64,000 nucleotides of DNA from the NCBI GenBank assembly GCA_913058185.1, contig CAJXQX010000009.1:1-64000 (forward strand), read 5' to 3'. The stretch comes from an uncultured Verrucomicrobiota bacterium (GTDB lineage Bacteria > Verrucomicrobiota > Verrucomicrobiia > Opitutales > Opitutaceae). A program made the translations under genes and the position numbers. Positions 1-64,000 of this stretch are shown piece after piece; the first letter of the stretch is position 1, and every line of letters starts with the position of its first letter. The notes beneath the pieces are model-generated. The model was given only the letters and a program-made list of their open reading frames with translations. It did not search any database and was not told the DNA's origin.

Positions 1-47
1 GAGATCAGCCTCGGTCTCGTGGGCTCGGAGATGTGTATAAGAGACAG
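1..47. other. Nextera i7 sequencing adapter (not genomic)
   Basis: Bases 29-47 are the Tn5 mosaic end AGATGTGTATAAGAGACAG. Bases 14-28 (GTCTCGTGGGCTCGG) complete the Nextera read-2 adapter. Bases 6-13 (CAGCCTCG) sit where the i7 index belongs, and bases 1-5 (GAGAT) match the end of the P7 sequence. The block is library-preparation sequence left on a contig end, so biology begins at about base 48. Confidence 0.97.
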
Positions 48-57
48 GTTTGGGGCA

Positions 58-120
58 GGGGTCAGGTTGTCATAAGTTTACTGCGTTACACTCCGTATAA
101 CTTATCAACGACCTGACCCC
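58..120. repeat. Long imperfect palindrome (REP-like) at the contig end
   Basis: GGGGTCAGGT (58-67) is mirrored by ACCTGACCCC (111-120). Pairing continues inward, imperfectly, through ATAAGTT on the left and AACTTAT on the right, leaving a loop of roughly 15-20 bases. It resembles the REP-type hairpins mobilised by REP-associated tyrosine transposases, but no such transposase is in the window. Being repetitive, it may be why the assembly broke here. Confidence 0.7.
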
Positions 121-141
121 GGCGGGCAGTCCTTAGTTTGG

Positions 142-176
142 AATTCTTGATACTTGTTACCTGATACTTGAAACTT
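142..176. repeat. Heptad repeat array (consensus GATACTT)
   Basis: Five adjacent 7-base units: AATTCTT, GATACTT, GTTACCT, GATACTT, GAAACTT. The array lies downstream of the sulfatase stop codon. It is inverted relative to the heptads at 1578-1605 at the other end of that gene. Confidence 0.65.
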
Positions 177-212
177 TGCGTGCAGCAGCACGTCGCTTGT
201 TACTTCACGCGA

Positions 213-1619
213 TCAAAGATCACGCGCGTAGTATGCGCTCATTTCGGACCACCACTTTAGGGTGCGTTCGGTCAGGGAAGCGACGAGGGCGGGGTGGCTG
301 GCGGTGAGATTGGTGCGTTCGCGAATATCGGTTGAGAGATCGTGCAGCCGAGCACCGGATCCATCGGGATTGATCAGGAATTTCCAGTTGCCGAGGCGCA
401 TGGCGAGGTGCGGGCTGATATGCTCTGCTTTACCCGGTTGGATCCCGCCGAATGCGCCGAACTCCCAAAACATGGGTGAGTCGCGCAATGCAGGTTCGCC
501 TAACAAAATGGCAGAGCGATCGCGACCGTCATAAAGTTTTCCAGCGGGAGGACGGAGACCGGCCAGATTCAGTAAACTGGGCTGCATATCGAAGGCGGCG
601 ATGACGCTGATATTGTCGGTGGTTTGGGCAGGCACATGGTCGGGCCAACGGATGATGAAGGGCATACGAATGCCGCCTTCGTAAAGACTCCATTTGCGAC
701 CGAAGAATGGACCCGATGATCCGGGAGGCTCAATGCCCGCTTTGTAGTATCGGGGCCAGTCGGTGGCGCCATTATCACTGGTGAAGATAACGATCGTATT
801 ATCGTCTAATTCAGTGGCTTCGAGGTGGTCGAGCACACGGCCAATTTGCCGATCCATTTCGGTGAGGACGGCGAAGAATTTTTGTTCTTCGGGATTGTCG
901 GTGATCGGCGCAAATTTGGCCGCATCCTCAGCGGTGGGAAGGAATTGATCGTGAACGTCGTTGGGAAAGAGTTCGAGATAGAACGGTTCGTCCCCAACGC
1001 GATCGAGGAAGTCGATGGCGTGGTCGGCGTAGATCCGGGTCATGTCGCGCTTCTCGACTTGAGTTATGTTACCCTGACCGAGTTTTGCGCTGGCTCCGTT
1101 GAGTCCGGTGGTGCCGAAAAGGAGGCGATCATCCAGGCCCTCGAAGGAAACAAGGCTTTCATCAAACCCGTAAGCTGACGGGTGGGGGGCGTCGTCGACA
1201 TCGCGCCCACCGCCCATGTGCCATTTACCGAAGTGGGCGGTTTGATAGCCCGCGTCTTGGAAAAGCTGAGCGGTGTGTATAGCGCTAGGTTCTAGAAAAT
1301 GAACCATTTTTCGCTCTTCATTCTGTTTGCGACTGGCGAGGTGAGATTGGATCCGCCACCGCTGTTGGTATTGGCCGGTGCTGAGGGCGACCCGCGAGGC
1401 GGAGCAGATGGGCGAGTTGACGTAGAAGTTGGTGAAGCGTCGTCCCTCGGTGGCGAGGCGATCGATGTTGGGCGTCGAGACGAGCTCGTTGCCGAAAGAA
1501 CTCGGATCACCGTAACCCATGTCATCGATGAACAGGATTAGGATATTGGGCCGGTCGGCAGCGATGCCGCTGATCGGAAGTAGCAAGTAGCAACTAACAA
1601 GTAACAGGAAATGGCGCAT
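213..1619 (-). CDS. Secreted sulfatase (arylsulfatase family)
   Basis: About 468 residues. The start at 1619 is preferred over an upstream in-frame start at 1703 because it gives a standard signal peptide (MRHFLLLVSCYLLLPISGIAA) and does not overlap the upstream gene ending at 1642. The mature protein opens with the sulfatase metal-binding segment RPNILILFIDDMGYGD. The formylglycine site is CSASR at residues 72-76, with Ala where most family members have Pro. The motif GKWHMGGG and the later SDNG (TSDNGATDW) also fit the family. It should hydrolyse sulfate esters, probably on polysaccharides, in the periplasm or outside the cell; the exact substrate cannot be read. The signal-peptide codons coincide with a 7-base repeat. 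No maturation enzyme is encoded nearby. Confidence 0.9.
   Translation of the reverse strand: MRHFLLLVSCYLLLPISGIAADRPNILILFIDDMGYGDPSSFGNELVSTPNIDRLATEGRRFTNFYVNSPICSASRVALSTGQYQQRWRIQSHLASRKQNEERKMVHFLEPSAIHTAQLFQDAGYQTAHFGKWHMGGGRDVDDAPHPSAYGFDESLVSFEGLDDRLLFGTTGLNGASAKLGQGNITQVEKRDMTRIYADHAIDFLDRVGDEPFYLELFPNDVHDQFLPTAEDAAKFAPITDNPEEQKFFAVLTEMDRQIGRVLDHLEATELDDNTIVIFTSDNGATDWPRYYKAGIEPPGSSGPFFGRKWSLYEGGIRMPFIIRWPDHVPAQTTDNISVIAAFDMQPSLLNLAGLRPPAGKLYDGRDRSAILLGEPALRDSPMFWEFGAFGGIQPGKAEHISPHLAMRLGNWKFLINPDGSGARLHDLSTDIRERTNLTASHPALVASLTERTLKWWSEMSAYYARDL
1578..1605. repeat. Heptad repeat array inside the sulfatase signal-peptide codons
   Basis: Four adjacent units AAGTAGC, AAGTAGC, AACTAAC, AAGTAAC. 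Read on the minus strand they encode most of the hydrophobic core LLLVSCYLLL of the sulfatase signal peptide, because a 7-base unit cycles through all three frames. Confidence 0.7.
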
Positions 1620-1641
1620 AGTGGGGTAGGAGAAAAATACC

Positions 1642-2352
1642 CTATACACTCTGCGCCGGGCTGAAAAGGCTCGGGATAGCACATTCAACCGACGTTTTTG
1701 CACGTCGGTTGGTTACTCGAGCTAAGCGTCTGGGGTCGCCTTCGGGCGCGGAGTCGCTCGCGGCTTCAGTGCGGGCTTTGATGCGTTTCTCGGCTTCGAG
1801 GATAATGGCTTCGGCACCGATGAACTTGTGGTCGTCGAGGCAGAGTCGGCGTTTCTTGCCGTTCTTTTCATAGACGGCGTAGGCGATGCCCTTTTGGGCC
1901 CACTTGCGCCGGTCAATGTCGACGATGCTTTCGAAGGAGATTTTTTCACCGCCGTCGCCGGTTATGATCTCACCGTCGGCCCGGATGCTCTTACGATGTT
2001 GGAGAAAGAACCAGGCTGTAAAAATGACACCGATAACGATGCCAAATCCAGCGATGCCACGTTGACCGGCGAGGTCACCGGCCGAGCGGTGTTTGGGCAC
2101 CTTGGGCTTCAGGTCGTTCTGTGCGGCGTAGGTTTTCCAAGCCTGTTCTACCGCAGGGTTCTTTTCGGTGATCTTGTCGCCCTCTGCCACGATGTCGGCG
2201 GTGAGAGTGACCAGCGTTTGGTAGCGTTCTTCTTCTGCGGGCCACGCGATGTATCCGTCGTAGGCGAACCAAAGGGCGGAACCCCAGATCATGAAGCCCA
2301 TGAAAATCATGCGCTTTCGCCACTCTTTGGAGATCGGTGCGTGAACCTGCAT
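1642..2352 (-). CDS. Membrane protein of unknown function, two TM segments
   Basis: A 236-residue protein I do not recognise. A first hydrophobic segment spans about residues 15-33. A charged loop with a helical look follows (about 38-95), then a second hydrophobic segment (about 99-118). A soluble C-terminal domain of about 110 residues contains strand-rich stretches (GEIITGDGGEKISFESIVDI, then AYAVYEKNGKKRRLCLDDHK) resembling the PH-like domains of some bacterial membrane proteins; that is a shape impression only. The C-terminus is Arg-rich. It lies 22 bases upstream of the sulfatase start on the same strand, so the two could be co-transcribed, but there is no functional argument linking them. 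Confidence 0.7.
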   Translation of the reverse strand: MQVHAPISKEWRKRMIFMGFMIWGSALWFAYDGYIAWPAEEERYQTLVTLTADIVAEGDKITEKNPAVEQAWKTYAAQNDLKPKVPKHRSAGDLAGQRGIAGFGIVIGVIFTAWFFLQHRKSIRADGEIITGDGGEKISFESIVDIDRRKWAQKGIAYAVYEKNGKKRRLCLDDHKFIGAEAIILEAEKRIKARTEAASDSAPEGDPRRLARVTNRRAKTSVECAIPSLFSPAQSV

Positions 2353-2460
2353 GTTCTCAGAGGAATCGATCGAGGCTAATGTTCAATGACGAACGGTCAT
2401 CGGTTAGATACTGAGAGGCATTCGCCGGTTTTACCGGAGGAAGCAAAGTTGGGTGAAACG

Positions 2461-2493
2461 GAGAAAGAGAACGAAAAAGAGTATGAGAATGAT
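2461..2493. repeat. Hexad repeat array (GAGAAN), copy 1
   Basis: Purine-only or nearly purine-only 6-base units: GAGAAA, GAGAAC, GAAAAA, GAGTAT, GAGAAT, GAT. Same consensus as the arrays at 15868-15903 and 38575-38610. It lies between the DUF1592 gene and the membrane-protein gene. Confidence 0.6.
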
Positions 2494-2531
2494 CCGGCTT
2501 TGGGTGGGGCTACCGGTGGAGACTCTAACGC

Positions 2532-5027
2532 TTAGTTGTTTTGGAAGGGGGCGCTGAGGACGATTTGTTCGATTAGGTCGCGAAATCGGTAGTTATCGTC
2601 GGTTGTTGCGGCTAAGATCGCATCCAGGGCGGGACGATCGAGGGCTTCCATCCGGCGGCCGCAGGCGAACATCATCAATCGTTCGATGAGCATGTGGGCG
2701 AATTTGTCTTTCCGCTTTAATAGGTGTGAGGTGAGTTCCGTGGTATTGGCGAAGGCGTCGCCAGCAGGGAGATCCGATGCGAATGCGATTGGTTTTTTGT
2801 TGGGGTAGCGTTCCCTCCATCGGCCGATGGGATCGAAATATTCCAGGGCGAACCCGGGCGGGTCGATCCGACGGTGGCAGTCGTAGCAGGCGGGCGTGTC
2901 GCGATGTTTGGCCAGAATTTCGCTGATGGAGCTGGCGCCGCGCACGTCGGGATCGATCGCAGGCACATCATCGGGCGGAGGGGCGGGCGGAGTGCCGAAC
3001 AGGTTCTCCAACACCCAGACACCGCGCGTCACCGGGGAGGTTTCGATGCCGTTGGCGGTGACCGTTAATATGGAGGCATGCCCGAGTAGACCATGCCGTT
3101 GCGAGTCAGGAAAACTGACCCGATGAAATTCATGACCGACTGCACTCGGCACGGTCTCCTCGGCGCCGTAGAGCCGGGCAAGGGCGCGGTTGGCGAAGGT
3201 GTAATCGGCGTCGATGAAACGAATCACACTTTCGTTGCGGGTCAGCAGATCCTGGGTGAACAGACGCGTCTCCCGCTTCATCGCCGATTGCAGGTTCTCG
3301 GCGTAGTATTCGGGAAACATATCCCGATCCGGGGCCATGTCGCCCAGGCCTCGCAGGTTCAGCCATGCGTCGGTGAATCGGGTGACAAAACGTTCGGCGC
3401 GAGGGTCGGTGAGAAGGCGCTGAGTTTCCGCCCGCAAGACAGCGGGATCTAGCAGCGAGTTGTCCGCCGCTTTCGCCATAAGTTGATCGTCGGGCATGGT
3501 CGCCCAGAGGAAATAGGAAAGGCGACTGGCTAAGGCGTAGGCCTCCAGCTCAGGGGTAGGGGCGTCTGGATCGACGGGTTCGACCAGGTAAAGAAACGCA
3601 GGTGAACAGAGCGCCGCTTTCAATCCATCCTTCAGTGCCTGCCTCCGATCGTGGCCAGCTGCGATGCGCGCATCCACCACCTGCATCAGGCTATCCACGT
3701 CGGCATCCGTGGCGGGACGACGGTAGGCGCGGGTGGCGAAACGGGAGAGCATGTTGCGCATGCCCTCGGAGTTGAAGGCGTCATCGCCGTAGATCCGGGA
3801 TTGACTGACGGTCGGCCACTGCGGTTCAAGGGGACCACGGATCTCGACTTCATGGATACGGATGTGGGGCAGAAAGCCATGGCGCATCACGACAGCACGA
3901 AATTCCACGATACCCTTGGTGTCGCGAACTTCTTCCGGAAACTGATCATTGTGGGTCCGCAGGACTTTTCCGTAGGCGTTGCGGATGCTGAGCGCTCCAT
4001 TGGGAAACGTGAATCGAGGGGTAAATCCTTGGTCGAGCCAGACGCGGAACGTATGCCATTCAGCGGGACCGTCGCGCAGGATGACTTCCCCCAACTGCGG
4101 CTCGATGGGTTGGGTTTCGTGCAGGGCGCCGATTGTCGACTGGCCGGGGCGGATACCTAGACGGAAGGGTTCGGTCGGATCGGACTGGAAGATCTTTTGA
4201 TCGTAGGGATGCTGCCGATTCATCGCCTCCGCATTGACCTTGATTTCGTAGTAACCGTCGGCCGGCACGCCGTCGGCGAATTCGTAGATCGCACCGTAGC
4301 CACCTTCATGCCGAATCGATTCTTTGCCTTCGTAGAGGCCGATGAACTGGTTGTCGTGAACCTTGGTGTGCGAGTAACGAAGCTCAGGCTGCTGGTAGAA
4401 GTTGTCGGTAAAACGCCACGTTTTTTCGGCGGGTGGGGGCTCGTCGCGCAGGGCTTTTTCTACCACAGCATCGGCGGCTTCGAGGTATTGGGAAAGGAGA
4501 TGCCCGGAGGTGCGCAACGTGTCGCCGATGTTGTCGAGGTGCTCGACGGTCTGGTCGCGGGGAAAGGCCGTGGTCGGATCGAACATGGTCATGTTGATCC
4601 CCAACAGATCACCGACGGTGTTGAGGTATTCCTCTCGGTTGAGGCGCCGGAGCACGACCTCGCCACCGGTGCTGACAAGCTGGTCATGACCGTCAGCGGC
4701 GAGTCCGGTGAGTTGATCGATCATGGCCATTACCGTCTCGGTGGGGGGACGGAGTTTGGCGTCCTCGGGGGGCATGTCCTCGAGCGTGAGCACATCGATG
4801 ACATCCTGGACCGCGAGTAAGCTGTCCTGGTCGGTGACGGGCCATTGCCACTGATCGAGCCGTCGGTCGCCTTTTTGCTTTTTAGGGCCGTGGCAAGTGA
4901 CGCAATAATCCCCGAAGAACTGTTCGAGCTCTGCCGGATGGACAAACGGATCCGCCGCCGAGCCGCCAGGAGCGACCAACAGGCCCAATACCATCAATGA
5001 AACTGTGCGCATGCGGGCTGGCACCAT
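2532..5027 (-). CDS. Secreted planctomycete-type cytochrome (DUF1587/1595/1592/1588/1585)
   Basis: An 831-residue secreted protein (Met1, or Met6 as an alternative start) with signal peptide ending around GGSAADP. A haem c site CVTCH sits near residue 42 in the PSCyt1 module (YCVTCHGPKKQKGDRRLDQW). The middle fits the family order DUF1587, DUF1595, DUF1592, DUF1588. A second CYDCH followed by RRIDPPGFALEYFDPIGRWR is the DUF1588 signature, and a DUF1585-like C-terminus closes the protein. These proteins are abundant in Planctomycetes and Verrucomicrobia and are thought to act in periplasmic oxidative chemistry; the reaction is not established. It starts 7 bases after the DUF1552 gene stops, forming a two-gene operon repeated at 29.7-33.5 kb. 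Confidence 0.88.
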   Translation of the reverse strand: MVPARMRTVSLMVLGLLVAPGGSAADPFVHPAELEQFFGDYCVTCHGPKKQKGDRRLDQWQWPVTDQDSLLAVQDVIDVLTLEDMPPEDAKLRPPTETVMAMIDQLTGLAADGHDQLVSTGGEVVLRRLNREEYLNTVGDLLGINMTMFDPTTAFPRDQTVEHLDNIGDTLRTSGHLLSQYLEAADAVVEKALRDEPPPAEKTWRFTDNFYQQPELRYSHTKVHDNQFIGLYEGKESIRHEGGYGAIYEFADGVPADGYYEIKVNAEAMNRQHPYDQKIFQSDPTEPFRLGIRPGQSTIGALHETQPIEPQLGEVILRDGPAEWHTFRVWLDQGFTPRFTFPNGALSIRNAYGKVLRTHNDQFPEEVRDTKGIVEFRAVVMRHGFLPHIRIHEVEIRGPLEPQWPTVSQSRIYGDDAFNSEGMRNMLSRFATRAYRRPATDADVDSLMQVVDARIAAGHDRRQALKDGLKAALCSPAFLYLVEPVDPDAPTPELEAYALASRLSYFLWATMPDDQLMAKAADNSLLDPAVLRAETQRLLTDPRAERFVTRFTDAWLNLRGLGDMAPDRDMFPEYYAENLQSAMKRETRLFTQDLLTRNESVIRFIDADYTFANRALARLYGAEETVPSAVGHEFHRVSFPDSQRHGLLGHASILTVTANGIETSPVTRGVWVLENLFGTPPAPPPDDVPAIDPDVRGASSISEILAKHRDTPACYDCHRRIDPPGFALEYFDPIGRWRERYPNKKPIAFASDLPAGDAFANTTELTSHLLKRKDKFAHMLIERLMMFACGRRMEALDRPALDAILAATTDDNYRFRDLIEQIVLSAPFQNN

Positions 5028-5034
5028 AGCGAGA

Positions 5035-6342
5035 TTAGGCGAAGTCCCGGATGGTGCTGCTACTCAAACTGAAGCGATCGGTTTCCACTCCGAAGTGTTG
5101 CAGCATCGTGAGGTAGAGATTGGAGAGGGGCACGCGGTGGTGTCCCTTGAGCGGGTATTCGCGATGCTCGCCATGACCGAAGCCACCACCCGCTAGAATG
5201 AGGGGGAGATTTGAGTTGGTGTGCGCATTGGCGTTGCCCATGCCGCTGCCGAATAAGACCTGCGTGTGATCGAGCAGGTGGGATTCACCATCTTGGATCG
5301 ATTTCATCTTGGTAAGAAAGCGGCTGAATTGCTCCATTTGATAGTGCTCGAGTTTGAGTAGATCATCGATGCTGGCCTGAACCTTTCCGTGATGGGAGAG
5401 CGCATGATAACCCTTTGAAATACCGAGGGCGCGGGATTCGAAATCGCCGCCAATTTCTAAGGTGGCGATACGGGTCGAGTCCGTTTGGAGGGCGAGAGCG
5501 ATCAGATCGTAAAGCACCGGCAGGTCGGAAACGAAATCGGTATTCCGCGGTTCCTCCATCCCGGGCTTGGGCATGGGCACGTCGGCCCAGCGGCGGCGTT
5601 GAGCGATCTGGCGTTCCACGTCACGCACGGAAGTGAAATACTCATCCAGTTTATCGCGGTCCTGATTGCCGAGTTTGCGGGTGAGCGATTTGGCATCACC
5701 GTGAACCGCATCGAGGATCGAAGACTGGAGATCGAATTGGTCGTTACGTTGAGCGATATTGCCGGAGTCTTCAGTGTGGAAGAGCCTACGGAAGAGTGCG
5801 TTGGGGGTAGAGATGGGCGGCACGCGGGTGCCGCTGCGAGTCCAAGACATCATGCAACCACCATGAATACCGTCCTGGGATCCGATGGTGAGGGAGGGGA
5901 AGCGCGTCGCTCCGCCAATGGTTTCGGCGGCACGTTGATCGACACTGATGTTTCCCTCCGGCATTGATTTGGCGTCCATGCTGCGGATGCCGCTGAGAAA
6001 GGAGTGGATGGCGAAGTGCCCGCCCTTCAGGCCGTGATCCAGTCCGGAGAATAAAGTGAAGTCATCTCGATGCGACGCGAGCGGGCGAAGCAGTGAAGGC
6101 ATGACATAGTCGCGACCGGCTTGGGTGGGGAAAAACTCGGGTTGGTAGAACCCCAGCATATTGCCGATGCAGACCATGCGGCGGGGGCGCGTGGCGGCGA
6201 TGGCGTTGCCGGTGTGGGACCCGAGAGCTAGTCCCGAACCCAATGCCCGCGGAGTGAGGGACTCGAGTAGGGGAAGGGCTAGGCTGAGACCGGTGGCGCG
6301 GAGGAAAAACCGGCGGTTCATTTTCGCAGTCGAACTATTCAT
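5035..6342 (-). CDS. Tat-exported DUF1552 family protein
   Basis: A 435-residue protein with a twin-arginine signal (RRFFLRATG, Arg pair at residues 10-11) followed by a hydrophobic stretch LSLALPLLESL. The body has the DUF1552 features HGGCMMSWTRSG, NDQFDLQSSILDAV and a late LDHTQVLFGSGMGNANAHTN segment, related to the alkaline-phosphatase-like fold of DUF1501 proteins. Export through Tat implies folding, perhaps with a cofactor, before translocation. It is first in a two-gene operon with the DUF1592 cytochrome at 2532-5027, so the products probably cooperate in the periplasm. Substrate unknown. Confidence 0.88.
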   Translation of the reverse strand: MNSSTAKMNRRFFLRATGLSLALPLLESLTPRALGSGLALGSHTGNAIAATRPRRMVCIGNMLGFYQPEFFPTQAGRDYVMPSLLRPLASHRDDFTLFSGLDHGLKGGHFAIHSFLSGIRSMDAKSMPEGNISVDQRAAETIGGATRFPSLTIGSQDGIHGGCMMSWTRSGTRVPPISTPNALFRRLFHTEDSGNIAQRNDQFDLQSSILDAVHGDAKSLTRKLGNQDRDKLDEYFTSVRDVERQIAQRRRWADVPMPKPGMEEPRNTDFVSDLPVLYDLIALALQTDSTRIATLEIGGDFESRALGISKGYHALSHHGKVQASIDDLLKLEHYQMEQFSRFLTKMKSIQDGESHLLDHTQVLFGSGMGNANAHTNSNLPLILAGGGFGHGEHREYPLKGHHRVPLSNLYLTMLQHFGVETDRFSLSSSTIRDFA

Positions 6343-6460
6343 GGGGTAGAAATGTGAATGTGATCAGCTGATCTCGAAAAAGCGACTGCATCCGAACCCT
6401 TGCGCTTAGTCTCAAGGAGAAGTATCGCACCCGAATCCAGTCAGTAACGAAACGTTTACC

Positions 6461-7162
6461 TCAGCAATTACCACTTTGACCGTAGTAGGCGTCGGGGCCG
6501 TGCTTCCGTTTAAAGTGTTTGTTGAGCAGTTCCGGTTCGATAGTCGGTAGGTTGGGTTCGAGCTGGAGAGACATGAGAGCCATGTGCGCGATACACTCCA
6601 CGGCGACGGCAACTTCCACGGCTTTGGCGACGGAGTCGCCCCACGTGAATGGCGCGTGACGATTCACCAGCACGGCCGGGAAATCAGCGGGATCATGGTC
6701 GGAGAGTTTTTCAACGATCACGTTGCCGGTTTCCCACTCGTAAGCTCCATCTCCGATTTCGGCAGCAGTCATTTTTCGAGTCACGGGGATGTCGCCGTAG
6801 AAGTAGTCGGCGTGGGTGGTGCCAAAGATGGGAATGGCCCGTCCAGCCTGCGCGAACGACGTGGCATGCGTAGAGTGGGTGTGCACGACGCCGCCGATGC
6901 TTTCGAACGCAAGGAAGAGGCGGCGGTGAGTTGGCGTATCGGATGAGGGCCGCAGATCACCTTCGACTTGATTGCCCTCGAGATCGACCAGCACCATTTG
7001 CTCGGGAGTGAGCGCGGCGTAGTCGACGCCGGAGGGTTTGATCGCGAAGATTCCTTTATCGCGATCGATGGCGGAGGCGTTGCCAAAGGTCAGGTTGATC
7101 AATCCCTGGGCGGGGAGAGCGAGGTTGGCTTCGTAGGCTTCGCGTTTGAGTTCAGTGAGCAT
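6461..7162 (-). CDS. araD: L-ribulose-5-phosphate 4-epimerase
   Basis: A 233-residue class II aldolase-family enzyme that converts L-ribulose 5-phosphate to D-xylulose 5-phosphate, the last arabinose-specific step. Zinc ligands are visible in HTHSTHATSFA and the distal His in NRHAPFTWG. The substrate-loop motifs NASAIDRD and IKPSGVDYAALTPEQMVLVD are typical. Length matches the bacterial enzyme (about 231). It is the third gene of araB-araA-araD, starting 46 bases after araA; that spacer carries a 7-base repeat array. Confidence 0.95.
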   Translation of the reverse strand: MLTELKREAYEANLALPAQGLINLTFGNASAIDRDKGIFAIKPSGVDYAALTPEQMVLVDLEGNQVEGDLRPSSDTPTHRRLFLAFESIGGVVHTHSTHATSFAQAGRAIPIFGTTHADYFYGDIPVTRKMTAAEIGDGAYEWETGNVIVEKLSDHDPADFPAVLVNRHAPFTWGDSVAKAVEVAVAVECIAHMALMSLQLEPNLPTIEPELLNKHFKRKHGPDAYYGQSGNC

Positions 7163-7178
7163 GGTGGGAAGATTAGGG

Positions 7179-7213
7179 ACTAGTAACTAGAATCTAGCAG
7201 CTAGAAAACTAGG
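7179..7213. repeat. Heptad repeat array (NCTAGNA) between araA and araD
   Basis: Five adjacent 7-base units: ACTAGTA, ACTAGAA, TCTAGCA, GCTAGAA, AACTAGG. The tetranucleotide CTAG, normally scarce in bacteria, occurs in each. The last unit contains the araA stop codon. Confidence 0.65.
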
Positions 7214-8717
7214 CGCGGAAGCCTTGGTTGAGGTGATAGTAGACCTCGTTGTTTCGCAGGTTTTGTTTGAATTCGGTGAGGCGCGTATCGCGGTCGATCG
7301 AGACGAGTTCGATGCCCGCGATGGTCGTGAAGTCTTCTAGGACTTCGGCGGTGACGGTGTAACTGTAACCCGTGTGATGGGCGCCCCCGGCGAGGATCCA
7401 GGCCTGGCAGGCGGTCTTGAAATCGGGTTGGCACTCCCAAACGGCACGTGCGACGGGAAGCTTGGGCAGTTTCGGGTGTTTGACCGCTTTAACCTCGTTG
7501 ACGAGGAGGCGGAATCGATTGCCAAGGTCGACCAATGACGCGTTGAGAGCATTGCCGGTGGTGGCGTCGAAGACCATGCGCACTGGGTCTTCTTTACCTC
7601 CGATACCGAGGGGGTGAATTTCCACCCGAGGTTTGGCGGCAGCGATACTAGGACAGATTTCTAGCATGTGCGAACCGAGCACCTGGTGGCCCTTGGGCGA
7701 GAGATGGTAAGTGTAGTCCTCCATGAAGGAGGTGCCGCCCTTGAGGCCGTGTCCCATGACCTTCATCGCGCGAACCAACGCGGCGGTTTTCCAATCGCCT
7801 TCGCCGCCGAATCCGTAACCGGCCTCCATGAGCCGTTGGGTGGCCATGCCGGGAAGTTGGCGGAGACCGTGAAGGTCTTCGAAGGTGTCGGTGAACCCTT
7901 TGAATCCGCCCTCTTCGAGGAATTGGCCGATGCCGATTTCGAGTCGCGCGGAGTAACGCAGATCGTTGTGGCGTTTGCCGCCTTTTTTAAGGGAGGGCGC
8001 GAGCGTATAGTTTTTTTCGTAGATCGCGCAGAGATCGGAAATCGCGCGAGTTTTGACGGCGTCTACAACCGCGACGAGATCACCGACGCCGTGGGTGTTG
8101 ACGGAAAACCCGAGCTGCATTTCGGCCGAGACCTTGTCGCCATCCGTGACAGCGACTTGGCGCATGTTGTCACCGAAGCGCACAAACTTGGCGCCTTGCA
8201 AATCGGTCCAACCACGGACGGCGCGCATCCAGGCACCAATACGTTGTTGCACCTCGGCGTCGCTCCAGTGACCAACGACCACCTTGCGGCTGAGCCGCAT
8301 GCGGGTATGAATGAACCCGGCTTCGCGGTCACCGTGGGCGGCCTGATTGAGGTTCATGAAGTCCATATCGATCGTGCCCCAAGGCAGGTCTCGATTGAAC
8401 TGAGTGTGCAGGTGAAGGAACGGCTTCTGCAGGATATCCAAACCCCGGATCCACATTTTGGAAGGCGAGAACGTGTGCATCCATATCACCAAGCCACCGC
8501 AGTTCGGATCCGCGTTGGCGGCGACGCAGAGGTTGGTGATCTCTTCCGGCGTCGTGAGTAGCGCCTTGGTGACGAGCTTGAGCGGCAGGTGACGGGATTT
8601 GTCCAAATTGCTCGTAATGGCAGCAGCGTTGGCGGCGACCTCTTTAAGTGGTCCGGGCCCGTAGAGGTGCTGCGAGCCGCAAACGAACCAAATTTCAGGA
8701 CTTGGAAGAAGCTTCAT
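7209..8717 (-). CDS. araA: L-arabinose isomerase
   Basis: A 502-residue enzyme converting L-arabinose to L-ribulose in the cytoplasm; E. coli AraA has 500 residues. The N-terminus [14 protein letters not shown] is diagnostic. Metal and catalytic residues lie in [36 protein letters not shown] and the C-terminal [12 protein letters not shown]. It is second in the arabinose operon, preceded by a 59-base gap from araB that contains a perfect 8-base inverted repeat. Confidence 0.98.
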
Positions 8718-8734
8718 AAGAGTGATTTAAATAT

Positions 8735-8759
8735 AACTGTCACGTCGTATATGACAGTT
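8735..8759. promoter_or_regulatory. Inverted repeat AACTGTCA-N9-TGACAGTT in the araB-araA spacer
   Basis: A perfect 8-base inverted repeat (8735-8742 and 8752-8759), starting 18 bases upstream of the araA start codon. It could be a repressor operator for an internal promoter or an mRNA hairpin that stabilises or separates the araA message. I did not find the same motif upstream of araB. Confidence 0.45.
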
Positions 8760-8776
8760 TCTGGAGGCTGGGCCGG

Positions 8777-10444
8777 TTAGGATTGGCGGGCCTTTTCCTT
8801 CAAGGTGAGGAGGTCCTTCATGACGCCGGAGAGGTCGGCCGACTTGTTGAGGCCGCCGAAGCTGTCGTAGAGTTGGCGGTAGAGTTTGTAGAGCTGATTG
8901 TAAGTGCGGCGCGCGGCGGGGTTGGGTTTGTAGGCGACGTCTTTTAGGGCAGTCATTTTCTTCCCGGCGGTGGCAAAGTCGGCGTGTTCACCCGCCAGAA
9001 CCGCGGCGGAGATGGCGGAGCCGAGGGCACAGGCCTGACTCGATCCGGCGACCAGCATGGTGCAGCCGGTGATGTCGGCGTAGGTTTGCATCAGGAACGG
9101 ATTCTTCTCGGCGATACCACCGGCGCAAACGACGCGTTTGATCGGCACGCCGTATTCGCGCAGACGTTCGATGATGGCCCGGGCGCCGAAGGCGGTGCCT
9201 TCGATCAAGGCCCGGTAGATTTCGGGTGCGCTCGTGTGCAGCGTGTTGCCGAGGATCAGGCCAGTGAGGCGTTGATCGACGAGGATGGTTCGATTGCCGT
9301 TGTTCCAGTCGAGGGAGAGCAGGCCACTCGCAGCGGGTGCGAGTTTTGCGGCCGCTTTGGTGAATTTAACGTGAGTCTTGTCATCGCCGCCGCAAACGAC
9401 CTCAACCCACCATTTGAAGATGTCACCGACGGCGGATTGTCCGGCCTCGATACCGTAGTAGCCGGGAAGAATCGCGCCTTTGACGATGCCGCAGATGCCA
9501 GGAATGTCGGCGATTTCCTTGTCGGCAGAAACCACGCCCACATCACAGGTCGAGGTGCCGATAACTTTGACGAGGGTGCCTTCAGCGATGCCGGAGCCGA
9601 TGGCGCCGTAGTGCACGTCGAATTCGCCGATGGCCAGCGGGATGCCTTCGGGCAAGCCGAGGCGTTTGGCCCAATCGGCGCACAGGTTGCCAGCTAGAGC
9701 GCTGGCATCTTCGGCCTTGTCGTAGAGTCGGTCTCGTAGCGCAGCGAGTTTGGGCGATAGGCGCTTGAGGAATTTCTTATCCGGAAGTCCGCCCCAATCG
9801 TCGCTGTAAAGTGCTTTGTGGCCAGCAGCGCAGATGCCGCGCTTTACCTTCTTCGGGTCCTTGATGCCACCAAGCACGGCGGGTAACCAGTCGCACATCT
9901 CGACCCAAGAGTGGGCGGCGTTGAAGACCTTGGGGTCGACGATCAGGCAGCGCCAGATTTTGGCCCAAAACCACTCGGAGGAGTAGGTGTTGCCGCACTT
10001 CGCGATGTATTCGGGGTTATGCTTCGCGGCGAGTGCAGTGATTTTGTCGGCCTCTTTCCAGGACGTGTGATCCTTCCATAGCCAACAGTGAGCGTTGAGA
10101 TTCTGGGCAAATTTCTTTTGGGCGACGAGAGGGCGGTTCTTGGCATCGACCGGAATGGGGCTCGATCCTGTGGTGTCCACGCCGATGCCGACGATCTTGG
10201 CGGCGTTGAAGCCGCGTTTTTTGCTAGCCTCTTTGAGGGCACCCTTGGTGGCGGCTTCGAGACAATGCAGGTAATCGAGAGGGCTCTGGCGGGCGACGTT
10301 GTGGTCCTTGGTATCAAGGAGAATGCCTTGGTGTCCGCTGGGGTAGTCGACGACATAGGAACCAAATTCCTTGCCGTCGGTGCAGCGCACAATGAGAGCG
10401 CGAGCGGAGTTGGTGCCGTAGTCTAGTCCGAGAGTGAAGCTCAT
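8777..10444 (-). CDS. araB: Ribulokinase
   Basis: A 555-residue FGGY-family kinase that phosphorylates L-ribulose to L-ribulose 5-phosphate with ATP. The N-terminal phosphate loop TLGLDYGTNSARALIV, the VDTTGSSPIPVD strand, GTSTCDVGVV and the C-terminal GGIAEKNPFLMQTYADITG are characteristic of bacterial AraB, and the length matches. It is first in the araBAD-order operon. Its promoter should lie in the 175-base spacer shared with the divergent Kelch gene. No araR or araC regulator and no arabinose transporter is encoded next to it. Confidence 0.96.
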   Translation of the reverse strand: MSFTLGLDYGTNSARALIVRCTDGKEFGSYVVDYPSGHQGILLDTKDHNVARQSPLDYLHCLEAATKGALKEASKKRGFNAAKIVGIGVDTTGSSPIPVDAKNRPLVAQKKFAQNLNAHCWLWKDHTSWKEADKITALAAKHNPEYIAKCGNTYSSEWFWAKIWRCLIVDPKVFNAAHSWVEMCDWLPAVLGGIKDPKKVKRGICAAGHKALYSDDWGGLPDKKFLKRLSPKLAALRDRLYDKAEDASALAGNLCADWAKRLGLPEGIPLAIGEFDVHYGAIGSGIAEGTLVKVIGTSTCDVGVVSADKEIADIPGICGIVKGAILPGYYGIEAGQSAVGDIFKWWVEVVCGGDDKTHVKFTKAAAKLAPAASGLLSLDWNNGNRTILVDQRLTGLILGNTLHTSAPEIYRALIEGTAFGARAIIERLREYGVPIKRVVCAGGIAEKNPFLMQTYADITGCTMLVAGSSQACALGSAISAAVLAGEHADFATAGKKMTALKDVAYKPNPAARRTYNQLYKLYRQLYDSFGGLNKSADLSGVMKDLLTLKEKARQS

Positions 10445-10619
10445 GGGGGGATTTTGAGTAGTTTGGTAGGCAGCGGAATAATTACTGCACTTTACTTATT
10501 AACTAAGGAATCGAAGCGGGAGACTGACAGGAAGTTTAAAGGCAACGCAATATTGCCCTGTGAATGGGTTTACTCTGTTGGGTCCCAGACCTAATGATGG
10601 ACCTTTCCCCCTCGAACTT

Positions 10620-11603
10620 ATGAAATCTCCGCGATGGTCCATCTTTTTACTTTTTTTCTTCGTTTCCTCCGCGGCGCTCAATGCTGCTGAGCGCGAGTGG
10701 CAGACACTTGATCCGACCGGGCGGCCGCATGCACGCCACGAAGCCGCGTTCGTGGAATGTGAGGGCAAATTTTACCTACTAGGCGGACGTCGGATTCAGC
10801 CGGTCGATATTTACGATCCGAAAACTAATTCCTGGTCCGAAGGCAAGGCTCCTCCGGTTGAGATTCACCATTTCCAACCCGTGGTTTGGCGCGGTCGCAT
10901 CATCCTCGCTGGGGCGATGACCGGGAAGTATCCACATGAAACAGCGCTACCGCGATTGGTGATCTATGATCCGGCGACGGACGAGTGGACCTACGGCGCT
11001 GAGATCCCGGAGGGTCGTCGTCGGGGTGGGGCGGGTGCGGTGATCGCGGATGGAAAACTCTTTCTCGTGGCAGGTATCATCAACGGACATTGGGATGGGC
11101 ACGTCGCTTGGCTTGATTCCTTCGATTTAATGACCGGAAAATGGAAGCAATGGCCGGACGCGCCGCACCTGCGTGATCATTTCCAAGCCTCCGCGATTGA
11201 TGGCAAACTCTACGCCGGGGGTGGTCGCCGCTCGTCGGCCAAGACCAAAGAGACCTTCAAGCTACTCGAGCCTTCCCTCGACATTTTTGATATCGCGTCC
11301 GCGACCTGGACGACAGCCGCGGAGGAACTCCCCGAACCGCGCGCTGGCACATTCTCAATTGCGCATGATGGCCGCTACCTAGTCGCGGGAGGCGAGAGCG
11401 ACCGCCAGCAGGCGGCGCACGATCAAGTCCATGCCTACGATCCCTTGGCCGAGAGCTGGTCGGAGCTACCGCAGTTTACTCGCGGTCGGCACGGTGCCGG
11501 AATCGTCTTCCATCAAGGTGCGCTCTACACCTGTGCGGGTAGCGGCAACCGCGGCGGGAGTCCTGAGCTCGATTCGCTCGAGCAATTAAAACCCTACCCA
11601 TAG
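10620..11603 (+). CDS. Secreted Kelch-repeat beta-propeller protein
   Basis: A 327-residue protein. The start at 10620 is chosen because it gives a clear signal peptide (KSPRWSIFLLFFFVSSAALNA); an in-frame start at 10560 would precede it with 20 non-signal residues. The mature chain has Kelch-type repeats: GG pairs followed by an Asp-x-Tyr-Asp-Pro blade (FYLLGGRRIQPVDIYDPKTN, LVIYDPATDEW, DSFDLMTGKWKQW, LVAGGESD). Five or six blades are visible. Likely a periplasmic or surface binding protein or sialate-epimerase-like fold; no catalytic residue can be assigned. Divergent from araB and followed 89 bases later by a sulfatase on the same strand. Confidence 0.85.
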   Translation: MKSPRWSIFLLFFFVSSAALNAAEREWQTLDPTGRPHARHEAAFVECEGKFYLLGGRRIQPVDIYDPKTNSWSEGKAPPVEIHHFQPVVWRGRIILAGAMTGKYPHETALPRLVIYDPATDEWTYGAEIPEGRRRGGAGAVIADGKLFLVAGIINGHWDGHVAWLDSFDLMTGKWKQWPDAPHLRDHFQASAIDGKLYAGGGRRSSAKTKETFKLLEPSLDIFDIASATWTTAAEELPEPRAGTFSIAHDGRYLVAGGESDRQQAAHDQVHAYDPLAESWSELPQFTRGRHGAGIVFHQGALYTCAGSGNRGGSPELDSLEQLKPYP

Positions 11604-11692
11604 TCGCCGCGATCTTCCGGTAGCGGTTTGCGGTCACCTCGGCTTGCGGTTCGTCACCCGTTCATCCTGCATTGCGATTACCCCGTTTCCCC

Positions 11693-13069
11693 ATGGCTTC
11701 ATCACGTCCCAATATTATTGTCTTTTTCACTGATCAACAGCGTGCCGATACGACCGGCGCGCATGGCAACCCCTCGGGGCTGACGCCGAACTTTGATCGC
11801 ATGGCGCACGAAGGCACCCATGTTTACAACAGCTTCACGTGTCAGCCGGTCTGTGGTCCGGCGCGGTCGTGTTTGCAGACGGGGATGTTTGCCAGCCAAA
11901 CCGGGGTGTGGCACAATGGCCTGCGGCCGCATGAGCACCTAAAGATGCTGGGGACCTATTTTGCCGAAGCGGGTTACAACACGGGCTACATTGGTAAGTG
12001 GCACCTCATGTCGCACGATACCTTTGGGGCCGTGCCGAAGGAAGCCCGCGGCGGATATGACTATTGGTTGGCGGCCAACTTACTCGAATTTGTGTCTGGT
12101 CCTTACGATACGCACCTCTGGGACAAGGATAATAATGAGGTCAAACTGCCGGGTTATCGCGTGGATGCTCAAACCGACGCGGCAATCCGCTACATTGATG
12201 ATAAGGCCGATTCGGAAGATCCATTCTTCCTATTTTTGTCCTACCTCGAACCGCACCATCAAAACCACAGCGACAATTATCCTGCCCCGGATGGCTACGA
12301 GAAACAATACACTCAAGCGCCATTACCGCCCGACCTCGCCAAGCTTGGAGGCACGGCTCCGCAACACTGGCCGGGGTATTGTGGAATGATTAAACGCTGC
12401 GATGAAGGACTGGGCCGCATCATGGATTCCCTCAAAAGCCTAGAGATTGATGACAATACCATCATCCTCTTCACCTCGGACCATGGCTGCCACTTCAAGA
12501 CCCGCAACGACGAATACAAACGCTCTTGCCATGAGGCATCGATCCGGGTGCCGACCGCAATCTGGGGACCTGGGTTCATGGGGGGAGGTCAACTCTCTCA
12601 GCTGTGTTCTTTGGTCGACTTGCCGGCTACGTTGCTCGACGCCGGAGATATCGAAGTTCCGGATACATTGATGGGGAATTCCATCAAACAACTGGTGGCG
12701 GACCGCACGATGGCCTGGCCTGACGATGTTTACGTGCAGATCAGTGAAAGCCAAACCGGTCGCTGCGTGCGCACGGAGCGTTTCAAATACAGTGTGAGGT
12801 GCCCTCAGGTCGATGCTGATGGTAAGCCACTCGACGTAGGGCAAACCGACGAATATGCGGATGATTTTCTCTACGACTTACAGTCCGATCCGTGGGAACT
12901 GACCAATCTGATCGGGATGCCGAGTTTCAAAGAGGTGGTGACCGACATGCGCTCCCGATTGGTGCGTCGCATGGAATCTTGCGGCGAGCCGGAACCAGAA
13001 TTCATCGACGCGCCCGTGGTCTACCCGTTCCAACGCCAACCGGAATATGAAGGTGGCTCCACGGGGTAG
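11693..13069 (+). CDS. Sulfatase without signal peptide
   Basis: 458 residues from the ATG at 11693; a TTG seven codons upstream is the alternative. The formylglycine motif is CGPAR at residues 54-58, the canonical C-x-P-x-R form. Metal ligands fit RPNIIVFFTDQQRADTTG at the N-terminus and TSDHG later (LFTSDHGCHFKTRN), and GKWHLMS is present. There is no signal peptide, so unlike the two other sulfatases here it probably works in the cytoplasm on imported, sulfated oligosaccharides or small esters. It follows the secreted Kelch gene and sits near the arabinose operon, consistent with a polysaccharide-use neighbourhood. Confidence 0.9.
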   Translation: MASSRPNIIVFFTDQQRADTTGAHGNPSGLTPNFDRMAHEGTHVYNSFTCQPVCGPARSCLQTGMFASQTGVWHNGLRPHEHLKMLGTYFAEAGYNTGYIGKWHLMSHDTFGAVPKEARGGYDYWLAANLLEFVSGPYDTHLWDKDNNEVKLPGYRVDAQTDAAIRYIDDKADSEDPFFLFLSYLEPHHQNHSDNYPAPDGYEKQYTQAPLPPDLAKLGGTAPQHWPGYCGMIKRCDEGLGRIMDSLKSLEIDDNTIILFTSDHGCHFKTRNDEYKRSCHEASIRVPTAIWGPGFMGGGQLSQLCSLVDLPATLLDAGDIEVPDTLMGNSIKQLVADRTMAWPDDVYVQISESQTGRCVRTERFKYSVRCPQVDADGKPLDVGQTDEYADDFLYDLQSDPWELTNLIGMPSFKEVVTDMRSRLVRRMESCGEPEPEFIDAPVVYPFQRQPEYEGGSTG

Positions 13070-13286
13070 TCGAGAAGCGGGCAGTTAGAGGTCCACGCCC
13101 GAAAGCGCTTTTCATGAGAGGGAGCTTTGAGGCGGAGACCTCTTCACCACTCCTCAAATTCGAAAAACAGCGCCTCAAATTCCACCGCCCGGATGATTGC
13201 TCTCGGAGCATGGGTGGTCGGGAAGGTTAGGAGATAGATGAAGCTCTCGGCTTTACGCCGAATGTTGATTCCGATTTGTTCGGGGC

Positions 13287-15584
13287 GTGCGTCCATTCAT
13301 TGCTTTATTACGTTCTCCCCGTGCCGGTCGTTGGTTAGGAGGGACGTTTGTCGTCTGGATAGTAAGCGGGATCATGATTCTCGTCGTCGGTGCCTGTCGG
13401 AAGACTGATTCGACCGAGGAAACGGCGGCGGCATCAAAGCCGATGGCTGCCGAGGGGCACGGGGCACATCCGCTGCCATCGATGGCGGAGGGACAAACCT
13501 CAGAGAGCTGCCGAGCTTGCCATGCGGAGATTTTTGAAAAATGGCAGGGGACAGATCACGCCAACGCGAATCAACCGGCTGATATCGCGGAGTTACACGC
13601 GGCTTTCGCGGAGCACGGGGAGATTTCTGAAGGGGGCTCGAAATTTCGAATCGAATCGAACGAAGAGGGGCCGACCATGGTTATGATCAAGAAAGATGGC
13701 TCGGAGGCCGTTTATCCGGTGCGCGCGGCGCTCGGGCAGAAGCCATCGCGTCAGATGTTACTCGAAACGGAAACAGGTCGGATTCAGCCGACTGATATGG
13801 CGTGGGATCCCGCGGAAGAGGAATGGTTCAACGTCTTCGGAGACGAGAATCGTTACCCGGGCGAGTGGGGACATTGGACGGGGCGGGGGATGAATTGGAA
13901 TTCGATGTGCGCCCACTGCCACATGACGGGTTACCGCAAGAACTACGATGCGGAGCAGGACCTCTATACCTCGAGTTGGGTGGAGCACGGCATCAGCTGC
14001 ATTCAGTGTCACGGACCGGTGAAGGAAGGGCACGGCACAGCGGCGGCTGCCAGTGACGGCCTGGATTGGATCCACGATCGTCAGCAGGCCGAGCAAACCT
14101 GCGCTTACTGCCACGCGCGAAATGAGCAACTCACGGCCGAATTTCCGCCCGGTGCAGATTACTCGGACCATTTCCGACTGACGCTGCCGGTCCAACCAGG
14201 GGTGTTTTACCCCGACGGACAGCAACGCGATGAAGATTTTAATTGGACGTCGGTGAAACTCAGTCGGATGCACCACGCCGGAGTGTCGTGCATGGACTGT
14301 CACGATCCGCATACGAGTGAGACGATCTTACCCGTCGAAAATAACGCGCTGTGCATGCAGTGCCATAGCACGCCGGGCCGTAAGATGCCGCAGACGGGTA
14401 TTCTCGCACCGGTGATCGATCCGACCGCGCATTCCCGTCACTTGGACGGTTCCACGGGCAACCAGTGTGTTTCGTGCCACATGCCGACGACGGATTACAT
14501 GATCAGGTCGCCCCGACATGATCATGGGTGGCTGAAGCCGGATCCCCTCATGACCAAGGAACTGGATATCCCCAATGCTTGTAATGGGTGTCACGGAGAT
14601 CAGTCGGTGGATTGGGCGATTGCGCAGACCACGGCCTGGTATGGTGATAAGATGGACTCACGCCAACGGGCACGGGCCCGCGCGATAGCGTCGGCTCAAG
14701 CAGGTGAGGAAGCCGCCGTAGACGCCTTACTCGCACTCTGGGAGACTGAAGATATCCCGGCTTGGCGCGCGACTTACCTCCAGTTACTGGCGGGGCATGC
14801 TGACCATCATGTTGAGATCGTGGAGATCGCCCGTGCGGCCACGAAGGATGAGGATCCGATGGTGAGAGGGTCGGCCATGCAGGTGCTCACCGGGTTACCG
14901 GGGCAGGAGGACGTAATCCGTCCGGGGCTGGATGATCCCACGCGATTGGTGCGATTCGATGCGGCTTGGGCTTTGACCCATGAATTGAATTCAAAACCGA
15001 AACTCGCCCAGGAGTTTTTGGAGTATCTCGACCTCACTTTGGATCAGCCGGGTGGCCGTCTGCGTAAAGGGCAGTATTTTGCCAATACGGATCGGTTAGG
15101 CGAAGCGGCGGACGAGATGAAGCAGGCGACGCAGTGGGATCGGTATTCGCCCGGCATTCACGATAGCCATGCCCGGGTCTTGCAGGCTGCTGGCCGGCTA
15201 CCAGAGGCGGCTAATGCTTTCTATCGTTCGGCGCAGTTACAGCCCGAAAGTGGTGAAGCCATGTTCCGGGCTGGTCTCGCTTTTGCGGAGGCGAGTAAGT
15301 TAACCGAAGCCGAAACCGCGCTGTCGACTGCGGTGCGACGCGACGCCAGCCATCATCGGGCGTGGTATAATTTGGGCCTGCTCAAAAATCAGAGAGGCGA
15401 TATTCCCGCTGCTTTGACCGCGTTGGCGGAAGCGGAGAAGGCCGGGCCCCAGCAACCTGATTATCCTTACGCGGCCGCGACAATCTATTGGCAGATGGGC
15501 GATCGGGAAGCGGCCCGAGCGGCCGCCCAACGCGCACTACGTATCAGCCCAGGTTACGCGCCAGCGCGGCAGTTGTTGCAGTAG
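13287..15584 (+). CDS. Octaheme c-type cytochrome with HEAT-like and TPR domains
   Basis: 765 residues from a GTG start. The N-terminus has one hydrophobic segment ending in VVGAC, a plausible lipobox, so the protein may be a lipoprotein. Eight CxxCH haem sites follow: CRACH, CAHCH, CIQCH, CAYCH, CMDCH, CMQCH, CVSCH, CNGCH. The last lies around residue 430. A helical repeat region follows (about 460-570, HEAT-like), then TPRs (RKGQYFANTDRLGEAADEMK, AGRLPEAANAFYRSAQLQPE and following). It should bind eight haems in the periplasm and carry electrons, with the TPRs docking a partner. Members of this multihaem family occur in Verrucomicrobia; nitrite-reductase-type activity has been described for some octahaem families but cannot be assigned from this sequence. 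Confidence 0.88.
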   Translation: MRPFIALLRSPRAGRWLGGTFVVWIVSGIMILVVGACRKTDSTEETAAASKPMAAEGHGAHPLPSMAEGQTSESCRACHAEIFEKWQGTDHANANQPADIAELHAAFAEHGEISEGGSKFRIESNEEGPTMVMIKKDGSEAVYPVRAALGQKPSRQMLLETETGRIQPTDMAWDPAEEEWFNVFGDENRYPGEWGHWTGRGMNWNSMCAHCHMTGYRKNYDAEQDLYTSSWVEHGISCIQCHGPVKEGHGTAAAASDGLDWIHDRQQAEQTCAYCHARNEQLTAEFPPGADYSDHFRLTLPVQPGVFYPDGQQRDEDFNWTSVKLSRMHHAGVSCMDCHDPHTSETILPVENNALCMQCHSTPGRKMPQTGILAPVIDPTAHSRHLDGSTGNQCVSCHMPTTDYMIRSPRHDHGWLKPDPLMTKELDIPNACNGCHGDQSVDWAIAQTTAWYGDKMDSRQRARARAIASAQAGEEAAVDALLALWETEDIPAWRATYLQLLAGHADHHVEIVEIARAATKDEDPMVRGSAMQVLTGLPGQEDVIRPGLDDPTRLVRFDAAWALTHELNSKPKLAQEFLEYLDLTLDQPGGRLRKGQYFANTDRLGEAADEMKQATQWDRYSPGIHDSHARVLQAAGRLPEAANAFYRSAQLQPESGEAMFRAGLAFAEASKLTEAETALSTAVRRDASHHRAWYNLGLLKNQRGDIPAALTALAEAEKAGPQQPDYPYAAATIYWQMGDREAARAAAQRALRISPGYAPARQLLQ

Positions 15585-15720
15585 GGGTGAGAGGATCGGG
15601 CGGGGGACTGAGAGGCAAGGTGGAGCTTCAGCGGCGGAACCTAGAGGATGGCGTGAGGGCACAGCATGCCAGGTCTAGCCCGATAGAGTGAGGCCTCTCG
15701 AAAATTCGGGGGGCAGGGAA

Positions 15721-15795
15721 CCGGGGTTAGAAACCCCGGCTACAGCATTTTTGTCCAGGGGCTTGGCCTCTGATGTAGCAGGGCTCGCTGAGCCC
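15721..15795. repeat. Paired hairpins bounded by GGCTACA / TGTAGC
   Basis: The left hairpin (15721-15739) ends in CCGGCTACAG and the right side begins TGTAGCAGGGCTC, giving two hairpins arranged as an inverted pair. The same architecture recurs at 18959-19043 and, in the reverse order, at 47209-47325. Confidence 0.55.
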
Positions 15796-15867
15796 GAAGC
15801 GGAGGCGTGGAATCGACCAAACTGGAGATCTGAAAGCCGCGCTCACGATTCTCCCAGCGACTGGCGG

Positions 15868-15903
15868 GAGAAAGAGAACGATAAAGAATAAAGAGAAAGA
15901 GTG
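15868..15903. repeat. Hexad repeat array (GAGAAN), copy 2
   Basis: Units GAGAAA, GAGAAC, GATAAA, GAATAA, then AGAGAAAGAG. Matches the arrays at 2461-2493 and 38575-38610. Confidence 0.6.
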
Positions 15904-15962
15904 CTCTTCTGCCCGGGACCGGTAGTCCCTCCCTTGGGGATTGGAAGGGACTGGACCGTGTG

Positions 15963-18653
15963 CTACTTTTCGCCGAGATAGGTTACGATGTCGGCGACGT
16001 CTTGGGCGTTTAATCCCAGTTGGTCGGCGCTGAGCATCAAGGTCTCACGGTAGCGATTGTTCTTCTGGATTCGGTTGGCGGGAATCATCTGAGTGACACC
16101 ACCCATGGACTTGATCACCGTTGGGTCACCTGAAGTTGAAACGATACCGAAGACTGAACCGCCGTCTTTGAGATCGATCCGGCTACCTTCGAAGCCATGA
16201 GCCACGTCGTTGCCAGGGTTGACGATGGCCAATATGGCCTGTTCGACGCCTTGGCGACCGACCCAACCGTCCAAGGCCGGACCGTAGCTCGGGCCGGAAC
16301 CATCGAAGTTGTGGCAAAGACGGCAGGCGGCAGCTTTGGATGCTCCGCGGGAAGCATCGCCGGTGAGTGCGAGCACACTGGCGACAGAAATCAATTTCTT
16401 GGGATCGGCTTTCTGGTGGACGTTGGGCACGACCGTGACGGTGTCGGGATCATAGATGCCTTTGGCTTTGATCTGAGCAGCCAGATCCGTATCGGCCCAG
16501 CGGAGATTCATGTAGTTGAGCATCCACCACAGGGCGGTCTCTTGCACAATTCCGTTAGATTTTTCGTAGACTCCTAGCACCGCATCGGCGGCAGCTTGGG
16601 TGGAAATGAAGCCGAGAGCGGTCAGCGATTGGAGTCGGTCTTTGTCTGACAGGGTGGCATCAGCGGCTCGAGCAGCGAATTTAGCGGCGTATCCGGTGGG
16701 CGTGAGTCGCCACGCGAGATCGATGTAGCGGGATGAATCGCGTTTGAAGCGCGGATCGCTGGAGGCCTTGATGGCAGCGAAGACGGCTTCCTCTTTGCCG
16801 GTTGCGCCCGTGCCCCAAGCTTCGAGGTAGTTGCGGTCGCTACCATCGTAGGAGGCCGCGAGTTCGACGAGGTAAGAGATGGCAATCTCGGCCGCGGTAT
16901 CGCGCAAAGAGACCGCGACTTCACGTCGAACGGCGGGAGACGTATCGCGAACGAGCTTCCCAGCGGCTTTTTCAAGTGGGGCCTTGGCGCGACGGAGCGC
17001 GCGGAAAGCGGCGATGCGGAATTGCTCGTTGCGGTGCGTTAGAAATTGGTGGGTGGCGGCGATCCCTTTGGGACCGAGATGGGGTAAAATAGCGATGGCG
17101 CGCGCTGCGATATAGGGATTCTCATCGTCGAGCAGGGTCTTGAGTGACGCGACGGATGCATCGCCGGCTGCACGCAAACGGGTGGCGCCGAGAGAGCGCA
17201 CGTTCACGGCGGGGCTGCGGAGAGCGGTGATTTGTCCGGCGGTGGTATCGAGATCGAATTGCGGGACCTGGGGCATAAAGCCCTTAGGTGCGATGCGGTA
17301 GATGGTGCCACTCATCGTATCGTCATGATCAGCATGACCACCGACGCGGGCGTCGAACCAATCGGTCACATAAATAGCGCCATCGGGGCCTACCGCGACA
17401 TCGGAAGGTCGGAAGAGGGTGACGAGCTGGTTGTTCATCTTACCGCGTAGGGAATCCACGCCCGAGAGCTCTTGCTCGGGGTTTGGCGTGAGAAATTGCA
17501 TGCGATCGAGGGAGAATCCTGCTCCGACGGGCTGAGGTTGGTAGCCGAAGACCACGTTGCGAGCGGCCTCGCAGCTCAGAAGGAGACCGCGCCAGTCTTT
17601 GCCGAGCGCTCCGTTTTCATAGTATGCGATGCCGGTCGGTGCTCCAGCACCGTAGATGTCGCCGGCGGGGATAGTGCCGGGATCTTCCTGACGCCATTCG
17701 GCGGTCGGGGTGTCCTGACCGGGGCGGCGATCGGCGGACCAGTGACGGGTGCCGTCACGGGAGAAAAATCCAAAATTACCGTATTCCTGTAAATAGGACG
17801 TGCGGGATGCGGGTGGATCGTCGTTGTCGTTTTGGAAGACATCGCCAAAGGACGTGATGGTTTGTTCGTAGCTGTTGCGGAAGCCGTGGCCGATGGGCTC
17901 AACGTTGGTTCCATCTGGATTCATCCGCATGGCTACGCCGCCGTTGTAGACGTGACCGTCATCACTCTTGGCGCTGGCGTAGTCCGGAGGGCGAGGGCCC
18001 CAGATGTGAGTGGCTCCCCCGGAAGGAACAGGATCATAGGCGCTGCCAAATCGGAATGTCTTGCCTGAGCGATCGGTGAAGAACGCTCCGGCGTTACCTT
18101 GATTGAAATACCAAAGTCCGTCGGGTCCTACGGTGACGGAGTGGGTTGAATGGTCGTGATTAACGCCATCAAACCCCGTGAGCAGGACGTCGCGTTTATC
18201 GATATTGGGATCAAAGCGTAGGTTTCGATCAACGTCAGTATAGACGATCAAATGGGGGGAGTTAGAAACGACGATCTGGTTGTCGATTACCGCCACGCCG
18301 AGTGGGGCGCCGAGGAAGGGCTCTTGCACAAAGGTGTGGGAAGAGTCGGCTACGCCATCGCCGTCGGTGTCTTCGATAACGGTGATACGGTCTCCCAAGG
18401 GATCACGACCAGCGTGCCTACGGTAATTTACGCCCTCCGCGACCCAGATACGGCCCTCGCGATCGATATCCATATTGGTGGGGTTACGCAGCATCGGCGT
18501 ATGGGCCCAGACGGTGACTTCTAGGCCAGCCGGAGCTTTAAACAAATCGAGAGGAACTTGGGTTGGGTCGGAGGCATGATCCTCCGCAATGATAGCTCCG
18601 ATAAATGAAGAGGCAGATAGTAGTGAAGCGGCAACGAGGGTGAAACGTTTCAT
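15963..18653 (-). CDS. PVC-type beta-propeller/HEAT/cytochrome c dehydrogenase-like protein
   Basis: An 896-residue secreted protein with a signal peptide (residues 1 to about 23). An N-terminal propeller related to soluble glucose dehydrogenase domains covers about residues 35-480 (LEVTVWAHTPMLRNPTNMDI, GRIWVAEGVNYRRH, a Ca-type loop DTDGDGVADS, HDHSTHSVTVGPDGLWYFN). HEAT-like helical repeats follow (about 490-740), then a C-terminal cytochrome c domain with CRLCH near residue 785. The architecture is typical of Planctomycetes and Verrucomicrobia and suggests periplasmic oxidation of a sugar-like substrate with electrons passed to the haem. The substrate is unknown. A larger relative is at 48288-52052. 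Confidence 0.88.
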   Translation of the reverse strand: MKRFTLVAASLLSASSFIGAIIAEDHASDPTQVPLDLFKAPAGLEVTVWAHTPMLRNPTNMDIDREGRIWVAEGVNYRRHAGRDPLGDRITVIEDTDGDGVADSSHTFVQEPFLGAPLGVAVIDNQIVVSNSPHLIVYTDVDRNLRFDPNIDKRDVLLTGFDGVNHDHSTHSVTVGPDGLWYFNQGNAGAFFTDRSGKTFRFGSAYDPVPSGGATHIWGPRPPDYASAKSDDGHVYNGGVAMRMNPDGTNVEPIGHGFRNSYEQTITSFGDVFQNDNDDPPASRTSYLQEYGNFGFFSRDGTRHWSADRRPGQDTPTAEWRQEDPGTIPAGDIYGAGAPTGIAYYENGALGKDWRGLLLSCEAARNVVFGYQPQPVGAGFSLDRMQFLTPNPEQELSGVDSLRGKMNNQLVTLFRPSDVAVGPDGAIYVTDWFDARVGGHADHDDTMSGTIYRIAPKGFMPQVPQFDLDTTAGQITALRSPAVNVRSLGATRLRAAGDASVASLKTLLDDENPYIAARAIAILPHLGPKGIAATHQFLTHRNEQFRIAAFRALRRAKAPLEKAAGKLVRDTSPAVRREVAVSLRDTAAEIAISYLVELAASYDGSDRNYLEAWGTGATGKEEAVFAAIKASSDPRFKRDSSRYIDLAWRLTPTGYAAKFAARAADATLSDKDRLQSLTALGFISTQAAADAVLGVYEKSNGIVQETALWWMLNYMNLRWADTDLAAQIKAKGIYDPDTVTVVPNVHQKADPKKLISVASVLALTGDASRGASKAAACRLCHNFDGSGPSYGPALDGWVGRQGVEQAILAIVNPGNDVAHGFEGSRIDLKDGGSVFGIVSTSGDPTVIKSMGGVTQMIPANRIQKNNRYRETLMLSADQLGLNAQDVADIVTYLGEK

Positions 18654-19065
18654 AGATTTATAGGGTAAGGGACGGGATATATCTCCGACGGTGAATTGAC
18701 GTGACTTGTGCTTGGGATTGCAAGGTCAGGTCCTCGCCGTCAGGGAGATCGTAATCCGTCTTGGGACAAAACGCCTTTAGTATTATTACCCCACATTGCT
18801 CACGGAACGTTGTGACTTCATCAAGACCCCTTCGGCTGTAATACTTCTGGCCTCTGGAATAGCTTCATCGGCTCAGCCGCCCAGCAAGGGGCTCACGGCT
18901 ACAAATTTACGGTGATTTTTGGCCCCCTTAGGCGACCAACTCTTACTCAACCGACCGATCCCGCAGGCGCGGGAGAGCTCGGCTACAACCCTCAAGCCGT
19001 TGCAAGGTATGCAGCACGCTGTAGCCGGGGTCGCCGACCCCGGGCTTCAACTTTCATCCAGGCAC
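18654..19065. other. Intergenic gap with decayed repeats
   Basis: No supported gene. The left half has a weak GGCTACA-type repeat near 18830-18905. The right half has the paired hairpins described separately. The gap separates the convergent-free minus-strand Ton operon terminator from the start region of the gene at 15963-18653, so the latter's promoter should lie in about 18654-18800. Confidence 0.5.
18959..19043. repeat. Paired hairpins bounded by CGGCTACA / TGTAGCCG
   Basis: Hairpin TCCCGC-aggc-GCGGGA (18959-18974) plus CGGCTACA, then, inverted, TGTAGCCG leading into the perfect hairpin CCGGGGTCG-c-CGACCCCGG (19025-19043). This is the clearest copy of the family. Confidence 0.65.
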
Positions 19066-19096
19066 AAAAAAAACCCGATCGTTACGATCGGGTTTT
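19066..19096 (-). terminator. Rho-independent terminator of the Ton operon
   Basis: Stem ACCCGATCG / CGATCGGGT with a three-base loop, flanked by four A/T pairs and a run of eight T on the minus strand. It lies about 20 bases past the stop codon of the last operon gene (19116). Confidence 0.9.
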
Positions 19097-19115
19097 GAAA
19101 AGAAGGGTATCAGAA

Positions 19116-19661
19116 TTACCTTCTACCTTGAGGGGGAGGTGGTGGTGGCAGGATAGGCTTCTTAACCAACACGCTGGTTTCGGCTTTTTGGGTCACCATT
19201 TGCGCCATGCGTTGCACTTGTAGCTCGGCATTACGCTTGGCGATCCTGGCTGATTCCACGGCCTTTAGGCCATCGTAAGTCTCTTGTTTGAGGGTTTCAC
19301 GATCCTTGCGCAGGGCGCCGAGTTTCAACTCAAGCTCATTGATTTTAGCTTGGTGGGTGTCGGCGGTTGCTTGGGCTTCGGCATCATATTGAGCAATTTC
19401 GTCGCCGGAGGCTTTCCATTTAGCATCGCGATCGGCGATTTTCTTAGCTGCAACGGCTTCACGTTCGGCGGTGCGCTTGGCAGCCTCTTCCTTGGATAGG
19501 CGTTCGGCTTCGGCTTTTTCGTCAGCCTTGAGTTGTTTTGCCGCTACTTCTGCTGCGTGTTCAGCAGCTTGTTTGATGGCATCTTTTTTGGAGAAGTCGT
19601 TGTGGAGGAATCCGAAGATGCCCAATGCGATCAACGGAACGATGATGTAAGACTTATTCAT
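19116..19661 (-). CDS. Membrane-anchored coiled-coil protein, paralogue A of the Ton operon
   Basis: 181 residues. An N-terminal hydrophobic segment (about 5-19, YIIVPLIALGIFGFL) acts as an uncleaved anchor. A long Ala/Glu/Lys-rich coiled coil covers about 25-155, and a proline-rich tail ends the protein (PILPPPPPPQGRR). The tail recalls the Pro-rich stretch of TonB. It is the last gene of the seven-gene Ton operon and is followed by a strong terminator. The gene just upstream encodes a protein of the same length and layout, so the two look like a tandem duplication. I do not recognise a named family; a periplasm-spanning scaffold or regulator of the Ton motor is inferred from position only. 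Confidence 0.75.
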   Translation of the reverse strand: MNKSYIIVPLIALGIFGFLHNDFSKKDAIKQAAEHAAEVAAKQLKADEKAEAERLSKEEAAKRTAEREAVAAKKIADRDAKWKASGDEIAQYDAEAQATADTHQAKINELELKLGALRKDRETLKQETYDGLKAVESARIAKRNAELQVQRMAQMVTQKAETSVLVKKPILPPPPPPQGRR

Positions 19662-19687
19662 GGTTGAAGGGTAGGTATGGGCGTTAA

Positions 19688-20233
19688 TTATTTCTTATCG
19701 GCAGCGGCAGCGGCAGCCGCTGCGATAAGGGCGGCGGCGTGAGCCTTCTCCGCCTGTTGAATGTCGAGTAGGACGGTCTGGAATTTTTTCTCGTTGGTTT
19801 GGGCAACCGTTACGAATCCGCGGAGAAATTCGGCTTCGTCGACGAGACGGGCCTTTTCAACTTTGGTTTCTGCGATCTGAGTTTCGACGGTTTTCACGTC
19901 GTCTTCTAGATCACGAACCTTGTCTCTCAGGCGGTCACGCTCCGAACGCGTAATATCAAGGGCCTCGATGGCATCTTGGCGGGCTTCTTTTTTGGCGAGC
20001 TCTTCAGCTTCTTTGGCTAAGCGGGCCGTCTTGCGTTCAGCGTTGAGAGCGAGGGCCTCTTTGATGGCCTGTTCGCGGTCCTTAGCTTCTTGCTTCATGT
20101 CGGCGATGCGCTCTGCTTTGGCATCGGCAATAACGGCCGCTTTTTCAGCGTCATAGTGATCAACGGCACCCGCGTAAAAGAAGTAAAATATGACCAGAGC
20201 AATGGCCGGGGCGAGGAAGTAAGCTTTCTTCAT
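19688..20233 (-). CDS. Membrane-anchored coiled-coil protein, paralogue B of the Ton operon
   Basis: 181 residues. The N-terminus KKAYFLAPAIALVIFYFFYA is an uncleaved anchor very like that of the next gene (NKSYIIVPLIALGIFGFLH). A nearly continuous charged coiled coil covers about residues 27-165 (for example ITRSERDRLRDKVRDLEDD), and the C-terminus is poly-Ala followed by DKK. It starts 20 bases after the TPR gene ends and stops 26 bases before paralogue A starts. The function is unknown. The anchored rod shape suggests it bridges inner membrane and periplasm alongside the ExbB/ExbD/TonB proteins encoded upstream. Confidence 0.75.
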   Translation of the reverse strand: MKKAYFLAPAIALVIFYFFYAGAVDHYDAEKAAVIADAKAERIADMKQEAKDREQAIKEALALNAERKTARLAKEAEELAKKEARQDAIEALDITRSERDRLRDKVRDLEDDVKTVETQIAETKVEKARLVDEAEFLRGFVTVAQTNEKKFQTVLLDIQQAEKAHAAALIAAAAAAAADKK

Positions 20234-20253
20234 ATCAGTAAGTGGGGATTAAA

Positions 20254-21645
20254 TTAAATGTCCTTTTCGAGGGCGATCTTGCGCTCTTCGATTGAATTTT
20301 TGATGGCCTTGATTAGTCCTTCAGCTTGAGGAGCTCCGAGTTTCATAGCTTCTTCAACGAACGGGAGGGCTTCATCGAATTTCTTCAGTTCGTAGCCAAG
20401 ATAACCCACGAATTGGGAAACAACGGCGCGGTTATTGAGTTTACCTTTGTTCAGCGCAACTTTGCCGGCCTTATAGGCATCTTCAATCTTATCCATGATG
20501 TAATAGAGATTCGCGATGCGGAAATCTAGTTCACCTTCGGTGGGGTATTTGCTAGAGGCAGTGCTTAACGCGTCGATGGCATTAAATTCTTTGTTCACCT
20601 GCTGGTAGGAAGATGCGAGGTATTCCCAATTTTTCTGGGTGTCTTCGATCTTACCACTGGCGAGACCTTCCTTGAGGTAGTTGATCGATTGATCGAACTG
20701 TTGGATATTCATCAAGATACCCACGCGATTGAAATGATCACGGGGATCATCGAGAATTCCGAGTTTCTGAGCTCGGTCGATGGTGTGGACCGTGCGGATA
20801 TTCCATTCCAGAGACTCACGGGAGCCGTCCTCGGCATCATTCGCTAGAGTGAGGTAGCTTCCTTGTAGTTGAGCCCAGTATTGTTTGTTGGTCGGGTATT
20901 GCGCGACCAGCAGTTCGAGAATTTCCCCAGCCTCGACGTTTTTGTTTTCCTGCTGAAGAGCAGCTAGAATTAGAACGTAGAAGCTTTCCCGAGGTTTGAG
21001 ATTCAGGAGGATACCCTTTTCCGCGATTGCCCGGGCTTCGTTGAGCAGCTTCATGTCGGTCTCACCGTCTACCATCGTAGCTTGGGTGTAGATCATCGTC
21101 GCGGCGTAAGAGAGCGAGTCTTCCGTCGGATTTTCATTCGCCCTCAGGTAGACCTGAATAGCTTGATAAGCTTTGACTAGGTAGTCCTTGCGGAGGCGTT
21201 TATCGGCCGGGGTAGTCCCCTTGATGTCATTGGCTTCTTGGAAGTAGAGCTGCGAGAGGATCTGGTTAAACTCGAGGAACTGTTTGTGTTCCATAAAGTC
21301 GTAGGTCCGACCCAAACGAAGGGCGGTTTCCATCGGGGGAATAGACTCAGCGTATTTCTCTTGAGTGAGAAGAACCTGAACCTTGATTTGGCTGAAGACC
21401 ATGGTTTCGTAGGTCTCCGGCTTTGCCCCGGCTAGTCCGGCGTTGATCAAGGTCATGGCACCGTCCCAATTTTTGGCGTCGGTCAGTTCCTGCAATTTAA
21501 CCAGCGCTTCAGAACCTTTATCCGATATTTCCTTTTTCGGAGCTTCGGAGTCCTGAGCGAATGACTTTGCGGGGATGGCGACGGCAAAGGAGAGGGCGAG
21601 GACACCTGATTTAATCAGGCGGGAGATGAGAGTGGTTCGAATCAT
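20254..21645 (-). CDS. Periplasmic TPR protein of the Ton operon
   Basis: 463 residues with a signal peptide ending near AKSFAQ. The rest is helical with recognisable TPR-like units (for example ALVKLQELTDAKNWDGAMTL, YAESIPPMETALRLGRTYDF, FDQSINYLKEGLASGK, AYKAGKVALNKGKLNNRAVV). Such TPR proteins are found next to TonB/ExbB/ExbD genes in several Gram-negative groups and probably organise the periplasmic side of the motor or its receptors; that role is inferred. It begins 2 bases after the tonB stop codon, so translation is probably coupled. Confidence 0.82.
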   Translation of the reverse strand: MIRTTLISRLIKSGVLALSFAVAIPAKSFAQDSEAPKKEISDKGSEALVKLQELTDAKNWDGAMTLINAGLAGAKPETYETMVFSQIKVQVLLTQEKYAESIPPMETALRLGRTYDFMEHKQFLEFNQILSQLYFQEANDIKGTTPADKRLRKDYLVKAYQAIQVYLRANENPTEDSLSYAATMIYTQATMVDGETDMKLLNEARAIAEKGILLNLKPRESFYVLILAALQQENKNVEAGEILELLVAQYPTNKQYWAQLQGSYLTLANDAEDGSRESLEWNIRTVHTIDRAQKLGILDDPRDHFNRVGILMNIQQFDQSINYLKEGLASGKIEDTQKNWEYLASSYQQVNKEFNAIDALSTASSKYPTEGELDFRIANLYYIMDKIEDAYKAGKVALNKGKLNNRAVVSQFVGYLGYELKKFDEALPFVEEAMKLGAPQAEGLIKAIKNSIEERKIALEKDI

Positions 21646-21647
21646 GA

Positions 21648-22313
21648 TTAATCGGTGATGCTGAACACGATTGGGACCTGCATGCGGGTGTTGACGGCGC
21701 GACCACCCTTTTTACCAGGACGGAAGCGCCATTTGGCGACGGCTTGCACCGCAGATGATTCAAATTCGCGATGGGTCGAACGGATGGAGTAGGCTTCGCG
21801 GACGGTTCCGCGTGAATCTACAATGAAGCCGACAAGAACTTGGCCTTCAATTCCAGCGCGACGCATTTCAAACGGATAGACCGGTTTGGATTGGAAGCGG
21901 GGGGAAGGAGCTTGGTCGAGGTTCTTCAGGTCGAAGAGGTCGTTCATCCCTCGGCCGATCGCACGGGATGCGCTGGTCTTAGGAATGGAGATGATGCCGG
22001 TCGGGCGATCGAGGCCTGGAGGAGGAGGAGGTTGTAGCTTTTGAACGAAAGCAGAGTCCACGTTTACGGTGGGCACATCGGCGTTCATGGGTGGGGCAAA
22101 CTCGATTTCTTCGGGAGGAGCCTCATCGGTCACATCGATAATGTCCTCGGGCTCAGGTTCGAGGGGAGGCATTTCCATCATTTCGATGGTGAATTCTTCT
22201 TCCGCTTCTGCAACGGCAGTTACTTCTCCTTCGGGGAATAATTTTTCACCGAAAAGGAAGGCCGCGTGCAAAGTAACGGAAATCAACAGGCCAATAAATA
22301 GGTCTTTGGTCAT
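21648..22313 (-). CDS. tonB: TonB energy-transducing protein
   Basis: 221 residues with an N-terminal anchor (DLFIGLLISVTLHAAFLFGE, including the conserved-type His in the helix). An acidic, Pro-rich linker (MEMPPLEPEPEDIID, LQPPPPPGLDRP) follows. The C-terminal TonB domain covers about residues 135-221, with PVYPFEMRRAGIEGQVLVGF, FESSAVQAVAKWRFRPGKKG and MQVPIVFSI. It carries proton-motive energy from ExbB/ExbD to outer-membrane receptors. No TonB-dependent receptor is encoded in this window, so the operon probably serves receptors elsewhere. Confidence 0.93.
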   Translation of the reverse strand: MTKDLFIGLLISVTLHAAFLFGEKLFPEGEVTAVAEAEEEFTIEMMEMPPLEPEPEDIIDVTDEAPPEEIEFAPPMNADVPTVNVDSAFVQKLQPPPPPGLDRPTGIISIPKTSASRAIGRGMNDLFDLKNLDQAPSPRFQSKPVYPFEMRRAGIEGQVLVGFIVDSRGTVREAYSIRSTHREFESSAVQAVAKWRFRPGKKGGRAVNTRMQVPIVFSITD

Positions 22314-22331
22314 GAGTGAGTCGTTTTAGGG

Positions 22332-22790
22332 TTAGCGGCCAGTAGGACGATAAACGGTTTCGAACGAAACCTGCACCTTGTTGGGATTTTCGCGATCGAC
22401 GCTGCGGACAATGTCGAGTGCACGGATCACATCTTCATACTTCGCCAAATCATCGGAAGCTAGAAGCACCCGGGGGTTTGGTTCGTCGTCGACGTAGTTA
22501 CCGAGACGGTAACCGATTTCGGGAAGGGTGATAAGTTCCTGATTCCAATAGTAGTTACCGTTGTCGGAGACCTGGAGGGTCACCGGCTTATCGTCATCAT
22601 TGTCCTGCGGTTTAGGCGGGACAGCCTGAGGGAGGTTGATGTCGATCGACTGAATACGATTCAGGGAGAGGGTGAAGAGGACGAACGTCGCGAGGAGGAA
22701 AAAGATAACATCGATGAGAGGGATGATCTCAATTCGAGCTTCTTTAACGTGCTCTTCGGTCAGTTTTTGAGTTTTGCTGCCACCGGCCAT
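22332..22790 (-). CDS. exbD: ExbD-family biopolymer transport protein (second copy)
   Basis: 152 residues. The single TM helix contains IPLIDVIFFLLATFVLFTL with the conserved, proton-carrying Asp. A periplasmic ExbD domain of about 95 residues follows. The stretch around the helix (ARIEIIPLIDVIFFLLATFV) is identical in the other exbD, while the periplasmic domains differ, suggesting that the pair forms a heteromeric ExbD. It lies 18 bases upstream of tonB. Confidence 0.93.
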   Translation of the reverse strand: MAGGSKTQKLTEEHVKEARIEIIPLIDVIFFLLATFVLFTLSLNRIQSIDINLPQAVPPKPQDNDDDKPVTLQVSDNGNYYWNQELITLPEIGYRLGNYVDDEPNPRVLLASDDLAKYEDVIRALDIVRSVDRENPNKVQVSFETVYRPTGR

Positions 22791-22834
22791 AATAAGTTAT
22801 ACGTGCAGATTTAAGATTTATTAGGCGTAAAATC

Positions 22835-23263
22835 TTACTGGGGTAGGACCCGAGTTTCGATTTTCACCTTCTGGAAGCCGGTTTTGCGCACTTCGTCGAA
22901 GACGTAGCGAGCTTGGCTGAAGTAGGCTTCCCGATCACCATTGATCAAGAATTCTGCTTCTTTGCCTTCCTGCTGATAGACTACGTCGAGTCGTTCCAAG
23001 AATTCATCGAGTGAGATCATGTCCTTGTTCCACGCCAGCGTGCCCTCAGCAGTGATGCTGATGGTGTAGGTGCCGGCGGGATCACGGGCTTTACTCGTGG
23101 CGGTTTCGGGTAGTGAGACCGAGACGCCTTCCGATTTATTCAGGGAGAGCGTAAAGAGCACGAAGGTCGCGAGCAGGAAGAAGATGACGTCAATGAGAGG
23201 GATAATCTCAATGCGCGCCTTCTTGGTCCCGTCGGCGTTGGTGCCGCCTCCTGAGCTTGCCAT
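22835..23263 (-). CDS. exbD: ExbD-family biopolymer transport protein (first copy)
   Basis: 142 residues. A Gly-rich N-terminus (SSGGGTNADG) precedes the conserved TM helix with IPLIDVIFFLL and its key Asp. The periplasmic domain ends VKIETRVLPQ. It is encoded between exbB and the second exbD. Two ExbD proteins per motor operon are common in Bacteroidetes and PVC bacteria. Confidence 0.93.
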   Translation of the reverse strand: MASSGGGTNADGTKKARIEIIPLIDVIFFLLATFVLFTLSLNKSEGVSVSLPETATSKARDPAGTYTISITAEGTLAWNKDMISLDEFLERLDVVYQQEGKEAEFLINGDREAYFSQARYVFDEVRKTGFQKVKIETRVLPQ

Positions 23264-23304
23264 GTTATGGGTGAGCTAGAGTTAAAATAAAGCAGTAGAG
23301 CGGG

Positions 23305-23970
23305 TTAAGCCGCTGTGTTGCTTTCGGATTTGCTCATGATCAGCTCGAGGGCATTGGACGCATCGGAGATGTCGTGCTTAGCCTGAGCGATCTTGGCGTT
23401 CATGTAATTGAACGGGAACAGACCAAAAATAGCGACTGCGAGACCACAAGCAGTAGCGATGAGAGCTTCACCCACACCACCGGTGATTGCGCCGGCGTTG
23501 GCACCGATGTCGCCACCTTCACCGAGAGCGGCGAAGGTTGCCATCATACCCGTAACCGTTCCGAGCAGACCCACGTAAGGGGCGGCGGTAACGATCGTGT
23601 CGAGGGTCGGCATACCTTGGTTGTAGCGTTGCATCTCTTGGTTGGACGCACGGGCGAAGGCGTTAGCCATTGAAGTGTCGCGGTGGGTCAGGGAGTAAAC
23701 AAGGATACGGGCGAGAAAGTCTTTGGACTTCTTGCCGATGTTGATCGCACCTTCGAAATCACCAGCTTCGACGCGCTCAAGCAGCTTGTCGACTGACTCG
23801 CGGTCGCGGTTGATCGACTCACGGAGGGTGAAGATGACGCGTTCAATAACCACCGTCACGATGACGAAGGAAAGAACGATGATTGGCCACATGATGTATC
23901 CACCATGAATGAAGAACTCCATTGGAGACAGGCCCATCAAGAAAGCGATCGGTAGGGAAAGTGAGGTCAT
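23305..23970 (-). CDS. exbB: ExbB/TolQ/MotA-family proton channel protein
   Basis: 221 residues with three predicted TM segments: about 25-45 (IMWPIIVLSFVIVTVVIERV), about 130-150 (PYVGLLGTVTGMMATFAAL) and about 165-190 (GVGEALIATACGLAVAIFGL). GLLGTVTGM and the GEALIATA segment are signature motifs. It forms the stator ring with ExbD and is the first gene of the operon. Promoter signals should lie in 23971-24285, but I could not pick out a confident one. Confidence 0.95.
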   Translation of the reverse strand: MTSLSLPIAFLMGLSPMEFFIHGGYIMWPIIVLSFVIVTVVIERVIFTLRESINRDRESVDKLLERVEAGDFEGAINIGKKSKDFLARILVYSLTHRDTSMANAFARASNQEMQRYNQGMPTLDTIVTAAPYVGLLGTVTGMMATFAALGEGGDIGANAGAITGGVGEALIATACGLAVAIFGLFPFNYMNAKIAQAKHDISDASNALELIMSKSESNTAA

Positions 23971-24285
23971 GTTATCTAATTATGATTAAGGAGAAGAGTT
24001 GTGAGGTTAGTTTATTAAGAGAAGAGAGGGGAAAGGGGATAATTCTACTTCGTCCGAAGGTTGGGCAGTCAGCAACCGGAAATCTGTCCGGGCATAGTTT
24101 GTGCCATTGAGGGGATCGAGGTATAGGTAGGGGCGTTGGGCGCTAAAATAGGGTATGATTGGGTTGATGTTTAGACCAAGAAAGTGAATGGCAGAGGGAA
24201 GAAGTTTTCGCTCAATCTCGCGGTGTCAACGTCGTTCGGTATATTAGACTGTCTCCATCACGTTACGTTACGGTTCCAAGCATCA
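23971..24285. other. Gap upstream of the Ton operon
   Basis: No gene or strong hairpin found. It must contain the promoter of the minus-strand exbB operon and the region downstream of the minus-strand tRNA cluster. I see no clear -35/-10 pair. Confidence 0.4.
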
Positions 24286-24359
24286 TGGTTGCCCGACTAG
24301 GGCTCGAACCTAGACGAAGTGAGTCAGAGTCACTCGTGCTACCATTACACCATCGGGCA
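24286..24359 (-). tRNA. tRNA-Gln (CTG)
   Basis: Folds as a cloverleaf on the minus strand: acceptor TGCCCGA/TCGGGCA, anticodon stem AGTGA/TCACT with loop CTCTGAC (anticodon CTG), T-stem CTAGG/CCTAG. CCA is encoded at 24286-24288. Confidence 0.93.
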
Positions 24360-24391
24360 TTTATGATCCTGAAGCTGGTTTCTTCTGGAAG

Positions 24392-24466
24392 TGGAGCCGG
24401 CGACTGGAATCGAACCTGTAACCGCCTGTTTACAAAACAGGTGCTCTACCATTGAGCTACGCCGGC
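24392..24466 (-). tRNA. tRNA-Thr (TGT)
   Basis: Minus-strand cloverleaf: acceptor GCCGGCG/CGCCGGC, anticodon stem CCTGT/ACAGG with loop TTTGTAA (anticodon TGT), T-loop GGTTCGATTCC. CCA is encoded at 24392-24394. Confidence 0.94.
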
Positions 24467-24548
24467 GAAATTGGGAAAACTGGGGTAGATTACCGGCAGC
24501 AACGGCTACTGCGAGTGTTCAAAGGGGCGAGTTATAAAGAACGGAAAT

Positions 24549-24623
<75 letters not shown>

Positions 24624-24899
24624 AAGCAATGGAACGGCGAATAGCTCATTCTGGCCCTCGGGTTGTCAACCAACTTTTTTCGAATTTTGTATGGTTTTAA
24701 AAGGTTCGATGGGAAGTCAGGTGAGGTGATCTGATTGAAGATGCCTAGCGTCGTCGGTTTCTCATCATGGTCAACGGATGGTGCCCCACCGGGTCTCATC
24801 GTGGAATTTGGTTAACCCATAAAGCACGAGCTCCGGAGCTTTCGGCAAAATTGCCCTTGCCAAGCCCCATGGCGCACTCTGTTTTCTTCAACTCTCCTC

Positions 24900-25097
24900 A
24901 TGCAGAAGACCAAAAAATCCATCGCCAAGCGCTTCAAATTGACCGGAACCGGCAAGTTGATGCGTCGCACTCCCGGTTTTCGTCACTTGTTGTCCACTAA
25001 GAGCTCGAAGCAAAAGCGTCGCGCCTCCCAGGACAAACATGTGTCGCCCGGTCGCGCGGCTAACTTGAAGCGTGCCCTCCCGCACGGTTTGAAGTAA
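24900..25097 (+). CDS. rpmI: Ribosomal protein bL35
   Basis: A 65-residue, strongly basic protein of the large subunit. MQKTKKSIAKRFKLTGTGK and the C-terminal NLKRALPHGLK are diagnostic. In most bacteria infC precedes rpmI-rplT; here a tRNA cluster on the other strand lies upstream and infC is not in the window. Confidence 0.97.
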   Translation: MQKTKKSIAKRFKLTGTGKLMRRTPGFRHLLSTKSSKQKRRASQDKHVSPGRAANLKRALPHGLK

Positions 25098-25182
25098 ATA
25101 GCGCTTCTAATTCGCAATTGCTGTCCGGGTGATTCCTAACGAGACGACCCGACGGCTCCAAAACCAAACATACATATAAAAC

Positions 25183-25566
25183 ATGCCTCGTGCCACTAAC
25201 GCTCCCGCCGCTAACAAGCGCCGCAAGAAAGTCCTTAAATTCGCTAAGGGCTACTACGCGCGTAAATCCAAGCTCTACCGCTACGCTAAAGACGCTGTAG
25301 AACATGCTTGGCAATACGCCTACCGCGACCGTCGTAAAAAGAAGAGTACCGCTCGTGCCCTGTGGATCATCCGCCTCAACGCGGCTGTCCGCGCCCAAGG
25401 AATGAGCTACTCTCGCTTCATTGAAGGTATTCACGCCGCCAACATCGGTTTGGACCGCAAGATCCTTGCTGATATCGCCGTTCGCGACGAGGTCGCCTTC
25501 GCTGCCATTGTGCAACAAGCCAAAGACGCGTTGAAGACCAAGGTCGCTGCCACCGCGCAGGCCTAA
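25183..25566 (+). CDS. rplT: Ribosomal protein bL20
   Basis: 127 residues. The N-terminus [20 protein letters not shown] and the central [20 protein letters not shown] match bL20, an early assembly protein of the large subunit that also controls its own operon in many bacteria. It lies 85 bases after rpmI and 98 bases before the pheS start. The rpmI-rplT-pheS-pheT order is widely conserved. Confidence 0.97.
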
Positions 25567-25613
25567 AATCACCAAACGCGAGCCCCGTGGGCTCGTCTCC
25601 CTTGATTTCCCCG

Positions 25614-25654
25614 GAGGACGGGTCCCGTATACTGGGGCGCCGTCCTCTTTTTTT
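25614..25654 (+). terminator. Terminator or attenuator hairpin ahead of pheS
   Basis: GAGGACGG (25614-25621) pairs perfectly with CCGTCCTC (25640-25647), followed directly by seven T. It ends 10 bases before the pheS start. It may simply end rplT transcripts, or it may attenuate pheST expression. No leader peptide rich in Phe was seen. Confidence 0.75.
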
Positions 25655-25664
25655 AGCCTTTCCC

Positions 25665-26708
25665 ATGCAAGATTCACTCTCCGCCCTCGTCGAACGGGCG
25701 AAATCCGAACTCCCGAACATCACGTCGCGACCCGATTTCGAGTCGCTCAAAGCTACTTTGGTCGGTCCCAAAGGCGAACTCACCGGTTTGATGAAGCAGA
25801 TGGGGACGGTTTCGAAGGAAGAGCGTCCCGCCATGGGCAAGCTCATCAACGAGACCAAGAACGCGCTGCAAGGTTTGCTGGATGCGACCCTCAGCGGTTT
25901 CGAAGCCGCTGAACTTGCCGCTCAACTTGGGCCCGCCATCGACCCGACGTTGCCGTCACCCGATTCCATCGCCGGAACCCGGCATCCGCTCACGCTGGTG
26001 CGCGAAGAGCTCAATGCGATTCTCAAGAAGGTTGGTTTCACCGTGGTGGAAGGCCCGGAAGTGGAAACGGAGTATTACTGTTTCGATGCGTTGAACACGC
26101 CGGCGACGCATCCGGCGCGCGATCCGCAGGATACCTTCTATTTCCCGACGGACGCAAAATTCTCGAACATCGATAAAAAGGTAGAGAACGAGAAATACCT
26201 CCTCCGCACGCATACCTCTTCGGTGCAGATTCGCACCATGTTGAAAGGGGAGCCGCCCATCCGCATCGTCTCGCCAGGTCGCGTCTATCGTCGCGATACG
26301 GTCGACGCCACCCACTCAGCCAATTTCCATCAAATGGAAGGTCTATACGTCGATAAGAACGTGACGGTGAAGGATTTGAAAGCACTGCTTGATTACATTC
26401 TGAAGTCGCTCCTCGGCTCCGATACGAAGGTGCGCTTCCGTCCGCATTATTTCGGTTACACCGAGCCCAGCTTCGAAGTCGATCTCTCCGCCAAGCACCT
26501 GTCGAAGGTGAACAAGGAGTGGGTCGAAATCATGGGCTGCGGCATGGTCGATCCGGCCGTGTTCGACGATATCGGTTACGATTCTTCGGTGTGGAGTGGA
26601 TACGCCTTCGGCATGGGTATCGAACGCATTGCCATGATGATGTATGGCATCGATGACATCCGCTATTTCTACCAAAACGATCTGAGGTTTCTTCGCCAGT
26701 TCGGCTAA
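25665..26708 (+). CDS. pheS: Phenylalanyl-tRNA synthetase alpha subunit
   Basis: 347 residues from the ATG at 25665; an upstream in-frame start at 25587 would run through the terminator hairpin and is rejected. The N-terminal coiled-coil domain precedes the class II catalytic core: motif 2 region HTSSVQIRTM and PGRVYRRDTVDATHSANFHQ, motif 3 GYAFGMGIERIAMMMYGIDD. It joins PheT in an alpha2beta2 enzyme charging tRNA-Phe. The downstream partner pheT is separated by an inserted four-helix-bundle gene with repeat arms. Confidence 0.97.
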   Translation: MQDSLSALVERAKSELPNITSRPDFESLKATLVGPKGELTGLMKQMGTVSKEERPAMGKLINETKNALQGLLDATLSGFEAAELAAQLGPAIDPTLPSPDSIAGTRHPLTLVREELNAILKKVGFTVVEGPEVETEYYCFDALNTPATHPARDPQDTFYFPTDAKFSNIDKKVENEKYLLRTHTSSVQIRTMLKGEPPIRIVSPGRVYRRDTVDATHSANFHQMEGLYVDKNVTVKDLKALLDYILKSLLGSDTKVRFRPHYFGYTEPSFEVDLSAKHLSKVNKEWVEIMGCGMVDPAVFDDIGYDSSVWSGYAFGMGIERIAMMMYGIDDIRYFYQNDLRFLRQFG

Positions 26709-26713
26709 GAAAC

Positions 26714-26746
26714 AGTAGTGAGTATCGAGTAGCGAGTAATGAGCAT
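26714..26746. repeat. Left heptad arm of the four-helix-bundle element
   Basis: Units AGTAGTG, AGTATCG, AGTAGCG, AGTAATG, AGCATGG. It begins 5 bases after the pheS stop and overlaps the start codon of the four-helix-bundle gene. 30 of its 33 bases match the left arm between gatA and gatB (36772-36804). Confidence 0.8.
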
Positions 26747-27101
26747 GGAATCCCGATCACAATCCTTTCGCGAAGTGATTGCCTGGCAGAAGGCACATGA
26801 CTTCACCTTGGCGATTTACCTACTCACGAGTGAGTTTCCCAAGCACGAATCCTTCGGGCTTACATCGCAGTTGAGGCGAGCGGCTGCGAGCGTTCCGGCC
26901 AATTTTGTCGAGGGCTTTCGAAAGCGCACGCTCCCGGATAAGATCCGTTATTACAACATGGCCCAGGCATCTGCTGACGAGTGCCTCTATCACCTTATTT
27001 TGGCCCACGATTTGAAATACGCTGACACCTTAGTGTTGCAGGCCGATTTGGAAGAAGTCTCCCGGCTCCTCCAAGGTTACATCAACGGAATGAAGCGATG
27101 A
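26739..27101 (+). CDS. Four-helix-bundle protein (23S rRNA intervening-sequence/S23 family)
   Basis: 120 residues (ATG at 26739, or the second ATG two codons on). The sequence has the family's hallmarks: FREVIAWQKAHDFTLAIYLL in helix 1, FPKHESFGLTSQLRRAAASV, PANFVEGFRKRT, and YYNMAQASADECLYHLILA. Relatives are encoded in intervening sequences within 23S rRNA of Leptospira and Coxiella, and a related fold serves as the accessory protein Avd of diversity-generating retroelements. Stand-alone copies have no settled function. Here the gene lies inside the pheS-pheT operon, flanked by inverted 7-base repeat arms (26714-26746 and 27111-27143), which looks like an inserted element rather than a native operon member. 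Confidence 0.9.
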   Translation: MSMESRSQSFREVIAWQKAHDFTLAIYLLTSEFPKHESFGLTSQLRRAAASVPANFVEGFRKRTLPDKIRYYNMAQASADECLYHLILAHDLKYADTLVLQADLEEVSRLLQGYINGMKR

Positions 27102-27110
27102 GTCTCAAGC

Positions 27111-27143
27111 CTACTCGCTACCCACTACTCGCCACTCACTACT
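27111..27143. repeat. Right heptad arm of the four-helix-bundle element
   Basis: Reverse complement reads AGTAGTG, AGTGGCG, AGTAGTG, GGTAGCG, AGTAG. It matches the left arm at 25 of 33 positions and ends 10 bases before the pheT start. Confidence 0.8.
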
Positions 27144-27153
27144 TTTCCAACAA

Positions 27154-29607
27154 ATGAAAATTTCCCGCAATTGGCTGCAAGACTACGTCGACCTCACCGG
27201 TCTGACGGACGAACAGATTTCTGAAGCGATAACCTTCCTCGGCTTCGAGGTTGAGGGCATCGAATCGACCGGAGCTCCTCAACTCGAGAACGTCGTGGTC
27301 GGTGAAATCCTCACGCGTGACCAACATCCCAACGCCGATCGGCTTTCGATTTGTAGCGTTGGAGTCGGCGAGGCAAACGGTGACACCAAACGGATCGTTT
27401 GTGGCGCCCAGAATTATAAAGTCGGTGACCGGGTGCCGGTGGCCCTAATCGGTGCCGTGCTCCCGGGTGATTTCAAAATCAAGCCGTCCAAAATTCGGGG
27501 TGAGGCTTCCGAAGGCATGATGTGTTCCGGCAAGGAACTCCAGATTGGTGAGGACCACTCGGGTCTGATGCTTTTGGCGGATCGTCCGGAAGTGGGCACA
27601 CCGATCAATGCCGCGCTGCCCGCCGGAGACATCGTCTTCGATATCGAGATCACGCCCAACCGTCCTGACTGCCAAAGTCACCTCGGCGTGGCCCGTGAAC
27701 TTGCGGCGTGGTTCCGTCGGGAACTGCGTTACCCCTCAACCGCTCCCGCCGCGGCTGCCGCTGCCCGGCCGGATCTATTTAAGGATCTGCGCGTCGATCA
27801 CGACGAGGATTGCCCGCTCTACACTGCTTCGGTGATTTCCGGGGTGAAGGTCGGCCCGAGTCCGGATTGGATGCAGCAACGTCTATCCGCAGTCGGCGTG
27901 CGCCCGATCAACAACCTCGTGGATATCGGCAACTACGTGATGCTCGAATACGGGCAGCCCATGCACGCCTTTGACGCGAATAAACTTGGCGGATCCTCGA
28001 TTATTGTTCGTCGCGCGACTGAGGGCGAAACGCTGGTCACGCTGGACGAGAAGGAACGCAAACTGACCACCGATATGCTCGTCATCGCTGACGCTGAAAA
28101 ACCCGTTGTGGTGGCCGGTATCATGGGCGGCGAGAATTCTGGAGTCGACGCAAGCACGACCGACCTCGTTCTCGAGGTAGCCGTGTTTCGGCGTTTCTCC
28201 ATTCGCGCCACTTCACGTGCTCTCGGACTCAGTTCAGATTCTTCCTACCGCTTCGAACGGGGGATCGATGCCCATGCCGTGCCCGAAGCGACCAGTCGTG
28301 CCATTGCGCTGATTTTGGAAACTGCCGGTGGCACACTCTGTGGTTCGACCCAACGCATCGGTAGCGATGTCTCGTGGGAACGCGAAGTCGCCGTCATCCC
28401 CGCTTGGGTGCGCTCCCGTTTGGGCTTTGAAATAGTCGATGCAGACCAGCGCAGCGCCTTGGAGGCATTGGATTTGCTGATCGTGCGCGAAGAAGAGGGA
28501 GACGCTGGCGTCGAATGGACGGTGCGGATTCCGAGTTGGCGTAGCGATTTGGATCGTCCGATCGATCTGGTGGAGGAGATCTTGCGCGTGCATGGCACCG
28601 CAAAAATTCCGGCGACTACCGTAACGGGACCGGGCCTATTGGCCAAAGATGATCCTATCGCAGAATTCAATCGTCGCGTTGGTGCTTATCTCATTGGCCA
28701 GAATTTTAATGAATGCGTGACTTATTCTTTGCGATCGTCCGCTGAAATCTCGACCTGGTCAGGAAATGCTGCGGTTCAACCACTCGCTTTGGACAACCCC
28801 TTTGTAGAGGATCAATCGCACCTGCGTTCGTCCATGGTTAGTGGTTTACTCGATACGCTTAAACTTAACCAATCTCGTGGAAACGCGGTATCGCGTTTGT
28901 TTGAAACCGGTCGCGTTTTCATTCCGCAAAAAGACGGAGTGGTGGAATGTGCTGCAGTTGGATTTGTGATCGCGACCGATGGCGCTCCGGCGTGGAAAGA
29001 GCGCGAATCGAGCGACTTCTATACGACCAAACGATTGGTGGAAACTTTAGCTGACAACGCGGGCGTAGATCTGGCCCGCCAGCCTCACTTGGCCGACGAT
29101 AGTCCGGCTAGTTCCGGTTGGCAGGATGCGCAGCACACCTTGCAGGGTGATATGCGTTACGGTTGGACCGCCCGGTTCGGCATGCTTGATCTCGCCGGAC
29201 TCAAATCGCGTGGCATTGAAGGAAAAGTCTTGGCTGGAATTTTCGCAATTCTGCCCGAACGGCTGAAGGGCGGCGGAAAGCGCAAACGTTTCCAACCGTT
29301 CTCTCTTCAACCCGCCGCCTTGCGCGACGTGGCACTGATCGTGCCGCAAAGCGCCACGGCCGGCGAGGTGCTCAAGGACCTTTCCAAATTCGCGCGTGAT
29401 GTGACGCCCAAGTCATTTGCGCTTGAAGACGTGAACCTGTTCGATGTTTACGAAGGAAAGGGGTTGCCGGAAGGCGCCAAGAGCCTCGCGTTTTCTCTGC
29501 GCTTCCGCGCCGCGGATCGCACCTTGAAGGACGCTGAGGTCAACCAGACCTTCAACGCGTTACTCGAGAAGATTTCCGCCAAAGAGGGTTACGAGATTAG
29601 GCAATAA
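27154..29607 (+). CDS. pheT: Phenylalanyl-tRNA synthetase beta subunit
   Basis: 817 residues. Domains in order: N-terminal KISRNWLQDYVDL, an EMAP-type tRNA-binding domain (about 40-150; ILTRDQHPNADRLSICSVG, MMCSGKELQIGEDHSGL), B3/B4 editing domain (about 210-380; RPINNLVDIGNYVMLEYGQP, MGGENSGVDASTTD), B5, the inactive class II core and a C-terminal anticodon-binding FDX-ACB domain ending in RAADRTLKDAEVNQTFNALL. Length is typical of bacterial PheT. It provides editing and tRNA binding for the PheST enzyme. Confidence 0.97.
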   Translation: MKISRNWLQDYVDLTGLTDEQISEAITFLGFEVEGIESTGAPQLENVVVGEILTRDQHPNADRLSICSVGVGEANGDTKRIVCGAQNYKVGDRVPVALIGAVLPGDFKIKPSKIRGEASEGMMCSGKELQIGEDHSGLMLLADRPEVGTPINAALPAGDIVFDIEITPNRPDCQSHLGVARELAAWFRRELRYPSTAPAAAAAARPDLFKDLRVDHDEDCPLYTASVISGVKVGPSPDWMQQRLSAVGVRPINNLVDIGNYVMLEYGQPMHAFDANKLGGSSIIVRRATEGETLVTLDEKERKLTTDMLVIADAEKPVVVAGIMGGENSGVDASTTDLVLEVAVFRRFSIRATSRALGLSSDSSYRFERGIDAHAVPEATSRAIALILETAGGTLCGSTQRIGSDVSWEREVAVIPAWVRSRLGFEIVDADQRSALEALDLLIVREEEGDAGVEWTVRIPSWRSDLDRPIDLVEEILRVHGTAKIPATTVTGPGLLAKDDPIAEFNRRVGAYLIGQNFNECVTYSLRSSAEISTWSGNAAVQPLALDNPFVEDQSHLRSSMVSGLLDTLKLNQSRGNAVSRLFETGRVFIPQKDGVVECAAVGFVIATDGAPAWKERESSDFYTTKRLVETLADNAGVDLARQPHLADDSPASSGWQDAQHTLQGDMRYGWTARFGMLDLAGLKSRGIEGKVLAGIFAILPERLKGGGKRKRFQPFSLQPAALRDVALIVPQSATAGEVLKDLSKFARDVTPKSFALEDVNLFDVYEGKGLPEGAKSLAFSLRFRAADRTLKDAEVNQTFNALLEKISAKEGYEIRQ

Positions 29608-29637
29608 GCGAACGCTGCTTTCGACTTGTTGCCGCCT

Positions 29638-29702
29638 GTCGGGCCTAAAGCCCGACCCACCGTTGGCGCGTCCTGCAGAGTGGGTCGGGCTTTACGCCCG
29701 AC
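29638..29702. repeat. Long hairpin between convergent genes
   Basis: 23-base arms (29638-29660 and 29680-29702) with one mismatch, built of GTCGGGC and GCCCGAC units, separated by 19 bases. It lies between the ends of pheT and the minus-strand DUF1592 gene, so it may act as a two-way terminator. Its composite structure (each arm is itself a short palindrome) is repeat-like. Confidence 0.75.
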
Positions 29703-29703
29703 A

Positions 29704-32274
29704 TCACTGGACCGGGGTTTGAGCTAGAACCGCTGTAGCCTCGGGTAGATCGAGGCGTTCTTCGCGAAAAAGTGGGCTGTCGATAACCGCGGCGATGGTG
29801 TCGATGATGCGATATTCCTGCTCGGCGGAGCGCTGCACCAATTTCTCAATTTCCCAGTAGTTGTCGGGTTCGACTCCATTGGCGTAGGTCAGTAATTTGG
29901 TCACGAAGCAGCGTACGAATCGGTGCCGATTGGTCGGCGTCTTCATCAGTTGGCGATACTCGACGATGTTGTTGTAAGACTCCCCGTTGCGGAACTTCTC
30001 CGTGGCATCGATAGGCAGAGGTTTGTTCAGCCAAGGTTTGGGTAGGGGAGGTAGGCCCAAATCCGCGAGCCGTTTGTCTTCCTCGGCGATGCGTTGCAGC
30101 TCTTCTCGGCCCGGACGCTTGGCAATCTGCATCGTGTAGGCTTCACGCCATCCGCCTTGAGGATCGAAGTTTTCGAAGGCGTAGCCGTAGGGATCAATCG
30201 TGCGATGGCAGGAAGCACAGGTTTCGTCCGCGGTGTGGGCGGCCAAGATCTCCTTGATGGTTTTGGCCTGCCGCACGTCAGGTTCGGTGATGACTACGTC
30301 TGCTGGGGGTGGGTTGGGGTGGATGCCGAGTAGGTTTTCCATCACGTAGATGGCGCGATGGATGGGCGACGTGCCCAAGCTGTCGGCGGTGAGGGTGAGA
30401 AAGGCTCCCATGCCCAAAATACCTCCCCGTCTACCATCGGCGAAGGTGTAGTGTCGCAGGACTGAATCCTGCGGCACACCATCGACGTCATAGATCTTGG
30501 CCAGATCGGCGTTGATAAACGAATAATCCGCCTCGAGAAATTCGGTGATGGGCAGGTTGTTTTCCACCACGTGGCGGAAAAAACGCACCGCTTCGGCGGA
30601 CATGTCACCACTCAGTCGCTTGCGATCGAAGAGGGGGAAATGATCTGGATCGGGCGCCATGAAATTGATGCGGTCCAACTGCAGCCAGGCTTTCGGAAAC
30701 GCCTCCATAAAGGGGGTGGCATGGCCGGACTCAAACTTACGTCCGACCACGTCGCGCACGGCCGCATAGTCTTTCAAGAGATCTTTCGCCGCCACCTGTC
30801 GCAGGCCGGCGTCGGGCGTCGTGCTCTGTAGAAAGTAGCTGAACTTCGCCGCGAATCGATCAGCGGGACTCAATTCAGGGGCGTTGAGCAACAAAAACGA
30901 CGGAGAAACCATCACGGCAACGATCCCCTCTTTGAGGGCACCGATGGTGCCCAGCTTCGGTGCCTGCGATTCCACGAGTTTCACCAGCGGTGCGAGTTCA
31001 CCCCGTTTCACTTCTCGTCGCCACGCGCGTTCCGCAATCGGTCGTAAAATCTCTTCGGCGTTGCCGACTTGGGGTTCGGATCCGAGGAGTTGTTGTTGGC
31101 GCGTCGCCGGCCACTCCGAATAGTAGGGGCCTTCGACTTCGGCATCGAACAAACGCGGTCGGGGGCCCTGCCAATAATTCACCCAATGCACCCAATGACT
31201 GGGGGCGGTGCTGCGAAATTTGGCCAATGGGACTTCGTCGCGAATGACACGAGCGTGCAGCTCGGGGTTGTGTTTCTCGAGGTAGTCGTGGGCGATACGG
31301 AATTGGAATTTGAAGTTACCGTTGGCGAGAATTCGGAGGCCATCGGTGGGGTAGCTGAGCTGGACCCGTGTCCCGGCGACCAGCCATTCGTCCAGCGCGA
31401 TTTCGAACACCTCGTTGTCGGGTAGATCGAAGTCGCGAATGCGATCACCCAGGTGCACGCGCAGGCGAATCGGATCGGCGTGGTAGGTGCCCGTCGCGGC
31501 TTCGTCATAGATGGCTCGATCGATTGCCGTGCCGCGGATCTTAATCCGGTAGTTGCCGCTGGTTGGGACGGTTTCGAAGTTGTCGAAATAGATCCGTTTG
31601 CGCATGTCGATGATATCAACGCTGTCGAATTTGCGGTGAGCATCCTCGAATCGGTCGTTGCCGCGTGAGCCGACAAATTCCATCCGCTGGGCCGGAACTC
31701 TGAATCTTTGAACCGCGGGTTGGACCCCCTCAAAAATGACTCCGTTCACGACTTTGCGTAGCGATTCGATGTATTGTTCGATATGAAATTCACTTATCCC
31801 CAACGAATCACCATGGGTGTCGAATCCAGCGAATAACGTGTCACCCAGCAGGTTGGCCGTAGGCTGATGGGTGCCGACATCCTCGATCAGGAGGACGTCC
31901 CGGATACTGTTGGTCAATTCGCGGTTGTTGAGGCGGCGGGGAGGGACGTATGGAGCGGGTTGGCCGCGTTCGTGAAACAGGCGCAAGGTGTCCTCGAGGA
32001 AATTGACCAAGGCGGCGCGCTCTGTTTCCGTGATGTCGACTTCATCGACCGGCGGCATTTCCCCGGAAGCCACAAAATCGAAACTGTCTTCCCAGAAAAA
32101 TACGTTGTCCTCAGTCGGGCCGGTGCCGAGATCGGTGAGACTGAACTCGCCTTTGAGGTCGTCGTCGTTGTGGCATTCTGAACAATGCTGCTCCAGCACA
32201 TTGGGCTCCGCCCAACCGATCGAAGCAGCGATCGCCCAAAGGCCCAGTTTACCGGTCAGTTCGGCCTTACCCAT
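29704..32274 (-). CDS. Secreted planctomycete-type cytochrome (DUF1592 family), second copy
   Basis: 856 residues with a short signal-like N-terminus (KAELTGKLGLWAIAASIGWA). Haem site CSECH in the N-terminal PSCyt1 module (HCSECHNDDDLKGEFSLTDL) and CASCH followed by RTIDPYGYAFENFDPQGGWR in the DUF1588 region. After the second site it has an insertion of roughly 40 residues (KRPGREELQRIAEEDKRLAD and following) absent from the copy at 2532-5027. The C-terminus fits DUF1585. Its start codon overlaps the last 8 bases of the upstream DUF1552 gene, implying coupled translation and a joint periplasmic role. Confidence 0.88.
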   Translation of the reverse strand: MGKAELTGKLGLWAIAASIGWAEPNVLEQHCSECHNDDDLKGEFSLTDLGTGPTEDNVFFWEDSFDFVASGEMPPVDEVDITETERAALVNFLEDTLRLFHERGQPAPYVPPRRLNNRELTNSIRDVLLIEDVGTHQPTANLLGDTLFAGFDTHGDSLGISEFHIEQYIESLRKVVNGVIFEGVQPAVQRFRVPAQRMEFVGSRGNDRFEDAHRKFDSVDIIDMRKRIYFDNFETVPTSGNYRIKIRGTAIDRAIYDEAATGTYHADPIRLRVHLGDRIRDFDLPDNEVFEIALDEWLVAGTRVQLSYPTDGLRILANGNFKFQFRIAHDYLEKHNPELHARVIRDEVPLAKFRSTAPSHWVHWVNYWQGPRPRLFDAEVEGPYYSEWPATRQQQLLGSEPQVGNAEEILRPIAERAWRREVKRGELAPLVKLVESQAPKLGTIGALKEGIVAVMVSPSFLLLNAPELSPADRFAAKFSYFLQSTTPDAGLRQVAAKDLLKDYAAVRDVVGRKFESGHATPFMEAFPKAWLQLDRINFMAPDPDHFPLFDRKRLSGDMSAEAVRFFRHVVENNLPITEFLEADYSFINADLAKIYDVDGVPQDSVLRHYTFADGRRGGILGMGAFLTLTADSLGTSPIHRAIYVMENLLGIHPNPPPADVVITEPDVRQAKTIKEILAAHTADETCASCHRTIDPYGYAFENFDPQGGWREAYTMQIAKRPGREELQRIAEEDKRLADLGLPPLPKPWLNKPLPIDATEKFRNGESYNNIVEYRQLMKTPTNRHRFVRCFVTKLLTYANGVEPDNYWEIEKLVQRSAEQEYRIIDTIAAVIDSPLFREERLDLPEATAVLAQTPVQ

Positions 32275-33520
32275 GAGCGAGATCGAAAGAGCCTTGGCTC
32301 GTGTTGAAAATGTCTTTTTCGATGCCGAAGCGCTGTTGGATGGTCACGAATAGATTACACAGCGGCATGTTATTGCCATCGGTGCCGCGACCATTGACGT
32401 GACCCCGATGTTTGAAGCCGCCACCCGCTACCATGATGGGAAGGTTACGGTTTGAGTGGGTGCCACCGTAGCCCATGCCACTGCCGAATAGCACGACGGT
32501 GTGGTCGAGTAGCGTGCCCTCGGTGTTCGGTTCCTGGATGGCATCGAGTTTTTGGAGACAGCGCGATAACTGGGCGATCTGGAACGATTCGATGTTCACC
32601 AGTTCCTTGATGATTTCGGGTTTTTTACCGTTGTGAGTGCAGGCGTGATAACCGCGGGTCACACCATCGACGTCGGTGTAACTCAATTGGTTGGGGAACG
32701 CGATGGTGGCGACGCGAGTGAGGTCAGTTTCGAAGGCGTAACCGATCATGTCGAAGATGGCGTTATAACGATTTTCGACCGTAACTTCGTAGTCCTTGAA
32801 GTGCTCGGAAATATCGTAGGTCGGCTTGTTGCGATCCATCCAGTTTTCCCGATCAGCAAAGGTGCCTTCGAGTTCACGCACCGACGTTTCATATTGCTCC
32901 AAACGAACACGGTCGGCGGTCGTGCCATTGCGGCGTAACGAATAGAGTTGGTCCGATACGGTGTCGAGAATGCTGCCGTTGCGTTCGATGAGTTCACGGC
33001 GGGTTTTCCGCTCGGAAGCCGACAGGTTCAGGAAGAGGTGATCGAAGAGCTTTTGGGGATCGGTGAAGGGTTTTATTTCCACGCCGTTCGAATTCCAACT
33101 CATCCGGATACCGCGTTCGAGGGCGGCGTTGATGGCAGGGAAACGGACGCGGGAACCGGTGCGGCGAGCGATCAGGTTGTCGATGGAGATGTTCTTTTCC
33201 GGATAGGCCGCTGCGGTCTCAGGCAGAATACCGTTGAGGAAAGACAACTCCCGTCCGTGGCCACTCACCATTCCGTGATCCGTGTGAGAGATAACGGTCA
33301 TCCGGCGACGCAGCCATTCCAGTGACTTGAGCGTTTCGGGGAAAATGAAATCCTGACCAAAAGTCTTGGGAAAAAAGTTATCCGGGTGCATGCCCAACGG
33401 GTTGCCGACCACGAGGAACCGCGTGGGCGTCGGAGATCCGATGGCTCCGAAAGACTCGAGTAAGGGCAGGGAGAGGGCGCCACCGACTCCTTTTAGAAAG
33501 GTGCGACGATTGATCTTCAT
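32267..33520 (-). CDS. Tat-exported DUF1552 family protein, second copy
   Basis: 417 residues. The twin-arginine signal is RRTFLKGVGGALSLPLLES (Arg pair at residues 5-6). Family segments include GIRMSWNSNGVEIKPF, ERNGSILDTVSDQLYSL and LLDHTVVLFGSGMGYGGTHS, closely parallel to the copy at 5035-6342. It is the first gene of the second DUF1552/DUF1592 operon. Conserved pairing at two loci argues that the two products act together. Confidence 0.88.
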   Translation of the reverse strand: MKINRRTFLKGVGGALSLPLLESFGAIGSPTPTRFLVVGNPLGMHPDNFFPKTFGQDFIFPETLKSLEWLRRRMTVISHTDHGMVSGHGRELSFLNGILPETAAAYPEKNISIDNLIARRTGSRVRFPAINAALERGIRMSWNSNGVEIKPFTDPQKLFDHLFLNLSASERKTRRELIERNGSILDTVSDQLYSLRRNGTTADRVRLEQYETSVRELEGTFADRENWMDRNKPTYDISEHFKDYEVTVENRYNAIFDMIGYAFETDLTRVATIAFPNQLSYTDVDGVTRGYHACTHNGKKPEIIKELVNIESFQIAQLSRCLQKLDAIQEPNTEGTLLDHTVVLFGSGMGYGGTHSNRNLPIMVAGGGFKHRGHVNGRGTDGNNMPLCNLFVTIQQRFGIEKDIFNTSQGSFDLAHG

Positions 33521-33688
33521 AGTGGGGTATAGGGGAGAGGATATATAAACGGAGGCAGGATGCGATCCAGCAGTTTAAGATATCCAAAAACGTAATCAGC
33601 GTCACCGGGGTGGTGGCCGTGGAATCAGCTGATCAAACGCGGCAATAAATCGGGATAAGCCTACCCCGGCTTGTTTCCTGAGGTGGAA

Positions 33689-34768
33689 TTACCGGCGAAC
33701 GCGGGCGTTGCCCTCCCAGATGCTCCAGACCTGTTCTTCGTCCGCGGGCTGGCCGTAGTCCGTGAGCTGAGTGGTGGCGAGCGCGCCCGTGGCCCAGCCG
33801 AACTGGATCCATTTTTCTGGTTCCCAGCCCTTGAGCAGGGCATAGAGCAGACCGCCGACGAAGCCGTCACCACCGCCGATGCGGTCGAGCACCGTGATCT
33901 GACGAGGCTCAACGACGTGGAAATTATCGCCTTTTGACATGATGGCACCCCACCGGTGGCTGTTGGAGTTTTCCACTTCTCGGAGGGTGGTCGCGAACAC
34001 CTCAGTGTTCGGGAACGCTTTCTTCGCGTTCTCGATCATGCCCTTGAAGCCGTCGATCTTCGCGCCGATACCCTGACCGCCTTCGTCGGGACCTTCGATG
34101 CCGAGGCAGAGTTGGAAGTCTTCCTCGTTACCCACCAGAACATCGGAAATGCTAGCGATCTCGGTAAAGATGGCCTTGAGCTCCTCTTCGCGGCCCGTCC
34201 AGAAGGAAGCGCGATGGTTGAGGTCGAACGAGATCACGGTGCCGTGCTTCTTCGCCGCACGAGCAAGTTCGAGACAGAATTTGCCCGTGTCGGGAGAAAG
34301 CGCGCCAATGAGGCCGGAGAGATGTAAGGCTTGAACGCCTTCTTCACCGAAAATACGGTCTAGGTCGAAGTCGGCTACATTGAGGAGACGACCTACTTCG
34401 CCGGCGCGGTCGTTATGCACCCGGGGACCGCGGGAACCGAAGCCGCTGTCCGCGAGGTTGAACTGGTGGCGGTAGCCCCAAGCGTCACCTTGCTCGATTT
34501 CACGGCCTTCATAGTCCATGTGCCGGCGAGCCAAGTCGTCTTTGATGAAACGAGCTACGGGGCTGCCCTTGACGAAGTTAGTCAGAACTTTGACCGGGAG
34601 ACCGAGGAACGAGGAAACGCTCGCCACGTTGGTCTCGGCGCTCGTGCCCTGCATTTTGAACGTGTCGCTACAGTGGAAAGCTTGGCCGTTTTGGGGCGTT
34701 AAGCGGACACCTATACTCGTGGGGACGACTAAGGAATATTTGTAGTCCTGACGAAGTTGGATACTCAT
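33689..34768 (-). CDS. PfkB-family sugar kinase, KDG-kinase-like
   Basis: 359 residues of the ribokinase fold. N-terminal substrate-binding features include CSDTFKMQGTSAETNVASVS. The ATP/anion-hole motif reads DRIGGGDGFVGGLLYAL, with the catalytic Asp near residue 301. The family consensus GAGDAF is here GGGDGF. SFDLNHRASFW and VGNEEDFQLCLG fit 2-keto-3-deoxygluconate kinases and related enzymes. It probably phosphorylates a sugar acid or ketose in the cytoplasm; the substrate is uncertain. It is a single-gene unit, divergent from gatC across a 238-base spacer. Confidence 0.85.
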   Translation of the reverse strand: MSIQLRQDYKYSLVVPTSIGVRLTPQNGQAFHCSDTFKMQGTSAETNVASVSSFLGLPVKVLTNFVKGSPVARFIKDDLARRHMDYEGREIEQGDAWGYRHQFNLADSGFGSRGPRVHNDRAGEVGRLLNVADFDLDRIFGEEGVQALHLSGLIGALSPDTGKFCLELARAAKKHGTVISFDLNHRASFWTGREEELKAIFTEIASISDVLVGNEEDFQLCLGIEGPDEGGQGIGAKIDGFKGMIENAKKAFPNTEVFATTLREVENSNSHRWGAIMSKGDNFHVVEPRQITVLDRIGGGDGFVGGLLYALLKGWEPEKWIQFGWATGALATTQLTDYGQPADEEQVWSIWEGNARVRR

Positions 34769-34862
34769 GGTAATGGGTTAAGTTGCGGCGATAGGCCGAA
34801 GGGGAGGAGATTAGTTACCGCTAAGATTAACGGTAAGAAAAGAATGGAAAGATGATAAGGGG

Positions 34863-34876
34863 TTAATAATTATTAA
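34863..34876. promoter_or_regulatory. Perfect AT palindrome TTAATAATTATTAA
   Basis: A 14-base perfect palindrome, 95 bases upstream of the PfkB kinase start and about 130 upstream of gatC. It could be an operator for the kinase gene; AT-richness alone could also produce it. Confidence 0.35.
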
Positions 34877-35006
34877 TCGTCAACTCCGGCGGGTCCAAAT
34901 TTGCAATATTGTCTCTCTGAACGAATCCGGTAACGTCGGGGTTTGTTTTGTCGGTTGCCATTACCCGCGCTTCAAATTTCAACGGTCGTCCTTATTGTCA
35001 AAAATC

Positions 35007-35297
35007 ATGTCCAACACTCCCGACCTCAATATTGACCGCGTGGCGGAACTAGCGCGCATTGCGCTCACCCCCGAAGAGAAAACCGCCTATGCCGCCCAGT
35101 TAGGTGAAGTGCTCAAACATGTCGAACAACTGAAGCAGGTGAATGTGGATGGGGTGGAGCCGACGGCGCATGCCTTCTCGGTGGAGAATGTCTGGGCTGA
35201 CGACGTTGCCCAGACGGGTCTATCCGCGGAAGATGCCCTTCGTAATGCGCCTGCTCAGCGGCAGGGCATGATCGCGGTGCCTAAAGTTGTCGATTAA
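35007..35297 (+). CDS. gatC: Asp/Glu-tRNA amidotransferase subunit C
   Basis: 96 residues from the ATG at 35007; a TTG four codons upstream is the alternative. DRVAELARIALTPEEKTAYA, LGEVLKHVEQLKQVNVDGVEP and the C-terminal QRQGMIAVPKVVD are typical of GatC, which stabilises the GatA-GatB complex. It is followed 5 bases later by gatA. Confidence 0.96.
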   Translation: MSNTPDLNIDRVAELARIALTPEEKTAYAAQLGEVLKHVEQLKQVNVDGVEPTAHAFSVENVWADDVAQTGLSAEDALRNAPAQRQGMIAVPKVVD

Positions 35298-35302
35298 GCA
35301 CC

Positions 35303-36766
35303 ATGTCGACTCCCTTAACTTTTCAAACCCTCAGTGGGATTGCCGATCAGTTGGCTTCTGGCGCGCTTACCTCGGTGCAATTGACGCAAGCGGTCATCGA
35401 CCAAACCGCCGCGGTGGAAAGTCGCGTGAACGCGCTGCTCTCCCACGATGCGGCGGATGCATTGGCTCACGCTCAAGCCTCGGACGAACGCCGGGCCGCG
35501 GGTAAGCCTCTCGGCCCTTTGGATGGTATTCCCATAGCGTTGAAAGATGTCATCGCGGTGAGGGATCAACCCCTCACGGCGGGCAGCAAGATGCTCGAGA
35601 AATTTGTGTCTCCCTACGACGCGACGGTCACGATCAAGTTGAAAGAGGCGGGGGTGGTTTTATGGGGCCGAGCCAATTGCGACGAATTCGCCATGGGTTC
35701 TTCCACTGAGAACTCGGCGTTTAAAACGACCGCCAATCCTTACGACCTCGCCCGCGTTCCTGGGGGCAGTTCCGGGGGCAGTGCCGCGGCTCTCGCGGCG
35801 GGTGAGGCGATTGCCACGCTCGGTTCCGACACCGGTGGATCGATTCGGCAACCGGCCGCATTTTGTAACGTAGTCGGTTTGAAACCTACCTACGGATTGA
35901 TTTCGCGCTACGGCCTCGCGGCTTATGCCTCTTCGTTGGATCAGATTGGTCCCTTCACCCGCACGGTGGAAGACGCCGCGATAGTCCTCGGGGCGATCGC
36001 CGGACATGATCACCGTGACTCCACTTCCTTCAAGACGCCGATCCCTGACTACCGGGCGGCGCTGCAAGAAAAGAAGGGCCCATGGAAACTGGGCATCCCC
36101 AAGGAATATTTTGGTGAAGGTCTCGATCCTGAGGTCGGAGCCGCCATCGAGAAAGCGATCGAGTTTTATCGCCAGGCGGGTTGTGAGATCAAAGAGGTTT
36201 CGCTACCGCATACCGAGTATTGCCTCAGCACCTACTATATCATCGCCACGGCGGAAGCCTCCTCGAATTTGGCCCGTTATGACGGAGTGCGTTACACCCA
36301 TCGCTCGCCGGACGCGAAGAACATTGAGGACGTTTATTTTAAGTCCCGCTCCGAAGGGTTTGGCGACGAAGTGAAACGTCGGATCATCCTCGGCACCTAC
36401 GTGCTCTCGAGTGGTTACTATGATGCGTATTATTTACGGGCTCAGAAGGTTCGCACCCTTATCCGGCAGGATTTCCTCAAGGCTTACGAAGAAGTCGATG
36501 CGATCCTGACGCCTACCACGCCAACCCCCGCTTTCAAGATCGGCGAGACGACGGATCCGCTTTCTATGTATCTGCAGGATATTTACACGGTGGGGGTGAA
36601 TCTCGCCGGTCTGCCTGGCATCTCAGTTCCCGCCGGGTTCACCGACGAGGGACTTCCGATCGGGATGCAACTGATCGGTCAACCTTACCAAGAATCCGAT
36701 CTACTCGCCATTGCCCACACCTACGACTCCGCCCACGACTGGAGTGGGCGACTACCTGAACTATGA
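35303..36766 (+). CDS. gatA: Asp/Glu-tRNA amidotransferase subunit A
   Basis: 487 residues. The amidase signature is clear: Lys in PIALKDVIAVRDQPLTAGSK and the Gly/Ser-rich segment ARVPGGSSGGSAAALAAGEA with GSDTGGSIRQPAAFC, giving the Ser-cis-Ser-Lys triad. GatA releases ammonia from glutamine for transamidation of misacylated Glu-tRNA-Gln or Asp-tRNA-Asn. The genes gatC-gatA-gatB form one operon. A tRNA-Gln gene is present in the same window. Confidence 0.97.
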   Translation: MSTPLTFQTLSGIADQLASGALTSVQLTQAVIDQTAAVESRVNALLSHDAADALAHAQASDERRAAGKPLGPLDGIPIALKDVIAVRDQPLTAGSKMLEKFVSPYDATVTIKLKEAGVVLWGRANCDEFAMGSSTENSAFKTTANPYDLARVPGGSSGGSAAALAAGEAIATLGSDTGGSIRQPAAFCNVVGLKPTYGLISRYGLAAYASSLDQIGPFTRTVEDAAIVLGAIAGHDHRDSTSFKTPIPDYRAALQEKKGPWKLGIPKEYFGEGLDPEVGAAIEKAIEFYRQAGCEIKEVSLPHTEYCLSTYYIIATAEASSNLARYDGVRYTHRSPDAKNIEDVYFKSRSEGFGDEVKRRIILGTYVLSSGYYDAYYLRAQKVRTLIRQDFLKAYEEVDAILTPTTPTPAFKIGETTDPLSMYLQDIYTVGVNLAGLPGISVPAGFTDEGLPIGMQLIGQPYQESDLLAIAHTYDSAHDWSGRLPEL

Positions 36767-36771
36767 GTCAA

Positions 36772-36862
36772 AGTAGCGAGCATCGAGTAGCGAGTAGTGA
36801 GCATGTTCGTTCATGTTTCAATATGCGGGCTACTCGCTACTCGCTACACACTACTCGCTACT
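36772..36862. repeat. Inverted heptad element between gatA and gatB (no ORF)
   Basis: Left arm 36772-36804 (AGTAGCG, AGCATCG, AGTAGCG, AGTAGTG, AGCAT). Right arm about 36830-36862, whose reverse complement reads AGTAGCG, AGTAGTG, TGTAGCG, AGTAGCG, AGTAG. The centre is only about 25 bases. The left arm is 30/33 identical, and the right arm about 27/33, to the arms around the four-helix-bundle gene in pheS-pheT. Both elements start 5 bases past the upstream stop codon. Confidence 0.8.
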
Positions 36863-36869
36863 AAAAATA

Positions 36870-38321
36870 ATGAATTACGAAGCTGTTATCGGGCTTGAAG
36901 TCCACGTGCAGGTTAAGACTGCGTCCAAGATCTTTACGCGAGTGGGGCAGGGTTATGGTCACGAGGAAAATACGCTCACGGATCCCGTGGTGCTCGCACT
37001 TCCCGGTGCGTTACCAGTGATGAATAAGGCCGCGCTTGATGCCATTATCAAATCAGGTCTGATGCTGCACTGCGAGATCGCCGACGTGTGCAAATGGGAC
37101 CGTAAAAACTACTTTTACCCGGACTCCCCCAAGAATTATCAGATCACTCAGTTCGACCAGCCGATTTGTATCGGTGGAGAGGTAGAGATCGAACTTCCCG
37201 GTGAAGCTCGGAACGTGATGGGTGAACACAAAAAAATTCCCCTGACGCGCATTCATCAGGAGGAAGATGTCGGTAAACTGACCCACTTCGCGCATGACTC
37301 ATTGGTGGATTACAACCGCGCCGGCACTCCGTTGATGGAGATCGTTTCCGACCCAGCAATCGCCTCGGCCGAGGAGGCTTACGCTTTCCTCACCACGCTG
37401 CGCACGACCATGGTCTACGCCGGCATCTCCGACTGTGATATGGAGAAAGGGCAGATGCGTTGTGATGCCAATATTTCAATCCGGCCGGTTGGGCAGGAAG
37501 AACTCGGAGTCAAAGTTGAACTCAAGAATCTCAATTCTATTTCTTATGTGCGGGACGGAATTTCCCATGAGATAAAGCGCCAGAAAGCGGTGCTCAAAGC
37601 GGGGGGCACGATTGTGCAGGAAACCCGCGACTTTGATGGTATCACCGGAACATCGCAGTCGTTGCGGACCAAAGAAGATGCCCACGATTATCGCTATTTC
37701 CCCGACCCTGATTTGATGCCCGTGCGCGTGGATCAAGCCTGGAAGGATCGTCTTGCGGCGGAATGCCCGGAGCGGCCGTTCGATAAGCAACGGCGCTTCA
37801 TGGCCGCCTACGATCTGCCTTACACGATCACCTCCGTATTGGTGCCTGATCGGGAGCTGAGTGATTGGTTCGAAGCGACGGTTGCGATCGCCGGCAAGCC
37901 CCAAGCTCAGGCCGTGGGCAACTGGATCGCTAATGATCTGCTACGGGATCTAGGTGCGGCCAACGTGAGCTTGGCGGACGCCAAAATCACCCCCGCACAT
38001 TTGGCTGAATTGGTCGGGCTTATCGAAGCTGGGACCATCACCAAGCAGATCGCGCGCGAGGTCTTTACCGAGTCATTCGGTTCCGGAGAAACTCCGTCGG
38101 CCGTAGTCGAACGCAAAGGACTCAAGGACGACACCAATTCGGACGAACTCGAGCAGTGGTGTCGCGATGCGATCGCCGGCAACGATAAGGCCCGTGAACA
38201 ATTCCTCGGTGGCAAAGACGGCGCCATCAACGCGATGAAAGGCCCGGTGATGAAAGCCTCCCGCGGTAAGGCCAATCCCAAGCTCGTCGACGAAACGTTA
38301 CGCCGATTGCTGGCAGAATAA
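36870..38321 (+). CDS. gatB: Asp/Glu-tRNA amidotransferase subunit B
   Basis: 483 residues from the ATG at 36870 (NYEAVIGLEVHVQVKTASKI). An in-frame upstream start at 36813 lies inside the inverted repeat and would add repeat-encoded residues (YSLLATHYSLL), so it is rejected. Signature GatB segments include KNYFYPDSPKNYQITQFDQP, IHQEEDVGKL, MRCDANISIRP and HDYRYFPDPDLMPV. The C-terminal tRNA-binding YqeY-like tail is present. GatB activates the misacylated tRNA with ATP and transfers the amide. Confidence 0.97.
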   Translation: MNYEAVIGLEVHVQVKTASKIFTRVGQGYGHEENTLTDPVVLALPGALPVMNKAALDAIIKSGLMLHCEIADVCKWDRKNYFYPDSPKNYQITQFDQPICIGGEVEIELPGEARNVMGEHKKIPLTRIHQEEDVGKLTHFAHDSLVDYNRAGTPLMEIVSDPAIASAEEAYAFLTTLRTTMVYAGISDCDMEKGQMRCDANISIRPVGQEELGVKVELKNLNSISYVRDGISHEIKRQKAVLKAGGTIVQETRDFDGITGTSQSLRTKEDAHDYRYFPDPDLMPVRVDQAWKDRLAAECPERPFDKQRRFMAAYDLPYTITSVLVPDRELSDWFEATVAIAGKPQAQAVGNWIANDLLRDLGAANVSLADAKITPAHLAELVGLIEAGTITKQIAREVFTESFGSGETPSAVVERKGLKDDTNSDELEQWCRDAIAGNDKAREQFLGGKDGAINAMKGPVMKASRGKANPKLVDETLRRLLAE

Positions 38322-38325
38322 GCGT

Positions 38326-38400
38326 GGGAGGGACGACCTCCGTGTCGTCCGCAGTGGATTCGGCGATGCAAACGCGGATCGGACGGAGCCGGTCCCTCCC
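38326..38400. repeat. Imperfect inverted repeat (GGGAGGGAC family)
   Basis: Left GGGAGGGACGACCTCCGTG (from 38326) is mirrored by CACGG-less CGGAGCCGGTCCCTCCC (to 38400). It lies 5 bases after the gatB stop. It resembles the perfect repeat at 46994-47138 in layout (GGTAGGGACGG...) but not in full sequence. Confidence 0.55.
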
Positions 38401-38465
38401 TTCAAAGGGGCAGGCGCTTTTTTGAACAGAAGATCGCGAAGGTCGCAAAGCCGTCAGCCTGCTGG

Positions 38466-38558
38466 TTTTACCACCGAGATCACAGAGGACTCAGAGAGGC
38501 GGAGGAGTATCGGATCAATCGCTCTCTGTGATCTCTGCGCACTCTGTGGTGAAAAATC
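38466..38558. repeat. Inverted 9-base repeat arrays (NNCACAGAG)
   Basis: Left array: ACCACCGAG, ATCACAGAG, GACTCAGAG. The right array is inverted; its reverse complement reads ACCACAGAG, TGCGCAGAG, ATCACAGAG. The arms flank a short centre and are followed by a hexad array. A third short-period family distinct from the 6- and 7-base ones. Confidence 0.6.
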
Positions 38559-38574
38559 CGGAGGTTGGGTTTTC

Positions 38575-38610
38575 GAGAAAGAGAAAGAGTAAGAGAACGA
38601 GAATGATGAT
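38575..38610. repeat. Hexad repeat array (GAGAAN), copy 3
   Basis: Units GAGAAA, GAGAAA, GAGTAA, GAGAAC, GAGAAT, GATGAT, ending 4 bases before the stop codon end of the minus-strand sulfatase gene. Confidence 0.6.
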
Positions 38611-38613
38611 CAG

Positions 38614-40080
38614 TTATTTCTTCCCGGGAGGCAGGAATAGAGCTTCCGGGTCGTAGGCGGGGTTCGGTTCCGGCATTCGGGCGTTCATTACGTTCTGCCA
38701 CTCCTTCAACTTGCGTTGGAGCTCGGCGGTTTTGGCGGGGTGACTGACCGCTAGATTGGTTTGTTCACCGATGTCGCTGCGCAAGTTGTAGAGCTCCACT
38801 TCATCGAATTCGTAGAACTCGATCAGTTTCCAATCACCATCGCGGATGGCAGCGCCGGGGGTCCAGGTGGAGCCGTGGTAGTGTGGGTAGTGCCAGACGA
38901 TGGGATCGGTTTGTGACGTTTGCTCGCCGCGCAAAATGGGTAGTAAGCTCTCACCATCCGCGTGCAGATCACCGCGACGAGGTAGACCGGCGAGATCCAG
39001 CATGGTAGGGAAGAAATCCATACTCACCACTGGGGTGTCGGAAACCGTTGCGGGCTTCGTGACTCCCGGGGCCCGCACGATCATGGGTTCCCGAATGCCA
39101 CCTTCATAGAGCCAACCCTTGCTGGAACGGAGAGGGAGATTGCTGGTGGGTGCGACGCGACCAGCCAACGTGGTGAGTCCTCCGTTGTCGGAGAAGAAGA
39201 TCACGACGGTGTTTTCGGCGAGACCGAGATCGCTGAGGGACGCGAGAATTTCGCCGATACTGTCATCCACTGCCGCGACCATAGAAGCGTAGTCCGGATT
39301 GTCCTGTCGGGCTCGCGATGTGCCTCGGCGTTCGGCGATGGTCGGCGTATCACCGACAAACATTTCTGCTGCCTTGGTTTCGTAATGACCGACGCGTTTT
39401 TGGTAGGGCTGGATCGGGGTGTGGACGTTGTAGTAAGAGAGATAGAGTAGGAATGGTTTCTCTTCGTCTCGGGATTTGAGGAAACTGATGGATTCCTTTG
39501 TGAGGCGTTCGGTGAGGTATTCGTTTTCGGATTTCGCCTTGAGGTAAGGGTTGGTCCATGGGCTGTAGTAGCCGCCCGGAGGCGATCCGACGTGATGTCC
39601 TCCGATGTTGATATCGAAGCCTTGATCGGTCGGTAGATGGCCTTCGGAACCAAGATGCCATTTGCCGGCGAAGAAGGTAGCATAGCCGGCAGATTGCAGA
39701 ACTTCGGCGACAGTGACCTCTTCCAGCGCCATTTCGTTGGCATCGTCGATGTGGAGGAATCGCGGATTGTAGGCGCGATCGTGGCCCATGCCGGGTAGCC
39801 AATCCGTGATGTTCACTCGAACGGGGTGGCGTCCAGTCATGATGCTGGCGCGGGTCGGCGAGCAGATCGAAGCCGCGGCATAGCCGGATGTGAATCGCAT
39901 CCCCGATGCTGCCAGTTGATCGATATGAGGGGTTTCGTGGTAGGTGCTGCCGTTGACCCCGATATCGGCCCAACCGAGGTCGTCCACGAGGAAGAATAGG
40001 AAGTTGGTAGGTTTCGCGGCGGCGGGGCAGCACGTGACCACTAGAAGGACAATGAGGGGTAGGATCGGAATACGGGGCAT
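38614..40080 (-). CDS. Secreted sulfatase
   Basis: 488 residues with a signal peptide ending near CCPAAA. Metal-binding [16 protein letters not shown] and the canonical formylglycine motif CSPTR at residues 73-77 are present, followed by [20 protein letters not shown] and FFSDNGGL complete the active site. The overall pattern resembles N-acetylgalactosamine-6-sulfatase/arylsulfatase A types. It should desulfate polysaccharides outside the cytoplasm. Its start faces the divergent M16 peptidase gene across 133 bases. Confidence 0.92.
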
Positions 40081-40213
40081 GACAGTATGGGGGGAAAGGT
40101 TGGCGCTGGATACCAGAGGCGGCAGTCCGAAGCCGAAATCAGTAACGGGAACTTCTCCAGTTCAAACGGGGTCAGAGCCTCTAAACCGATCAGTTGAGGG
40201 TCCCGCGGCCTTA

Positions 40214-43132
40214 ATGATACTCCGCGGAATCTTGGCCGTGAGCTTTACGCGGCCCGTTAGCACGGTTTCATTCTTCCTCGTGTTCTCCCTCCGCCAGCTT
40301 TTCACCCCGATTATTGGCCTCTTCCTGATAATTATCGGAACGGGCCGCCTTGCCGCCGATCCTCGGGTGGGGGAATGGGCCCATGATTCGAGCGAACTGT
40401 CCCCCCATGCCGCCGTAAAATGGGGGCAACTGGACAATGGGTTCCGTTATGCGCTGATGCCCCACGAAGGCGTGCCGCAAGCAGCCACGCTTCAGCTATT
40501 GGTGCTCACCGGTTCGCTAGACGAAACGGACGACGAGCGTGGGCTCGCTCATTTCATGGAGCACATGGCTTTCCGCGGAAACCGATCGTTCCCTGCGGAT
40601 GAGATGGAGCAATTCTTCCAAGAATTGGGTATCGAATTCGGCAGCGATATCAACGCGGTGACCGCGTTTGATCACACGGCCTATACACTCGACTTCCGCG
40701 AGGCTACGACCCCGTTGCTCGATCGAGGGCTCGCCTTGCTGCGGAGTTTTGCCGATGGCGTGGTTTTCGAGCCAGCAGATATCGAACAGGAGCGCGACGT
40801 GATTCTAAGTGAGTTGCGCGGCCGCGATAACATCGGGGCCAAGGGGCAGTTTGACTCCTTGGAGACCCTATTTGCCGGGCTCAATTTTGTGCAGCGATCG
40901 CCGGGTGGCTCATACGACAGTGTCGAGGCTCTTACGTTGCAGCAGTTCCAGCGCTTTTATCAGCGTTACTACCGTTCTGATCTGATGGTGCTGGTCGGTG
41001 CGGGAGATATCGAACCGACCGAGATGTCGGAATTGGTCGAAAAGCACTTTGGTTCCATGCAACGTCCGTCGATTCCCGTGCCGAATCGTGAGGTCGGGGC
41101 TTTGACCCAAGGCGATACCTTGCGGGCGGACACGTTTCGGATCAGCAACGTCGGCGCGACTCAGATTGTGTTGGGGGCGGTTGCAACCCCGGCAGTTGAA
41201 TCAGATTCACGCGCATTGCGGGTGGAGGAGTTTTCGGAAAATTTCGTCCAGAGCCTGTTGGGGCAACGTATTCAGCGTGGACTGTTGAATCTCCCCGGTG
41301 GAGACGCTCGGCTCGAACGTCTGGTCGGTAACCGCGCGGCGATGGCGATGTTGACCACGTCGGGTGATGCCTGGCGGAAGCACTTGCAGTCGCTCGATCA
41401 ATTGATCCGGGCAACCCACCGTTACGGCTTTAAGGAGGACGAAATTGCCTCCGCACGCGACCGGATGAGTCGGATGGGGGAGTTGGCGGCCGATCTTTTC
41501 CCGCGCCGCGATCCACATCAAGTTTCCCAGCAACTGTTGGATTCCATCGTGGAACACCGCGTGTTCGTCGGTCCGGAACTCGAGATGCAATGGCGGCTCG
41601 CGTGGCTCGCTAGTTTGGATGCGGATCAACTCCTGGAGACCTACCGTCGGATTTGGACCCTCGATCGATTGGTGGTCCATTTCAGCGGTGACATGGATCC
41701 GGAGTTGAAGCCCGCCGAAATCCTCGTGGAGTGGCAGAAGCACCGTAAGACTGAAGTTGAGGAACTCCGTTTTATTGCGACCAAGGAACATCGCTTTGAG
41801 CTCAAAGACTGGGGCGAGCCCGGTGAATATGAATTGATCCGTGAGCTGCCCGAAATTGGCGCGAAGCTGTATCGGTTGGAGAACGGAGTGCGCGTTAATA
41901 TCGTGTCGACGCCTTATGAACCCGGAGTGGTGCACGCCGTCGCTCGGGTGGGGGCAGGGTTGGTTGATATGCCGGGCAATAAGCCGGCGCTTAAAGAGTA
42001 CGGCCTACGGACTTTGTTCGCGAGCGGGACGACCCACTACATGTCGGATGAGCTCGGTAAGATCATTGGTTCGCAGTTTCTGGATTTTGATTTCGGCGTC
42101 GATGATCACGATGCGTTTACTTTTACGGGAGTTGCCGAGCCCGACGACCTGACGGCGTTTCTAGGCGTGGTGACAGAGTTTTTGTATAAGCCCAAATTTG
42201 GCACTTACGTGCATCGCTCTCAGAAGATGCAAGCGACCATGTCGCGCGCTTCATCGGCCTCGGGCATGGCTGAGGGGATGCGGGATCTGACCGACTATTT
42301 GTTCGAAGGCGATGCGCGGTTTACGTGGGGGAACTTCGTCGATTATGTCGGGCTCAGTTCGATTGATGTGAAACGCTGGCTGCAAAAACCTTTAGCGGAG
42401 GGATACGTCGAAGTGACGATTGTGGGCGACATTTCCGTAGAGGATGCGTTAGCAGGCGTGCAGCGCACGTTGGGGGAATTGAGCGATCGTGAGGACCAGA
42501 AGACGACTCGCTCCACGCCCAAACCGGTCAAAGTAAGTGCCCAGCCCGGATTTAAACGCATTGAATTTGTCGGTGAGAATCACCTCGCGGTGGTGATGGG
42601 GCACTGGCCCGTGGAAGAGGAATTATCGGTCCGCGATCGCGGAGCGGTATACTTGTTGGCGAAGATTCTCGAGCTGCACATTCGCTCGAAAATCCGCAAC
42701 GACCTCGGATTGGCCTACAGTCCGACGGCCTCATTCAAGGCATACGATGGGTTCGCCGGTTTCAGTATGTTGATAGCTTCAGTGGACTGCGCTTCGGAAG
42801 AATCCACTCGGATTGCTCGCATGGTCGAGGATATCGCCGTCGAGCTTTCGCGGCAAGGAATCGATGAGGGCGAATTCCGAGGTGCTCGAGGAATCCTCTC
42901 TAGTCAAATTCGCCGAGGGTGGCAGGATAACAGCTATCTTCTGCGCAGTTTGTTACGGGCTCAAGAACGGCCTGAATCGGTTGAAGAGGTTCTCGCGTTG
43001 CATGCGGGGATGGTAGACGAGATCTCGCTCAAAGAGGTGCAAGCGTGGGCGAAAAAAGTGCTCACGCGTCGCAATACACGCACGGCCGCGATTGTGCCCA
43101 AACAATTTATCGGTCTGTTTGAGACGGAGTGA
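40214..43132 (+). CDS. Secreted M16 family zinc peptidase
   Basis: 972 residues from the ATG at 40214. Extending to the upstream in-frame ATG at 39944 would overlap the sulfatase gene, and a GTG shortly downstream is also possible. A hydrophobic N-terminal segment (LFTPIIGLFLIIIGTG) followed by RLAAD suggests export. The inverted zinc motif is HFMEH at residues 113-117, with the third ligand in EQERDVILSELRG. The second half repeats the M16 fold without a zinc site (RLENGVRVNIVSTPYEPGVV onward), as in pitrilysin-type enzymes. It probably degrades peptides in the periplasm. Confidence 0.9.
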   Translation: MILRGILAVSFTRPVSTVSFFLVFSLRQLFTPIIGLFLIIIGTGRLAADPRVGEWAHDSSELSPHAAVKWGQLDNGFRYALMPHEGVPQAATLQLLVLTGSLDETDDERGLAHFMEHMAFRGNRSFPADEMEQFFQELGIEFGSDINAVTAFDHTAYTLDFREATTPLLDRGLALLRSFADGVVFEPADIEQERDVILSELRGRDNIGAKGQFDSLETLFAGLNFVQRSPGGSYDSVEALTLQQFQRFYQRYYRSDLMVLVGAGDIEPTEMSELVEKHFGSMQRPSIPVPNREVGALTQGDTLRADTFRISNVGATQIVLGAVATPAVESDSRALRVEEFSENFVQSLLGQRIQRGLLNLPGGDARLERLVGNRAAMAMLTTSGDAWRKHLQSLDQLIRATHRYGFKEDEIASARDRMSRMGELAADLFPRRDPHQVSQQLLDSIVEHRVFVGPELEMQWRLAWLASLDADQLLETYRRIWTLDRLVVHFSGDMDPELKPAEILVEWQKHRKTEVEELRFIATKEHRFELKDWGEPGEYELIRELPEIGAKLYRLENGVRVNIVSTPYEPGVVHAVARVGAGLVDMPGNKPALKEYGLRTLFASGTTHYMSDELGKIIGSQFLDFDFGVDDHDAFTFTGVAEPDDLTAFLGVVTEFLYKPKFGTYVHRSQKMQATMSRASSASGMAEGMRDLTDYLFEGDARFTWGNFVDYVGLSSIDVKRWLQKPLAEGYVEVTIVGDISVEDALAGVQRTLGELSDREDQKTTRSTPKPVKVSAQPGFKRIEFVGENHLAVVMGHWPVEEELSVRDRGAVYLLAKILELHIRSKIRNDLGLAYSPTASFKAYDGFAGFSMLIASVDCASEESTRIARMVEDIAVELSRQGIDEGEFRGARGILSSQIRRGWQDNSYLLRSLLRAQERPESVEEVLALHAGMVDEISLKEVQAWAKKVLTRRNTRTAAIVPKQFIGLFETE

Positions 43133-43146
43133 TTTCGGGCCCACTC

Positions 43147-43866
43147 TCAGGTCCCAAAATCGGTGCGATACCTTTGCAGGAAATCACTCAAATCGTCCGG
43201 GATTTGTGGAGGTAAATGCAGGGCGATCCAGTTGAACAGCCGACGTAGTTCCTGAGTCTCTTCATCATTCTGTCTCAGGGTGAGGCTACCGAAGTCCGCT
43301 GATTTGGCCTGGGCGGTGCTCCGAATGAAGTAATCCTGGATGTGTATTTCGAAACCGTTAATCGAATCGTCGCTCGTGCGTCGCCACACGGTGAGGGTGG
43401 AGGATTGCGAGGAGTAGTAGCGCAGCGCGATTAGATCCGATTCGGTTTGCGAAACGGCCTCCGGGTCAACTCGCTTGAGCGTGGCGCCCATCGAAATGGG
43501 TTCGAGCAGTTGCACCAAACAGCGGCGCACGTCGTATTCGTTGTCCGTGAGATCAAGGCCGGCAATGGAGCCGGAGCTCGCTGAGATAATGCGGGCGACA
43601 TTAGCGTTGAGCGAAAATGCAACCGACTCGGCTTGCAGGGAAATTTGGCAATTTAAACCTTGGTGCAAATCGATGAAAGAATCGACGTGGATACCGGCAC
43701 CCAAAGTGGAGAGATCTCGCAGCGTAACTGGGTAATCGATTCCGGAAACTTGTAATCGAGCCGACAGTGGCGCGAGAGGTGAAATCGTAAAACGTTGAGA
43801 GAGCCGCTGCTCTTCACGAGCTAATGTCTTCTCATCAAAACCTAGGATACGTTTAAAAAACTCCAT
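43147..43866 (-). CDS. PilZ-like domain protein
   Basis: 239 residues. The N-terminal part has a PilZ-type layout: an Arg-containing stretch EEQRLSQRFTISPLAPLSAR, then LRDLSTLGAGIHV, which matches the [D/N]xSxxG core of c-di-GMP-binding PilZ domains. The upstream RxxxR motif is weak (QRFTISPLAPLSAR does not give the exact spacing), so c-di-GMP binding is uncertain. The C-terminal 120 residues are unknown. The stop lies 14 bases from that of the convergent M16 gene. Confidence 0.6.
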   Translation of the reverse strand: MEFFKRILGFDEKTLAREEQRLSQRFTISPLAPLSARLQVSGIDYPVTLRDLSTLGAGIHVDSFIDLHQGLNCQISLQAESVAFSLNANVARIISASSGSIAGLDLTDNEYDVRRCLVQLLEPISMGATLKRVDPEAVSQTESDLIALRYYSSQSSTLTVWRRTSDDSINGFEIHIQDYFIRSTAQAKSADFGSLTLRQNDEETQELRRLFNWIALHLPPQIPDDLSDFLQRYRTDFGT

Positions 43867-44125
43867 GGCTGCGGGAAGCCGTTAAAATGGCGGACAAAGA
43901 GGAAGTTTGGCGACTAGAATTCACCATCGAGCCAGGGGGCCGAAGGCTGCTCCACCGCTCCCGGGCTGCTTGGTGATCACCCGTTGACCAGCGTGCCAGC
44001 CGCTGCCCTTGGCAGGAGATATACCGAAGGGCTTAGGTTAATGCCGAAACTCACCGCGGATCTTTCTCCGGTCCGAGGGTTGATTATCAGAGTCTCTTCA
44101 TTGGATAGTTCCGCTTCGACTTACC

Positions 44126-45034
44126 ATGACTTCTCATCGGTCCGACGCGTTTCTTATCCTGATACTTCGCTTGAGTGCGGGATTGTGTCTGCTTGGCTGG
44201 GCTTGGGTGCACCTGTATTGGGAAGGTCCTTACGGAATCCTGCTGTGGAACGAAAACACCTACGCACTGGCAGAGAGTTGGGGAATCGGATGGGAGGAAT
44301 TTGTGGGTTCGGGCGCCAACGATGGCCTCGTGCAAACGGGGTTAAAGTGGATCGGTTGGCTTTATGTGGTTTGCGCGGCCGTTACGATATCGGTGCGAAG
44401 TGGCGCCAAAATACAAATGACCGTGTTGGCGCTAGGGACCGGATTTTTGACCGTATTGTCCTACGCTAAATTCCTCTCTGCTCAGCTTCAGTTCCCCATG
44501 TTCCTCGAGCATGGTGGCCAGATGCTCAGTCCGGCCTTGTTGGGGTTGGCCTTGACCTGGGGAGCCCGGCACCGAGCAACGGTAGCGGTGGCGATCATTG
44601 CTTTCATCGCGACGTTTGCGGGCCACGGTTGTTATGCCATCGGATGGCTGCCGACGCCGGGGAATTTTCATGCCATGACTTCTTTGGTTCTCGGCGTGGA
44701 GTTCGAGACCGCGAATTTGATTCTGCGCATTGCCGGGGTGCTGGATTTCATCGTGTGTATTGGCATCCTGATTCCGGCTACTCGACAGGTTTCGGCCATC
44801 TACGCGACGGCCTGGGGTTTGATGACAGCGATTGCCCGGCCGGTCGCGGGAATGTCCTTGAGCCTGAATTACTGGGGTGCTGATCAATATCTGCACGAAG
44901 CAGTGCTGCGTGCGCCGCATTTTCTCCTGCCACTGTTTTTGTTTCTGCTTTGGCGGTATTCTGATGAAACCTCTCCATCAAAAAAGGCGTCTTCGAACGT
45001 TTCAGAAGAATCGAGGACCGATGAGTCCTCCTAG
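44126..45034 (+). CDS. Polytopic membrane protein of unknown function
   Basis: 302 residues with seven or eight hydrophobic helices, including FLILILRLSAGLCLLGWAWV, WIGWLYVVCAAVTISV, ALLGLALTWGA, VAVAIIAFIATFAG, LRIAGVLDFIVCIGILI and FLLPLFLFLLW. The tail is hydrophilic and Ser-rich (SNVSEESRTDESS). The HG/WGxxxY motifs and the layout recall DoxX-like quinone-linked proteins, but no assignment is safe. A 58-base gap leads to the PhoD-like gene on the same strand, so they may be co-transcribed. Confidence 0.7.
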   Translation: MTSHRSDAFLILILRLSAGLCLLGWAWVHLYWEGPYGILLWNENTYALAESWGIGWEEFVGSGANDGLVQTGLKWIGWLYVVCAAVTISVRSGAKIQMTVLALGTGFLTVLSYAKFLSAQLQFPMFLEHGGQMLSPALLGLALTWGARHRATVAVAIIAFIATFAGHGCYAIGWLPTPGNFHAMTSLVLGVEFETANLILRIAGVLDFIVCIGILIPATRQVSAIYATAWGLMTAIARPVAGMSLSLNYWGADQYLHEAVLRAPHFLLPLFLFLLWRYSDETSPSKKASSNVSEESRTDESS

Positions 45035-45092
45035 CCGGCGAACGTCCCCTCTTTAGGCTGTTCAATTTATCTTCCCGCGATAGCACAGAGGA

Positions 45093-46937
45093 ATGCGCCT
45101 TAGGAATTTCCTCACCCTGATCTGCGCCGGTGCTCTCCTCACGAGCGCGGCTCCAGTCAAAAACAAGCCCTCAGCGAATCGTAGAGCTAAGGCGGTTTTA
45201 ACCACCCCAGAGGTGGCGCCGGTGGATATTATCTGTTTCGCTCTCTACACCGTCTCGGACGGAACGCTCAAGCTGACCGCTCAGCTTTATCCGATTCCCG
45301 ATGGGGAGACCCATACCGTCCGCTTGGAAATCATGCAGGGTAGAAAATGGGTCGAAGTCGCTAAGACGAAGGTGATCAATCCCGGCTGGACGGCGCCGTT
45401 TCGCGTCGAGGACTGGAATGATTCGATGGCGCAGCGCTATCGAGTGCGTCACGGTTCAACTGCCACCTACGAAGGCACTATCCGTCGGAATCCCACCGAT
45501 CAGGACGAGCTGATCGTGGCGGGATTTACCGGCAATTCCATTCAACCTTCGCATGGCGGCGATATCTCCCGCCAGGACATCATCGATAACGTCAAACGGG
45601 TCGACGCGGACGTGCTCTTCTTCTCCGGTGACCAGGTCTACGATCATTTCAAACACTATGCCGCTTGGCTGAAGTTCGGTCGGGATTTTGGAGAAATCAT
45701 CAAGGATCGACCAACGATTTGCCTGCCCGATGATCACGATGCGGGGCAGCCAAATTTGTGGGGAGAGAGTGGTAAAATCTCGACGCTCAGCGGTGCCTCC
45801 GACGGGGGCTATTCTCGTCCCGGCGTATATGTGCAGGAGGTTGAGCGGGCTCAGACCAGCCACCTCCCAGATCCTGTCGATCCGCATAAAATCGGACAAG
45901 GCATTGGGGTGTGGTTCACTAATTTAAACTGGGGTGGCATTGATTTTGCGATTCTCGAGGATCGTAAGTTTAAGACCGGTCCGGCCGGTCGAGTGCCAAA
46001 GCAAGGGCCGCGCCCCGATCATATTCGTAATCCCGAATACGATCCCGCCAGTGTCGACGTCGATGGAGCTGTTCTGCTGGGTGATCGTCAGCTCAAGTTC
46101 ATCGATAATTGGGCGCAGGATTGGCAAGACGCGGACATGAAGGTCGCGCTCTCTGCGACCATCTTTACGGGTGGCGCGCATATTCATGGCGACGCCAACG
46201 GTCGGCTCCATGCTGATATGGATTCAAATGGCTGGCCTCAGGCCGGTCGCAATCGTGCTCTGGGCTCCTTGCGTAAGGCATTCGCCTTCCACTTGGCCGG
46301 GGACCAGCATCTTGCCACAATCTTTCAACACGGCGTCGATGAGCACCGTGACGCCATCTGGTCGTTTTGCGTGCCTTCTATCGCCAACCTTTATCTGCGT
46401 TGGTGGGAGCCACTCGAAGAAGGGTTGAACCGTGAAGCCGGCTCGCTCGCTTACACCGGCGACTATTTGGATGGGTTTGCTAACAAGGTGACCAACTTCG
46501 CTGCGGCCAATCCGGAGAAGAAACCGTCAGGCAAGTTGCTCAACACTCGAGCAGCTGGATATGGAATCGTGCGGATCAACACCCAGACCCGTTTGATCAC
46601 GATGGAGTGCTGGCCCCGCAACGTGGACATCACCGATGCGGATTCGGAGCAATATCCCGGCTGGCCTCGCACCATCTCCCAATTTGATAACTACAATCCG
46701 CCGTCGTGGGGACAGCTGGGTGAATTGTCCTTTGCGGTTGAGGACCCCGTTGTCCAATTGATCGATGCCGAAACCGACGAGATTCTCTATACGGTTCGAG
46801 CCAGCGGAAAATCTTTCACGCCGGGGGCTCCCTCTGGACGAGCCTTCACCGTTAAGGCCGGTAAAGATTCTCCCGACACGGTGGTGGTGAAGTCAGCGCG
46901 CGTCGGTAGTGCTCCTCAGCGCGTGAAACTGAACTAG
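45093..46937 (+). CDS. PhoD-like metallophosphoesterase, secreted
   Basis: 614 residues with a signal peptide (about 1-20). A beta-rich N-terminal region (about 45-130) precedes the PhoD-type metallophosphatase core: FSGDQVYDHF at 177-186, the His/Asp cluster LPDDHD at 211-216, TGGAHIHGD near 355, and HLAGDQHLAT near 410. These supply the usual Asp, His and Asn/Asp metal ligands. It should hydrolyse phosphomonoesters or diesters in the periplasm; it could equally be a broader phosphoesterase. The C-terminal 100 residues form an Ig-like tail. Confidence 0.87.
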   Translation: MRLRNFLTLICAGALLTSAAPVKNKPSANRRAKAVLTTPEVAPVDIICFALYTVSDGTLKLTAQLYPIPDGETHTVRLEIMQGRKWVEVAKTKVINPGWTAPFRVEDWNDSMAQRYRVRHGSTATYEGTIRRNPTDQDELIVAGFTGNSIQPSHGGDISRQDIIDNVKRVDADVLFFSGDQVYDHFKHYAAWLKFGRDFGEIIKDRPTICLPDDHDAGQPNLWGESGKISTLSGASDGGYSRPGVYVQEVERAQTSHLPDPVDPHKIGQGIGVWFTNLNWGGIDFAILEDRKFKTGPAGRVPKQGPRPDHIRNPEYDPASVDVDGAVLLGDRQLKFIDNWAQDWQDADMKVALSATIFTGGAHIHGDANGRLHADMDSNGWPQAGRNRALGSLRKAFAFHLAGDQHLATIFQHGVDEHRDAIWSFCVPSIANLYLRWWEPLEEGLNREAGSLAYTGDYLDGFANKVTNFAAANPEKKPSGKLLNTRAAGYGIVRINTQTRLITMECWPRNVDITDADSEQYPGWPRTISQFDNYNPPSWGQLGELSFAVEDPVVQLIDAETDEILYTVRASGKSFTPGAPSGRAFTVKAGKDSPDTVVVKSARVGSAPQRVKLN

Positions 46938-46993
46938 TCCTTTCACGAGCATTCCAATTTCGTGATGCGATATCGCGGTGTCGGAGTGCTTGA

Positions 46994-47138
46994 GGTAGGG
47001 ACGGACCGCTGGGCCGTCCGGGTTTCAAAGGAGAAGGCAATACCGCTACCGAATGCGAATTAGACCTGCCGGGTAGCGCGTGTTTTTAGGCCCGAGCCCG
47101 AGAGGCAAGGACGGACGGCCCAGCGGTCCGTCCCTACC
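46994..47138. repeat. Perfect 27-base inverted repeat
   Basis: 46994-47020 (beginning GGTAGGGACGGACCGCTGGG) is the exact reverse complement of 47112-47138, enclosing 91 bases. Perfect arms and a short centre suggest a recent or selected miniature inverted-repeat element. No flanking target duplication is obvious. Confidence 0.8.
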
Positions 47139-47208
47139 TTTTCGAGAGTTTGTTACCATCCCTGAAGAACGGCCGCTCAGGCGGCGGACTCGAAGGAGGA
47201 CGCGTGGT

Positions 47209-47325
47209 TGTAGCCGGGCTTGTTGAGGCCCGGAATTGCGGCGGGTTTGTGACGGGAGAGAGGCAGGATTCCGGGGTCATCCGACTTCGCCATGGCTTCG
47301 TCGGGACATGCCGGCCCCGGCTACA
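47209..47325. repeat. TGTAGCCGGG inverted pair with hairpin
   Basis: TGTAGCCGGG (47209-47218) is mirrored by CCCGGCTACA (47316-47325). The left side continues into a hairpin CCGGGC/GCCCGG (47214-47233). Same family as 15721-15795 and 18959-19043. Confidence 0.6.
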
Positions 47326-47374
47326 GCGATTGGACTCGATTGTGAAGGTGCGTGCGTGCGGATCGTTCCCCGCC

Positions 47375-48193
47375 TTAACTTTTTCCGGCTTCTTCGTTAC
47401 TGACTGGCTTGAAGGTAGGGCGTCCGTAGCGGGTGGTGGGCGGTGTGCCGGAGGGATTGTGCTTATACGTGTCTTCACCGCGGCACAGGTAGGTCTTGAA
47501 ATTGGGATTTACGGACATGTCGTTCTTCACGTCGGTGCCGGAATAGCGAATCGTGAGGCCCGCTCGTCGTCGATCGGAAGGGTTGGCGGGTGAACCATGG
47601 ATCGCTCGATCGTCATGGAGGGAACATTCCCCGGCCTTGAGATTCCATTGCACCGCGCCGTCGGCGCGAAAGTCGGTGCCATCGGCAAGCTCTAGGGTGA
47701 GCACCGAATCGGTCTCGGTGGATCGTTGGTGATTGATAATCCCTCCACGGTGAGTTTTTGGGATGAGTTTCATGCCACCGTTGACTTCATCGACATCATC
47801 GAACGCGAGCCAAACCGTTACGGAATGGTGCGGTGCCATCGGCCAATAGTAAGCGTCTTGGTGCCAGCCGACGGTGGAGTTGGACTTAGCATCCTTGATG
47901 AAAAAGTTACTCGCCCAGCAGTAAAAATCTGGCCCGAGCACGCCCGCGACGAGGTCGAGGATGCGTGGATTCATGCAGATGTCGTAGAGGTAGGTGCTTT
48001 GCTCATGCCACTCGCGGATGTCTTTGCTGTCTTCGCCTTCCTCGAGGAGTGCCATTAGATTAGGCAACTCGCGATTAAGACCCTGCATCTCCTCGAGGGT
48101 GAAAATGGGAGGGAGGCCGAGGAGGTAGCCATTTTCTTTATAAAATTTCTTCTGGTCGTCGGTCAGACGATGGGAAGGGGAATCAGCATTCAT
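47375..48193 (-). CDS. Phytanoyl-CoA dioxygenase (PhyH) family protein
   Basis: 272 residues of the Fe(II)/2-oxoglutarate PhyH fold. The iron ligands are H111 and D113 in VGWHQDAYYW and probably H199 in DRAIHGSPANPSDRRRAGLT, whose Arg would bind 2-oxoglutarate. MKLIPKTHRGG is a typical strand. It probably hydroxylates a small molecule or lipid in the cytoplasm. Such genes are common next to planctomycete-type catabolic clusters; the neighbour here is the ThuA/propeller/cytochrome gene on the same strand 94 bases upstream. Confidence 0.88.
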   Translation of the reverse strand: MNADSPSHRLTDDQKKFYKENGYLLGLPPIFTLEEMQGLNRELPNLMALLEEGEDSKDIREWHEQSTYLYDICMNPRILDLVAGVLGPDFYCWASNFFIKDAKSNSTVGWHQDAYYWPMAPHHSVTVWLAFDDVDEVNGGMKLIPKTHRGGIINHQRSTETDSVLTLELADGTDFRADGAVQWNLKAGECSLHDDRAIHGSPANPSDRRRAGLTIRYSGTDVKNDMSVNPNFKTYLCRGEDTYKHNPSGTPPTTRYGRPTFKPVSNEEAGKS

Positions 48194-48287
48194 AGCGGGT
48201 AACGAGAGGGGTTGTCGGATCTAGCGTGATCTCGAACCTAAGACCTCGCGCGACTGCTCGCCAATGAAAGTTTCGGCCCCAGCCCCA

Positions 48288-51200
48288 TCAATTCTTGATA
48301 TTGAGCGGTTGAGGAATGCGTAGGTAGTTAAACAGATCGCGTAAGTCTTCGTCGCTCATGCCGGTCAATAGCGACTCCGGCATCAGCGAGCGTTCCTGCA
48401 TCTCGAGCTTTGAGATGTGATCACGCTGGAGAATGCTTTCGTTCCCGCCCACCATCCGGATGCCAATCAATGCTTCGTCGTTACGAGAAAGGAACCCGGT
48501 CAGCAGACGACCGTCGGTGGTCTCGATCGAGGTCATTTCGTAGCCGGCGCGAATCTCGGCATTGGGATGAATGACTGAAAGCAACAAGGTGTCCGTATCT
48601 TCGCGTTGGTAAGAAGTCAGGTCGGGGCCGACCGAGCCGCCTTGATCGAATAGCGTGTGGCAGGCGGCGCAGCGTTGTTGGTATTGGGTGTGGCCTCGAA
48701 TCGGGTCGCCTCCAGGGAGCGCGAGGACCGATTTCACCCGTGCGACTTCAGCCTCGAAACCCGCGTGGGAGATCGGCTCGATCCGACCCAGCCAGTGATC
48801 GAGCCCGGTGATGATTTTGTCGTCCTCGAACCGCCGGAGTTGATCGAGCGTATTCGCAGAAACTCTGGCCGCGGAGTCCGCATCCCAAGACTTGGTCCAT
48901 ATGCGACTCCACGCCAATCGACTGGTCAATAGAGTCTCCGCAGCCTCGCGAGAGCGGCCCCTCAAGCTGCTCAGTTTAGCAATCACAGCTGTAGCGATCT
49001 GAGGATTTTCATAGATCTGAAGCGCAGCGAGTAACGCGGGTAGCAATTCGTCGTCGGCCGTTTGGAGTAAGCTGACCAATAGTTCACGGGCTTTGTCTAT
49101 CTGAGTTTCGCCTAATACTTGTAGAATCTGAGTTTTTGCGATGAGGCTGGAATCGGGTGACCGCAATTTCTGTAAGGCCGCCTCCAGGTGATCCTCGGTA
49201 TCGAGTCGCAGCAGAAGTGCCATCGGCGGTTGGGACGTCGCGAGCAATGCTTCAACCAGAGATGCGGGTAAGCCGGCCATGGATCGGCCCTTAAACGCTT
49301 CGGTAAACCCAGTGACTAAGGGGCCTTCCCACGAGTCGTGGTTCACTGCGTTTAATAAGTCAGTGCAACGCCGTAAATCTGCCGGCTTTCCTGAGCTCGC
49401 CATCCGACGCATTAGGAAATTGGCGAGATCCGGAAGCGAGGAAATGGGGCGAGATTTTGCGAGGGTGATCAGAGCGTTCAACACCGCGTCGGGACTTTTT
49501 GGGTAGAAGGGCTCGAGGGCCCACCAGATCATACGTTCTAGATCGGGATTGTTTTGGGCTAACTCGTGATCGCTCAGGACCGCGATTAACCGCATGGCAT
49601 CCGCCACCGGGAGGCGACCTGCGCTCGAGGCGGCTTGGCTTAATACTTCGTGATTCGTTTCGCGTTTGATCACGGTGGCGATCGCGCTCACCTGCGCTGG
49701 AGTGGCAGTTCGTTGGTCGCCCAAGAGTCGAATGGCCCACATCCGCACTGCGGGATTTACGTGATCGATCGCGAGGCCAAACGCGTCGTTGTCGAAGGCG
49801 CCGAGCAGATTGAGCGCCCACAGGGATTCGAGGGCAAATTGCCCGGATTCATGTCGGAGGATTTCGTGCAGACGAGGGATCACGCTCATCCGATCATCGC
49901 GCCAGCGCAGCTGTTGTCGGGCGGTTTCTCGCCACCAGCGATTACGGTAGTTTAACACCTCAACGAGCTCGGCAGTGCTGATCTGGCGAAAGTCGATCGG
50001 TCCCATGGGTTCGCTATTTTTGGCCCGGATGCGGAAAATTCGCCCGTCGATTTTACTGATCTTCCCCTCGTGGTTACGGTAGTGGTTTACCTGTTGGTCA
50101 TACCAATCGCAGAGGTAGAGAGCTCCATCGGGACCTGACTCCAAATAGACGGGCCGGAACCAGCGATCTTCTGCATTAAGCAACAAGTCGATGGATTTGC
50201 CGCGATAATTGAGGCCTTCGAATTCGATTTCGTATGATCCCACGTTGCCTTGGAGGGTTCCGAGATACAGGAGCGATTCATGGTAACGCGGAGGAAGTGC
50301 GGCACCTTCGTATTTTATGATCGAATTAGAGATCCGGCGGTGGCCCGGTGCGTTGATACCTTCAAAGTAATCGTAGGCGTGGGGGTTGGAGAGGGCGCCG
50401 TGTTTGCCAAAGTTCTTTTTGTAGAAAGCACCCTGCAGATAGAAATAGCCGGGGTAACGGTCGTTCGTCCCCGCCATCAACCGACCCTGAGCATCGAATT
50501 CGCAACTCCAGATGTTCCCGCCGCCTTCCGCGAAGACTTCATAGTGGCGGAGCTCTGGATGGTAGCGCCACATGAGTTGGCCAACTCGACTGATCGGAGC
50601 CGCATCACTCCCGGTCACCACGACATCGGAAGTGACGGTCGAACCTTGGGCGCCATAGAGCCAACCATCAGGGCCCCAGCACAGGGAATTCACGACCGAG
50701 TGGGAGTCCTGGATACCGAACCCATCGAGGTGAACCACCGGGTCGGCGTCCGGCACATCGTCGGCATCGGCATCGGGGTAAAATAAGAGATACGGTGGGT
50801 TGAGCACCCACGCCCCACCTTTACCGGTTACGACGCTCGTCGCGAAACTAAGACCCTCTACGAATACTTTTGATTTATCAAATGAGCCATCGCCGTCGGT
50901 GTCTTCGTGAATCGAGATGCGGTCTAATCCGGGGGTGAACTCAGGGTGTCCCGGCGGGTGGGGTTTGTGGTCGTAGACGTTGCGCCAGTATTGGTCGCGA
51001 CTCACCAACTCCAAACCGGCTGGTTCGGGGTATTGCCGATATTCGACCACCCACATCCGGCCGCGCTCGTCGAAGTTGAGAAATACCGGTTGTTTGATGC
51101 CGGGCTCCGCAGCTAACAAGTCGACCTCGAGGTCGGACGGGGTGCGCATGCCAGCGAGTGAATCGTCCGGAGACTGCCCGCTGTCCGTTGCTTCATAATC

Positions 51201-52052
51201 CTTTTCGAGGAATTCAGTTTCCTGATCCGTGGCCGGGCGAGGTTTTTGCAGGGCCCAGCCAATCGCATTGGCGAGGTGGGTTTGAAACCAAGGGAGTTTG
51301 AAGTGATTCGTATCCCCCAGCGAAGTGTAGAAGCTCCGGACCCCACCATGGTCGAGCGTCCAGCTCACGGGCTGATAGGTTTCGGGGCGATTTTCCAAGT
51401 GACCGCTTAGGAAAATCATGGCCCGTTCGTCGATATCTAGATTGCGATACAGGCTGGAAGTAACGGGTTGGTCAGCGGACCAGGTGATCCCGGCCATGAT
51501 GGGGTGATTAGAGACTTCGCGCACGCGTCGCACCTTCGACTGTCCCTCGTTGTTGCCGTAGTGGCCATCATAGCGAACGCCGAAGACATCGTGGTCGAAG
51601 GTGTCCCATGATTGTTGATCATCAGTTGGGGTGTATCCGGGGCGGGGTTTCGCCCCGAAGGCGTGTGATGCGGTGCGAACGCCGATCACGGGTTTTCCGT
51701 CGGTGACCCAGCCTCGGATGCGGTCCATCTGTGAGGAATTTGGGAAACGGCGTCTGGTGCTGATGAACAATAAATCAGCTCGTCCCAGCGCTGCTTCGAG
51801 TCCGTCAAATCGATGGACATCGGGTGAAGCTCGGTCGCCGGAGGCGGCAAATATGAATTCGGTGCGATACCCGAGTGGTTGCAGCACCTCCCGGGCGAAG
51901 ACGGGCAATGATTCAGCCGTCCCGTATTCTACTTCACCCATGAGAAAGAGGATCGTCGGCGCGGTTGGGTTGTCGTCTTCGGTGGGGGAGGTCGCCGAGC
52001 TGACGTGAGCGGCTACGAACAGGCCGACAAAGAGGATTCGGAGGAATTGCAT
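48288..52052 (-). CDS. ThuA/beta-propeller/HEAT/cytochrome c fusion protein
   Basis: A 1254-residue secreted protein with a signal peptide ending near HVSSATS. Residues about 30-270 form a ThuA-like domain (TILFLMGEVEYGTAESLPVF, GLEAALGRADLLFISTRRRF, GKPVIGVRTASHAFG). A propeller dehydrogenase-like domain covers about 295-690 (LEVDLLAAEPGIKQPVFLNF, a DTDGDGSFDKSK loop, SLCWGPDGWLYGAQG). HEAT-like repeats follow (about 710-1090). A C-terminal cytochrome c domain carries CAACH near residue 1130 and ends LRDLFNYLRIPQ. The architecture fits large PVC-group periplasmic oxidoreductases; ThuA domains are linked to sugar metabolism. Substrate unknown. Confidence 0.88.
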   Translation of the reverse strand: MQFLRILFVGLFVAAHVSSATSPTEDDNPTAPTILFLMGEVEYGTAESLPVFAREVLQPLGYRTEFIFAASGDRASPDVHRFDGLEAALGRADLLFISTRRRFPNSSQMDRIRGWVTDGKPVIGVRTASHAFGAKPRPGYTPTDDQQSWDTFDHDVFGVRYDGHYGNNEGQSKVRRVREVSNHPIMAGITWSADQPVTSSLYRNLDIDERAMIFLSGHLENRPETYQPVSWTLDHGGVRSFYTSLGDTNHFKLPWFQTHLANAIGWALQKPRPATDQETEFLEKDYEATDSGQSPDDSLAGMRTPSDLEVDLLAAEPGIKQPVFLNFDERGRMWVVEYRQYPEPAGLELVSRDQYWRNVYDHKPHPPGHPEFTPGLDRISIHEDTDGDGSFDKSKVFVEGLSFATSVVTGKGGAWVLNPPYLLFYPDADADDVPDADPVVHLDGFGIQDSHSVVNSLCWGPDGWLYGAQGSTVTSDVVVTGSDAAPISRVGQLMWRYHPELRHYEVFAEGGGNIWSCEFDAQGRLMAGTNDRYPGYFYLQGAFYKKNFGKHGALSNPHAYDYFEGINAPGHRRISNSIIKYEGAALPPRYHESLLYLGTLQGNVGSYEIEFEGLNYRGKSIDLLLNAEDRWFRPVYLESGPDGALYLCDWYDQQVNHYRNHEGKISKIDGRIFRIRAKNSEPMGPIDFRQISTAELVEVLNYRNRWWRETARQQLRWRDDRMSVIPRLHEILRHESGQFALESLWALNLLGAFDNDAFGLAIDHVNPAVRMWAIRLLGDQRTATPAQVSAIATVIKRETNHEVLSQAASSAGRLPVADAMRLIAVLSDHELAQNNPDLERMIWWALEPFYPKSPDAVLNALITLAKSRPISSLPDLANFLMRRMASSGKPADLRRCTDLLNAVNHDSWEGPLVTGFTEAFKGRSMAGLPASLVEALLATSQPPMALLLRLDTEDHLEAALQKLRSPDSSLIAKTQILQVLGETQIDKARELLVSLLQTADDELLPALLAALQIYENPQIATAVIAKLSSLRGRSREAAETLLTSRLAWSRIWTKSWDADSAARVSANTLDQLRRFEDDKIITGLDHWLGRIEPISHAGFEAEVARVKSVLALPGGDPIRGHTQYQQRCAACHTLFDQGGSVGPDLTSYQREDTDTLLLSVIHPNAEIRAGYEMTSIETTDGRLLTGFLSRNDEALIGIRMVGGNESILQRDHISKLEMQERSLMPESLLTGMSDEDLRDLFNYLRIPQPLNIKN

Positions 52053-52164
52053 CAGTTGGGGGAGCCACAGTGGGGCGGAGGCGAGCGACTCGTTTATGAT
52101 GCTACTTTAGCATTAGGACGAAAGGATTTCCTTGTTAATCAGTTCAACCTTGAGAACCGCCCAC

Positions 52165-52193
52165 AAAAAACCGCGCCCGTTTAACGAGCGCGG
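52165..52193 (-). terminator. Rho-independent terminator downstream of the Fur-family gene
   Basis: CCGCGC (52171-52176) pairs with GCGCGG (52188-52193) and an inner CG/CG, followed on the minus strand by six T. It lies 29 bases past the gene's stop codon. Confidence 0.85.
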
Positions 52194-52221
52194 TGGAAAA
52201 TCTTAGGGTATCCGCTGAACC

Positions 52222-52728
52222 TTAGCGGATCTCGGCCATCAATGCGCCATTCTGCACACGATCGATTGGGTGCTTGGGGGCGCGAGCGAAGAACTCGACC
52301 AGATGCGAGACATCGGTGTAACCGTGCGCGATCAACTTCTGCTCGATCTTCTGCATCGCGGTGCTGAGCTCTATCGCCAATTCCGAGTCGAGTTCGCTGA
52401 TCGAATTCGAGGTCTTATCCACGATGTGGTAGAAAGGGGAGTCATCGAGGGCGATCTGGTAGAGACTCGCCCCGTTATGGAAGAAGCAGCGCCGAACGAG
52501 GCCTAATTCCTCAAATGCGGCTAAACAGCGATAGACGGTGACGAGGTCGCAAACCGTATTCGCCAATTCCGCGTGAATATGTTCGATGCTAGCGGGTAGC
52601 GAGCGCTTGATCAGCACATCGAGGATGGCGATTCGAGGTTGAGTAATTCGCAACCCTCCGGCTTTCAGGCGGTTGCAGGCCATTTGTAGTGCAGCCGCAG
52701 ATGGTGATTCAGAATCTAAGTCCGGCAT
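52222..52728 (-). CDS. Fur-family transcriptional regulator with degenerate metal site
   Basis: 168 residues from the ATG at 52728; an upstream ATG at 52758 would add 10 residues and neither has a strong ribosome site. The winged-helix domain is clear: LKAGGLRITQPRIAILDVLI and CDLVTVYRCLAAFEELGLVR, with Tyr in the recognition helix. The usual metal segment (HHDHxxCxxCG) is replaced by FYHIVDKTSNSISELD around residues 99-114: one His remains and both Cys are gone. The C-terminal CxxC is also absent. It may therefore sense something other than iron or zinc, or bind metal weakly. It is divergent from the Minf_1886 gene across an AT-rich promoter region. Confidence 0.88.
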   Translation of the reverse strand: MPDLDSESPSAAALQMACNRLKAGGLRITQPRIAILDVLIKRSLPASIEHIHAELANTVCDLVTVYRCLAAFEELGLVRRCFFHNGASLYQIALDDSPFYHIVDKTSNSISELDSELAIELSTAMQKIEQKLIAHGYTDVSHLVEFFARAPKHPIDRVQNGALMAEIR

Positions 52729-52945
52729 GGGGTGGTTAGTTTGTGTTGCAGAAATCATGTAATTATTATATCTTTGTGCTTCGGTTATGTTTTGGAAAAA
52801 AAATGTAAAGCCAATCAGCCACTTTACTTAATTTTTACAAACTCGTTGATTTTGACGAATTTCCCCGCTTTTGACTTCAAAATCAGGACCAATATGGGGA
52901 TTTTAGCAAATTTAGACCCAATTTTCCTCCCATCAAATTTTACCA

Positions 52946-53362
52946 ATGCAAGATCTGGATTTTAACGAAGTGGTGACGCTTATTTACAAAGAAGATCCGC
53001 GTTTTAACAAAAGTGTCTACGGATTCGTGCGGCAGGGTTTAGATTTTACCGTCAAGGAATTGAAGAAAAGTGATAATTCTCGGGCTGGAAAATCACTCCA
53101 TGTCACGGGTGAGGAGCTTTTAATGGGGCTCCGGGCGTTTGCTCTCGATCAATTCGGTCCGATGTCTCGCACGGTGTTGGGCGACTGGGGCGTCACCCAG
53201 TGCAGTCATTTTGGCGATATTGTGTTCAATTTGATCGAATACAGCGTCTTCAGTCGCAACGAGCAGGACAAACGGGAGGATTTTATGGACGTTTACACGT
53301 TTGAAGAAGCGTTTGACGCCCCGTTTCGGCCCAACGAACAACGCCAACCGCGTTTCGTTTAA
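52946..53362 (+). CDS. Minf_1886 family protein
   Basis: 138 residues of a small family known almost only from Verrucomicrobia and Planctomycetes. Recognisable segments are DFNEVVTLIYKEDPRFNKSV, YGFVRQGLDFTVKEL, LLMGLRAFALDQFGPMSRTV and GDIVFNLIEYSVFSRNEQDK. Its function is not established. It is soluble with no signal peptide. It lies 75 bases upstream of the M16 peptidase gene on the same strand and shares an AT-rich divergent promoter region with the Fur-family gene. Confidence 0.88.
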   Translation: MQDLDFNEVVTLIYKEDPRFNKSVYGFVRQGLDFTVKELKKSDNSRAGKSLHVTGEELLMGLRAFALDQFGPMSRTVLGDWGVTQCSHFGDIVFNLIEYSVFSRNEQDKREDFMDVYTFEEAFDAPFRPNEQRQPRFV

Positions 53363-53437
53363 GCCGGTCAGTTGACGCATTCCTGATCTGAGCCTTGGCA
53401 TTTGCTGGAGGCTGGTCGTTAGTCAGCGGTTAAACCC

Positions 53438-55990
53438 ATGCCAACTGCCACCGACTTTAAGCTCCTCGACACACTATGGCGCGATGCGCCGATTCGACGC
53501 GTCCTCCCGAACGGCCTCACCGTCGTGCTCAAACCAGATGCCGCTGCTGCGGTCGCTTCCGTCCAAGTTTGGGTGAAGACCGGTAGCATCCACGAGGGGG
53601 CGCATCTCGGAGCGGGGCTCTCTCACTACTTGGAGCATCTACTCTTCAAGGGAACTAAGCGGCGCGCTGGCCGCGAAATATCGACTGAGGTTCAAGCTCA
53701 CGGCGGTTATATCAACGCTTACACCTCGTTCGACCGCACGGTGTATTACATCGATATTCCGGCGGAGCACGCGCCCGTGGCCGTCGATATTTTGGGCGAC
53801 ACCGTCCTTCACTCGACGTTGCCCGCCGCTGAAGTGAAGCGCGAAAAAGGAGTGATTCTCCGTGAGATCGACATGGGTCTCGACGACCCTGAACACCGTC
53901 TTTGGCAGCAACTCTTTGACACGGTTTACCACGAGCATCCGATGCGTCAGCCGATCATCGGCCACCGCGATGTGTTCGAAGCTGTCACCCGCAAAGACCT
54001 GGTGACCTACTACCAAGAGCGTTACGTGCCCAACAACATGGTCGTCGTGGTCACGGGGGGCTTCGATGAAGCCGCGGTAGACGCTGCCATCACGAAACAC
54101 TTTGGCAACGCTCCTCGCCGCCGGCTTGCACCGGTTTTCATGCCGAGCGAACCACCGGCGCTCACTCCGCGAACCGACCACCTCTACGATGACGTCGAGA
54201 TCGTGCGCGGAGCGGTCGCTTGGACCATTCCCGAACTCAGCCATCCCGATGCCGCCGCCCTCAACGTCCTCGCCCTTGTGCTCGGCAACGGCGACAGTTC
54301 GCTGCTTTGGAAATCCATCCGGGAGAAAGCGCGCCTCGTTCACTCGATTGATGTGACCAGCTGGGCGCCGGGAGATCAGGGCCTTTTCTACCTCTCCCTC
54401 ATTTGCGACAGCGACCAACGCGATCGCGCGCTGAAAGCCGTCCATCGCGAACTTCGCAAGATCGCGACCAAGGGATTCACCGCTGCCCAAGTGCGCAAAT
54501 CGATCCGCCAGCTTGTGGTCGGTGAAATCAACAGTCGTAAAACCGTCTCCGGGCAGGCGTCTCGATTGGGCGTCGCGGAAGTCGTCGCGGGCGATTTGCA
54601 GTTCTCCGAGAGTTACTTCGCACGACTGCGTCAAGTCACCCCGGCGGCCCTACGACGCGTGCTCAAGACCTACTTGCTCGATGGGAACCCTGCGACCGTT
54701 TCGCTCAGCCCAAAGCCGGCCGAGGATACTAAAGCAAAGGAATCCGTTTCAGCGGCCCCCACCGCATCCAACCTAAGTTGTGAAACGCTGAAGAATGGCG
54801 CGCGACTGATCATGCAACCCGATTCGCGGTTGCCCAACCTACACCTACGTTTGCTGTCCCTCGGGGGTTCGGCTTTCGAAAGCCCTACCCAACGTGGTGC
54901 CACGAATCTGATGGCGACCTTGCTCGCCCGGGACACCGCCAAACGGAGCGCCGCCAAAGTTGCTTCCGACATTGAAACAGTGGGCGGCTCCTTGTCGCCG
55001 GTCACCGGTAACAATACCTTCGGACTCGCGATCGAAGTGCTGCCCAGCGACATCGACCTTGCGTTGGACTTGTTGGGCGAGGCTGCCCTGAAACCAAAAT
55101 TTACCGCCGAGTCGTTTTCGATCGAGCGCGATGCTCAAGTCGCCGACCTTCAGCAGGACGCCGACGACATGGTCACGATTGGTCGCCAAGAGTTGCGGCG
55201 TCGTTTCTTCGGCGATCATCCGCTCGCGATCGAATCGGGTGGGGAGATCGTTCATCTCGAGAAGATCAAGGCCCAGGACCTGGCTCGTCTGCACCGACAG
55301 TTGATGGTCGCGCCAAATGTGGTTCTATCCGTTGCCGGAGATTTTGATCCGAAGAAGCTTGGTCCGAAGCTGCGTCAGCTTTTGCGCCGATTTAAGCGCA
55401 CCACTTTCAAGCCGCTTGCTCCGCCCCTGAACGCGCCGGCAGAGGTTTGCGATGTGGTGCTGAACCAACCGCGCCAACAGGCGGTGGTGTTCCAGGGCTA
55501 TCTTGGCCCGGGAGTGCGCTCGGAGGACTTCCACGTCGCTGAAGTCGCCGACGAATTGTTCAGCGGAATGTCATCGCGCCTCTTCGAACGGGTGCGCGAA
55601 GAGAAAGGGTTGGCCTACTACGTGCGCTCATCGCGGGTCATCGGCCTCGAGACGGGTATGTTCTATTTCTATGCGGGCACGCAGCCGGGCAAAGAGACTG
55701 AAGTTCTCTATGAGATCGAATTGGAGATCAAACGCATGGCCGCGGGCAAGATCACCAAAGCCGAACTGCAACGGTGCCAGACTCGCATCTCTGCCTCTCG
55801 CCGGATGTCGCTCCAATCGAATGGTTCCAAAGCCATGCACACCGCGCTCAACGAACTCTACGGCCTGCCGATCGAAGACGACGAGAAGTTCGAAAAACAG
55901 ATCAAGGCCGTGACCGTGAAGGCGCTGGCATCTTTCGCCAAACGATACCTGAAACGCAGCGCCTGCACGCAGGTCGTGGTGCGCCCATGA
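53438..55990 (+). CDS. M16 family zinc peptidase
   Basis: 850 residues without a signal peptide. The zinc motif HYLEH is at 63-67 in AHLGAGLSHYLEHLLFKGTK, and the third ligand Glu lies in EKGVILREIDMGLDDPEH. A second M16 domain follows from about residue 440 (CETLKNGARLIMQPDSRLPN) without a zinc site. The fused two-domain form resembles processing-peptidase-like bacterial enzymes. It ends in ATGA overlap with the next gene, so the two are translationally coupled. Confidence 0.92.
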   Translation: MPTATDFKLLDTLWRDAPIRRVLPNGLTVVLKPDAAAAVASVQVWVKTGSIHEGAHLGAGLSHYLEHLLFKGTKRRAGREISTEVQAHGGYINAYTSFDRTVYYIDIPAEHAPVAVDILGDTVLHSTLPAAEVKREKGVILREIDMGLDDPEHRLWQQLFDTVYHEHPMRQPIIGHRDVFEAVTRKDLVTYYQERYVPNNMVVVVTGGFDEAAVDAAITKHFGNAPRRRLAPVFMPSEPPALTPRTDHLYDDVEIVRGAVAWTIPELSHPDAAALNVLALVLGNGDSSLLWKSIREKARLVHSIDVTSWAPGDQGLFYLSLICDSDQRDRALKAVHRELRKIATKGFTAAQVRKSIRQLVVGEINSRKTVSGQASRLGVAEVVAGDLQFSESYFARLRQVTPAALRRVLKTYLLDGNPATVSLSPKPAEDTKAKESVSAAPTASNLSCETLKNGARLIMQPDSRLPNLHLRLLSLGGSAFESPTQRGATNLMATLLARDTAKRSAAKVASDIETVGGSLSPVTGNNTFGLAIEVLPSDIDLALDLLGEAALKPKFTAESFSIERDAQVADLQQDADDMVTIGRQELRRRFFGDHPLAIESGGEIVHLEKIKAQDLARLHRQLMVAPNVVLSVAGDFDPKKLGPKLRQLLRRFKRTTFKPLAPPLNAPAEVCDVVLNQPRQQAVVFQGYLGPGVRSEDFHVAEVADELFSGMSSRLFERVREEKGLAYYVRSSRVIGLETGMFYFYAGTQPGKETEVLYEIELEIKRMAAGKITKAELQRCQTRISASRRMSLQSNGSKAMHTALNELYGLPIEDDEKFEKQIKAVTVKALASFAKRYLKRSACTQVVVRP

Positions 55991-56775
55991 GGGACTTGCG
56001 CGAACTGTTTCCGAAGTATGATTTCGGCTTCCGGCTGACGCGCCGACGCGGCGCGCCGTCTGACTTCTTCGCGCCGAGCGAAGCGAATGAATCAATTTTA
56101 GCCGAGCGCCGGCGCTGCCTCGCGGAGTCGCCGGGCGACTACGCGATCATCCCTGAGGTCGCTCGTCCCGCGTGGAGAGAGTTTTGTGCGGTAGCAGGGG
56201 AGTGGGTGGGCCAACCCGTGCTTGAAGATCCGGTCGCAGCTGGGGGAATAGTCGAACCCGACGTGGTCCTAATGACTCGAGACGCGGAAGGAGTTTTCCG
56301 TCTGACTGGTGGCGTGGTGGTCTTTCCGAGTCATTGGGCATTAGCCGATAAACTCGAGAAGACCCTGCTCGAAATTCACGGCGTGGTGCCGGGACTCAAT
56401 GCGTCGATCGGTCCGGTGATCGACCGTTACCTTGACCGGCTGAAACCCGGCTTCGCTGCCGGTCGCCCAAATTGGGGATTAGCCGCGACCGACGCGATGA
56501 ATCTGCATCCCATCACGAATCCTCCGCGACTCGTTCAAGGTATGCCACTCGATGATATCTGGCTCCGCATCGAAGAACAGAACCTGAGTGTTCTGCCGGA
56601 AAACGATGCCATCCTGTTTGGCATCCGCATCGACCGCATCCGACTCACTGAAGTCTTGTCAGACGATGAAGTGCGCTCCCGATTTCATCACACCTTGCAG
56701 ACCATGCCCCCCGCTGTCGCCGCCTACAAAGGCATGAGCGACGTGATGTCGGATTTATTGTCCGTATCCGGTTAG
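55987..56775 (+). CDS. DUF3445 family (haem-dependent oxidative N-demethylase-like) protein
   Basis: 262 residues. The start at 55987 gives an ATGA overlap with the M16 stop; a longer in-frame reading upstream lies inside the peptidase gene. Conserved-type segments are YDFGFRLTRRRGAPSDFF, LTGGVVVFPSHWALADKLEK, LLEIHGVVPGLN and RIDRIRLTEVLSDDEVRSRF. Members of this family include haem-dependent oxidative N-demethylases. Coupling to a peptidase gene suggests use of products or linked expression, but no pathway is known. Confidence 0.82.
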   Translation: MRDLRELFPKYDFGFRLTRRRGAPSDFFAPSEANESILAERRRCLAESPGDYAIIPEVARPAWREFCAVAGEWVGQPVLEDPVAAGGIVEPDVVLMTRDAEGVFRLTGGVVVFPSHWALADKLEKTLLEIHGVVPGLNASIGPVIDRYLDRLKPGFAAGRPNWGLAATDAMNLHPITNPPRLVQGMPLDDIWLRIEEQNLSVLPENDAILFGIRIDRIRLTEVLSDDEVRSRFHHTLQTMPPAVAAYKGMSDVMSDLLSVSG

Positions 56776-56784
56776 TCGCGTGGT

Positions 56785-57171
56785 TTATTTACCGCCGCTA
56801 ATTCGATCGGTGCGGTGAGATTTGTTGCATTGATTACAATTTACCCGCGGGCGTTTCTCCGGAAGCACGAAGTTGAACAGGATGGCCATCGCAGACGGAG
56901 CAGTAAGTGATATGAAAGTGATGTCGTCAGATCCACAGAAGGGAAACGTGACCAATCCTGATTCGGAGGGTTCTAGGTTCAGAATTTCTAGTGACGCCTC
57001 AAACTCCTCCTCAGGGACTTCGACGCGTAGTCCTAATATGGCGTTGGACCATAACCAATTCATTTGCAGGGTGGCTTCGTCGCGAATGAAGGCGTGAATT
57101 CCTGCACTGTGAAGTCGTGAAACAGCAACGTGGGCTTCCGAGGGCATCGAAAATTTAGCCACTGTTTTCAT
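56785..57171 (-). CDS. DUF2007-type protein with C-terminal zinc-ribbon-like end
   Basis: 128 residues. The N-terminal half matches the DUF2007 signalling-type domain: TVAKFSMPSEAHVAVSRLHS, GIHAFIRDEATLQMN, LGLRVEVPEEEFEASLEIL. The C-terminal half has FPFCGSDD and VNCNQCNKSH, a possible treble-clef or ribbon although only three clean Cys are visible, and one short hydrophobic stretch. It is small and soluble with no known reaction. It lies 10 bases downstream of nadK on the same strand, suggesting an operon. Confidence 0.78.
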   Translation of the reverse strand: MKTVAKFSMPSEAHVAVSRLHSAGIHAFIRDEATLQMNWLWSNAILGLRVEVPEEEFEASLEILNLEPSESGLVTFPFCGSDDITFISLTAPSAMAILFNFVLPEKRPRVNCNQCNKSHRTDRISGGK

Positions 57172-57181
57172 CGAATTCTGT

Positions 57182-58021
57182 TTAGGTCCCGTTCGTCACG
57201 CCGCCGCTCCATTTTAGTTTGGTGCGGACGACGCCGAAGTGTTTGAAGTCGGCGCGTTGCACAAGTTGGAGTCGTTTGGCGGAAATGGTGATGTCAACCG
57301 TGTCGCCTTCGCAGATGCGGATGTTGCGTTGCCCGTCCACCGCTACGAGCAAGCAGGTGTCGTTTGATTCGGGGGCTACTTTCAATTTCACGTCCTGCTG
57401 AAAGATGATTGAACGGTTGCTGAGCGTATGCGGGCTAATGGGAGTCAGTGCGATCACTCCGGCGTTGGGGTGAATCAAAGGGCCACCCGCCGAAAGATTG
57501 TAGGCGGTCGACCCGGTGGGCGTGGAAAAGATCAAACCGTCACAGGTGTAGTTGGTCACCAATTCACCGTCGGCGTGAACGGAGAGCCGTACCAAGCCAG
57601 AGTGGTTTTCGTCTTTGATGACGACGTCGTTGAGCGCGAGATCGCGTTGATCTGTAACCGTCGAGCATTCGAGCAACGCTCGTTCGGCGATTTCGAATTC
57701 ACCGGCGATCAGGGAGGCAAATTGTTCGCGCGCTTCTTCGGCCGAAAATGGCGTCAGGAATCCGAGTGAACCGCGATTGACGCCGATGATAGGCACACCG
57801 GCCTCGGCGGCGATGCTAGCTACGCCGAGCAGGGTGCCATCGCCCCCAATGACACAACAGGCATCACAATCGGTTAAAAAATCAGCCGGCACGGGAAACT
57901 CGTGCGTCTCCTTAACCGCGACACCGGCAGTGCGGGCGCGCTGCTTCAGATCATTTGCAATTTCAGCAGCCCCGTTTTTTTGGGCATTCACAACAAAGGC
58001 GATAGAGCGTAGCGGAGTCAT
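57182..58021 (-). CDS. nadK: NAD kinase
   Basis: 279 residues from the ATG at 58021; an upstream start at 58072 adds 17 residues unlike the family. The diacylglycerol-kinase-like signature GGDGT is at 59-63 (CCVIGGDGTLLGVASIAAEA), with GVNRGSLGFLTPFSAEE and CDGLIFSTPTGSTAYNLSAG following. It phosphorylates NAD to NADP in the cytoplasm. The DUF2007 gene follows it closely. Confidence 0.96.
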   Translation of the reverse strand: MTPLRSIAFVVNAQKNGAAEIANDLKQRARTAGVAVKETHEFPVPADFLTDCDACCVIGGDGTLLGVASIAAEAGVPIIGVNRGSLGFLTPFSAEEAREQFASLIAGEFEIAERALLECSTVTDQRDLALNDVVIKDENHSGLVRLSVHADGELVTNYTCDGLIFSTPTGSTAYNLSAGGPLIHPNAGVIALTPISPHTLSNRSIIFQQDVKLKVAPESNDTCLLVAVDGQRNIRICEGDTVDITISAKRLQLVQRADFKHFGVVRTKLKWSGGVTNGT

Positions 58022-58105
58022 GGAAAAAGGGGGAGAGACTGCGAACGAATCATTTCCGGGTGCACCGTGCAACGGCTTAAAAACACCGCCAACAAGGCAA
58101 CCTTA

Positions 58106-58909
58106 CTAATAGACTCCGACCGGACTCTTTTCCGCAGTTTCCGGATGCGCAGCCTGATAGTCTACATGCTCCTGTTCGTGAGGGCAAAGTTGCCCTTTAT
58201 ATCGCAACCCGCCGTGGGAAAAGTTGATACTCATCGCCACCTCGTTGCCCGCTTCCACCCAATGGGGCGTGAGCATGGCATTCCACACGACTGCCCCTGG
58301 TCCCATGTCGTAGCACAGCGTATCGGCTTCCGTGAGAGCGTCGGGTAACGAAACTTCTGGTCCTTTGCAGTCCATTCGCACCTCGTGCGGCGCCCATCGC
58401 CGGGGATCCTGTAGTCCACAAAAGCGTTTCTTCCCATAAATCTGGCATGCCACCACATGCGATAAATCCATGTGGTAGTTGGTCGCGCAGTTTTTGCCGC
58501 TGATGAAAATGATGGGGTAGCAGCGATCGAAGGTGAATCCCGCCTTCAGCAATGCCGCTCGCCAGGGGGCGAGCACTTGCTGTTCGAATCCGTGTAAAAA
58601 CTTTCCGGGCGCGTCGAATCGGGAGAGCTTGAAATGAGCGAGCGCAAAGGGGCCTGCCATTGCCTCCTCCACGGACTTGGCTCGAAATTCGGCTGAAAAA
58701 TCTTCCAGCTTGGATCGTTTGCCCCGGACTCCAGTGGTGATTCGCACCAGTTCATCTTCCCGCAATTCGGTGATCACACGGTCCAGTGCTGGCACCTCAA
58801 AGTCAGCCGGCACGCATTCCTCAGCCATCTGGAAATTATGAATCCCCGCCCAATGCTCCTGAAACTCACTCCACGTCCGAACGGTAAAGGGTGGGATATT
58901 TTGGGCCAT
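58106..58909 (-). CDS. JmjC/cupin-like Fe(II) oxygenase
   Basis: 267 residues. The C-terminal half is a double-stranded beta-helix with an iron triad H146, D148 and H216 (NYHMDLSHVVACQIYGKKRF and MLTPHWVEAGNEVAMSINFS). This matches the cupin_8/JmjC-like group of 2-oxoglutarate oxygenases, which hydroxylate proteins or small molecules. The N-terminal 90 residues are unassigned. It is a separate minus-strand gene 84 bases upstream of nadK; whether they share a transcript is unclear. Confidence 0.8.
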   Translation of the reverse strand: MAQNIPPFTVRTWSEFQEHWAGIHNFQMAEECVPADFEVPALDRVITELREDELVRITTGVRGKRSKLEDFSAEFRAKSVEEAMAGPFALAHFKLSRFDAPGKFLHGFEQQVLAPWRAALLKAGFTFDRCYPIIFISGKNCATNYHMDLSHVVACQIYGKKRFCGLQDPRRWAPHEVRMDCKGPEVSLPDALTEADTLCYDMGPGAVVWNAMLTPHWVEAGNEVAMSINFSHGGLRYKGQLCPHEQEHVDYQAAHPETAEKSPVGVY

Positions 58910-59123
58910 GAATTTAGAAGGAAAGTTTTTCAGACAAAGACAATCCTACGGCCGAATAAATTGCTAAGAATGTCCAAATCACTCTCCGGACCTGACTCAA
59001 AGGAATGTGGTTTCAGTGGGCTGCAGGAGGGAAGGAGCGATACGCGCCTGTAATGCGAGTAACCTCGGCGGGTTTGCCGTGAAGCTCGCGCAGGGCCATA
59101 TTATTTTTTAGACGGTATTTAGT

Positions 59124-59597
59124 ATGCCTACGTTTACCGCGATTGATTTTGAAACGGCGCAGCCTGCGCGGTCCAGTATTTGCCAGATCGGACTCGTTCG
59201 AGTGGAGCACGGGCTGGTCGTCGATCAGCGGTGTATCTTGGTTCAACCGCCGGAGAATACCTATAGCTACTGGAATACCAATGTGCATGGCCTTACGGAG
59301 AGCGATACTAGGAATGCGCCATTCTTCGATACGGTCTGGCCGCAGATACGTGGTTACATTGAGGGATGCACGCTGGTTGCCCATAATGGGGCGTTCGATT
59401 TCTCCTGCCTGCGCAAGACAATGGAATTCTACCGTATGGCCGAGCCGAGCTATCAGCCGCAGTGCACCTATAAAATTTATAAGAAGAAGCTGAATTTGCT
59501 CTGTGCTGAGCACGGTATCCCGCTGGATCACCACGATGCGCTATCCGACGCCCGTGCGTGCTCAGAATTGTATTTGCGGTATTTGAAAAGCATTTAG
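59124..59597 (+). CDS. DnaQ-like 3'-5' exonuclease (DEDDh)
   Basis: 157 residues. ExoI and ExoII/III motifs are clear: FTAIDFETA (D8, E10), NVHGLTESD, VAHNGAFDFSCLRKTM and HHDALSDARACSELY, giving the DEDDh catalytic set. It resembles single-domain exonucleases of the PolC/DnaQ epsilon fold used in repair. An opposite-strand reading frame covers much the same region (59013-59534) but has no family features and is rejected. Confidence 0.93.
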   Translation: MPTFTAIDFETAQPARSSICQIGLVRVEHGLVVDQRCILVQPPENTYSYWNTNVHGLTESDTRNAPFFDTVWPQIRGYIEGCTLVAHNGAFDFSCLRKTMEFYRMAEPSYQPQCTYKIYKKKLNLLCAEHGIPLDHHDALSDARACSELYLRYLKSI

Positions 59598-59758
59598 TCC
59601 CGATGGATTTGATTAATTATCGAGCCCCAACGCTATTTGCTAAGCATTGATTTACTGAATATACCGCTGATTTAGTGCGCTGTGTTGGTGCCTAATCGGC
59701 AAGGAATTGATTTTTCTCAGACTGAATGAGGGAAGGGAAAGCTCCCGCGACTCCCTGG

Positions 59759-61842
59759 CTAGTCCAAGAACTTGAGGTCAGGACGATAGCGGAAACCCAT
59801 CCGCGCCATATAAGCCCAATCCCATGCGTTGTCTCCCCACGGGCCGGGATCAGTTTCGATGATCAGTTGTGAACCTTCTATGACAGAGAGCAGCGGAATC
59901 TTGATTTTTTGCAGGCCGCGATCTTCAACATTTTCAGTCGGATTGAGGTGCCGATCCCAGAGCAATTCCTCTTCTCCGTTCGGATGCTTCAAGGCGACGG
60001 AAAATAGGGTGCCATTCCCTTGGTCAGTTTTTGCGTAGGACTTAGGGTCATGACCGAACTCGAGCACCATTAGTCGTTCGGTTCCACTCAACGGCCATAC
60101 CGTCTTATCGGGTGGTTCCATCATCCCGACCTGCAGCCCTTGGATCGGTCGAGCCGGTCGTATTTCGTTGAACGAAAATGCAGCATGCGTGTCACCATTC
60201 CACGGATCATTTTCCCACTTCGACACCAAGCGTTCGAATTCCCCCGCTACTCTCCCTTTATCCATGCGGTCATTTCTTAGGTAAAGGCGTTCACGGTGAA
60301 AGTCCGCCACGAGAACGTAGTGCTCTTCCAAATACATACTCAGATCCGGAAACGTTTCGTGCCCGGAATATTCTCGCACAAAGTAATTCACGCTCCATGG
60401 CCCCACCGCATCGATGATAAAGGCTGGATGGCTCTCCTCTAGTTCCTTCATGAAACGAGGCCGATAATACGAGTCGCGCTGCGGGCTCTCTTCGAGTTGC
60501 CGCTCGGTGTGCGCCTCGCGGCTCGCCTGGGGTAATCCCGTTTGCACGTAGAGATCGGGAGCCCAACCCCACACCGCCAAGGTATCGTTCGGTTCCTTCA
60601 GCATGCGCACGACTTCGGCCAGTTCACTGCGTGGTTGCTGCCAACTTAGCGAGAAACGACCAAACATATCCGGCAACGGTTGCTGCAGCCGCAGCCCCAC
60701 TTGTAATCCCATCGTCACGAGCACAAAACCAGCCAGAAAAATTCTTAGATTCGGTCGTCCATCGTTCCTGAATCCGAGTGACTGCAAGGCCGCTCCCATC
60801 CACCAAGAAACTGGAAATACGATAAAGAACAGGTAGTGCAAAAATCTCCGACCCGGCAAAATCACGATCGTAAACGCCGTCACCACAGCCACCGCTCCCA
60901 GCGTAAATCCCCGTCCCGGTCGTAGCCGTTGCCAACCGGCCGCCAGCCCACCGATAAGGAGCGTGCCAACTTGAATACCGAGCCACATCGGGATGTTTCC
61001 AGTTCGCTTCGCCATATGAACCATCGACTTAATTCCGGCCCCAAACTGGCTGTCCTGAGCATACCCTAAGTTGTTCTGAAAATAGGATGCCCAAAATTCC
61101 GGTCACTGTCCCGATCCCACGTAGATTGAGGCTAACAGTAGCGTCGGCAATAGCACGGCCACGGCCAACAGCGCGTATCGCTTGAGCCGATCCTGCCACG
61201 ACTCCTTCAACGTAATCATCACCCAACCACAGGCCCACACACTGAGCATCGCAGCCAACGGCCCGGCCTGTAGTTTGGCCCAAGGTAGGAGGCCGATGGG
61301 AATTCCGCCGAACCACCAGCTCCAACCCCGGAATCCCCGATCGCCCGCCACTGCCAGTAACCAGACCCCAATGCAGGACAAGGCGACCGGTAGCTGCTCG
61401 GAACTATAGTGCAGAATATCGAGTTCGGTCGCGCTCCCCAGAAACATTACGGCAGGCAACAAGGCAGCAAACGCCTCCACTTGCCCCATCCACGCCGCAA
61501 AATGCTAAAGCTTGCGGACCACGCGCCCCATATCAGCAAGAGCCCCGTCAACCTAGCATTAAAGAAATCCTGTGGCACCCCGAGCCAATGCGTGGGCAAA
61601 AGCACCAAGGCATTCAATGGCCCCGAAGTTGTGCCATCCAATGAGCGCCAAAAATCCGGCTTATTTTCGACTGTAATTGCTCCCGCAATCATCTGCGATT
61701 CGTCCGGATTATATTGATTCGGGTCCAACAGATACGGCCAACGCCAAGCCAGCAGCACCAGAAATATCACCAAGCCCGTCCGCCAGTCTATTCGCCCGAC
61801 TGGGATCTCGCCCGTTCCCCCGACTTGCGAGCCAATTGCCAA
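59759..61842 (-). pseudogene. Broken GT-C-type membrane glycosyltransferase gene
   Basis: Three open stretches make one protein of about 690 residues. The first (61842 down to about 61500) has RTGLVIFLVLLAWRWPYLLD and DPNQYNPDESQMIAG, the catalytic-loop Asp-Glu style of ArnT/PMT-like enzymes. At a run of four A (61499-61502, plus strand) the frame shifts by one; one extra base restores SIFAAWMGQVEAF. The next frame (to 61103) ends at an in-frame TGA, after which the same frame continues without interruption (PEFWASYFQNN and MVHMAKRTG) to 59759. So there is one indel and one nonsense codon. The protein has multiple TM helices and a soluble C-terminal domain. Sequencing error could explain one or both lesions. 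Confidence 0.75.
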
Positions 61843-61931
61843 AGCCGCCCCAGCATTAGGACCAATGAAACTCCGACTAGCACCGGATACATTGCCGGAT
61901 GCCCATCAATCCATTGGAAAAGTGCGTTCAA
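61788..61931 (-). CDS. Possible small single-TM protein overlapping the glycosyltransferase 5' end
   Basis: A 47-residue reading frame from a TTG start: NALFQWIDGHPAMYPVLVGV, then VLMLGRLWQLARKSGERARS. It has one good TM helix and a basic tail and overlaps the first codons of the broken glycosyltransferase gene in another frame. It may be a real small protein, the intact remnant of a longer upstream gene, or chance. No family recognised. Confidence 0.3.
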   Translation of the reverse strand: MNALFQWIDGHPAMYPVLVGVSLVLMLGRLWQLARKSGERARSQSGE

Positions 61932-62033
61932 ATCTCAGATCAATGAACCAACCACCGACCACGTCTACATGATAAGTCTAATCCCACTCTGTGCCGGTCC
62001 AATGTGGTCGCGAACCAGACCTGCGTGGTGAAC

Positions 62034-62786
62034 TCAGGACTTTTGCAATCCCATGAGGAACTCTCGATTGCCGTCCGTGCCAGTGATGGGGGAATCGATC
62101 ACGCCGATGAGTTTGGCTCCGGTGAGCTCGGTCAGCGCGAAGTCACAGAGATCGTCGCGAATCTGCTCCTGGAGAGCTGCATCCCGGATAATGCCGCGAC
62201 CCTTGTCGACCGCGGCCTTACCGGCCTCAAATTGAGGTTTAATTAGCGCGATCAATACGCCGCTTGGACAGACAAACGGCCAGGTCGCGGGCAGGATCTT
62301 GCGGAGCGAAATAAAGGAGAGGTCCATCACGACGGCGTCGTAGTCCGGTCGAGGCAGGTCACTCGGTCGCAGGGAACGCGCGTTGAGTTTTTCGAGATTG
62401 GTCACGCGAGGATCGTCGCGGAGTTTGGAGTGGAGCTGAGCGCGTCCCACATCGACGCATACCGCCGAGGCCGCTCCCGCTTGCAGCGCGCAGTCGGTGA
62501 AGCCGCCGGTGGATGCACCCACGTCGAGAATGTTGGCTGCGGTGAGATCGATGGGGTGTTGATCGAGGAATCCCTGCAGCTTCTCTCCGCCTCGACTGAC
62601 GAAACGGGGTGGTTGGTCGATCTCGATTTCGAAGTCGATGGGGTAGGTTTTGCCGGGTTTGTCGAGCCGAGCCGAACCGTGGCGCACGCGTCCGGCCATA
62701 ATGATGGCCTTGGCTTGAGCACGGGAGTCGATCAGGCCACGAGCGACGATCAATTCATCGAGACGTTGTTTTCCGGGAGCACTCAT
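62034..62786 (-). CDS. tlyA: TlyA-family rRNA 2'-O-methyltransferase / S4-domain protein
   Basis: 250 residues from the ATG at 62786, which overlaps the fpg stop (ATGA). The S4 RNA-binding domain is at about 5-65 ([35 protein letters not shown]), followed by [16 protein letters not shown]. An FtsJ/RrmJ-type methyltransferase fold follows: [34 protein letters not shown] and [14 protein letters not shown], supplying the K-D-K-type residues. It probably methylates rRNA riboses with S-adenosylmethionine. Confidence 0.93.
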
Positions 62787-63619
62787 AGGGTAGGGCGGAG
62801 GATTTGGCGGGCGGGAGACCAGCAAGTGGTGCGACCTCCGATATCGGCGCGTTCGAGCGGCACTTTGCTACGCGGGCACGTGCCACCGGCGCGCCAGCGG
62901 TGATTGAACAGCCACGAGTTGGGGATACCCACGTTCATATCGTGGGGGAGGGAGCTTCCTTCACCCGCGATGTGTTTCATGGCATTGCGGCATACGGTGC
63001 GGATTTCGCGGTAGAGGGTCGTGATCTCGGCGGTGGTCAAAGAGCCCGCGAGCTGCGCGGGATGGATTTGTGCGCGCCAGAGAATCTCGTCGGCCATCCA
63101 GTTGCCGATGCCTGGAAAACGTTCCTGCATCAGTAGAACGGCTTTCAAGGGTGCGCGGGCGCGGCGGTTGATGAAATCGGTGAGAGCCTTTTTAGTGAAC
63201 GCGGCGGACAGCAGATTCGGTGCGATCCGACTCCACCATTCTGGTTCCTCCGGTCCCGGATCAAACCGCACGCCGCCAAACATACGCGGATCGGTGAAGA
63301 CGAGGCTGACAGTTTCACAATCAATCACCAGATGGTCGTGCTTCTCAGCGCGTTGACCAAGAGGAGCGGAGGTCAAGTCCCCCGTCATGCCCAAATGGAC
63401 GCCCAGCCAGGCACCATTGCTGAAGCGGAAGGCCATTTGTTTCGCGGCGGTGGCAGAGGAGGCGAGCGTTGCGCCAACGAGACCGCGGCGAATCTTGGCG
63501 GCAGGAGCATCGCGAAACGTCTTCTTCGCCGCATGCGCACGGATCCGCGTAACGGTCTGGCCGACGGCGGCTTGGTGCCAGCGTTTACGGTAAAATTCGA
63601 CTTCGGCGAGCTCGGGCAT
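62783..63619 (-). CDS. mutM: Formamidopyrimidine-DNA glycosylase (Fpg/Nei), degenerate zinc finger
   Basis: 278 residues from the ATG at 63619, so that the mature protein starts with catalytic Pro ([13 protein letters not shown], with Glu3). The helix-two-turn-helix [18 protein letters not shown] at 170-187 is intact. The C-terminal zinc finger, normally CxxC...CxxC, reads CPRS (248-251) and CWSP (266-269): the second and fourth Cys are Ser and Pro. A zincless-finger relative is likely, still able to fold over DNA. It removes oxidised purines such as 8-oxoguanine. Its stop overlaps the tlyA start. Confidence 0.9.
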
Positions 63620-63714
63620 GTGCCACCAACCCAAGTAAGGTTGAACCTAATCACAAGCTCGCGGACGTAGTAAAAGAACTCGGCACCCTGGTGGATGGAA
63701 TTTAGGTTTGGTTC

Positions 63715-64000
63715 ATGCCCCAAATTTCCCCTTCGAAACTCACCGCCGATTCGTTGAAAAAAGTAGGAGCGGCGAGCCAGTGGTTGATGAGCAGCTTGGG
63801 ATTTGCCCCGTCCAATGAACAAGGCCCGGGGACGGTAGTTCAACCCGGGCAGTCACCCGGAATCGAAAATATGGAGGGGGTGAATCAAGCCCCGGAACCT
63901 GAAACAGTGCGGGTTCAATGGTGTGACTACAGCGAAACAAAAATCGAATGGCATGAGGGCGAGATGGATGAATTTCACGTCTCCAAACGTCCGGTTTGGG
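63715..64000 (+). CDS. N-terminal part of a CorA-like magnesium transporter (truncated by window end)
   Basis: 95 codons from the ATG at 63715 to the window edge. The first 65 residues are a Gly/Pro/Glu-rich leader (SNEQGPGTVVQPGQSPGIEN). The region TVRVQWCDYSETKIEWHEGE, then MDEFHVSKRPVW, fits the N-terminal cytoplasmic domain of CorA-type transporters (pattern V-x-V-x-x-Y-D-E...F). The membrane helices and GMN motif would lie beyond the window, so the call rests on this short match. It is divergent from fpg. Confidence 0.55.
   Translation, partial: MPQISPSKLTADSLKKVGAASQWLMSSLGFAPSNEQGPGTVVQPGQSPGIENMEGVNQAPEPETVRVQWCDYSETKIEWHEGEMDEFHVSKRPVW

Follow-up and report, generated by a model that had tools for sequence, protein, structure and literature searches.

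The spacer between pheS and pheT in the window, the 64,000 nucleotides of an uncultured Verrucomicrobiota bacterium analysed here, probably holds an rRNA intervening sequence (IVS) in its operon-spacer form, that is, a mobile element of about 430 bp with inverted arms of five units each and with dispersed derivatives lacking the open reading frame (ORF). The gene family, the rRNA IVS, the heptamers of Coxiella and the GGGAATC arrays of Xanthomonas are already known. A general placement of mobile PF05635 genes outside rRNA, enclosed by inverted arms with some five units each, was not found in the literature searched: open-licence PMC texts, outside which lie most subscription journals and preprints, yielded no paper connecting inverted heptad arms with PF05635 genes other than those in rRNA.

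Two elements in operon spacers of the window

The ORF-bearing element has a twin without the ORF about 10 kb downstream, in the gatA-gatB spacer. Each arm of both elements consists of five GAGTAGC-like heptads, the two arms being inverted. The features are:

26713..27144, + strand: whole ORF-bearing element, pheS-pheT spacer
26713..26747, + strand: left arm of the ORF-bearing element, CAGTAGT, GAGTATC, GAGTAGC, GAGTAAT, GAGCATG; the ORF starts inside this arm
26739..27101, + strand: PF05635/TIGR02436 four-helix-bundle gene (23S IVP, S23p), 120 aa
27110..27144, - strand: right arm of the ORF-bearing element, read inward AAGTAGT, GAGTGGC, GAGTAGT, GGGTAGC, GAGTAGG
36771..36863, + strand: whole ORF-less twin, gatA-gatB spacer
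36771..36805, + strand: left arm of the twin, AAGTAGC, GAGCATC, GAGTAGC, GAGTAGT, GAGCATG
36829..36863, - strand: right arm of the twin, read inward TAGTAGC, GAGTAGT, GTGTAGC, GAGTAGC, GAGTAGC

The flanking stop and start codons are at 26708 (pheS) and 27154 (pheT), and at 36766 (gatA) and 36870 (gatB). Both elements start 4 bases past the preceding stop and end 9 bases before pheT and 6 before gatB, close to the 5 and the 7 to 10 bases given in a first-pass annotation made from the letters alone. That annotation had described 33-base arms pairing at 25 positions around a 23S-IVS-type gene, and the same pairing was obtained here without gaps. The recurrence of the arms between gatA and gatB, with about 23 bases between them, was likewise recovered (30/33 on the left, 27/33 on the right), while the best matches in five mononucleotide shuffles of the window reached only 18 to 21 of 33. 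The gene itself scored 109.4 bits against both PF05635 (cut-off 33.8) and TIGR02436 (cut-off 24), confirming its type. The window element has pairing arms around an IVP ORF as an IVS does, and its position is between pheS and pheT, not in an rRNA gene.

Folded as RNA, the ORF-less element reached -47.7 kcal/mol (z -7.2), which none of 200 shuffles equalled; the fold of the full ORF-bearing element was modest (z -2.3, 1/100 shuffles as good). Rfam searches over 14 kb yielded one match under E 1, far below the gathering score and outside the element, and PADLOC gave no match.

The encoded protein

The AlphaFold2 model of the window protein (pLDDT 94.5) shows four helices, and structure comparison identified the four-helix-bundle fold of the solved members, with 2gsc_D and 2rld_C as best matches (Z 18.1). 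2gsc and 2rld, the two solved structures of the family, contain five chains each, and S23p of Xanthomonas is described as a toroidal homopentamer (PMC4990558). Avd from complexes of diversity-generating retroelements (DGR) came next in the fold list, with Z 14.8 to 8ub8_C and 13.8 to 4dwl_D, values barely higher than those of unrelated helical bundles in the same list (up to 13.8). Against the DGR Avd model NF033474 the window protein scored 22 bits, below the curated cut-off of 80. We know of no catalytic motif in the IVP protein. Purifying selection acts on the ORF, dN/dS being 0.03-0.15 in the seven genus pairs with estimable dS (three pairs with G002 were saturated).

PF05635 was present in 220 of 288 genomes sampled from the phylum of the window. 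Relatives were also found on 39 plasmid records and one phage record, and four plasmid loci were read. On plasmid pANA02 of Anabaena sp. 90 (L214), a type I-D CRISPR operon carries a PF05635 gene with its arms between cas6 and cas4.

GAGTAGC arrays in the genome

The genome (4.09 Mb in 159 contigs) contains six PF05635 genes. A 19-base heptad pattern, allowing two mismatches, matched 39 times in forward and 39 times in reverse orientation, and its reversed control gave 0 and 0; a shorter pattern was noisier (41 and 47 versus 18 and 16 for the control). By our count, the 30 GAGTAGC sites read comprise 13 with inverted arms, one same-direction pair, and 16 with one recognisable arm. Units were counted in 44 arms, leaving out four weak array hits (L051, L052, L065 and window 1576): five units were present in 26, four in six, six in four, three in four, seven in two, and eight and two in one each. 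In 29 of the 44 arms, the outermost unit is AAGTAGC or AAGTAGT. The annotation's proposal of an element family with ORF-bearing and miniature forms in operon spacers is supported by these 30 sites and by other loci. The preference for translation operons that it had suggested was not supported as put, because gyrB-gyrA and other spacers are used as well.

Among the six PF05635 genes, only that of the window is enclosed by GAGTAGC arms. Around the remaining five are GATTTAC-like, GGATTTC-like and AAGTTCC-like heptads, the hexad GAGAAC, and one octad-like unit. Since arrays of these other units occupy the far side of some one-armed GAGTAGC sites, these sites are layered. At one locus on contig C88 of G000 (L006), a PF05635 gene lies beside a second stretch that reads similarly; an AAGTAAC-type array separates and surrounds the two, giving the impression of a pair of elements in tandem. 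Within the window, a palindrome-like stretch of about 70 bp (about 29636-29706), located between pheT and the gene that follows, has many dispersed matches on both strands; among the matches listed, all listed genomes of the genus except G006 and G007 carry it, and it perhaps represents a REP-like family.

Occupied, empty and exchanged spacers

Comparison of orthologous spacers demonstrated gain or loss of elements. Among the eight genomes of the genus, the pheS-pheT spacer contains an IVP element in G000, G002, G004, G005 and G007, other inverted arrays in G001 and G003, and no clear array in G006. The ORF-less GAGTAGC element is present between gatA and gatB in G000, G002, G003, G004 and G005, a nonad palindrome in G001, and, in G007 (L238:6130-6501), a GxxExxY gene flanked by arms of the CACAGAGG type; G006 was unreadable at this spacer.

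Contig C74 carries three more elements, designated A, B and C. Element C is present in G000 and G005, a worn array is found at its site in G006, and the site is empty in G003, G004 and G007, where TGA is followed by ATG within about 10 bases. The site of element A is empty in G003 and that of element B in G001. No target-site duplication was seen by eye at elements A, B and C; at the site of element C, genomes with and without the element differ by about 10 bp outside each arm. In G001 and G002 (L390, L391), the element C site is taken by a gene of about 570 bases without evident arms, presumably encoding an ORF6N-domain protein. The element B site (L389, L387) holds a GCTGAAA-type heptad palindrome in G003 and G005 and a GAGTAGC one in G000, G004 and G007, so that different repeat families share one slot.

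In the family, pheT was recovered from 58 of 61 genomes and 30 loci were read, one of which (L294) was unreadable at pheS-pheT. Classified by eye, the remaining 29 spacers comprise three with IVP, one with GxxExxY, ten with ORF-less palindromes of other units, 13 of less than about 60 bases without an array, and two that are unclear. Empty sites in relatives, which the annotation had proposed to look for, are thus found at pheS-pheT in the family as well as at the spacers of elements A, B and C. Insertion sites vary among relatives, which contradicts an ancient spacer sequence fixed at the same place in all of them.

Matches to the G007 element were detected in 44 of 252 family genomes, some of them to the arms only. 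GAGTAGC-armed ORF copies occur between gyrB and gyrA at two loci confirmed by NCBIfam (L398, L410) and at seven further ones assigned by the same flanking letters. Copies between pheS and pheT were confirmed at L404 and assigned by position in G043. The gatA-gatB spacer of G397 (L402, confirmed) harbors a full ORF-bearing GAGTAGC element, the counterpart of the ORF-less twin in the window. A tree built from 18 proteins has one starred branch (100/99) that sets the pheS-pheT copies of G002, G028 and G356 apart. Their arms are GAGGAGC- or GAAGCTA-like, and all proteins on the other side of the branch, at whatever site, are GAGTAGC-armed. In these 18, the kind of arm therefore goes with the clade of the protein, whatever the site. 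No finer order is claimed, because eight of the 15 inner branches are open and three of the parted rows are long. One GAGTAGC-armed clade accordingly occupies pheS-pheT, gyrB-gyrA and gatA-gatB in different genomes, and two protein clades occupy pheS-pheT.

A recent event is visible in G004 and G007. Their elements are 98% identical with an ORF pS of 0.07, while pS in the flanks is 0.62-0.65 for pheS and, for pheT, 0.51 over the first 150 codons and 0.72 over the next 300. Identity drops back within about 100 bases on either side of the element. Between G005 and G004 or G007, pS is 0.48 in the ORF and 0.57-0.75 in the flanks, and an excess of identity at the element was absent from the other genus pairs with IVP. 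This island, one event in one pair that includes a draft genome (G004, 82% complete, 770 contigs), demonstrates a single recent interspecies transfer to the same spacer; ordinary recombination could be its source.

Arms around PF05635 genes in other phyla

The broad sample consisted of the 80 best among at least 592 PF05635 stretches, reduced to 79 by one short flank. By our reading of the titles, it covers at least 15 phylum-level groups and includes two loci from Methanophagales archaea. In this selection, a period-7 array is present in at least one 150-bp flank at 61 of 79 loci and in both flanks at 41; a period of 8-10 was detected on at least one side at 15. PF05635 loci from the phylum of the window have period 7 in 25 of 30 cases. 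Among control loci with PIN-domain genes, one of 30 showed period 7 and two of 30 period 8-10; for GxxExxY genes the numbers were 0/30 and 19/30. Inverted complementarity of the two flanks (score of at least 15) was detected at 46/79 broad, 13/30 phylum, 19/30 GxxExxY and 0/30 PIN loci, and with mismatched flank pairs at 3/79, 2/30, 0/30 and 0/30, respectively. With 200-bp flanks at 84 loci, period 7 leads upstream in 52 and downstream in 58. Within the same loci, only 16 of 293 windows located 1-2 kb away from the gene showed period 7.

The GxxExxY (TIGR04256) genes lie between inverted arrays of 8-10-nt units at these 19 of 30 loci (L247-L276; L283). They use the same spacers, gatA-gatB in G007 and pheS-pheT in G348, and form a parallel element class.

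The arms also recur in other genomes, contrary to the absence that would have spoken against an element family: the GAGTAGC pattern is present in 34 of 76 relatives. One of the genomes, G011, has 52 matches to it (23 and 29) and no PF05635 match, i.e. arms without the gene. Both neighbours are co-oriented with the PF05635 gene at 72 of 104 loci and both are opposite at nine, 16 of the 120 loci described below being left out for want of two readable neighbours; co-orientation on both sides is what any operon gene shows.

Number, register and letters of the units

Unit numbers were determined for 120 loci, comprising the set of 84, 30 from the phylum and six from the genome itself. Period-7 arms were obtained in 75 upstream and 86 downstream flanks (161 in total), and no array above threshold in 26/120 upstream and 16/120 downstream flanks. 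Arm length peaks at 30-32 bp (49/161). Five evenly spaced cores are contained in 68 of the 161 arms, four in 27, six in 14, three in six, and seven or more in 46, so that 93 arrays are longer or shorter than five. The longest near-perfect arrays have about 23 units. Period-8 arms are without a clear peak (five units in 5/27, six in 6/27), and those of period 9 are too few (three with four, one with five and one with 18 units).

The arms are purine-rich when read inward: 67 of 75 upstream arms, and 22 of 86 downstream arms as written, before complementing. They share a unit register of approximately A-G-T/G-G-A-N-N with one G at 92%. Its information is 2.19-2.21 bits versus 1.76 (sd 0.04, best 1.88) in 60 column permutations with equal starts. 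The register gives no direction of the unit, because by construction the alignment is just as good for mirrored units. Agreement between the arms within a locus is 0.72 versus 0.47 between loci, and 46 of 63 loci are above the 95th percentile. Protein identity and heptad similarity are hardly correlated (Mantel r 0.095, reached in 69 of 2000 permutations; r 0.035, reached in 521 of 2000, for the pairs with less than 55% identity). A deep code between protein and repeat letters was rejected on this nearly null result, and reading of specific letters by the protein can be claimed at most among close relatives. The key regularity, which the annotation had missed, is that five units at period 7 persist while the letters of the units change. 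Together, the peak at five cores and the five chains in the two solved relatives make it attractive to suppose one repeat core for each subunit of a pentamer.

Relation to known systems

In Coxiella, the 23S IVS has tandem heptamers GACAGAT ahead of the S23p start and a 28-bp terminal stem, and is excised by RNase III (PMC4990558). The elements described here resemble the 23S rRNA IVSs of Leptospira and Coxiella in having a PF05635 ORF between pairing arms, and that of Coxiella also in the tandem heptamers directly upstream of the ORF start. They differ in being located in spacers of protein operons and in having many ORF-less copies.

The GGGAATC arrays of Xanthomonas appear as 70 and 75 convergent pairs, mostly of four units, in a study whose subject is G-quadruplexes (Rehm 2015, PMC4692102); that study found no general tie to mobile elements, and the terms 'four helix' and 'S23' are absent from its text. 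In X. vasicola, the PF05635 gene (L133) has GGGAATC-like arms, and the pattern matches 152+154 (306) times in that genome, with 0 matches for the reversed control.

Likeness to DGR Avd, a pentamer in the DGR ribonucleoprotein, is restricted to the fold and the weak NF033474 match; it is already in print (PMC10053308). Reverse transcriptase and template repeat are not part of the window element, whose neighbours are pheS and pheT.

Proposed mechanism and alternatives

The homopentameric protein would recognise the arms, one repeat core per subunit. TRAP is a ring protein reading evenly spaced repeated triplets. The likeness may lie in the idea of a ring reading evenly spaced short cores; the family considered here differs in its pentameric state, the 7-nt spacing and the inverted arms, and its binding is putative. 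The hairpin in the transcript would be cut back between the cistrons, in the way RNase III acts on a 23S IVS, which would render the insertion harmless. IVP, alone or complexed with the arms, may promote spread to alleles that lack the element, with co-conversion over short tracts, and ORF-less copies would be moved in trans. Cited authors hold that the IVP protein is not made at their locus, which counts against a general need for the protein.

Alternatively, the arms could be MITE-like and moved by an unrelated transposase such as Y1/RAYT, with IVP either carried along or domesticated to bind the arms. The dispersal of short repeats through spacers as inverted pairs, with and without an ORF, does resemble REPINs. 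Y1 transposases (PF01797) were detected in 34 of 46 relatives and with six matches in this genome, and could move ORF-less copies; the 52 GAGTAGC pattern matches of G011, a genome without any PF05635 match, point in the same direction. However, the units here are short tandem repeats whose letters are not fixed, IVP is a four-helix bundle and not a Y1 enzyme, and no Y1 transposase was found inside the window element, where the ORF is PF05635, the Y1 genes being elsewhere in the genome. No Y1 gene happened to be noticed with an arm around it. Moreover, G024 has the gyrB-gyrA element and no PF01797 match, and in many phyla PF05635 genes are enclosed by arms of widely different letters, which fits a link to the protein better than a shared transposase. 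We consider this explanation unlikely, albeit the strongest of the rivals.

Less probable still is an operon gene that for the most part does not move and whose hairpin is regulatory, IVP being a conserved regulator that binds its own arms and those of other operons, the slots being inherited or lost and the identity island resulting from homologous recombination. Purifying selection on the ORF, the co-directional neighbours and the recurrence of the pheS-pheT slot in several genera would suit a regulator, and binding of one at paired arrays of five heptanucleotides was proposed for Geobacter (PMC2700814). On the other hand, the same clade resides in three unrelated operons, two clades in one spacer, and close species hold a GxxExxY gene or 8-10-mer palindromes in the same spacers. 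Slippage does act, as judged from the long, near-perfect arrays of up to about 23 units, and heptamers have been linked to polymerase slippage in a published opinion (PMC4679880). That the heptads are simple sequence repeats only, accidentally tied to the gene, is nevertheless very improbable in view of the inverted layout around the gene, the agreement of the arms, the five-unit peak and the control families.

The mobile operon-spacer form of the IVS is therefore preferred. A wider reading is more tentative and by our estimate falls short of an even chance: a pentameric ring would read five evenly spaced cores per arm, as RNA or single strand, and home into spacers of conserved operons. It would define a widespread unnamed class of elements in Bacteria and some archaea with the 23S IVS as its rRNA branch. 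Most unexplained intergenic heptamers of bacteria would be arms and ORF-less remains, and the GxxExxY class with 8-10-nt units would share the slots.

PF05635 is a common family, hitherto without a role beyond the rRNA IVS, and its association with arms offers a candidate ligand. The association also accounts for a published puzzle, the over-represented intergenic heptamers such as GGGAATC in Xanthomonas. The question of IVS mobility, which PMC4990558 credits to Ralph and McClelland, becomes open to simple tests, and spacers of essential operons emerge as a habitat for mobile elements.
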